This document shows, in pieces, positions 1-64,000 of a DNA stretch of 64,000 nt; position 1 is the stretch's first letter, and the number at the start of each line of letters is the position of its first letter. The notes beneath the pieces are model-generated. The model saw nothing but the letters and a program-made list of their open reading frames with translations, had not been told where the DNA came from and searched no databases. The stretch is from assembly GCA_039096225.1 (NCBI GenBank), contig JBBPEB010000013.1, forward strand, positions 1,142,001 to 1,206,000. Reading direction: 5' to 3'. Source of the stretch: Blastocystis sp. Blastoise. Taxonomy: Eukaryota; Sar; Bigyra; Opalinata; Blastocystidae. A program made the translations under genes and the position numbers.

Positions 1-1250
1 TAGTGCAGGATGATCAGTATTTTTCAAGAGTATTTATTGTGCGTTATCTATAAGGTTTATTTAGTATTTATATTAATTATATTATAATTGCTTTTTATCA
101 TTATTATTTCATTGATTTATTTGTATATTAGTTTATTATAGTGATCGTTATTTTCTTATTTATATTTAAAAGGAATATTATTTCATTTTTGATAACAAAT
201 TATATATATAGATATACGAGGTCAATACTTTAATTAAGTGTGGCATTCTTTCTATGTTTAGAATTATTTTATGGTCCTTTAATGTATAAAAATATTGATG
301 AGTATATATTTATTATTATATTTATTAGTATATTTATTATAGTATTTATGATATTTATGATTATGAAAATAATATATATATAGTTCAACTATAGAATTAT
401 TTCCAGTTGTTATCATTTATTATTTTATATATATATATATCAACAATTAGTGAACAATAGATAAGGAAGCTATTCAATTATTAAGCCAATTAAATGATAA
501 ACGAGATTGTATATATATATTATTATTATATTTATTATATTATATATACTTATTATTATATATATATATAGGTTTATATATGGAGAATGAAGTTTATTGG
601 TCAAAAATTATTCATTATATATATATAAATATTTTTGAAAGAGATACTATTACGGATTCCTTACAACAACAAGAATAAGTATATATATATATTATTATTA
701 TTATTATTATATAGTTATTTTCAATATTATCTGAATTGATTCCTATAAATTAAAATAATTCTATGATTTTAGCTACTTTTGCATGTATATATATATATAT
801 TTGATTATTATACTTTATTTATATTATCTATATATTAATACTATTTATATATATATGTATAGATATATATACATCATTATCTTCTGAGAGTCCTTACCTT
901 TCATCCTCTCGCCTTCAGGCCCTTATCCCTACCCTCGCACCACTTCTCGCCTCCCCTTTACATACACATCGTCTCCATGCACTTCGTATTCTAAAGAGCT
1001 TCCAACAACTTGATGTATATATATTATTTTATATAATAATAATATTAATAATAATAATAAATATATATATATATATAGTCGTCTTCAACCTATTGAAAGA
1101 TCTACCTGTATATATATATCTTCATAATCATCATTATATATATATACATTCTTATAGTTACTTCTTATAAGTCCCTCACTGACGCACTCCTCCATCCCTC
1201 AAAGAACATTAAAGCACGTTATAATTCCTATACTATTAATTGTATATCAA

Positions 1251-1294
<44 letters not shown>

Positions 1295-1976
1295 GCTGAT
1301 TTATTAATTGTTATGTATTCACGGGAATATGGTCATGTATCTAATTTTTTTTTCTTATTTATTACCTCGTATCCCTCTAAATGAGTATAAAACAGTAGCT
1401 ATCTATGGACAATATATATGTATATAATAGTATATATAAGTATATATAATAGTATATATAATACATGAATAATATATATTCTGTGTATTTTCTGCTAATC
1501 TTCTTATTATATATGATCTATATATATATATATATGTATATAGAAATACTGGTTTATTGACTGTGAAATTGGCGGGAAGTCTTGCTTTGATTCAATTCAT
1601 CAATATTAAGCCACTTTTCAACAATATATATGCTCAATCAACTCTACAGAATATGTCCGATATACATAATATATATATATATGTAGTTCTTATGTAACTA
1701 AAAATACATTAAATAAACTATATCAAAATGGAATAAAGACGAATTCTTATATATATAATCAGATACTAACAATGGACATGATATTAAGTTTAATTGAACA
1801 ATCTAAAGTCAGATGGTATATATATATATATATATATTCTTTTTTAATCTATTTATCAATATATATATATTAGGACTCTATCTGAAGACTTATATGCTTC
1901 TTTTCCCTGTCTTTATATACATATATACAATTACCCCCTATCTATACACTTATTGATACTATGCATCAATTATACA

Positions 1977-1996
1977 CAGATCCCCGCGGGGATCTG
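1977..1996. repeat. 20-bp perfect GC-rich palindrome in an exon
   Basis: CAGATCCCCGCGGGGATCTG is exactly its own reverse complement and lies inside a UTP20-like exon in a very AT-rich context. It is the longest of the exonic GC palindromes described in the findings. Confidence 0.85.
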
Positions 1997-3095
1997 ATGA
2001 GCAAAGAAAGTCAAGGCCGACTTCTTCTAGACAATCTTGATAAGTATATTATATGTTATATACTATTATATATTATTATATCTTATTATTATTTATTATT
2101 ATATACTATTATATTATAGGTATAAGAATAACAAAGATTACACTCAATTCTTTAACGATATTATAAGAATAGTATATAACTATATATAACTATATATAAC
2201 TATATTTATAACTATATATAACTATATATATAGGTGAGTGATGGTATTGCTCTTTATTCTCTACTCCGATTGGGTCTCAATTCTACATATATACCTACTC
2301 TTATTGATCTGTATATATATAACTAATATATATATAACTATATATATAACTATATAGGTATTTACAATTACCCTTTGATTTGATGATTTCCCGTGGGGTT
2401 GAGAATATTCATAGTCGTAATCTATTTGTAGATAGAATCAATGGAGAAGCTACTATGAAGTATATATATATATGTATAGTATTTTATATAACCATATATA
2501 TCTATTTTTTCTCACTATATATACCTATATATACTTTTATATATAGTGCCATTATTAATTATTTATCGTTCAAAGCACGTCCTATATCTGACAAAACTGT
2601 TCTTCGAATTCTAAAGCAAAATATCAAAGTAGATCGTCGTATGTGGCGCATACTGTGACATTCTCTTATTTTTCTCTTTTTATACTCTATTATAATTACT
2701 TATTATTGTTATTCCACATATTATTATGCTTATTATTATATATATTCTAGCTATATATTCCTATATTTATTCTAGCTATATATTCCCCTCTTTTCTAGTC
2801 ATTTCTCCTTCTTACACTGGACATCCGTCAATACTTCACTTCCTCTTTCTCTCTCTTCTCATTCATTATGATTAATAACAATGAACCTCTCGTGACTTCC
2901 TTGGCGGCAACTATCGACGCGGGAACCAAATATAAGAATGTATATCTATTACAAGAACAATTGAATAAAGATAATATACATGATTTATATGATAGTCCTG
3001 AATTCCTTAGATATCAAGTATATATATATAATATTATCTATTATTACTATATTTATTACTATACATATTCTACATTTATTACTCTATATATATTA

Positions 3096-3141
<46 letters not shown>

Positions 3142-3234
3142 TGTAGATATTCCATCATCTTCCCTCCTTCTTCTTCCCGCGGAATCCCTTAATGAACTGC
3201 TCTCCATAGTGATGACTACTTTCCTATCTCTTAA

Positions 3235-3247
3235 TTCCCCGCGGGAC
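3235..3247. repeat. Exonic GC palindrome (TTCCCCGCGGGAC)
   Basis: CCCCGCGGG-type palindrome in a UTP20-like exon, read as Ser-Pro-Arg. Related sites lie nearby at about 2389 (TTCCCGTGGGG) and 3174 (TTCCCGCGGAA). Confidence 0.7.
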
Positions 3248-3836
3248 ATTCTCTTTGTCTTACAACATTCTTCGATGATCCCTCTATTTATCCTTCTTTA
3301 TATCTTGTAGAAGACACTGTTTAAGGTATATATATATATAAATTAGTTTGAATTATGATGTCATTCTCTCTTATTCTTTTAGTTTTATATATATATATAT
3401 ATATAATTTTCCTCCCCTTTACAGATTCTCCTGTTGTTCCACTTCGTTACTCGCTCTCCCTTCATCCCCGCCCTATATACAAAGACTTTACAAGTATTCT
3501 TAGATAGAGTTGGATTAGCGAGTAAAGACTCTAATTATGTATATATATATAATAATAATAGTATTATTATTGTTTTTGTTTTTTTCTATTACTCTCTATA
3601 TATCATTAAAAACATAATATTAATACATATATAATTATATTTCTCTATAGCACAAAACGTTACTCTCTTCGAACATTCTTCGTATCGACATACAGAGCGT
3701 CATTCGACCCATACATCATCATTTCCAATATAAAACGGATGACCATGATTGTACATATACCATGACTATTAAGGCCGAATATGAATTTATGGAGAAACTA
3801 AAGAAGAGTCCAGATGATGAAACGGCACAACTTATT

Positions 3837-4142
<306 letters not shown>

Positions 4143-4561
4143 GTATCTTTAACAGAAGAACGTATAAGAAATGCTATAGAGAAAGCAGTTCAGATGCTAT
4201 TAACGAAATCCTTACCTGAATGTTATCCTATGTGTTTAGTATATCATATATTTGGTCTTTATTATTTAAAATGGAATCGTTTTTGGCAGAAGCTAACAGA
4301 ATGTTGTGTAAGAATTGCGAGTTTTGATAATAAATTATATTGGAATTGTTTTTATGAAAAAGCATATCTTATTAATGGTTATATAGATATAAATATATAT
4401 GATCATATAGGATATAGTATATTATCTAAAGAAGAAAAGAGATATGGTATCGTCTATGGTTTAGAACGATTACAAGATAGATATAAACATTATATTAAAT
4501 ATTCTACACTTACATTTGTATTGAAACAACGATTATCGATGGGAGAAGAACTACTTTATGG

Positions 4562-4690
<129 letters not shown>

Positions 4691-6436
4691 TTATACAGAT
4701 GTTAATACTTATTGGACGTCTTTATTCTCTTCTCTTACTGATGTAGCTACTTATATTCGTCCATATAATAAACAATTTATGGGATTCTTTATAGATTTCT
4801 TAAAGAAGAAATATTATGGTTATCGAATAATCTATGATGTTGAAGCTCGTGATGTGATGAAACCAATTCATACTGAATTCGAAGAACTTCTAAAACAAAA
4901 GAATATTACTACTCCTACTATTATTCATAAAGAAGAAGAAGAAGGAAAAGAAGAAAATCAAGTAAATAATGAATTAGAATATATGTATAATTATACGTTA
5001 CGTCCACGTGATGCTGATGCTCGTCTGAAAGTCTTCTTAAAAATATTCAGTAATTGGCCTGGTATTCAAAGTATTTATTTAGCTGATTCTTTAAAGAATA
5101 TATGTATATTATTATTAAATAAGAATGATTCTTCTTTACAGAAATTATGTGTTGAAGTATTATGTTGCTATAGTAATTTACCTACTGTTCTATATAAGGA
5201 AAGTTTATTAGGATTATGTGATGAATTGAATTATCGTGATACTATGTTAGGATTATATATAGAGAAAGATCAAGGAGTTATCAAAGTAGAGCATAGAGAT
5301 CTTATTATACCTATTATAGAACGTATTTTATATGGTAGACTATTAGATAAGAAGATGAAATCGAAAACACATTATTATGGAAACTTGCTGCTATTTTAAA
5401 TTATTTATCTATATTAGATTATGAAGAATTAAAGCCATTATTATTTATGATATTATGTTCATTTACAAAAGATTTATTTATACCTTCTGTTCAATCAGAA
5501 GAAGATGTAGCTATATTATTAACTCATATATCTGTAAAGAAAGTTCCTGATACTCGTAAATTAGGATTTTTGAATAGTTGTTATGATTTAATACGATATA
5601 TGAGAGATCGTAGTAGTTCTTTTATTCATTATATATTAGCTGCTATAGGATGTAAATTAAAAGATAGTTATGATAATAAAGAGAATTTAGAAGATTTATT
5701 AAAAGAAGATGAACAAATAGATACAAATGGAAATGATGATGATATTGAAGATATTGAAGATATTGAAGATGAAGATGATAATAATAATGATAATAATGAT
5801 AATGATAATAATAATAATAATATGAAAATTGAAAATGAATTATCTACAGATGCCACTACTATTGCTACTACTTCTTCTACTACTTCTAAAGCAGATTCGA
5901 ATAGAATTCGATGTAAGTTTATTCAACGTCGTATACGTGGTTTATGTATAAAGAGAATAGTTGAATGTATAGGTTATTTTAGTAGTTATAATTATAAACA
6001 ATGGAAATCATTATTATTTGATCCATTAACTCCTTTGTATGAAGTATTACATAATACTATATTAGGATTAAAGAAAACACCAGTATTATTAAATTACCTC
6101 ATTTAATATCATTTTCTCCTTCTTTATATTATTTATATGATATTCAACCTTTATTATTACCTACTTTAGTGGAATGTTTATCATTAGGTATTGATTCTGG
6201 TAAACAATTAGGTGCTAATATTGTTAATGATATTATTGCTACTATTAATAATATATTAGGTATTAGAAGAAGAAATGGATAATTTTGAGAAATCAACAAA
6301 GAATGAAAATAGAGAAGAAACTGAAATGAAGAATAAGATGAGAAAAGAAATGAAAGAAACTGATAGTGATGATGAAGATGAAATCGAAAAATTAAAAGAA
6401 AATATTAAAGAAAAAAAGAATAGAAAGGATCAACGA

Positions 6437-6616
<180 letters not shown>

Positions 6617-6955
6617 AAGAATTATTAAATCGTATGTTGACTAGTAAGGTTATAGCTTATATTTCATCTCTTCTTGATTCTATTCTCTCTCATATTCAAA
6701 GCAGACTGAAACTTATACATAATTTTAGATCTGGTATTAGCGTTAGTATGCTGATATATATATATATATATGTATATATTTTTTATTGTTATTTTATTAT
6801 TCTTTCATATATATATATACATATTAAATGAAACTGGGTTGAATATAGGTATCAAGAAGTACCTAAATGTGATTAAAAAGTTGAATAGTTTCTTTTCTTC
6901 TGTCTTTTGTATATTAATGCTTAAAGTAATTATTTCATTGCTTCGTTTAGTTTGA

Positions 6956-9785
6956 ATATGTTTGATGGCTTATATCAAATAAATGATAGCTTTATTTGCT
7001 CATTTATAAAGACATTTTTTTGTATTTAGGTTAACTTTGTCAAAAATATTATGATTTATGGCCATGTATACAAATAAGGTGAAAAGCCTTTCATTCAGTC
7101 TGATGACAAAACTCATGAGTATCATATTTTGTTACAAAAAACTTCCTTATGTGTTTGATAAATTCAGCAGAATTAAGCATGGCTGAAAAAGTGTCACAAA
7201 ATTTGGTGGCAAGTGTCACCAAAGTCAGGAAAGGACTGACTATTTGATTATTTTTAAAACTTCAGTCATTCTTTAAAAATTTCAATGATAATTTCATTCT
7301 TTTGTTAAAGATTCAAATCAGAATAAGATTATTGCCTATAATATTTTTTCAAACTTGCTTTCTATCTGCTTTCTGAACTAATAATGGTTTATCATTAAGA
7401 TTCATATTGGTTTTTGTTGCATTGTGAACTCCTCTTAAATACTAGTCAATATCTACTACATGATGATTTCCCATTGTTTGTTGATTGCTTTGTTACGTAC
7501 TTGCTCGTTATGATCAGTGTTCAATACACATATCTTACAATGTGCTACGTGATGGATACTTATCAGTTACTTATTCTTGGAATGATTACTTGCAATGTAT
7601 AATTTTATGAATATTTACAGTTTGTTGCCTTCCATTTATTATTTACATCTGATTTGGTTACTCACCAAACTTCCTTACTTCTCTTCTTGAATTAGTATAC
7701 TCATTTTTCTTTTTGTAACTTTGCGATTAATGAGATCTTTATTTATGTTGTTTGTATGTTTGATTTTATTCGACTAATGTGCTTTTGATTGCTTGTTCTA
7801 CTTTATAAGTGCTAATTATTTTGTTTTTGTTTTTTATTTTTCTGATACTTCCTTTTTTCATACTGTATTATAATGGTATTTATATATAACGATGACATTT
7901 TCTTATAGATTTACTTATTATGAATTTTCTTATTCTTATTCTAGTATTTAATAAATACTTAAACACTTCATCTCTGCGATTAATACTTACTATGGTTACT
8001 AACATACATAAGTTTCTACTGAAGATAGTAGCAGATTAGTAACAATTGATGTTTATTTCTTTTCATCCTTAAATCCTTTTGTCTATATTACAATATTATC
8101 ATGTACTCTTATTCTATCAAGTTTACTATTATAAGTTTTTGAATGTTTTAGTATCTTATTGTGTAATTCTTTAATATGCTATTATACAGGAAAGTATCTA
8201 TATGATATTTCTTTGTTGTAGTTTTCTGTATAAAATTTTTGAATTTCTTTTTATTCTTTGTATATATTTTCATCTTGGTTAATTATTCTTCAACTTCTCT
8301 TCATGTTATCGTTAGTCTACTATTATATATTGAATTTTTAGTTATAAACCTTATCTTATTTCCTTATCTTATTTCATCTTTTGTTCTTTTAAGGTATTAT
8401 AGCATTACATTAATTGTATTAGTTTTCTGGTTTTTCAGTCTCTTCCTATCTTCTTCGTATGGTATCTTTATATTTATTAGACTCTTCATTTCTTCTGGTG
8501 CTTTTCAATTATTATGTGATCATTCGTAATACTTCACCTGCATGTTCTTTTCCCTTTATTAAAGAGTTTCTAGATGTGCTATTTTTATATTACTTTTATA
8601 TTATCCTTAGTTGATATTCCTTTTTCTCCTATGATAGAATTCTTTATGTTCTTATGTTATTCTAATAGTCGTTTCATATTTCTCTATTAAACATACTATG
8701 AGATTTAATGACGATTTTCTTTTCCTTTAATAATTACAAATTCCTCACTATTATATATTATTATATATCTTAGTTTTATTATTCTAACAGATTTATTTTT
8801 ATATTTGTTTCTATAATTGAAAACATACTCAATTAATTTATTTTCATATTTCATTCAAATATACTCTTCATATACATATTCATATCCTTCATTTATGGTT
8901 TTCTTCGTTTTCTCATGTTCTATATATTATCCCATGGTCTACTTATTTTTGTGCCTATTTTTAATCCTATACTTCCTCATTATCTCTATTTCTTTATCCA
9001 CTTTTCTTTTATTTCTAGTGCTTCTATTGTGTATATTGTGTGCTCATTATTAGACTTATTCATTTTAATACTGCTTCATCATTATCTCTCTTCATATTCT
9101 TTAATGCTCATGTTTATTGTATTTCCTATTTACACAGTTATTATTTCAGAAGCATTTTCCATTTCTTGTCTAAATAATATGGGTTTGAATATTTTTATTA
9201 GTCCTATTTCTTACTATCGTTTTTTATAATTCTTCTCGTTCGTTTCCTTTCTTTTTCTTTCCAACAATTTCTCTCTTGGCACTACTCATCATGGATTTTA
9301 GTAATCAAAGTTAGGATTTGTTCTCATTGTTGTATTACTATTATCTATATACCACAAAAGATATTTTTATTATTTCTCTTCATTCTAAGGTTTTGCTCTT
9401 TTTGTTACTTAAACATATTTATATGGCTACTCTTATTTATTATTATTGTGTACATTCTCTTCTTCTTATTTAATTTTTTATAAAAGCCTAGTATCTACAC
9501 CTTCTATTCCTTCTATTCTTTCTCATTTCTAATTACTCTCATTTTCCAAAAATGATATAATTATATAATAGGATCTATGTCTCCATATTTCTTTCGTACT
9601 GTTATTTAATAAAATACTATCTCTATTTACTTTAAACCATTTCAACTCCCTTTAACTTATTATCTATATACATCTTACATTCATGCTGATATGAATACTA
9701 TAATACTATTTGTATTTCTTCTATTTTGTTGAATACGGTTGAGGTAGTTCTCGAATTGTTTATTTTCTAAATTTACTAGGGTCAC
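6956..9785. other. Gene-poor stretch, no supported gene
   Basis: AT-rich sequence without the TA-type introns seen in genes. From about 7600 the plus strand is strongly T/C-biased, which creates hydrophobic-looking reading frames (e.g. 8239-8529, 8915-9229) with no recognisable motif. I see no homology-bearing exon, RNA gene or clear repeat here. The UTP20-like similarity ends at its left edge, so this may be sequence that replaced the missing half of that gene. Confidence 0.5.
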
Positions 9786-9822
9786 GCCGCAGGTCCGGGG
9801 CCTAACGGCACCGGACCGCGGC
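9786..9822. other. GC-rich hairpin island
   Basis: A 37-nt, about 80% GC stretch in very AT-rich surroundings. It folds into a hairpin: GCCGC (9786-9790) pairs with GCGGC (9818-9822), GGTCCGG (9792-9798) with CCGGACC (9111 offset, i.e. 9811-9817), and GCC (9800-9802) with GGC (9807-9809). There is a one-base bulge (9791), one G/A mismatch (9799/9810) and a TAAC loop. Function unknown; it recalls GC clusters or double-hairpin elements of fungal mitochondrial DNA, but nothing else here looks mitochondrial. Confidence 0.75.
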
Positions 9823-9991
9823 TGCAATGAATAATAACTGTTTGGTTTTTATTTACTTTCTTTCCTTTTTATCTATTATATATTATATATTATATATTAT
9901 ATAATATATATTATTTATTAAATATTATCTATAATATGTTACTTATTATATATTATATATTATATATTATATATATTATTTTAATAACACT

Positions 9992-10060
9992 TCTTATACT
10001 CTATATGGAGAGTAGCAATCATTTATTGATTGTAATCAGGTTCAATTCCTGATATAAGAA
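9992..10060 (+). tRNA. tRNA-like element 1 (anticodon-like UUA)
   Basis: A cloverleaf can be drawn. Acceptor TCTTATA (9992-9998) pairs with TATAAGA (10053-10059), followed by discriminator A. The D-arm is CTCT/AGAG, the anticodon stem CAATC/GATTG with a 7-nt loop ATTTATT, and the T-arm TCAGG-TTCAATT-CCTGA contains a good B-box (GGTTCAATTCC). Positions 8-9 between acceptor and D stem are missing and the variable region is only about 3 nt, so this is either a degenerate tRNA, a tRNA-derived element or an atypical tRNA. Read conventionally the anticodon would be UUA (reads UAA). A sister copy lies at 14216-14282. Confidence 0.45.
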
Positions 10061-10329
10061 CTAAATAGATTATTTGAATAGTATCTGAAAAACTAAAAAC
10101 AATACTTGAAGAAAATAAGAAATCCTTTTTGAATCATTATATTTGTTATTTATTATTTTAAAAATATATTTTGTATTTATAAATAGTTGAGTTACTGCTT
10201 TAATTATTATGGAGTTTCTAAAGCTAATAAATTTAGAAATGGGTCATAATGTTAAGTATTGAAAAATATTTTTATGTTGTAAAATCATTTTAAATAGATT
10301 ATAATAAAATAGCATAAACTTATTTTAAT

Positions 10330-11170
10330 CATTTCATAAAACTAAAACAAATCTAACACAACAAAGTCAACATTCATTTTGACTTTAACAACTTAAACAC
10401 AAAGTTTTTGAATTAATATTAATAAATTCAATCTAAATAGCATTTCTAAACACAAAAGTGTCAACAATATTACTTTTAGAGAGACTTTACCATTTCGATA
10501 TCAAGTGTATCAAAATAGTTTTAGACATAACTTTCACATAGTATAGATCTCATTATTTTATTTATTAATTCAAGTTTAATGTCTTGAATCTCTGACTTCA
10601 AGATCATTTTTAACACATTTTGAAAGGTTGACACACTTATAATTAATTTTAAAAGCTAATATTATAACATTATACTCATCATAACTCTATCAACATAAGA
10701 GTCACCATTTTGACACTCTTTATAAACATTTTACATTTGGTCATACACTTTGTCAAGTGTATTTTTGTCCTTTCTTTTGATATAATTTAGAATATAATTC
10801 ATAGTTTGATAAATAAAATATTTTATATTGAATCTCATCCTTTGGATAATTCATTTCTACATTTAAAAATATTAATCCCTTTAAACTTGTTTTTAAAAGT
10901 CAAAATTTTCATAGTCTAATGAAAACACAATTTTAAAAGAATATACTAACTCTTTAAAATTTCTAGACAACTCAAACACATTGTTAATTCACTTTTCAAA
11001 AATGAAATTCTCTTATTTTTTAATATGTTGTAGAATTTAGCTTATTATATATTAAACTTCTATTAGAATTTCGAATCTCCTATTTTAAGATAATATTTTT
11101 TATTTTACAACCTTAAAGTTACTTTTATGAGTTAATACGTTCACAAAATTATGTAAATATAAATGCGAGT
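10330..11170. repeat. Block A of a diverged ~400-bp repeat family
   Basis: Contains recurring phrases (CATACACTTTG..CAA..TTTTTGTCC, TTGAATCTC, CATTTTGACA, TTAATATGTTGTAGA) that recur in the same order at about 14500-15660. At least two degenerate units per block are visible. No coding potential seen. Confidence 0.55.
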
Positions 11171-11326
11171 AAACAGAGAAACTCAAAACTTAAATATCTC
11201 AATTATTGACAGTTTTAAATCAGTAATACTATACAGTGTTAAAAGTGACAATAAATGTTTTAAAATTTAATTCAAATATTTAAAAACTTGACACTATTTA
11301 ACATACTAAGTATTTCAAGAATTATC

Positions 11327-11680
11327 TTAATAGTCGACACAATTTAAATAAAAAAAAAAAAGAAAAAGAACAAAACAAAAATAGCAAAAGAAAACATTTA
11401 AATATAGAATAGCTAAAACGATAACAACAGCATAAATAAATAAATAATATAAAGAAAGCAGATAATAGAAAGCTATTAAATGTGAAAAATAATAATAATA
11501 ATAAGCAAAAGAAAAAGAAAAAGAACTAAAAAAAAAAAAATCTAAACATAACCATAACACTAAGAGAAACTATATAGATAAAAGATATATATATATAATA
11601 AGAGATAGTATAATAAATATATCTAACATATATATATTAAAAGAAATATTATAAATATTTGTTATATATATATATATATA
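11327..11680. other. Low-complexity A-rich stretch
   Basis: Poly-A-rich on the plus strand with no supported exon. It may be the 3' continuation of the mini-exon array at 11682-12832, but the frame is lost in T runs on the minus strand. Confidence 0.35.
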
Positions 11681-11681
11681 C

Positions 11682-12832
11682 CTTTAGATACATTTTTATT
11701 ATTAAAATGAAAGCTAACATTAGGGTGATAAGATCCCCTATTAGAAAAGACACCTATATATAATATAATAAATGATAAAATATATATAAACAATAAATAT
11801 ATATATATACCTTCTAAAGAAGGAACAGAGGAATCACCATGATATCTTAACTGACTTGAAGAACCTATATATAATGAAAAGATAATTAATAAATCAAAAA
11901 AAAAAGAAAGGAAGAAATAAGAATATACCTGTATCATTATTACTATTAATCCAAGACTCCATAAGAAAAGAACGACCTATATAAGATAAAAATAATAATA
12001 AACTAAATTAAATTTAAAAAGTAGACAACCTTCATCATTAATACGTTCAGCAACTACAACCACAACAGTAGAATAACCTATAAAGAAACAGTAATAGACA
12101 AATAATAAATAAAAAAAAAATAATAATAAATGAATGACAATATATATATACCTTTAATATCATATGAGCAGTCTACCTGATCACCAACAACATCAACAGC
12201 AACATTTACATCAATAAAACAAACCTATATATATAAAAGTAAAAAAAAAAATAAATGAATGACAACATACCTTCAACACCACACAGACATCTATTATCAA
12301 CATCACTGTTAACATGTACAACAACTGAAGAACCTATATATATATAGAAATAATAAAAAAATAATAATAAAATATAAAAAAAAAATAAATGATTGGTAAC
12401 ATACCATCTATAAAGCAAGAAGAACCTACATCAACACCGATATCACTATTGGAATCACTTACAATAACAGAAGAACCTATAAATAAAGAAAAGTTAAAAA
12501 AATAAAAACAAATCATTGACAACATACCTTCACAGTTAGCATAACAGGCAACACCACCACCACTGCATAATTCAAATAGCATAGAAGAACCTAAAATAAT
12601 ATAATAAATAATTAAAAAAAAAAAGAAATGGAAAAATATATACCTTAAAGACCATCATAGCAAGTACCACCAAGACCAAGAGCATACACAACTGGATTTT
12701 ATTGAGTAGAAGAACCTAAATATGAATACTAATAACAAATAGATACAATATACCTGATTTTCTTTGAAATATAAATTATTTTTTATTTCCAGACCTCCAC
12801 CTTGAAGCAATTTTGTTGTTCTTAGACATCAT
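11682..12832 (-). pseudogene. Array of phase-1 mini-exons, unknown product
   Basis: On the minus strand about ten short exons alternate with AT-rich introns (GTAT(G/A)..ATATAG): 12754-12832, 12644-12715, 12528-12590, 12405-12476, 12271-12333, 12152-12224, 12030-12077, 11929-11976, 11811-11864, 11682-11753. Internal exons are 48-73 nt, nearly all a multiple of 3, and all split a Gly codon (G|GT). Each therefore encodes a module of the type G-SS-(hydrophobic run)-...-(E/D/K)G, e.g. SSVVVHVNSDV..CLCGVEG. The pattern implies tandem duplication of one exon-intron unit. The first exon has ATG-ATG at 12832. The frame contains three TAA codons, one in the first exon and two in the second, and the exon at 12152-12224 has one extra base. 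It is thus decayed, or read in an unusual way. I do not recognise the protein. Confidence 0.5.
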
Positions 12833-13555
12833 AATTAATAATTTAATATATAAATGAGTATTAGATTATGTATTTAACAATCCTATTTCATTTGAATTAA
12901 TAAATATAATAGGGTCTATTTTTAAAATATGCTTCTTAAAACATAATAGAAATCAAAAATAGCCTTAATTTTTCATTGATTTTATTACAAAAGTAATAAT
13001 TGGGTCATTCTGGTTTAAAATCATTTTGGGTACCCAAAAAACATAGTTCTTTACTCTTTTTTAAATATTTTATTGTATTGATTGACTTAGTGTGTTTTAT
13101 TTATTTATTTAAAGTTATTTAACTTAGTATTATATTTATCTATTTATATACTAATTTATTTATTTAAAATAATACACTTCTTTATAGGATTCTCTTGTAT
13201 TTGCCTTGGTTGTCATGGTTAGTGGTTCTTGAAGTGGTCCTGGTTAAATGAAATGGTTTATTTAGTGTCAGGTATATAAATATATATATTTTTTATAATA
13301 TTTCATTTTTAATTCATTTGTTTCTTTAATTGTTTCTTTTTTTATTATCTTTTTGGTTTATATTTTCTTTATATATAATTAATCAATAGATTATTAGTTA
13401 TTTTTATTCTATAGGGAAGAAAATGTAACTGATGTGTGTGTTATACTCTTCGTTTTTTCATGTCTTTCTTTTAAATCTGTGGTTTCAGGTTGATTTATAT
13501 GTATATATTTATATTTTATTTATTATTTTTGTTATTTATTGTTTCTTTATTTATT
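12833..13555. other. AT-rich stretch without a supported gene
   Basis: No exon or RNA gene could be supported. It begins just upstream of the ATG of the minus-strand mini-exon array and would hold its promoter if the array is transcribed. Confidence 0.35.
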
Positions 13556-13604
13556 TATATTTTATTTATTAAATTTATTTTATTTATTTATTTATTTATT
13601 TATT

Positions 13605-13643
<39 letters not shown>

Positions 13644-13745
13644 TTATATTTATTATATTTATATGTTTATTTATTTATTATTATTTATTTATTTTATATG
13701 TTTATTTATTTATTTTTAATATTTATTTATGTATTTATTAATTAT
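13556..13745. repeat. (TTTA)n-like tetranucleotide tract
   Basis: Imperfect run of TTTA/TTAT units. The hydrophobic frames across it are repeat artefacts. Confidence 0.7.
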
Positions 13746-13789
13746 TTATATTATCTTTTTTATATGTTTTCTATTTTATATAGGTTTAA

Positions 13790-14162
13790 AATCTTCTTAT
13801 TCTTTTTTTTCTTCTTTCTTCTTCCTTCTTACTTCTTTCTCATTCTTTCTACTTCCTATTTCCTTCTTCATTCCTTCTTCCTTCTTCCTATTTCCTTCTC
13901 CATTCATGCTTCCTTCTTCCTATTTCATTCTTCATTCATGCTTCCTACTTCCTACTTCCTTCTTCCTTCTTCCTCATCTTTGATTCTTCTTACTTACTTC
14001 TTCTTCATTCTGGATTCTTCCTTCTTCCTCATCCTTCCTTATTCTTACTTCTTCTTACTTCCTTCTTTCTCATCCTTCTTCCTCATCCTTCCTTATTCTT
14101 ACTTCTTCTTCCTAATCCTTCCTACTTCCTTCTTCCTCATCCTTCCACTTCATTTCCTTCTT
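13790..14162. repeat. Long polypyrimidine tract (TTC/TTCC-rich)
   Basis: About 370 nt of almost pure C/T on the plus strand, built from TTCTTCC-like units with variants such as CCTCATCC. Such tracts can form triplex (H-) DNA. Not credible as coding sequence. Confidence 0.75.
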
Positions 14163-14215
14163 ATTATATATATATATATATATATATTTGATTATTATTA
14201 TTATTTATAAACTCC

Positions 14216-14282
14216 TTTTATGCTCTAGAAGGAGAGAAACAATCATATAGATTGTTTTCAGGTTCAATTCCTGACATAAAGT
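14216..14282 (+). tRNA. tRNA-like element 2
   Basis: Sister of 9992-10060. Acceptor TTTTATG pairs with CATAAAG (one G-U end pair), the D-arm is CTCT/AGAG, the anticodon stem CAATC/GATTG, and the T-arm TCAGG-TTCAATT-CCTGA is identical. Compared with element 1, acceptor pairs 2 (C-G to T-A) and 7 (A-T to G-C) have changed on both sides. The anticodon loop is only 5 nt, so it is unlikely to decode; it may be a pseudo-tRNA or tRNA-derived repeat. Confidence 0.4.
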
Positions 14283-14314
14283 GTTATTTTTTTATTTTTT
14301 AATATTTTATTCAC

Positions 14315-14319
<5 letters not shown>

Positions 14320-14387
<68 letters not shown>
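14320..14387. repeat. (TA)n microsatellite
   Basis: Uninterrupted TA run immediately after tRNA-like element 2, outside any recognisable gene. Confidence 0.8.
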
Positions 14388-14389
<2 letters not shown>

Positions 14390-14499
14390 TCTTTTTTTAA
14401 TTTATTTTAATCCAGTTTAATTTATACTTTTCAATTTTGACCTTATATATATATATCTAACTTTTTATAGTTTTTTTAGACTTCCTCTTCTCAACAACA

Positions 14500-15660
14500 G
14501 TCACAATGAGAACAAATCTATTTATACTCAAACAAATAAATTATCTCTAAACTGTTTGAATCAATCAATATAGACGTGTCTGACATAATTTATCAATTTA
14601 AACTCAATTTTAATAATTAAAAGTAAACAAACCAAACACACATGTCGACTTTAAAACGTTAAACTCAGTATTAAAAGATAGTTTTTATAGAGTGGACATA
14701 AAACATTGATTTAAACAAAAATGAATTAAAATAATTAACTCTTGACACAACTTTACCATTTGACAAAACACTCATCCACAATATTTTCCAAAGTTCTTTT
14801 AGTAAAGTGTTTATATACACATATTATGTATAAAATGAAAGTCAACTTCTTGAATCTCTTTGTTTAAGACAGTGTTTAAAACATTTTGACAAATTAACAA
14901 CCTTTAACTTGCTATTTAAAGCTGATATTTTAAGAGTAAACTTGATTTAACTACTTAAACACAACTGTCATCATCATAACACTTTTAAAGACACTTTACC
15001 ATTTGCTAATACACTTTGATCAAAATATTTTTGTCCCTTCTTTTAATATAATATAGGTCATACACTCTAGTTTAATGACTAAAAGCTCTTATTTTGAATC
15101 TCGTCCTCTAAGTCACTCATTTTTACATTTTCTAAAAATTAAGACCCTTAGAGTTGACTTTTTGGCTCAGTTTTTTTACAGTGCACGAAATTCACGATTT
15201 TGTATAAACTGAAGTAAAAATAAATTTTAAATAATAGTCACAACCCTTCACACATCAACTCTTTAAAAATTATTTTCTTTGTACTTTTGATATGTTGTAG
15301 AGCTACTATAGCTGCACACTAATTAATATCTCTAAATTTTTTATTCAAAGTTTAAGACTATGTTTTACACATTTATTTAAATTTGACAACCTTAAACTAT
15401 TTATTTAAAGCTCTTATTCATAAAATAGACTTAATACATGATTCTAAACATATATAGAAACCCTTTTACTTTTTAAGACACATTTTGTCATTTGGTCATA
15501 CACTTTGACCATCATAATTTTGACTCTCCTTTTAACATAGTATAGAGTTATAAGTCTAGTTTACTAAATAAAAGTCATTATATTGAATCTCTCACTCTAA
15601 GACCACTTAATTCACATTTTTCAAAATTGTGACACTCAAACTCATTATTTTAAGACTTTG
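14500..15660. repeat. Block B of the diverged ~400-bp repeat family
   Basis: Two to three degenerate head-to-tail units. Shared phrases include CATACACTTTGACC, TTTTTGTCC, TTGAATCTC(G/T)C and GATATGTTGTAGAG. It is the counterpart of block A (10330-11170), and in both cases a tRNA-like element lies just to the left. Confidence 0.55.
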
Positions 15661-17784
15661 TTTTAACTATAGTAGTTTGAGGACCTATTGATTACTATGA
15701 TACAATATTAGTCAATTATAAGAAGATCGAAGAAAATATCGATCACTCAAAAATCGTCCTCAGGAGCTCAAAATCGCTACACCTAGGTTTTTTGACCTCC
15801 TGAATCAGAATATCATGTCAAAATAAGAATCTAAATTTGACCGTTAAGGCCTCACGTGTTCAATATGAAAAAGTATTAAAAAATAGATAAATATAAAGAA
15901 TAAACACGGATAACGTATATTGTGGGATTGATAAAAAATCAAGTTTACCCCATGTTTATTTTTCAATTGTCTGGTCAACAATTTTTATCGGGATGATCCC
16001 AAAGAGCCAATCAAAAACGACTCAAAAATCATGTTTTCTGTTCTTTTATTAATAACTTTTTAATTATAAATAATATCGCTTAACCAAATATACGGTGCAC
16101 AACTACATGTTATATCCTATTGAACTGTGTTTCAACGAAAAGTTAACTCCCCGTAAGTTTAGAGGAGTTGCGGCGACAAACTATAGTATACATTAGCCAA
16201 TCAAATGGTTTTTCCAAAAACTGACCAATGGGAATTTTTTTGCCTATTCTCATATATATAGTAATGATTTTCATTTCTATTACTTTAGATATTATATCTT
16301 CTTAAGTGCATATGTACATAATTAATATGCTTATATATATTTACACCTGCTTTTTCCGTTATCAGCCGTTACTTCATATTATTTATACAATGTCTAACTA
16401 TTATATACAATTTACTCCGTTTGTTCTTTTACTCATGATGATATAATATAGAAATCAACTTCTTATTACTTCTTATGGTTTATTTATTGTATTTCTATTT
16501 ATAGATTTATATATATTTTTATACGAATATTGTTCTCTCTTCATGTTATTGTCTTTAAAAATATACTAAAAATAATTATTATCGTCTCTTCTACTCATTT
16601 ATCACTGCCGATTATAAATTCAGTTGATATATGCATTCTTCCTTCTTCTTAACTTCAAATTTTATTTACAAGTTTTTAGTTATCTTCTTTATGATCTACA
16701 TATATAAATATATTCTCATTAAGTCTATGTCAATCTTTCCAATAATTTTTCTTCTGATAATCTTTCAAATGCTAACCTTTATATAATATCATGAATCTTA
16801 ATCTAATACTTATTTCATGCTATTATAATATAAAATCCACATTACTTTCTATTATATCATATATTCTAATACTCTTTCGGATATATATAATCCCTCATAT
16901 GATACTTAATATAGATATAACACATCTTGCTCTTTCCTTTTGAATTCATGTATAAATATAAAATTGTTGGTGTAAACGATTTAAGATTCCACTTTATATA
17001 TATGTTTTGGAAAATAGTATATTCTTTAGGAACCAATTGTTATCACTCTCTTTGTGATATTTGATTGATAAGTCAGGTAAATGATTTTAGTAGTTATTTG
17101 GTTCTTTCTATTGATACATTATGATTGAAAATATATTTTGCTATTTATTTATATATTTAATCTTCTTGATTAGATATACTATTTGATTTAAGAAGAGTAT
17201 ACTTTATAGTTGTATATTATACTTTTGATTGAATAAAGATTCTTATTAGTATTGGATATTGTTTTAAAGTATTATACTAGAGAGATTAGTATATATGAAA
17301 TAATTACTTCTAAAATAATATTTATTTTTCATATAAGTAATAATATTTCTCAGTTATTCGTTTGATCTGAATATAATAGTACTTGAAAAAGAATATAATT
17401 AGAAAAATAATTGAAATATAGATAAAAATTATTAAGGAATAGTGATTCTAATTAAGAAACTATATACTATTGATATAATCAAATATATAAAGGAATATTC
17501 AATGTCATCTATTTATAATTATATTTAAAAGATAACAGTATATCTTCTTGAGTTAATTAAAACAATACAAATTATAATGTAACAATAAAACATTATGGAA
17601 TACAAATAGTTAATATAATGAAAACAATATAAATATATAAATATTAATAGTAAAAGAAATCAATGTACTTTGTAGTATAAATACAGTAATTAAGTAGTTG
17701 GATTAGATTAGTGATTTTGTTGCTAGATGTTATCAATCGAGTTTCTTTTTCTTTAATTTATCTATATATAATTAAGAATAGATT
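15661..17784. other. AT-rich stretch 3' of the hAT transposase gene
   Basis: No gene supported. The part at 15660-16250 is less AT-rich and free of microsatellites, so it may be transposon-derived. I searched for a terminal inverted repeat matching the other end (CAGGGGTCACC) and did not find one. Confidence 0.35.
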
Positions 17785-20466
17785 CTATATTATGTGAATT
17801 ATGAATATAATACTTATAATATACATACGCTCTAAAACAGTAGTTATAAGTGATGAAGAATCAATGATATCAGAAGTTAATCCAATTGTCATTTGGGTTG
17901 TTGGATTAATAGTGTTTCTGTATTTGTTTTTTATATACACGAGATGACTGAAACCGCTCTCACAGAGATATGAAGTTGCAAAGGGAAGAAAACATTTCTT
18001 GGCTATATCATATAATAATGGAAAACGACTCTTATGGCTTATATAGAACTCATCTATTGGTACGTTATTAAATTCTTCTCTACATGTTTTATCAGCAAGT
18101 AAACAGAAATACTCTTCTTTAACATGAAACTCCATTTTATTTTCGTCAGCTACTTTTGAAAATGGATTAGTAATCCAATATAAAGAATGATCAATAAGAT
18201 TAGTTGTTGGTGTATTTTTTGGTTTTTTTATGTTACTATTCGTTTTCTTCTGCTTTTTATTCTTTTGTACTTCTCCTTGATTTGTATTATTACTTATTTC
18301 ATTTGGAATGATTGCCCCAAGAGTTATTATACAATTGATATTAGCCTGAATTATATTTATATTACTAATGATTCCATTGTATTGTCCTTGAATACTACTA
18401 TTAGGGAAATTATTAAGAACACCAGAAATACTACCTAAAGTGTATCCATATACTAAATATGGAAAGTCAATTCTAATCGTTACTTGAGTTTCTATTAATT
18501 GCTGAGTAACTATGTCAACATAGGTTATTAAGCCATTTACAACTCCATTTGGAGATACGCAACCTTGTAATGATCCAAGAATATTAAATTGGTTTGATAC
18601 TACTGATGTATTGTTATTAACATTACTATTCACTTCATGAGATATATTTGATGTATTATGTGTATTTTCTTGGTCTATTAAATATTCATTAAGGTCTTGA
18701 AGATACGATTCATCACTACCAATATAATTTAGTATTTCTGGGAAATAATTCAGTAAATTACGTCGAAGAGTTATTAGATGATTTTTGATATAAAATATGA
18801 TTGAATTAATATCAAGCTTGGTTGTAGATACATAATCCTTAAGTTTCGTAAATGATGAATAATCGTTATTATTTATTAGTCTTTCTAATCTCAACGATAA
18901 TTTTATAAATAAATCCTTCATAATGTCTATTAACCCAAATATATATCTATGCTGTCCTTGCATTGATTTATTACAATCATAGAATAAACTGGTAACATCC
19001 TCAAGGTATAACATTGAAGCTATGAAGTTAGTATCAATAATGGTGTTATATAAGTCCTTCTTTTCTTTATCCTTTTTTATTACTAGTGTTATTCCATTTC
19101 TAAGTAAATTAAATCTTTTAATTGATGAATGGCATGAAAGCCATCTTGTAGGGCAATAAAGGAGAAGTTTATAACTTCTAATATTTTTTTCCTTTTTTTC
19201 TTCCTTCTTATCATTACTATAAACTTCATGAATATTATTATCTATATTATTATCTGTATCAGATGTATCTAAAAGGGATTCAACTACTTTATTATATTCT
19301 ATCTCTAAAGAAGATATATTATTAGGGGAATCAGGTATGTTATCTTGAGGAGAGAAGATAGAAGAGGTTAATGAATATTCATTATCAATATTGTAATTAT
19401 TGGATTCGTCTTGTCTAACAGCAGACTTCTTTATATATGAAATTATCTCAACAGCACTTTTGAATATATTAGTGAAGTATTTTGGTAAACAGTTTACACA
19501 GAGTTCTTCTCTATGAAGAAAACAGTGGATGAACATACAATTCTTATTCTTCTCTAGTACTCGTGTTTTGAAGGAGTTTTTGTCTCCATTCATATTCGAA
19601 GCACCGTCAAAAGTAGCTGATACGCAATTATTCCACAGAAGGTTATTATTATTAAAGAAATTATCTACCATGTTAAATATATTATCACCTGTTTTGGAAC
19701 TAATCTGAAAAATACTTAAAAATGATTCAGTAAACTTTTTATTATATTCGTATCTAGCATAAACGAGTAAATAGGATTTCATTTCTATGTCAGTTGACTC
19801 GTCAAGCTGAATAGAAAATGATCCTGATTGTCTTATCCTATTTATTACTTCTTGTTGAATTGTCAAAGCAATTTCATCACTTTTTCTTTTGATACTGCTT
19901 GAGGATAACGGAAGATTAGAAAGGACTTTGACATTCTTTAACCTTTCATATTCTTCAATAATAGGTTTAACTAATTTTTCTCCAGTTCTGTAGCTGTATC
20001 CATTCTTTGAAATGGAGTAGGCGATGAAATATGAAAGCTTACTGGATAAATCTGAAAAGCTAAAGAGAGAATTTGAGTATTCTGTGTTTTCATTATGATC
20101 TTTTAAGAGTTCTTGAATGTCATCATATGTGTATTTGCTTAACCCATGTTTATTCTTGAAATGAGTGAAGAGTTTTGAGGCTTCATAACCTTTACACGTG
20201 AGAGTAGACTCACAGATTAAACAAAAATAGGAGTTTTTTGTTAATTTTTTAAATCCATAAACAACTGGATTGGCATTATATCTTTTAACTCCTTCTTTTA
20301 CTTCACTATAATATTTGGATTTAGGATTAATATCTGGTTTATTATTCGTTTCTTCTGTAATTATGTCATCATCTTTTTTTTTTCGTCTGTTGTAGACTTG
20401 TCAATCTATATATATATATATATATTACTATTAATATACTTGTAATTTTTTAAAGTACTGTTCCAT
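17785..20466 (-). mobile_element. hAT-superfamily transposase gene (ZBED-like)
   Basis: A cut-and-paste DNA transposase of the hAT superfamily, closest in style to the ZBED5/SCAND3 group. An N-terminal BED-type zinc finger (FCLICESTLTCKG..FTHFKNKHG, about 20172-20225) is followed by the RNase-H-like core (SFSIQLDESTDIEMKSYLLV; FDGASNMNG; HCFLHREELCVNCLP; CPTRWLS) and a C-terminal hATC dimerisation region (FLPFATSYLCESGFS). The uninterrupted frame from 17785 runs up to about 20395. A likely first exon with ATG at 20466 (MEQYFKKLQ) is joined through a 34-nt TA intron (20406-20439). That junction leads to a frame mismatch at an A10 run (20384-20393 region, minus strand), so one base appears to be missing. 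Activity cannot be judged; the left terminal repeat is not found. Confidence 0.8.
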
Positions 20467-20647
20467 GTATTTAAACAATAAAAAAAGTTTATCTAATATA
20501 GAATGTTCTTTTTGGTTTAGCAAAACATTTTCCCTTATATTTTTGTTTTTCCCGTGTTTTCATCACTTAAAATAACTATGAAAATCACGGTAATAAAAAA
20601 GTAACTTTGTTATTTAAGCGCAAAAATTTTGGTCCTTTCGCTTAACG

Positions 20648-20669
20648 AGTAACTACGTGGTGACCCCTG
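20648..20669 (-). repeat. Candidate hAT terminal inverted repeat
   Basis: Read on the minus strand the sequence starts CAGGGGTCACCACGTAG, the form expected for hAT ends (CAGGG..). The next 8 bases on the plus strand, TTATTCAG (20670-20677), would be the target duplication. I did not find the matching left end. Confidence 0.35.
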
Positions 20670-21081
20670 TTATTCAGGTCAATGCAAACGAGGAAATATA
20701 GGTCATATTTTATATCAATGTACAGTGAATAAAGATACAAATTCTATTGACTGGGTAGTTGTTGAAGAAAGTTGTACGAGTATCTTATTAATATCCACAA
20801 TTGTTATTGCTGTTACTCTATTGGTTGGTATTATTGTTCTTCTTTATGTTTTTAGAACAGTAGAAAAGAAAAGATTGTATATAGAATATTATTTAATTTA
20901 TTATTATTTTAATAGTATTTATGGTTGATTATCTGTGTTATTTTATTTATCATAATTATAAGATCTATTAGTTTATAATTACAAATATATATATAGGGAT
21001 ACAATTCAGGCATTAAAGAAAAAAGCTGGTGGCATTGATTATACAAATAATTATGATAGTGGTGCTCCAATTGTTATTTAA
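20670..21081 (+). pseudogene. 3' end of a single-pass membrane-protein gene, 5'-truncated
   Basis: An open frame runs from the hAT end: a short Cys-containing extracellular part (CYSGQCKRGN..YQCTVNK..EESC), a transmembrane helix (ILLISTIVIAVTLLVGIIVL) and a short basic cytoplasmic tail. One intron (20876-20998, GTATAT..ATATAG) joins RTVEKKRL to DTIQALKKKAGG, and the stop is TAA at 21079-21081. No start or upstream exon is seen, because the candidate transposon end directly abuts the coding frame. Likely the remains of a type I membrane receptor-like gene interrupted by the hAT element, or the tail of a gene whose 5' part lies beyond the transposon. Confidence 0.5.
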
Positions 21082-22611
21082 TTATAAATTATTATTGATA
21101 ACCATTTATTTCATATTGATTGCAGATTCATACATATAACGAGCAGTTATTGAATATTGTTTTGTTTATAATATGTAATGATTGAATAAATTCAGATAAT
21201 TCAATAATAGAACAACAGTAATGGACAATATTCATTTTGATTAATATCTCATTTGATCATACGAATAATTACGCAGAGTATAACAATATAATCATGACAC
21301 AATTGCCAAGCATCTCAAAATTTAAAAGTTATTCTGATATAAAATATGACGATGCTTGAAGTAAATGATTATTACCACATATTACACAAGCTGAAATATT
21401 CATATACCAATGATGAAGTGACGAAAAACGAATTGATAATTTGAAATATGAATTAATGCAGAATTTTTGATAGGAGTACTTCTGTTTTGTGTGTAAACTG
21501 TAGAGTAACAATTTTTGTTATTCTGAAATAGTTTTGATTATTTGAAAATAATGACTGACAAAATCACAATAGATACAGAGTAATATCTCGGCATCAGAAG
21601 TTTTTTAAATTCATCTTTGATAGATCATACAACTAATCACTGTTGATCCTTTTTTGAAACCATTTTCATCAAGAAAATTGGCATTATGTTCTCAAGTAGA
21701 GTGACGTACTAACGACCCTATAGAGTTTATAGATAAGTCAAAGATATGAATAAATATGTAAGTAATATAAAAAATAAAAAAATCGGAATTAAGTGGCAGA
21801 TTAACGCCTTCGGTGCTATCTTTTCTTAATTAATCGATAAAGAATCGTATAATCTAATAGATTATGAATTTTTAATAAAAAAATGCGAAAAAAAAAAATG
21901 GATGGTGATACATCTCTAAATAAGACTGTTATATTCTCTATTACAGCTTTTTGATTTTCATTTTTGTTCACATATCTACAAAATATAACTTCAATTCAAA
22001 GAATATGAAGCAATTCTTGCAGATAATGTGGAAAAAACACCGGTCTTCTTTCAGTACACTTCAAATAGTATAAGACTTTCAAATAAATATCTAAAATAAC
22101 ATAATAATACTTAGGAAAAAAGATAGAATTCTTCATAGCGATGTCTTAAGAACTGAGCGATTGTAAGTCGTTTTTCCTTGTTGGAATCTGAAGAAGAGAA
22201 TGACGCACTAAAAACATTATCTTTCGCCATTAGTTTCATTTTAGGCACATATAAAAGAGTGGTCAGCAGGGTCCTTATTTCATCCAATCAAGTTGGATAT
22301 TTGTTTCAATATCTATATGATGTGGTTGTGTCTCTATATAAATAACCGTGGAATTTCTTTTCTTTCTAGTGTAATCATTGATAATTTCATGTTGTCGAAA
22401 AAGTGCCTCCATAATTGGATAATTTGGTGAAATAGGTTTGTGGCTAATAAAATAAAGATCTAACTCCAGGGGTAAAAAGAGTCGACACAAATAAGCGATT
22501 CTCCAATCATGTAGGGGTAAACCAAAAGTAAGAAATTAAAAGGACTTCGATGAATAATGAAATAAATTTTAAAAAACAACACTTTTTTTTTATTTTCAAT
22601 ATAGAAAGAAA
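21082..22611. other. Intergenic stretch upstream of Ca2+ ATPase copy 1
   Basis: No gene supported. A 71-codon minus-strand frame at 22275-22490 has protein-like composition but no motif, flanking exons or relatives that I recognise. Confidence 0.4.
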
Positions 22612-23329
22612 TGGCTACAGATACTGTTAGTATTAAAACTGTATGGTTAAGAGAACTATATTATTTTATGATTCATATATAGGGAGACTTTGAATGGACT
22701 GCTGATGACTTAGGTTGTCCAGGACCACAAAACAAAGAAGCTTTGTTTGATTGGCAAAAGGATTACAATGGCGTTAATGCATTAGAGCGCTTCGGAGGCA
22801 TTGCCGGATTGGTCAAATCATTAAAAACAGACACGGAAAAGGTGAGTTGTTGATTGTCAAGTAAATTTGTTTAGGGTCTTACAACCGAACAAGCCGAGGA
22901 TGAGGAGCGTCTGCAAACGTATGGGAGCAATTACCAGCCACCCAAGAAGTCCAAGAACTATATGCAATTGGTTCTTGAAGAATTCAAAGAATTAACAATG
23001 ATTATTCTTACTATTGCTGGTGTTGTGTCTCTTGCTTTGGGTATCGCGACTGACCCAGAAGGAACAGGTATGATTATAAATAAATACAACTTGGAGTTAA
23101 TAAATAAATATATTTCTTTTATAGGTTGGATTGAAGGATTCTCTATTATTCTTGCCGTACTTATTTGTGTAAACGTTGGTGCTGTTAACAATTATCAAAA
23201 AGAAAAACAATTCCAACAGTTAAATGAAGCTAATGAAAGAGAATTTGTTAAAGTATATATATATTGACTTTATAATATATATAAAGTTGATATTTTATAA
23301 ATAATAATAATAAAAATCATAATAATAAT

Positions 23330-23367
<38 letters not shown>

Positions 23368-26300
23368 TATATATAATATAATATATAGGTGACTCGTGAT
23401 GGTAAGATCGTTGAGATTTTGATATATGATATAGTAGTAGGTGATATAGTTCATATAAATCAGGGTGATAGTATACCATGTGATGGTATATTTATAGCGG
23501 GTAATAAGTTGTCTATAAATGAGAGTAAGTTAACAGGAGAGAGTGATAATGTGATAAAGAATGAGAAAGATCCATTTTTGATATCTTCAACAGAATGTTT
23601 TGAAGGTAGTTGTATAATGTTAGTAACATCAGTAGGAAAGAATAGTGTATTTGGTCGTATGAAATTATTAATAGAAGGTCAAGGTGAAGAACAAACGCCA
23701 CTTCAATTAAAATTAGAAGATTTAACTAAATTTTTATCTACTATTGGTTTAGTAACATGTGGTGTTACTTTATTAGGTATGCTTATTATATATGGTGTAA
23801 GGTATGTAAGATAGAATATATAATAATAATAATAATAAATATATATAAATATATATATATAGATTAGGAAATGAATATGCTGATAAAGAATTTGAATGGA
23901 CAGCAAAGATTGCAAGTGATATATTAGAAATAGTTATTACAGCTGTATCAATGTTAGTTTTAGCTATTCCTGAAGGTTTACCTCTTGCTGTTACTCTTGC
24001 TCTTGCTTATTCTGTTAAACAAATGATGAAAGATAATAATTTAGTATATAAATATAATAAAAATAATAATAATATAATATATAATAAATATAAATATACT
24101 ATAGGTTCGTCATTTAAGTGCTTGTGAAACAATGGGTGGAGCTACAGCTATTTGTAGTGATAAGACAGGTACATTAACTCAAGGTAAGATGAGTGTAGTT
24201 CAAATATGTGAAATGGATAATATAAATAAGAATTTTCATTATTTAAATGAGAATAAAAGTGGAGAAAAAGAAGAATATGAAGAATTTTTAAATAAATGTA
24301 AGAATTTAGATATAAAATATAAAGAAAAGTTATTAGAATGTTGTATATTAAATAATGATGGTTTTTTAAGTAAAGATGAAGAAGGTGAGATAAAAGGAGT
24401 AGGAAGTCCTTTGGATATAGCTTTAATTCATTGGTGTAATCGTTTAGGTATGAATTATGAAGATATTCGTAAGATGTATCCAAATATGGAAGTAATGAAA
24501 GAAGAAGATCGTAATAGAATAGAGAAAGGTGTGATACGTCATTTTGCTTTTCATAGTAATCGTAAGAGATGTTCTTGTTTAGTTAAATATGATAATAATC
24601 ATTATCGTTTATATGTAAAAGGTGCTCCTGAGATTTTATTAAGATTAAGTGATTATGTAGTAGATAATAAAGATATGTTAACTGAATTAACAGGTGAATT
24701 TGAAGAATGTTCTAATGGAAGTATATTAGGTAATGGAAATCGTCGTGAAATAATGAAAGAGAGTGTATATCCAATGGCTACAAATGCTCTTCGTACATTA
24801 GCTATTGCTTATCGTGATTTTGAGAATATAGAAGATTGGGATGAAATGGTTGAATATGAAGATAAGATGAATATAGGTGTAGGTAAATGTCCAAAGATTG
24901 AAAGTCATTTAATATTATTAGGATTTTTAGGTTTTCAAGATCCTGTTCGTCATGAAGTATATATTATATATTATATTATATATTATATATTATATTATTT
25001 ATTATATAATAATATATAAATAAATAATAATAATATATAATAATAATATATAAATAATAATAATTCTTTATAGGTTCCTCATTCTGTAAGTGTTTGTAAT
25101 CATGCTGGTATTCGTGTTCGTATGGTTACTGGTGATAATGTAGCTACTGCTAAAGTAATTGCTCGTCAATGTAATATATATCATGATAAGCCATGGACTG
25201 ATTCTTATGGTATTACTCATTCTAGTGGTATTTGTTTAATGGGTTCTCAATTCCGAGAAATGGCTGGTGGTTTAGTATTACCTGCTCATTTTTATCATGA
25301 ATGTCATTGTAAAGATTGTTCTGAAGAAGATAATTATATAGAGAATTATATAGTATATAGAGGTCAAGAAAAGACTCCTTATCCAAGTATAATTGGTCAT
25401 AAAATATCTGAATGTGATATTTGGACTCCTGAACGAAAAGCTATGGGTAGAAGTGGTTGTACTAGTGAATGTAAAGAACGTGGTTGTATGTATAGTTGTA
25501 AAGATGCTTATGATGATCGTGAAATAGAGAAATATAAGATTGTTCGTAATCAAGGTAAATTTGATGAGATAATAGATACTTTAGATGTAATGGCTCGTGC
25601 TGCTCCTTCTGATAAACAGATTTTAGTAAGTGGATTAATGGAAAGAGATGAAGTAGTAGCTGTTACTGGTGATGGTACTAATGATGGTCCTGCTTTAGCT
25701 AAATCTAGTGTTGGTTTTGCAATGGGTATTGGTGGTACTTCTGTTGCTAAAGAAGCTTCTGATATTATATTAATGGATGATAATTTTTCTTCAATTGTAA
25801 AAGCTTGTATGTGGGGTAGAAATATATATGAAAATATTCGTAAATTTTTACAATTTCAATTAGTAGTTAGTTATGTAGCTGTATTTTTTGCTTTTATTGC
25901 TTCTATGTGGAAAGGAGAAAGTCCTATTCGTGCTGTTCAAATTTTATGGGTTAATTTAGCTATGGATACTATGGCTGGTTTAGCTTTTACTACAGAGAAA
26001 CCAAATGAGAAATTATTAAAGAAGAAACCTTATGGTAAACGTGAAAGTATTATTGCTCCTATAATGTGGCGTAATATATCTGTATCTGTTGTATATAATA
26101 TAATAATATTATTATTAATTCTTGGTTTTGGTGAAGAATGGTTTGAATTAGAAGGACCTAAAAATGATGGAATTAATGAAAATGGAAATACTTTATATAC
26201 TTTTATTTTCCATGTATTTGTATTATTACATGTATTTAATGAATTAAATTCTCGTTGTATTAATAATGAAAGAAATATATTTACTAATTTTAAAAATGCT

Positions 26301-26861
26301 ATTCCTTTCTTTATTATTGTTCTCTCTTCTATTATTATTCAAATTCTTATTGTTCAATTCACTGGACCTGTATTCTCTGTTAAACCATTATCCTGGAAAC
26401 AACATCTATATGCTATTGCTATTGGATTCACTGAAGTCATTCTCTATCAAATAATCGCTTTCATTCCTTATAAATGTTGTGATAAATCTGAAGAAAAATC
26501 TTCTCATCATTATACCTATCAAACTCCTACTCCTACTCCTTCTGCTACTCCTGCTCCTTATTTCGATACTCAGACTCCTATAACTAACTTTGACAAACAA
26601 ATTGAAATTGAAATGACTAAACTTCAAGTTCCTGTTACTACTACTTCTGTTGCTCCTAAACAAGAAGAAACTTATAATGCTGTAGATCATGTTCATGATA
26701 AACCTGTTGCTAAGACTGATGTTAGTGCTCCTATTCAAGAAAAACCTTCAGGTGCAGTTGATGCTGCTATAACTGAACAATCTAAAGATACTGAAGTTAA
26801 ACCTGTTGAACCTACAAAAGAAAATATCAATTCTGAAATTATAAATAATCAAAGTGCATAA
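22612..26861 (+). CDS. Plasma-membrane-type Ca2+-transporting P-type ATPase, copy 1
   Basis: A P2B-type ATPase that pumps Ca2+ out of the cytosol (plasma membrane or vacuole). Exons: 22612-22641, 22683-22841, 22875-23067, 23125-23252, 23389-23801, 23863-24043, 24115-24956, 25074-26861; all joins keep the frame. Motifs in order: M1-M2, A-domain LTGES, PMCA-type M4 [16 protein letters not shown], phosphorylation site [10 protein letters not shown], nucleotide-binding KGAPE, MVTGDN and [11 protein letters not shown] hinge motifs, then M5-M10. The C-terminal tail is Thr/Pro-rich with no obvious calmodulin-binding helix. The start is chosen because exon 1 ([10 protein letters not shown]) splices in frame to [11 protein letters not shown]. 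From 23389 to about 26440 it is nearly identical to copy 2 (55794-60302, opposite strand). Confidence 0.95.
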
Positions 26862-28134
26862 GCTTTCTACATATATATTTTTTATATCTTTTTATCTATT
26901 TTATAATTTTGTTGATTAAAAACTTAATATTATTTTATTGTATTGTTTAATATAAATATTCTTTTACATATATAATATGAAACTCAGTTGTTTCTATAAC
27001 TTTACATTTACAAAAAATATATTTTTTATTAATAGTATATAACTGTTTATACAATGGCTTAGAATATTATTTTGTGTAATGCCTGTATGTACGTTTTTAT
27101 AAAAAAGGAAGTAATTTTTCTGATTTGAGGCACATTAGTAATTATAACTGTTTTATGATGTATAATTATAAAATAGAATTTATTTAAAAATTCACATTAT
27201 GTGCTTTTTTTCCTATATACATAATAAGTTGAGACTATAGTTATAGCATTTGCTTTATCATTTTATTTTAACCTTTTAAAATCTTAATAAACGCAAGGTT
27301 TTAGCAAAAAATATAATATATAAAACAGCAATTCTTTTCGATTCTCATCTACGATTTAATTTATATAAGAAATACCCATATGTATTTTTATAATTATTTT
27401 CATACTGAACCATTGACACCAGCTTGAGTAAAAACTAAAAATAATAAATCCACCATTATTGATTATATTATCCAAATTATTTTATATGATATGGGCAGCG
27501 ATAAACATATTAAAGTAGATAATCCTGAAATAAAAATAATACTAATAATAAAAAAAAAAAAAAAAAAATGCAAATTGGAATCCCTATATTCAAAAATGAT
27601 TTTATAAAAAATTAAGTTTAATAAAAACAACTGAATCTTGTTATAACTGTGTGTGTAGTTAGTATTAAAAAAAAAATTAAATGAAAAATATATTTCATTT
27701 GTACATATTTTGCTGATAGAGGAATCTGTTAATGTTTCTGAAATATATTTGTAATTTTGGCTTTGTTTTTGACTTGAACTGAGTTGCAAATTGAAATGCT
27801 TTGATAACTGTTTATTTGATTTTGTATTTTATATTTGCTAAACTTATTTTTACTCTATTCTATATAAATGAGAAAATCGAGAAGGGACTTCAAGGCAAAA
27901 ATGTTTATAGTTACGCTGTTTTAGTTGTTAGATTATAAAATATACTGTCCCTTCTCTTTCTATGTCCATGTTTATGTCAAAACAATGATGTCCATATCAT
28001 CCGAGAGAGTATATACAATGTGTACATGATAATCTATCATGAATTAAAATAAAATAAATATGAAATGCTTGGTTTTGAACAAATTAGTTTATTATTCCAA
28101 AAATGGGTAAAATGTCAGTGAAAATCACGGGAAT
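26862..28134. other. Intergenic stretch
   Basis: 3' flank of Ca2+ ATPase copy 1 and upstream region of eL30. AT-rich, no gene, RNA or repeat supported apart from short poly-A/T runs. Confidence 0.5.
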
Positions 28135-28146
28135 CACATAATAAGC
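28135..28146 (+). promoter_or_regulatory. Candidate promoter element TCACGGGAATCA upstream of eL30
   Basis: Lies 175 nt before the eL30 ATG. The identical 12-mer occurs in the same orientation relative to transcription 123 nt before the proteasome alpha ATG (40204-40215). Confidence 0.45.
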
Positions 28147-28320
28147 GCCATGAGACGACAAAAAAATCCAGGGGTTAAATTATTTTCTTCATACAAAATT
28201 GCTGCTTCTTTGAATTTACCCCTTTGAACTTGTTTTTCAAGAAAAAGTTCAAGTGTTGGTTTGTTTTTCTATGTTCTTATTAATATAAACTTTTGTTTAG
28301 AGGTAATTATATTTTTGACC

Positions 28321-28776
28321 ATGTCTTCTAAGATCTCCGTATATATATATACATATTATGGAATTCTTTATCTAATTAACAAATATTCTTATGAACATTT
28401 TTAATTTAATTACAAAGATCTCCAAAAAAGCTACTGAAGGTATTAACTCCCGTCTTCAACTTGTCGTCAAGTCTGGTAAATATCAACTTGGTTACAAGAG
28501 CGTCCTTAAGACCATTCGTTCTGATAAGGCTAAGCTCATTATCGTCGCTTCTAACTGTCCTCCTCTTAGAAAGTCCGAAATTGAATATTATGCTCTTCTT
28601 GCTAACGTAGAAGTTCATCAATATTCTGGTACCAACACTGATCTCGGTACTGCCTGTGGTAAATACTTCAATGTCTCCACCATGAGTATTACTGATCCTG
28701 GTATGTTTTTTATTTTTTGTATTTATTTCTATGTTATTTATATATAGGTGATTCTGATATTCTTCGTAACATCTAA
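28321..28776 (+). CDS. RPL30: 60S ribosomal protein eL30
   Basis: Large-subunit ribosomal protein of the L7Ae/L30e fold, binding kink-turn RNA. Exons 28321-28338, 28418-28700 and 28748-28776. Diagnostic stretches: [44 protein letters not shown] and the terminal GDSDILRNI; total length about 109 residues, normal for the family. The first exon is only ATGTCTTCTAAGATCTCC. The intron after it is flanked by a 9-bp direct repeat AAGATCTCC (28330-28338 and 28415-28423), so splicing keeps an Ile-Ser doublet. The second intron is 47 nt. Convergent with ARL2. Confidence 0.95.
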
Positions 28777-28886
28777 ATGTTATAAAAGTATAGCCTCCAA
28801 ACAATTTATGATTTGTTTTGTTGTTTTTGTGATGTATAAAAATAGGAATAATAAACATTAAAATAAAAATTAACATATATATAAAA

Positions 28887-29560
28887 TTATTCATTATTTT
28901 CATTTTTTGGAACAAGAACTCTGATTCTCGTTTCAATATCCTTGATCAACCAAGATAAAGCTGCAGTGATGCCACCTTCTTCTAAAGGAAGTACAGCTGA
29001 AGCTTTAAATATACCCCAATGATGAGACATATTACAACTTTGTAAATTCATTTTCTATTATACATATAAGAATATATCTTTAATACAATAATATATACCT
29101 CTGATATCTCCTCCACAGACATACATCCATCTATATCAGACTTATTACATATTAATAATACTGTTGCACCAGCAAGTCTCTCTTCAAGAACAAGATGTTC
29201 AAATTCTTTTCGACAATCATCTATTCTTCTTTTATCAGCACTATCGATAACCCATATAACACCATCAGTCTATATAAAAAAATTATTAATATATATAATA
29301 TGTGAAATTACTTGTTCGAAATAGTTTCTCCAATATGTACGAATCGTTTTCTGACCACCTACATCCCAAATATTTAATTTATATCCATCATATTCAAGTG
29401 TTTTAATGTTGAATCCTAGCGTTGGACTAATACTATTAATGTCCTCGCCACATAATCGTTTTAATATTGTGGTTTTTCCAGAATTATCTAATCCAAGCAT
29501 TAAGATTCTTATCTCTTTTTCTTTTTGTTTGATTTTCTTTAAAACTGATAAAAAACCCAT
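28887..29560 (-). CDS. ARL2: ADP-ribosylation-factor-like GTPase ARL2
   Basis: Small Arf-family GTPase; ARL2 works with tubulin cofactor D and with mitochondrial/ciliary cargo factors. The start is [20 protein letters not shown], matching the ARL2 N-terminus. Motifs: P-loop GLDNSGKT, switch I SPTLGFN, switch II WDVGGQ, then [19 protein letters not shown] (usually NKQD) and a C-terminal helix. Three exons or more: about 29309-29560, 29098-29271 and 28887-29051, separated by short AT introns. An upstream in-frame codon run (to 29587) is not used because family members begin MG. Convergent with eL30, about 110 nt apart. Confidence 0.93.
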
Positions 29561-29852
29561 TCTGATAAAATAAAAAAAGTGTGGCAAAAAAAATAAATAT
29601 TAAAAAAAAAATATTATGGAATACAATTATGAAAGAAAAATTAAAAATATAAGAATAATTATGATTATAAAAAGATGAATAAAGATTATGATATGAATAG
29701 ATAATGATTAATTATGAATATGATTATTATTAGTAAAAAATATATAAATATAATAAAAAGAAGAAATAACAAAACAAGAAATGAAGAATGAAATATAATG
29801 AGAAAAAAAATAATAATAATAATTAAAATATATATATATATATATATATTAA

Positions 29853-30415
29853 TTATTTGCCTATTTGTACAGAATTTGTATTTGTGATAGGATTTGCAGT
29901 ATATTCCTAAATAAAAAAAGATGAATAATAATAAAAATAATAAATAGAATAATAAAATAAATAAAAATAAATAAATAAAAATGAATAAAAATAAATAATA
30001 AAAATAAAATAAATAAATACTTGAACCATAGCAATAAGTTTATTAGATCCATTTTGGAATTGTTTAATATCTTCTAAATATAATAATTTCATGACAACAC
30101 AACATTTATTTAACATTTCATTATTTGTATTAAATCCAAGAGGATATTGTTTATAATTCCATTCGATGATTTGAGATTCATTTTGATTTGAATTTATAGG
30201 AAAGCCATTAGGATAACGAGATTTCAGTTCATTTTTGATTTGCTAGTTATAATAATAAATATAAATAAATATAAATAAAATATAATAAATAGAATAATAA
30301 TATACAGTAATAATAGAGAGTAAATCAATATCTTCAGAATAATTAATATTTAATAAATTACATATAGAATGTATTGTTTCTCGATTTATTTCAATCTCTA
30401 TATTATTATTATTAT

Positions 30416-30448
<33 letters not shown>

Positions 30449-30464
30449 TACAGTAATAATAATC

Positions 30465-30501
<37 letters not shown>

Positions 30502-31106
30502 TAATAAATACTTTTCATTATATTTTCTTTATTAGGTATAACATTATTATATAAATCAGCTATATAATAATAAATAGATTAATAATAATAATAATAATAA
30601 TATAAATATTTACCTTTATCTTCATATTCAATACTAATAGCATAAGATGTTATCCATAATAATATCTTTATCTTATTTTCTTCACAATAAGATTCTTTTA
30701 TAGGACAAGCCAAATTATATAAATATTTATATAATTCTTTGTTCCAATTACTATTATTACATCGAATTCCTATTCTTTCTTCAGGAGGATACCTTTAAAT
30801 ATATTTATATTTATTATTATTATTATAATATACATTCTTATAATTGTATCTTCTAACCATGATATAATATTCACAACAATCTGTTTATCTAAAAAATATT
30901 ATTATTTTTATTATTATAATAAAAAATAAAATATAAATAAATTTAATAAATATAATAAATATAATAAATATAATAAATATAAATAAACATAAATAAATAT
31001 AATAAATATAATAAATCATACTTAATAAATTTTGATTTTCTGCAAAAGGACAACCTAAGATATTTAATCGTTTCTTTATTGCATTAATTGAATTATTTAT
31101 TGACAT
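29853..31106 (-). CDS. RTRAF: RTRAF / hCLE (C14orf166 family), left copy
   Basis: RNA transcription, translation and transport factor; in animals a subunit of the tRNA-splicing ligase complex and a cap-binding partner. Recognised from the N-terminal part (IISWLEDTIIRMYPPEERIG, NSNWNKELYKYLYNLACPIK, IEYEDKADLYNNVIP) and the C-terminal part (QYPLGFNTNNEMLNKCCVVM, LLYLEDIKQFQNGSNKLIAM). Exons begin 31106-31022, then 30888-30834 and 30792 onward. Further introns fall after EYEDK, NIMK, SIIT and IAMVQ. It has a 41-nt intron at 30793-30833 that the right copy lacks, and an intact GT donor at 31021-31020. Divergently arranged with the small membrane-protein gene at 31386, about 280 nt away. Confidence 0.88.
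30793..30833 (-). other. 41-nt intron present only in the left RTRAF copy
   Basis: On the minus strand AAGAAT is followed by GTATATTATAAT...TTTAAAG and then GTATCC. The right copy reads AAGAATGTATCC without interruption (about 37114-37125). GTAT occurs at both edges and may be a 4-nt target duplication. Splicing gives IIRMYPPEE in both copies. Confidence 0.9.
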
Positions 31107-31385
31107 AATAATTAAATAATAATAAAAAGAAGAAATAAAGAAACAAATAACGAAACAAACTGAAAATGAAAGTAAAACATCTGAATATATTTTAAGAATA
31201 TATTAGTCATTGAAACTGGATTATTTTTGTTGTTTATTTTTTCTTTTCTTTTTTGTTGTTAAAGAGAAAATGAAAATTTCTGATAGAAATTTCTTTATTA
31301 TAGTATTCTTTTCTTTTTAGTAAAAGAAGGATTGATTTTTTTGAATTTGATTTGATTTCTATTTAATATATTAAATATAATACGA

Positions 31386-31720
31386 ATGAGTCGACAAATC
31401 AATTGTTTTGGTTTAATATCTTCTTTAATATTATTTTATATAATAATATATTGTTTATTATATGGTTCTTCTCTAGATTATTCTGTAAGTTTGTTTAATT
31501 ATTGTAATATTTATTATTGTAATATTTAATATATATGATATAGGGTATGTTACGATCATTTGAAAATGAAGAAAAACGTGAAGTAAATATATTTATTTTT
31601 TCTTTATTATGAATATTATGTTGATAAAATATATATTTATTGATTTATTAAATTATATAGGCTCTTGAAAAAGCTCAAAAAATAATTATGAATAAGTTAG
31701 ATAATTTAAATAATAAATAA
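31386..31720 (+). CDS. Small single-pass membrane protein, left copy
   Basis: Three exons (31386-31484, 31544-31582, 31661-31720) encode about 65 residues: MSRQINCF, then a hydrophobic helix (GLISSLILFYIIIYCLLYG), then a charged helical tail (SFENEEKREALEKAQKIIMN) ending DNLNNK. I do not recognise the family. The layout, one membrane helix plus an amphipathic K/E tail, is typical of small ER or mitochondrial membrane subunits. An identical copy lies at 36252-36596. It shares a ~280-nt intergenic region with the divergent RTRAF gene. Confidence 0.65.
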
Positions 31721-32203
31721 TATTGATTCAAAAATATTTTTATTTTATTTTTTTTTAAATTTAAAAATTTAATTTAATTTTTATATTAATAATATATATA
31801 TATATATATATTATTATTATTTTTTTTTTTTATTGCTGTTTTTAACTAATATTTGCTTGCTTACTATTATTATTATTATCTCTCTTTTTTTTATTTTATT
31901 TTATTTTTTATTTATTTATTTCTAATTTTTAATATTTTATTTTAATTATATTATATTTTGAAAAGAAGAAATGAAATATATTTATTTTATTTTTTATTTT
32001 TTATTTTTATTTTGTAAAAGAAGAAATGAAATTTATTTTATGTTATTTTTTATTTATTTTGTAAAAGAAGAAATGAAACATAATTATAATTTTAACCATT
32101 TATTTAACACAAAACATCTTATCACAATCAAATGAATGCACATTCAAAGAAATATTCATATAATAACACACATTCTAAAACTATTGAAGATAAATATAAT
32201 TTT

Positions 32204-33467
32204 ATTTAAATATATATAAAAATTATTATGTTTTTAAAAATGTTGATACTTAAGAAATGTTATTGTATAATACTATTATACTTCTTTGTTAATAAAATAG
32301 AACACTGATTTTAATAACTGAATATTTTTTACTCTTTAAATACCTAAAACAAAGTTGCTTACAATATATTGAGTATATATTATACAGTGTTTGAATAGAA
32401 TAAGAAGAAGGAAAAGTAATTCAGAAAACTCATGATGAATAAAACATTATAATGTGGTTCTATATACAAACTTTGTAGTTGTAACTCTCTCCATGTGTAA
32501 AACAACACAATAAAGAAGTATAAACTTATAGTTTCTAATGAATAATAGATAACATCATATGAATATGTTTATTTTGGTTCATAAATATTAAATATCATCT
32601 GAATGTATTCCATGCAATAAACATTAAGATAAAGTATTTTTAGAGAACTTAGAATATGAATTAGCTTCATTCTTTTCAACTAACAATGATTCTGTGGATA
32701 AATGATTTTTCTAAAGATATCAATAAATATATACTGCTATAATAACTAATTGTGAATTAAAATCTGAAAAAAGTAAGATAGAGGCTTTTCATTGCAATAA
32801 TATGGTTCTTTTTAATTAATCTATTACAATCCAATACGATACATTTCTCCATAGCATTGCACAATACGATACAGTTTCTATTACAAATAAAAACATTAAA
32901 TGATTGTAAGAAAGTTTGTTTTATTGAAGCTCCTTTAGATACTATAGTTCTGACATCCAATCATATAGTATATCATTCTATACTTATAAGATAAGTACCA
33001 ATCAAGCTAAATTGAACAATTAAGATAGTATTGATAAAAATATAACTCCAGAAAGCCTATATAATAAAAATAGGTATATCTCCAGACTGAATAAAACGGT
33101 AAATAGTATTCAGTATACTGCTATTCTTTAAATAGGATACCTGTGCTACTAATTTTGTCTCATACAAGTCTATCTCTTGAATATTCACATGTCACTTGCT
33201 TATCTTATTTGCTTAGTGATTTCTATTTGAACCAACCATTTATTCTTATGATAAAAAATGATTTTAAAAACTATTTGAAAATGTTTCTTTTGTCCACTTT
33301 TTGTTTTTTCCCTTTGAAACACAGTATAATCACGGTTTTCGAAAACAACTTGAATAATTCTCATTCGCAAAAAATTTGCTAAATTAAATTTCCGTGGGTA
33401 TTTTTCAAAAACTACAGATTTTCCAAATTTAGACAAAGCACTTTTTTATATCTACTTGGTTGCGTTC
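32204..33467. other. Spacer between the inverted arms, upstream of GT49
   Basis: No gene supported; the short frames at 32757-32960 (-) and 33143-33436 (both strands) lack motifs. A TCACGG element (about 33331-33336) lies about 135 nt before the GT49 start and resembles the core of the eL30/proteasome motif. Confidence 0.4.
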
Positions 33468-34660
33468 ATGTTGACATTAATTACACAAAAGATTAACCAT
33501 AATATGAAGAGATATTTAAACATCCTTCTTTATGTGGAAACTGTTGTGCTGATTGTTGTCGTGTTATCAGTTGCATTGATAGCTAGAGGAGGCAGTTACA
33601 AAAATGGATTTGTATTATTTTCTTTTTCTTTTGACATTGTTTAATTTATTCTTTATGATAGATCCTCAGAGGAAATCCAACAAAAAATATAGTTGGAATG
33701 ACTAAGTACGGGTTTGTAAGCAGTATCCCTGCCACAGAAGGCAATTATGATGTCACTTTGATCACACAAACTTCGTATTTTTAAAAGACTCTTATTTCGA
33801 ATACAAATATTTATATTTAGAACACTAAGACTGTTTTATTTTCCTTATCTTTTATCAAGATGGTCAGGGTATGTTATTATTTAATAGAATTTTATTGTTT
33901 TACTCAATAGTCCTATGGTTGCGGCAATTTTCCTGAAGAAAGCAGATGAAGAGGAGTTTAAAGAATTTATTAATGCTGTTTCATTATCACAACGTCTTCA
34001 TTTAGTTCGTTACCGTCCTGTCGATGAGTCAATTTATCCTTATAATAAATTACGTAATATAGCTGTAGCTCGTGTTACTACTTCTCATTTTTGGGTCGCA
34101 GATATGGACATGTGGCCAGCAGGTATCTATTTATATCATTATTCTAATCTATTATGTTTAATTATATTCAATTATATTCAATTATATTCAATTATATTCA
34201 ATTGTATACAATTATATTCAATTATATACAATTATATTCAATTATATATAATTATATTTAATTATATATAATTGTATATATAATATATATAGAGAATGTA
34301 TATGAAACCCTTCGTAGTTTGCCTGAACAAGTATTATCAAATGATTTCATGGCGGTTATTGTACCCGCCTTTGAATATAAAAAACTTCCTAATTGCGATG
34401 ATTTTGTACCTTGTGTAAAGAAGTAAATCATTCTATATTATATATTATATTAAGATAAACACTTATATTCTTAATACTATCTTTGTTTATTTATCGATAC
34501 ATATATTTATTTCTATAAGTATAATGATGTATGTATATAAATAGAGTAATTCCTCATGTCCCTCGTAATCGTCACGAACTCACTGGATGTATATCTCAAC
34601 AAATGTGTCAACCCTTCAGACCTGGAGCTTGGGTCCATGTATATATATATATATATATAT

Positions 34661-34711
<51 letters not shown>

Positions 34712-35406
34712 TTTTATTTATTTATTTATTTATTTTATTTATCTTCATTGAATAGAATCATATACAATTACATTATTATTTTATCTCTTACTTAAATGTA
34801 CATATATCAATAGGATTATTTAACAGAGGATTGGTATAGAGAGGATTATCATAATCCTCTTCTTATGGTCCCTTGCTTCAAATCTGTCAAACAAGAACCG
34901 TATATATATATATTATTACATATAATCATAAGAATAATACATTTATATTATAATCATATATAATATACGTCTATATGTATATAGTTATGTGATGGTGAAG
35001 CGTTCTGTATATTTACCGCCATTTGACGAGCGGTTTATTAATTACGGTAAAGATAAGATTAGTTGGATTGAACATCTACGATATAGTGGGTATTTATTTG
35101 GTGTTTTGAAGGATGCCTTTGCTATTGATATTCCACATCCAAGGTATATTCATATAAGAACTGTTAGTATTATTAGCATTTATTATATAATTATTATTAT
35201 ATATTACTGCAGTCATTATTAATTAGCTATGTATATATATATATAGATCCGAATTAGCAAAGGTATTTTATAATAAGTTATTCACAGAGGGTGGAATGTC
35301 TATAGATATGAATATTTTATGGTTGGATTTCGTAAAGGAATTACATGAGAAATATCCAGATAGAAGTGTCACTTATCTCTGCGATAAGCTAGGAAAAGAT
35401 TATTAA
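33468..35406 (+). CDS. LARGE/B4GAT1-type glycosyltransferase (GT49 family)
   Basis: Golgi type II membrane glycosyltransferase; the family adds glucuronic acid or xylose-glucuronate units. The N-terminus has a short cytosolic part and a signal anchor (LLYVETVVLIVVVLSVALIA). The lumenal catalytic part shows LLSRWSGPMVAAIFLKKADE, YPYNKLRNIAVARVTTSHFW, the metal-binding DMD (WVADMDMWPA), and the family end motif FDERFINYGKDKISWIEHLR..GYLFGVLKDAFAIDIPHP. About seven short AT-rich introns interrupt it, including one with (TTTA)n at about 34640-34810. The start is set at the first ATG (33468); MKRYLNIL at about 33504 is an alternative. It is the only gene in the spacer of the inverted duplication. 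Confidence 0.88.
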
Positions 35407-35615
35407 TATAATTATTTAACATTATATATATAAATACTTATTTTATTGCTAATATTTCTTATTATATCTTTTATCTTCCATATTTTGTTTAATATTAGAA
35501 GATATATAGTTCTACCTTTTAATTCTTATATGTATAAGTAGTTTCTTATATACTATTTCTTTTTTAATATTACTACTTATTCTGATTATTATATTATATA
35601 TTTTCCTTTTAAAAG

Positions 35616-35650
<35 letters not shown>

Positions 35651-35770
35651 CGATAGTATTAAAACTTTACAGATCTTGATTTATTAATATTTAAATTCTG
35701 TATGTAATATTATTTATATATAAAAACAATTCTATATCTTCTTATTCTTTTTGGCATATTTTTATATTAT
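35407..35770. other. 3' flank of GT49 up to the right inverted arm
   Basis: AT-rich with a short (TA)n run near 35618-35650. Nothing else supported. Confidence 0.5.
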
Positions 35771-36251
35771 AAATTATATTTATCTTCAATAGTTTTAGAA
35801 TGTGTGTTATTATATGAATATTTCTTTGAATGTGCATTCATTTGATTGTGATAAGATGTTTTGTGTTAAATAAATGGTTAAAATTATAATTATGTTTCAT
35901 TTCTTCTTTTACAAAATAAATAAAAAATAACATAAAATAAATTTCATTTCTTCTTTTACAAAATAAAAATAAAAAATAAAAAATAAAATAAATATATTTC
36001 ATTTCTTCTTTTCAAAATATAATATAATTAAAATAAAATATTAAAAATTAGAAATAAATAAATAAAAAATAAAATAAAATAAAAAAAAGAGAGATAATAA
36101 TAATAATAGTAAGCAAGCAAATATTAGTTAAAAACAGCAATAAAAAAAAAAATAATAATAATATATATATATATATATATTATTAATATAAAAATTAAAT
36201 TAAATTTTTAAATTTAAAAAAAAATAAAATAAAAATATTTTTGAATCAATA

Positions 36252-36596
36252 TTATTTATTATTTAAATTATCTAACTTATTCATAATTATTTTTTGAGCT
36301 TTTTCAAGAGCCTATATAATTTAATAAATCAATAAATATATATTTTATCAACATAATATTCATAATAAAGAAAAAATAAATATATTTACTTCACGTTTTT
36401 CTTCATTTTCAAATGATCGTAACATACCCTATATCATATATATTAAATATTACAATAATAAATATTACAATAATTAAACAAACTTACAGAATAATCTAGA
36501 GAAGAACCATATAATAAACAATATATTATTATATAAAATAATATTAAAGAAGATATTAAACCAAAACAATTGATTTGTCGACTCATTCGTATTATA
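36252..36596 (-). CDS. Small single-pass membrane protein, right copy
   Basis: Same three-exon gene as at 31386-31720, on the opposite strand: ATG at 36596, TAA at 36252-36254, same predicted protein. Function not recognised. Confidence 0.63.
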
Positions 36597-36865
36597 TTTA
36601 ATATATTAAATAGAAATCAAATCAAATTCAAAAAAATCAATCCTTCTTTTACTAAAAAGAAAAGAATACTATAATAAAGAAATTTCTATCAGAAATTTTC
36701 ATTTTCTCTTTAACAACAAAAAAGAAAAGAAAAAATAAACAACAAAAATAATCCAGTTTCAATGACTAATATATTCTTAAAATATATTCAGATGTTTTAC
36801 TTTCATTTTCAGTTTGTTTCGTTATTTGTTTCTTTATTTCTTCTTTTTATTATTATTTAATTATT

Positions 36866-37475
36866 ATGTCAATAAATAATTCAATTAATGCAATAAAGAA
36901 ACGATTAAATATCTTAGGTTGTCCTTTTGCAGAAAATCAAAATTTATTAAATATGATTTATTATATTTATTATATTTATTTATGTTTATTTATATTTATT
37001 ATATTTATTATATTTATTATATTTATTAAATTTATTTATATTTTATTTTTTATTATAATAATAAAAATAATAATATTTTTTAGATAAACAGATTGTTGTG
37101 AATATTATATCATGGTTAGAAGATACAATTATAAGAATGTATCCTCCTGAAGAAAGAATAGGAATTCGATGTAATAATAGTAATTGGAACAAAGAATTAT
37201 ATAAAGTATTATTATATATTAATATATATATATATTAATATATAATAATAGTATTTATATAATTTGGCTTGTCCTATAAAAGAATCTTATTGTGAAGAAA
37301 ATAAGATAAAGATATTATTATGGATAACATCTTATGCTATTAGTATTGAATATGAAGATAAAGGTAAATATTTATATTATTATTATTATTATTATTAATC
37401 TATTTATTATTATATAGCTGATTTATATAATAATGTTATACCTAATAAAGAAAATATAATGAAAAGTATTTATTA

Positions 37476-37512
<37 letters not shown>

Positions 37513-37528
37513 GATTATTATTACTGTA

Positions 37529-37561
<33 letters not shown>

Positions 37562-38127
37562 ATAATAATAATAATATAGAGATTGAAATAAATCGAGAAA
37601 CAATACATTCTATATGTAATTTATTAAATATTAATTATTCTGAAGATATTGATTTACTCTCTATTATTACTGTATATTATTATTCTATTTATTATATTTT
37701 ATTTATATTTATTTATATTTATTATTATAACTAGCAAATCAAAAATGAACTGAAATCTCGTTATCCTAATGGCTTTCCTATAAATTCAAATCAAAATGAA
37801 TCTCAAATCATCGAATGGAATTATAAACAATATCCTCTTGGATTTAATACAAATAATGAAATGTTAAATAAATGTTGTGTTGTCATGAAATTATTATATT
37901 TAGAAGATATTAAACAATTCCAAAATGGATCTAATAAACTTATTGCTATGGTTCAAGTATTTATTTATTTTATTTTTATTATTTATTTTTATTCATTTTT
38001 ATTTATTTATTTTTATTTATTTTATTATTCTATTTATTATATATATTTTAATTATTATTATTATTTTATTTAGGAATATACTGCAAATCCTATCACAAAT
38101 ACAAATTCTGTACAAATAGGCAAATAA
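36866..38127 (+). CDS. RTRAF: RTRAF / hCLE, right copy (first splice donor mutated)
   Basis: Duplicate of 29853-31106 with almost the same coding sequence. In the first intron the donor is AT instead of GT at 36951-36952 (G to A relative to the left copy); unspliced, the frame runs into a TAG soon after 37080. It lacks the left copy's 41-nt intron but has a 46-nt palindromic intron at 37206-37251, whose removal restores KELYKYLYNLACPIK. It may be a decaying copy or use a non-canonical donor. Confidence 0.75.
37206..37251 (+). other. 46-nt palindromic intron present only in the right RTRAF copy
   Basis: The right copy reads ATAAA-G-[44 nt]-G-TATTTATATAATTTGG; the left copy reads ATAAATATTTATATAATTTGG. 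The 44 nt between the Gs (37207-37250) equal their own reverse complement exactly. The insert has GT..AG ends (GTATTATT...AATAATAG), so splicing restores the uninterrupted sequence. Confidence 0.92.
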
Positions 38128-38558
38128 TTAATAAATAATATAAATATATATATATTTTAATTATTATTATTATTTTTTCTCATTATATTTCATTCTTCAT
38201 TTCTTGTTTTGTTATTTCTTCTTTTTATTATATTTATATATTTTTTACTAATAATAATCATATTCATAATTAATCATTATCTATTCATATCATAATCTTT
38301 ATTCATCTTTTTATAATCATAATTATTCTTATAATTGTATTCTTTTCGCTATATTCATTATTCACTTTTCTATTATATAATTTTATTTAATGTTTATTTA
38401 TATATACAATTTGTGTATATTTATATTGTTAAAACTATTTAAAACAAACATATGCAATATAACATTATAACTATTAAAATAATGAAAATTATAAAGATAA
38501 AGAATATATTATAATACTATATATAAATATATTATGTGTATATTAATAAATAACTTCT

Positions 38559-40081
<1,523 letters not shown>

Positions 40082-40203
40082 TATAAAACACTCTTATTAA
40101 ATGTACAAAACTTAGTTTTTACCAAATAATATTATTTAATATAGTAAGAAGAAAAACAAAGAAGTTAACTATGGAAACAAGGACTATTGCCGTCAATTTA
40201 TTA

Positions 40204-40215
40204 TGATTCCCGTGA
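40204..40215 (-). promoter_or_regulatory. Candidate promoter element TCACGGGAATCA upstream of PSMA1
   Basis: On the minus strand, 123 nt before the ATG; the identical 12-mer precedes eL30 at 28135-28146. Confidence 0.45.
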
Positions 40216-41021
40216 ATCTCCGCCTTATAAAAAAGAAGTTTCTATAAAGAAAAACTTTTACTTCAGATATAACCTTCAGAGATAAGTAAGATTGTCTTAT
40301 TTATATTACAGTTGATCTGAATGACTCTATAAGATCCGTATGATAAGTTATATTAATATATATTTGGAAACCCAATTTCAAATCTTCTTTCATTATTTCT
40401 CATTATGATATATTAGTATTTCCAAACAGTCAATGACTGTTATGAAAAAACTTAAAAACATATTCTTGTTTATTTGCAAATTCAATCATTGTTATAAGTA
40501 TCACTGTATGTACAGGAAACATAAATAAAAGCCAGAAATATGTTATACTCTTAGAATAGTTGTGACTTTATTTGATTAATAGCTATAAAAGATGAAAAAT
40601 ATTAAAGTTTTGTTGTTGAACTGATCCTGCCAAATACGAATATATCCATTGAATAGTGCACAACACATATGTAAATATTGATAATATAGAATGGCTGTAA
40701 ACTATTATCTCACAAATAACTTATTAATTATGAAAAAACAATCATTCCATGACATTAGGATACGAATAATATTTAGAAAACCTTTTAATACGTATCAAAT
40801 CATAATATATGTTTGCTTCTGATAAATATTAATAATTAATAATAAAATGATATTTCAAGATTATCAGTGTTTTATCATAAATAAGGTATTACATCTCCTT
40901 TATTTAATTTAAAGATCGTTTGAAATTAAAAATGCAAAAATAAAATAGATACTCAGAATAAAACTGTTTATGTTTTTTATTTTGTTGTTTATATAGCGTG
41001 CATAATTTTTGTAGAACAACT
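40216..41021. other. Divergent intergenic region
   Basis: Between the proteasome subunit (-) and the nucleotide-sugar transporter (+). AT-rich; no gene or RNA supported. Confidence 0.5.
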
Positions 41022-42608
41022 ATGAACTTTTTTTACGAAGCTGTGCTTGTACTATTTCTTGTACTACAAAACACATCACTGACAATGATTTATCGATATT
41101 CACGCCTTATTGGAGAGCAGAATTATGCTACATCTACTGCCGTTGTTATGACTGAAGTGTTTAAAATTATAGTTGCATTTACTGTTTACATGGTACTCAA
41201 TATCAGATTGTTTAAAACATGCAATATTTCTGTATATTTCTCGTTTTTTCCTTTTATTTTCCTTTTTAGGATTTATGGACGTCATTAAAAACAAAGGATA
41301 GTCTTATTTTAATGATTATTCCCTCTATGTTTTATTCATTACAAAATAATTTATCGTATTTATTAATTAAGTATATAATATTTTTGCTTATAGATATTTT
41401 GCGGCATCTAATTTGAGTCCTTTTGTTTTCAGTGTATATAGATATGTTAAATATTTTATTCTTTTATAATATATATCTATATATATAGGTCTTATCTCAA
41501 AGCAAATTATTTTTCACCGTTCTGTGTAGTGTTATTTTCTTAAAGAAGCACGTGTCACGTGTCCAATGGATGTCTTTATTGATTTTACTGATGGGTGTTG
41601 TATCGGTAGACTATGATAATAATCATAGTAAACAGTCTATTCAAGGAGATGTATATATATTCTTTTTTTATTTTATTTCTGATTCGATTAGTCTTTTGTA
41701 TATAGATTTCTATTAAATATATACTGTTATTATTATAAATTATTTACTTATTTATATATAGCATCCTTTACTAGCCTCTCTTGCAGTTCTTCTGTCTGCC
41801 TTTTCATCTGGTATATATATTATACTATCCTATTTATATATATATATATATTTCTTAATTCTCATTAGTGTTATTATATATGTATATATATATATATATA
41901 TTCTAAAGGGTTATGTTCAGTTCTTATGGAATATATATATAAACATACTAGTACTACTCCTTCTACTCCTGTTACTCCTTCTTCTTCATCTTCTATGCCA
42001 TCTTCATTCTTATATACATTATATACATTCTCTATGCAAACACTTGCTTTGTCAATTGGAGGCTTAGTATACTCACTTCTTATTGCATACATGACACATG
42101 GAACACAAATAATAGCGAATGGATTCTTTTATGGATATAATAAATATGCTATAATCTGCATTGTTCTAAGTGTATATACATATTATCATTATTTTCATTT
42201 AAGTATACTTTGGTTTTTTCTTTTCTTTACTGTTGTTTCTATAGGGAGTTGGAGGTATATGTGTTGGTATGATGCTGAAATACTTGAATTCTATATATAA
42301 AACAGTCTCAGTATCCATTTCATTAATTGTTTCCTGTGTTCATATCCTTATATATATATATATTAATAATAATAAATATTTCAGTATTATTGTTTTATAA
42401 TCTAGTAAGTGAATATATTTTTTATATAAATTTGGTCACCTTAATTGTTTACTCTCTGTTCTTCTCTTCCACTATAAGTTCTCCATCTATTTATTTATTG
42501 GATTATTATGTGTCTTATTCTCTTCATTTCTCTATACATATGACTCTAAACAAAAGAAATCAGATTAATATCAATATAGATTTATCAATATATATATTTT
42601 TTTTTTAA
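41022..42608 (+). CDS. Nucleotide-sugar transporter (SLC35A-like)
   Basis: Golgi multi-pass antiporter of the NST/DMT superfamily. Family features: LVLQNTSLTMIYRYS in helix 1, SMFYSLQNNLSYL, NLSPFVFSVLSQSKLFFT, KKHVSRVQWMSLLILLMGVV, GVGGICVGMMLKYLNSIYKT and SVSISLIVSCVHI. About eight exons with introns that splice in frame, e.g. FVFS|VLSQSKL and SLQNNLSYLLIK|YFAAS. A Ser/Thr/Pro-rich insert sits in the loop after the sixth helix (STTPSTPVTPSSSSSMPSS). The 3' end is uncertain: the last exon is tentatively the frame ending at 42606-42608. Substrate (UDP-Gal, UDP-GlcNAc or CMP-sialic acid) cannot be decided. Confidence 0.83.
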
Positions 42609-42915
42609 ATTCATAGTTATAATAAATATTCTTATATTCCCTTTTATAAGTACATATCTTATCATTCGTATTTTCTTGTGTCACTTCATTCATTCATACT
42701 ATTATCATAACAATGAAATTAATAATCTTTTAAATAATTCTCAATTAAGCATATATGTTTCTTAATTCAAAAGAATAGTTATGAATATAAATTATATTGA
42801 TATATTAATAGATAACAAAAAGAGCCATAATTTTTATATGACCTAGTAGACTTTGAATAAAAAAAGTAATAGAAAAAGGAAAAAATAGAAAAGGAAAAGA
42901 TAAATAACATCAATC
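42609..42915. other. Convergent intergenic region
   Basis: AT-rich sequence between two convergent genes; nothing further seen. Confidence 0.5.
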
Positions 42916-43701
42916 TTAATGTTTCTTCTTTCTTGAATTTAAATCTTCAGCAATCTATATAATAATGTTTATTAATAATAATGATGTAACTATAAAATTT
43001 AAAAAAATATAAATACTGTTTTAACTGTGGTATGTGTTTTTATTAAGTCTTTACTAATATTTGCATATTCATCCGATGAAAAGAATGCTAATACCTAAAT
43101 ATATAAATAATGAATATATTGATAAAAAAAAATAGTTCTTGACAAATACATTTTGAGCTTTTCTTTCTATAGATTTTTCTTTCCACGATTGAATATTTAT
43201 TTTTCTATATATATATTGTATATTATATATATATTATTCATTTATATTTATACTCATCAAGAATTGGTTCAGGAATAACAACTTTAGTTTTCATTTGCTC
43301 ATCATCTTCAACTGTTTTTTCAAAAGATTCTAATAATTCATTTATTCTTTTCATTTTATCTTGATATTCTTGTTGTAACTTTTCAATTTCAGAATCTAGT
43401 AATGTATCATCTGGTTCTTCTGGACCTTTTTCGTCTTTCTTAATATCATCTGGACGAGTAGTATTGGATTTAATGAGTCTTATAACATCATCTCGAATTG
43501 ATTGTGTTGCTTTTCTGATATTCTTTACAATTCATAGTTAATTAAGTGCATCCTAAATCATACCTCTTTATGTTCATCACTGATTGTCAGATCAGATATA
43601 TATTTCTGCGTACTAGTTGCAAAAGAAGTATCTAACTCGTCAACTAAAGAAGGATAACCTCCATAAACCAAAGGTATTATAGCTTGATTCTGAGTAGACA
43701 T
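42916..43701 (-). CDS. Coiled-coil protein of unknown function
   Basis: ATG at 43701 (MSTQNQAIIPLVYGGYPSLV). Exons join in frame through short introns: ISDEHKE|NIRKATQSIRDDVIRLIKS, then EIEKLQQEYQDKMKRINELL..ESFEKTVEDDEQMKT, QSWKEKSIERKAQN|VLAFFSSDEYANISKDLIK and the last exon IAEDLNSRKKKH. The middle is a predicted coiled coil rich in E/K. Size about 180 residues. It could be a subunit of a larger complex, but I do not recognise the family. Confidence 0.65.
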
Positions 43702-44366
43702 GAAAAAATATAAAATACATTTAAAAATTAATTTTTTTAGCTTATCCTGTAAAGAATATATTCTAAAATTTTTATATATTTGTTTTTGCGGAATAATAAC
43801 AATGTGTCAAATACTCATACATTTAAAAAAACGTATTTAGGAAATGACTATCAACAAAAGCGTTGATTTATCTTTTTTTTAATGTATTTCTTATTTGCTA
43901 ATAGTAGATTATATTGTATTTACTATTCTCATTGTATATCATTCGAATCCAAATGATTGTCACCATTGTGTGAAGTTCCATTTCCATTAACATAAGCAAA
44001 ATATTTATGTTCATCATATAGATACATGAGTGGAATAGTATTCATCATATTTATATATCTTAAATGATAAACAATGTGGTGGTCATTAAGTCAACTAAAA
44101 AACCAACTCTGTTCTTCCTATGTGACATAGTCAGATAATCTCAGATATGTACATTTTAAAACTTTTCAAGTATTTTAGAAGAAGAATAAAGAAATAGAAA
44201 TAAACAAAAGTAGATTCTCGATTGTGTAACTTGTTCTGGCTTAAAAAATGAAAATTCCCATTTCTGTTTTTCAATTCCCATACTTCTATTTTAAACCAAT
44301 TTTGTCTTTATAATTTGTTGTTGTTGCATTTTGCTGATTGAACATTTTAATAATCAAGTCAGCAGA
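43702..44366. other. Divergent intergenic region
   Basis: Between the coiled-coil gene (-) and the TMEM131-like gene (+). AT-rich; no further feature supported. Confidence 0.5.
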
Positions 44367-55523
<11,157 letters not shown>

Positions 55524-55793
55524 TAGCTACTTGGTCCTATAACTCGTTGATTGTATTCCTTTATAGCTTATGTTTTTTTTTTTCCGTTTTACTTGTTCAC
55601 TTTTAAGAGTATCAAGTATCTTTATATATATATTAAATGCTATTTTTGAACATATTTACTTCTTTAATTATATTGTTTAGTTATTAATTAAAAATGTTTT
55701 ATTTAAAATAACAATACAAAATGATGAACTTCTATATGACTGATAAAAAAAACGAAAAAAAAAAATAAAAATAAGAATAATAATTTATATATA

Positions 55794-60302
<4,509 letters not shown>

Positions 60303-60934
60303 TTGATTCTGATAATAAATATTTTGTATTTAAAAATAAATTCATTTTTTGAAATTTGGATCATGTGAGTTAAATGTCGTTTTTTCTTAAAATTTAAAAA
60401 TTATCAAGAAATACTATTCATCATCATGCATATTATTCTTTCGACATACAAAAATCCTTTTGGAACTTTTTATTATACAAAACAAAATAATAGATTTTTG
60501 TTGTTATTTTTCGTGTTGAATTTCTATTCATATGTATATATATATATTTCTTTAAGGTAAGTTTATATTAGTACGTAGTATGCATAGTTATAAATCTATA
60601 ATTTCATCAAAACCATAAATCACCCATTAATGTTATATTAGCTTAATAAATGAAATATGAAGTTATAAGAAACGTGTTGATATTTGTTTTATGATTCCTT
60701 TTGAAAAATATATGTTAGTGAAACTAAATAGTTTAAAATGTATGTCCTACATCTCATGTTGTTATATAGTCATATATCCTCTTAGAAAGACTTGTATGTA
60801 TTAGAAAAAAACACTAAAAACATTTGTCAGTGAACCATTCATTTTTATTATCTTATACCATCATAAAATAACAAAACAATATAATACATAGTAATTTAAT
60901 AACAATAACAATCAATAAACAATATAGCCTTTTA
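60303..60934. other. Intergenic region
   Basis: Upstream of Ca2+ ATPase copy 2 and downstream of the Myb-like gene. No feature supported. Confidence 0.5.
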
Positions 60935-62308
60935 TTATTTCATATTAATAGCTTTTAATAATTTTTTATTTGTAACTTTTGGTTTTCCTAAAAGTGATGT
61001 TTTTGATTGTTCCTTCTTATGTTTCTCGTGTTTCTTATGTTTCTCTTTATTCTTTTCTTTCTTTTTCTTATCCTCATTCTCAGTATTTTCTGTGAGTTTA
61101 CTATCCTTAGTAGATGATAAATGCTTTTCTTTTTCATTATTATTTCCATCTTTATTTTCTTTATGATGTTTCTTCTCTTTATGATGTTTCTTTTCCTTAT
61201 TTTTTTCGATTAAAGAATCTCCTTCTTGATCTTTATTACCGCGGTTATCAGTTTCATTACTTGATTCTTTAGTATATGTAGAATTAGTATTATGTTTATC
61301 TATTACATTTTCATGAACATTATTACTATTATTCATTTGACCAAATTTAGCGAAGAAATCTTTATTAATTTGTTTTCCATTTAAACTTGTTTCTTTTGGA
61401 ATTCTATTTTGAGGTTGAGGTAATGGTACATAAGGTGTTTTAATAAACTGATCTACATCCACTAATTCTTTTGTACTTACGTATCTTCTTAATCCACTTT
61501 TATCTAAATATGTTTTCCCTTTAAATAAATTATTAATAGGTATTTCACCATCTCTATCTGGATCAGATCGTAAACAATGTATACTATTAGCATTTGATTG
61601 TAATATTTTATAATATTGAACCATTTCATTCTCTGTAAGTCCACGTGCATGAGCTACAATAGTATCCACACTTTGTTTATTAAATATAGATTCATTACGA
61701 TTATATTTAATATTTATATCACCTCCTTTTTTAATTGACTTTAATATTAAATAATCTCTATCTGCTATTTGATCATCTGTTTTCTCTGTAAGAATTAGCA
61801 TTTCTTCCATAGTATTACAAAATACACGATAATCTTTACCATCGTGATAAGGATCTATAGGCTCAACATATGGGCTACTATTTTGTATTTGATCATATAT
61901 ATACTTTAATGTATCTTCTATACTAATAATCCTAGAAGAAGAAGAAGAAGAAGAAGAAGAACCAAGGCGAGCATATAATTGTTTAAATCTATATTTACAA
62001 GAAAGACAAAAGTAAGGAAATTGAAAATGAACCCTATATATATATATTATATTCTATATATCAAAATATAGTATAATGAATATTTGAGAAAATTTAATTT
62101 ATATATATATATATATAATATACCAATCCATATTTTTAACAAATGGTTTTTTAGTGTCATAAAATGGTTTCATCTTATAATATTCTTGAAGAAGACCTTC
62201 CATTAATAATAAGTCTAATGTTCTATGCCATGTTCTTCTATAATATATATATATTATTTATTGATGATATATAACATATATTTATATTAATATTACATAA
62301 AAAAGTGT

Positions 62309-62355
<47 letters not shown>

Positions 62356-62561
62356 AATGATATATATATATATATACGAGACAAGGAAGTATAGTCTAGT
62401 TACATAGAATATATTAGCGTCAATACTCGTTCTATAAGGAATACTCATAGAAACAACAACCCAGGGTATCTTTGTTATAGGCCATCCAACACCTATATAT
62501 ATATATATAGGTAATCTATATTAAATAAAATAATAATAGTAATAATAATTATAATAATAAT

Positions 62562-62630
<69 letters not shown>

Positions 62631-63336
62631 AGGATCAATTGACTTATCGTAATATTTTAATATAGCATGACATAAAGCATCCATCTATATATATATATAT
62701 ATACAATAAGAATAATAGATATATATATAATAACATATATATATATATATACTTCTTCTATTGACCATTCACCAGTGTTTTTATTCTCTATATAATGTTC
62801 ATACATCTTCTTTAATATATCTTGAGGTCTATATATATATTATACATAAATTGATAAATAGAATATCCATATATAAGATAACAATACTCTTAATATTTAA
62901 AAAACCGTGATTATATACCTATTCATTATTTGTGAAATCTTCGGCCATTGTTTTCCATGCTCCTTGACCTATAAATAGTATAATATTATACTCTAATCAT
63001 ACAAAAATGCTAAATATTTACTAAATTAATTAATTCCATATATTCATCATCACTTATTCTTGTTGAACTATAAACTTTCGATCTTAAAACACTTTGAATT
63101 TCTCGACCTAATCGTCCTCGATGCTCGGGATATAGAGATATAATCATGTCATACAAGTTTCGAAATCCTGATTTTATCAATCCTTTTTCCATTATCATGT
63201 TGTATCCCACTTGCTTGTCTATACCTCCTTTAGTAAGTTCTGCATCAATCAATTCTAAATAGCTTCGCCTGATTTCATTAGTCAACTGCAATTTAGCTTC
63301 ATGACGGAATTTCTTCTGACGTAATATTGACTCCAT
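60935..63336 (-). CDS. Myb/Reb1(TTF-I)-like protein with a Lys-rich tail
   Basis: ATG at 63336 (MESILRQKKFRHEAKLQLTN). After an N-terminal helical region the spliced frame reads DDEYMELINLVKEHGKQWPK, ISQIMNRPQDILKKMYEHYI and NKNTGEWSIEEMDALCHAIL, then GWPITKIPWVVVSMSIPYRT. This spacing of Trp residues and the NTGEWSIEE turn resembles tandem Myb repeats of Reb1/TTF-I, which bind rDNA terminators. The C-terminal exon (60935-61810) carries TEKTDDQIADRDYLILKS, a Ser run earlier (SSSSSSSS, about 61930-61955) and a Lys/Glu/His-rich end (KKHEKHKKEQSK). Introns at about 63019-62973, 62926-62825, 62752-62687 and others are TA-rich. The Myb assignment comes from pattern only. Confidence 0.5.
62565..62627 (-). 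repeat. (TA)n intron segment
   Basis: TA run inside an intron of the Myb-like gene. Confidence 0.75.
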
Positions 63337-63744
63337 ACTTATTCTCAATACAAATATTTATTATTTCCTAATCTAATGCTGTATCCTTTCAATATAAAGA
63401 AGAATCAAATGAGTATTCATTATCACGATTTTTATTTTATTTCTAGTCCTCTTTCAAAAATTCCATTAAATATGAATAGAAAAAGTTTTCCTGTTCTTAG
63501 TTCAATTTATCTCTGATTTCTGAGATTACCTATCTCGTTATACTGTAATTAATTTATAAACAGTATCCTTTTTATAAGAAATATATATATATTCTATTAT
63601 TTCCTTCCAAATTTCTGCTCAAAGAGGTCGATATTAGGTATATCTTGCTATTTTGATAGTCTCAACACATAGAGCAGAGTTTTTGCTCAGGTTTATTATA
63701 CCTCCTTCTACAATAATTAGCTTTCTTAAAAACAAATTCTATTA
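63337..63744. other. Divergent intergenic region
   Basis: Between the Myb-like gene (-) and the gene starting at 63745 (+). No element recognised with confidence. Confidence 0.45.
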
Positions 63745-64000
63745 ATGCATACGAGGCCACATTTTCGCTCGTCAAGAACAGATTATATATACAACAGAAT
63801 TGAATTTAATACAATTCGAAGCTCAAATGATATAGATATTGATATGGGTATACATTATGAACCTATACGATACGATAATGTACAAAATTTGAAACATCAA
63901 ACAGTTGATCAGAACATTGAGCTTTTGAATTCTATGATTAATAACAATGAAAATGAATCTAAAAAGAGAATTAGAATTAAAACACAAATAATTGATTTTT
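63745..64000 (+). CDS. 5' part of an unrecognised gene, cut by the window end
   Basis: An uninterrupted frame from ATG at 63745 (MHTRPHFRSSRTDYIYNRIE) runs to the window end with protein-like composition and no stop. The last part (NLKHQTVDQNIELLNSMINN) looks helical with hydrophobic spacing reminiscent of a SNARE or coiled-coil segment, which is weak evidence. Confidence 0.55.
   Translation, partial: MHTRPHFRSSRTDYIYNRIEFNTIRSSNDIDIDMGIHYEPIRYDNVQNLKHQTVDQNIELLNSMINNNENESKKRIRIKTQIIDF

Follow-up and report, generated by a model that had tools for sequence, protein, structure and literature searches.

Reciprocal intron-like inserts in an inverted pair of Blastocystis RTRAF genes, one a palindrome within an exonic palindrome

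Several systems in which introns have recently appeared have been described. The neointrons of Daphnia pulex are recent, short GT..AG introns seen as presence/absence differences, mostly without an identifiable source; internal direct repeats were found in 61% of 90 neointrons, and short repeats implicate staggered double-strand breaks (PMC4202315). Internally symmetrical (stw)introns of Hypoxylaceae carry inverted repeats and no flanking duplication, with break repair proposed as their origin (PMC8469720). Introners are young and by definition multi-copy, and some families have terminal inverted repeats and/or 3–9 bp target duplications (PMC9860276). A nonconventional intron newly acquired by the gapC gene of Euglena agilis has extended direct repeats, and this strain-level gain is attributed to break repair (PMC4770533). 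Finally, quasipalindrome mutations arise by template switching at imperfect inverted repeats or from hairpin breaks (PMC8604942, PMC7202029, PMC3855049). Among the best literature matches listed, there was no report of intron gain at palindromes or cruciforms, and no paper on this Blastocystis genome was found among the titles listed.

We analysed a window of 64,000 nucleotides from Blastocystis sp. Blastoise, in which an inverted duplication carries two RTRAF genes (Table 1). Once every intron is removed in silico, both copies encode an identical 244-aa protein, which matches PF10036 (RTRAF/RLL) at 144.8 bits over profile positions 2–252 of 253, that is, as a full-length domain. A genome search identified only these two RTRAF copies in the assembly, with no relatives in viral contigs (0 found). 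Scanning the window gave neither a tRNA nor an Rfam match. The alignment bore out the central observation of the first-pass annotation, that a 41-nt insert in the left copy and a 46-nt insert in the right copy are each cleanly absent from the opposite arm, and also its remark that the arms differ little elsewhere. Inserts aside, one substitution and one T-run base separate left-arm positions 29937–32202 from the right arm. Small differences are clustered at left 29840–29936, in intron 6 and just beyond the stop codon, and the arms differ by a 2-nt indel in the A-run at 29803. Gene conversion, instead of youth, may be the cause of this near-identity. Apart from the inserts and the intron-1 donor, the RTRAF coding sequence is intact and identical between copies. 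Since that donor is destroyed in the right copy and the 41-nt insert has an AAG acceptor, neither copy gives the full protein from wholly canonical splice sites. The palindrome of the 46-nt insert, the GTAT repeat of the 41-nt insert, the intron-1 donor change and the intron-6/post-stop cluster add to what had been noticed earlier. The sequences of the inserts, their palindrome and repeat structure, their uniqueness and their frame consequences are direct observations.

Table 1. Features of the inverted RTRAF duplication (positions in the window)
Feature	Position	Strand	Remarks
Left arm of inverted duplication	29636..32217		Alignable homology about 29648-32202
Right arm of inverted duplication	35756..38345		Alignable homology about 35771-38333
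Left RTRAF gene, ATG to stop	29853..31106	-	PF10036 match
Left RTRAF introns	30889-31021, 30793-30833 (41-nt insert), 30560-30613, 30398-30511, 30243-30305, 29907-30020	-	
41-nt insert	30793..30833	-	GTATAT..AAAG; exon GTAT follows, a 4-nt direct repeat; unique in genome
Right RTRAF gene, ATG to stop	36866..38127	+	In-silico splicing, arm alignment
Right RTRAF introns	37206-37251 (46-nt insert), 37364-37417, 37466-37579, 37672-37734, 37957-38073	+	
Right RTRAF intron-1 region	36951-37083	+	Donor ATATGA
Sole substitution relative to left 29937-32202	36951 (left 31021)	+	G to A (gene strand), first base of right intron 1
46-nt insert	37206..37251	+	GTATTA..ATAG; G + perfect 44-nt palindrome + G; unique in genome
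Perfect 24-nt palindrome, left exon	30713..30736		Empty site of the 46-nt insert; insertion point one base off centre
70-nt quasi-palindrome, right copy	37195..37264	+	Two exon halves flanking the 46-nt insert
Small two-intron gene, 65 aa	31386..31720	+	In both arms; no Pfam match

When retained in silico, the 41-nt insert stops the RTRAF frame after 67 aa and the 46-nt insert after 79 aa. The proposal that both are introns thus held in one respect, as the frame demands removal of each, but not in another, as the 41-nt insert lacks the TAG acceptor of this genome. Our intron catalogue comprised 54 candidates, against 10–21 in each of seven controls, with a GTAT start in 44 and a TAG end in 49. 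Among the 47 with a GTA donor, 44 end in TAG, and for each of the 3 exceptions a TAG lies in frame 3–9 nt upstream; an AAG acceptor is needed by none. An initial scan, dropped for poor specificity, had returned 51 GT-AG donors, whereas six controls gave 9–28 and AT-AC gave 184. The 46-nt insert fits the intron type of this genome, with a GTAT donor, a TAG acceptor and the 244-aa frame restored on its removal. Removing the 41-nt insert also restores the frame exactly, while use of the nearest downstream TAG as its acceptor gives a frameshifted product of 50 aa. Moreover, its T-over-A skew is the third-lowest relative to the 47 GTA-donor introns, and GTAT at both ends permits five placements of its 41 bases, of which one is GT..AG. 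On the basis of its acceptor, its GTAT ends and its low skew, the 41-nt insert is odd as an established intron and ordinary as filler.

The 46-nt insert can be placed in the alignment in only one way. All 22 of 22 possible pairs form within its two unpaired terminal Gs, making it a long terminal inverted repeat. Outside simple (TA)n runs, its perfect 44-nt palindrome was the only one in 264 kb, with none in 10 Markov controls, and its hairpin was matched by 0 of 200 shuffles both as RNA (z = -5.7) and as DNA (z = -6.2). With simple sequence filtered, the window contains 7 perfect 24-nt palindromes, including the empty site of this insert; the chance of an insertion falling one base from the centre of such a palindrome is about 3e-4 by position alone. 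With the filter off, there are 373 palindrome centres of at least 24 nt in the window and the positional chance becomes at most about 2%. The exonic palindrome falls within the sequence coding for the RTRAF domain. Being common to both copies, it is older than the insertion event. Only one palindromic GT..AG segment, the insert itself, was found in the window, compared with 0 in 8 Markov controls. In C16:1-200000 there were 7 (two nested at one place), compared with 5 for 8 Markov controls combined; of 4 inspected, one candidate, C16:88503-88546 (minus strand), would join an open frame. Terminal pairing is not general among introns here (no excess; the observed mean was equalled or exceeded in 338 of 2000 permutations), which counts against gain.

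Neither insert has another copy in the 33.3 Mb assembly, allowing up to 3 mismatches, leaving the earlier comparison with introners unsupported. Nor is the suggested very fast intron turnover shown, as no intron is present in one arm and absent from the other in two further near-identical inverted pairs within 264 kb. In local alignment, the 41-nt insert scored 28.0 in 264 kb, where the best of 12 shuffles reached 27.0; within the nearest 18 kb it scored 24.5, inside the range of 40 shuffles (maximum 26.0). The 46-nt insert was not above shuffles in either. The 28-nt core of the 41-nt insert had 35 one-mismatch matches (one being itself), against 7 for the reversed control, and resembles a common AAT-repeat motif. 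The 22-nt palindrome arm had 13 exact matches, 2 of these inside the 46-nt insert; its 615 one-mismatch matches, against 625 in the reversed control, were not informative and identified no source, which also counts against gain.

We favour, with about even confidence, two independent, recent and local insertions through break repair or template switching, with the 46-nt insert seeded by an exonic DNA hairpin. The gain or loss comparison is between two RTRAF paralogues of one genome, and from their sequences we infer the direction, the mechanism and the splicing of either insert. In the right copy, the 24-nt coding palindrome would probably extrude as a hairpin or cruciform whose tip is broken or copied; repair or template switching would then leave palindromic filler, a perfect 44-nt palindrome plus a G at each end. 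Such filler would immediately pass for a canonical intron, since a G ahead of TAT and a G behind TA are nearly all that introns here require. The left copy would have received 37 nt of AT filler together with the 4-nt GTAT direct repeat, as expected of staggered-break repair; the 46-nt insert has no such repeat. Given its good donor and poor AAG acceptor, the 41-nt insert would be no more than a weak newborn intron, and it may damage the left copy. A bolder generalization, which we regard as tentative and rather doubtful, is that exonic DNA palindromes are intron birthplaces, where a hairpin tip breaks or templates palindromic AT filler and the filler's RNA hairpin draws its own two splice sites close to each other. 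AT filler would be a ready intron because the splice signals of this genome amount to little more than a G next to TAT and another following ATA. If so, the twin RTRAF genes would present one birth before and after, plus a repeat-flanked newborn in the sister copy.

The opposite history, unlikely but a serious contender, is that the duplicated gene had both introns and each copy later lost one, the right copy losing the 41-nt intron through a GTAT-GTAT deletion and the left copy losing the 46-nt intron through hairpin-directed deletion or cDNA gene conversion. Both deletions would be exact at the GT..AG edges. Exact intron removal explains the clean edges of the 46-nt insert without special pleading, and the GTAT microhomology suits an end-joining deletion; both observations count against gain. 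Van Schendel and Tijsterman reportedly described microhomology-mediated intron loss in 2013. This genome does contain intron-free copies: an older C14 Ca-ATPase paralogue has none of the four introns carried by the window copies, and where its junctions align cleanly, at two of them, the absence is exact. A loss-dominated precedent is another AT-rich protist genus, Dictyostelium, in which precise losses are far more numerous than gains (PMC4683709). However, loss requires that an ancestral 46-nt palindromic intron happened to be centred on a coding palindrome, which is unlikely, and that it was deleted exactly without microhomology. It also implies that the 41-nt insert was ancestral and had an acceptor of a type that 0 of 47 catalogued introns need. 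Conversion by cDNA is a poor fit, as adjacent introns were not lost together: a single internal intron is gone and its neighbours are kept in both copies.

It is improbable that the inserts are plain and unspliced, the left copy degenerating via the 41-nt insert and the right copy via its dead intron-1 donor and the 46-nt insert. The ATATGA donor and the 50-aa product in the absence of a TAG acceptor are consistent with such decay, as is the annotation, in which P0001, the sole match in the protein search, has only 198 aa (PF10036 profile 39–252), stands for a two-member cluster and begins MYPPEER at an ATG that is contiguous in the right copy only, and no 244-aa full-length RTRAF is among the matches listed. 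Against this, the coding sequence is otherwise unbroken and identical in both copies, both inserts start with GT, end with AG and restore the frame exactly, and the assembly holds no further RTRAF copy. In addition, P0001 is annotated with the 46-nt insert removed, provided that the right copy is its source, as we infer. An assembly or consensus artefact from near-identical inverted arms is very improbable: the assembly is the sole evidence and the arm differences are clustered, but intron ends and exact frame effects are not expected from random mis-assembly, and each insert is unique. A mobile intron or introner, palindromic through terminal inverted repeats, is disfavoured and scarcely credible. 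In its favour, the 46-nt insert combines an inverted repeat with intron ends, and the GTAT of the 41-nt insert resembles a target duplication; but neither has a second copy in 33.3 Mb within 3 mismatches, they are unlike each other and the former has no flanking duplication.

The sources of new introns are usually untraceable. Here the occupied and empty RTRAF sites are separated by 6.5 kb, their surroundings are nearly identical, and a palindrome inside a palindrome at the occupied site is a structural signature that names a testable mechanism. The pair also shows how little sequence an AT-rich genome asks of an intron. Were loss true instead, it would exemplify the exact removal of one intron, possibly guided by a hairpin. 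The inserts resemble Daphnia pulex neointrons in being short GT..AG presence/absence variants for which searches gave no source, as is mostly the case in Daphnia; of the short direct repeats seen there, the 41-nt insert has one (GTAT) and the 46-nt insert none. They differ in being AT-only, 41 and 46 nt long, one a palindrome without flanking repeat, and in being known from the DNA of one paralogue pair instead of population data and cDNA (PMC4202315). Introners are multi-copy, unlike these single-copy inserts (PMC9860276). Quasipalindrome mutations share the inverted-repeat setting of the 46-nt site and are not tied to introns in the text available (PMC8604942, PMC7202029, PMC3855049). The Euglena agilis gapC intron has ends drawn together by RNA structure, as proposed for the 46-nt insert, although its borders are nonconventional and the RTRAF inserts have U2-type GT..AG ends (PMC4770533). 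In Hypoxylaceae (stw)introns, the donor and acceptor G are frequently unpaired, as are the terminal Gs of the 46-nt insert, and neither has a flanking duplication; those introns form multi-copy families with repeats of 45–55 nt, whereas the RTRAF insert, for which no proliferated family emerged in the 33.3 Mb assembly when up to 3 mismatches were allowed, is single-copy and sits within an exonic palindrome (PMC8469720).

Alignment of two inverted arms, each with one RTRAF copy alongside a small gene that has two introns, confirmed the first-pass annotation's claim that two short GT..AG inserts are each present in one RTRAF copy only: a 41-mer in the left copy and a 46-mer in the right. Between left positions 29937-32202 and the right arm, the sole other differences are one substitution and one T-run base. 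Within left 29840-29936 the arms differ at 7 single bases and by two 3-nt indels; a further 2-nt indel lies at 29803, and the arm ends are unalignable. Seven of these small differences fall at 29917-29936, within intron 6. No RTRAF was found elsewhere in the assembly (33.3 Mb, 34 contigs; GC content 23.7% in the window). The changes had also been called young; the near-identity stands, but it can reflect either a young duplication or gene conversion.

Features of the RTRAF region and of other duplicated loci. Plain coordinates are window positions; C14 and C16 are contigs of the same assembly, C16 (JBBPEB010000013.1) containing the window at 1142001-1206000.
Feature	Coordinates	Strand	Remarks
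Inverted arms	29636-32217 and 35756-38345		spacer ~3.5 kb
Left RTRAF copy	29853..31106	-	
Right RTRAF copy	36866..38127	+	
41-mer	30793-30833	-	
46-mer	37206-37251	+	
Glyco_transf_49-like glycosyltransferase gene (PF13896)	33888-35406	+	in spacer between arms
Plasma-membrane-type Ca-ATPase, inverted copies	23300-26443 / 56228-59398		98.3% identity, 18 mismatches, 17 gap openings
6.9-kb inverted arms	C16:38858-45799 / 47123-54070		99.9% identity, 1.3 kb apart
Ca-ATPase paralogue, older	C14:379581-381915		67-87% identity in main matched blocks
Long open frame	17785-19782	-	weak hAT transposase dimerisation match, barely above Pfam cut-off

Scanning the window and C16:1-200000 (264 kb together) for GT..AG segments of 25-160 nt with coding-like flanks yielded 54 non-overlapping intron candidates versus 10-21 for seven control dinucleotide pairs; part of the 54 are therefore chance. 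GTAT opens 44 of these 54 and TAG closes 49. Among the 47 with a GTA donor (shortest, 38 nt), 44 end in TAG, and in the remaining 3 an in-frame TAG stands 3 or 9 nt farther upstream; the left RTRAF copy's five other introns and the small gene's two also end in TAG. By comparison, PMC5608401 gives a modal intron of 30 nt in Blastocystis ST1, ST4 and ST7 and 98.3% GT-AG introns in ST1. Several candidates from C16:1-200000, for example on the minus strand in the C16:112-130 kb region, consist almost entirely of G(TA)nG microsatellite, and introns here therefore probably often change length by slippage.

The 46-mer conforms to the catalogued candidates (donor GTATTA, acceptor ATAG) and consists of a perfect 44-nt palindrome between two single Gs. 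Simple (TA)n-like sequence apart, this is the only perfect 44-nt palindrome in the 264 kb, and five Markov controls per sequence, for both sequences, contain none. At 30713-30736 of the left copy, the empty site of the 46-mer forms a perfect 24-nt coding palindrome of its own, and the insertion point lies one base off the centre. Seven perfect 24-nt palindromes pass the same filter in the window (including the 46-mer's own centre and the paired arms), versus one in each of 5 controls; the chance of this position is ~7 x 3 / 64000 = 3e-4, or at most ~2% if simple (TA)n palindromes (373 centres) are counted. Together with the exon halves of the right copy, the 46-mer forms a 70-nt quasi-palindrome with a predicted folding energy of -29.2 kcal/mol for RNA (z -5.7) and -18.4 kcal/mol for DNA (z -6.2), 0/200 shuffles being as good in either case; the empty site has a weak predicted DNA fold (z -1.45; 12/200 shuffles as good). 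Both splice sites lie adjacent at the base of the predicted 46-mer hairpin, which could help or hinder the spliceosome. Separately, the minus strand at C16:88503-88546 holds 44 nt of quasi-palindromic sequence of the form GTAT..ATAG; excising it would join an open frame, and it may be a second palindromic intron.

The 41-mer has the commonest donor form, GTATAT, and an AAAG acceptor. With the further acceptors that were tried downstream, the products are 53 aa (55 nt), 238 aa (59 nt; AAAG again) and 50 aa (64 nt; the nearest TAG). Set against the 47 GTA-donor candidates, its T-over-A skew of -0.16 ranks third lowest.

With all introns removed in silico, both copies encode an identical 244-aa product matching PF10036 at 144.8 bits (profile positions 2-252). 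The annotated protein of the locus, hypothetical protein WA158_003994 [Blastocystis sp. Blastoise] (198 aa, starting MYPPEER; cluster of two members on one contig), matches profile positions 39-252, lacks the first two exons and has the 46-mer removed. Because the 41-mer splits the left copy's start codon for this protein, that codon is contiguous in the right copy only, of which we infer it to be the annotation. Through the single substitution in 29937-32202, the intron-1 donor reads ATATGA in the right copy instead of GTATGA, and absence of the first two exons is expected if intron 1 cannot be joined there; an in-frame alternative donor seen by eye 33 nt downstream, GTTTAT, is not of a catalogued type. 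Each copy thus has one dubious step, the AAG acceptor in the left and the lost donor in the right.

Judged from sequence, gain of the inserts has roughly an even chance. Both inserts resemble what local break repair or template switching would leave behind, the 46-mer sitting where an older coding hairpin has its tip and the 41-mer having a short direct repeat. GTAT opens both the 41-mer and the following exon, so this insert may be read as a 37-nt filler plus a 4-nt target duplication. The same repeat would alternatively allow removal of the segment by microhomology deletion, and loss, which leaves the placing of the 46-mer within a palindrome to coincidence, might claim a quarter of the probability. 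Decay of inserts that are never spliced would suit the dubious step in each copy and sits poorly with the shared 244-aa product; at about one chance in seven, it seems unlikely. The first-pass comparison with introners is not supported, as neither insert recurs in the 33.3-Mb assembly even when 3 mismatches are allowed.

Near-identical duplicate pairs (98% or more) number three in the 264 kb, all inverted; direct pairs at the same thresholds are absent, tandem arrays apart. The Ca-ATPase duplication encloses the RTRAF pair non-concentrically, its right copy losing similarity near the 3' end (~56228), and neither it nor the pair of 6.9-kb arms shows intron presence/absence. The C14 Ca-ATPase paralogue, possibly an old retrocopy, has none of the four introns present in the window copies; two of the junctions are clean and the remaining two fall in sequence of poor conservation. 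Intron content therefore varies between paralogues here, but the suggestion that introns are gained or lost very fast is not shown: no rate follows from a single reciprocal case in three near-identical pairs. Elsewhere, two Peptidase C1 genes with the same score lie in opposite orientation 13 kb from each other on contig C33 (1230770-1231408, plus; 1244087-1244725, minus) and are possibly another inverted pair.

The RTRAF inserts find their nearest precedents in Daphnia neointrons (PMC4202315) and in the symmetrical introns described from Hypoxylaceae (PMC8469720). The latter form families, whereas the RTRAF inserts are single. Like the 46-mer, the Hypoxylaceae introns often have unpaired terminal Gs, and break repair has likewise been proposed for them (PMC8469720).
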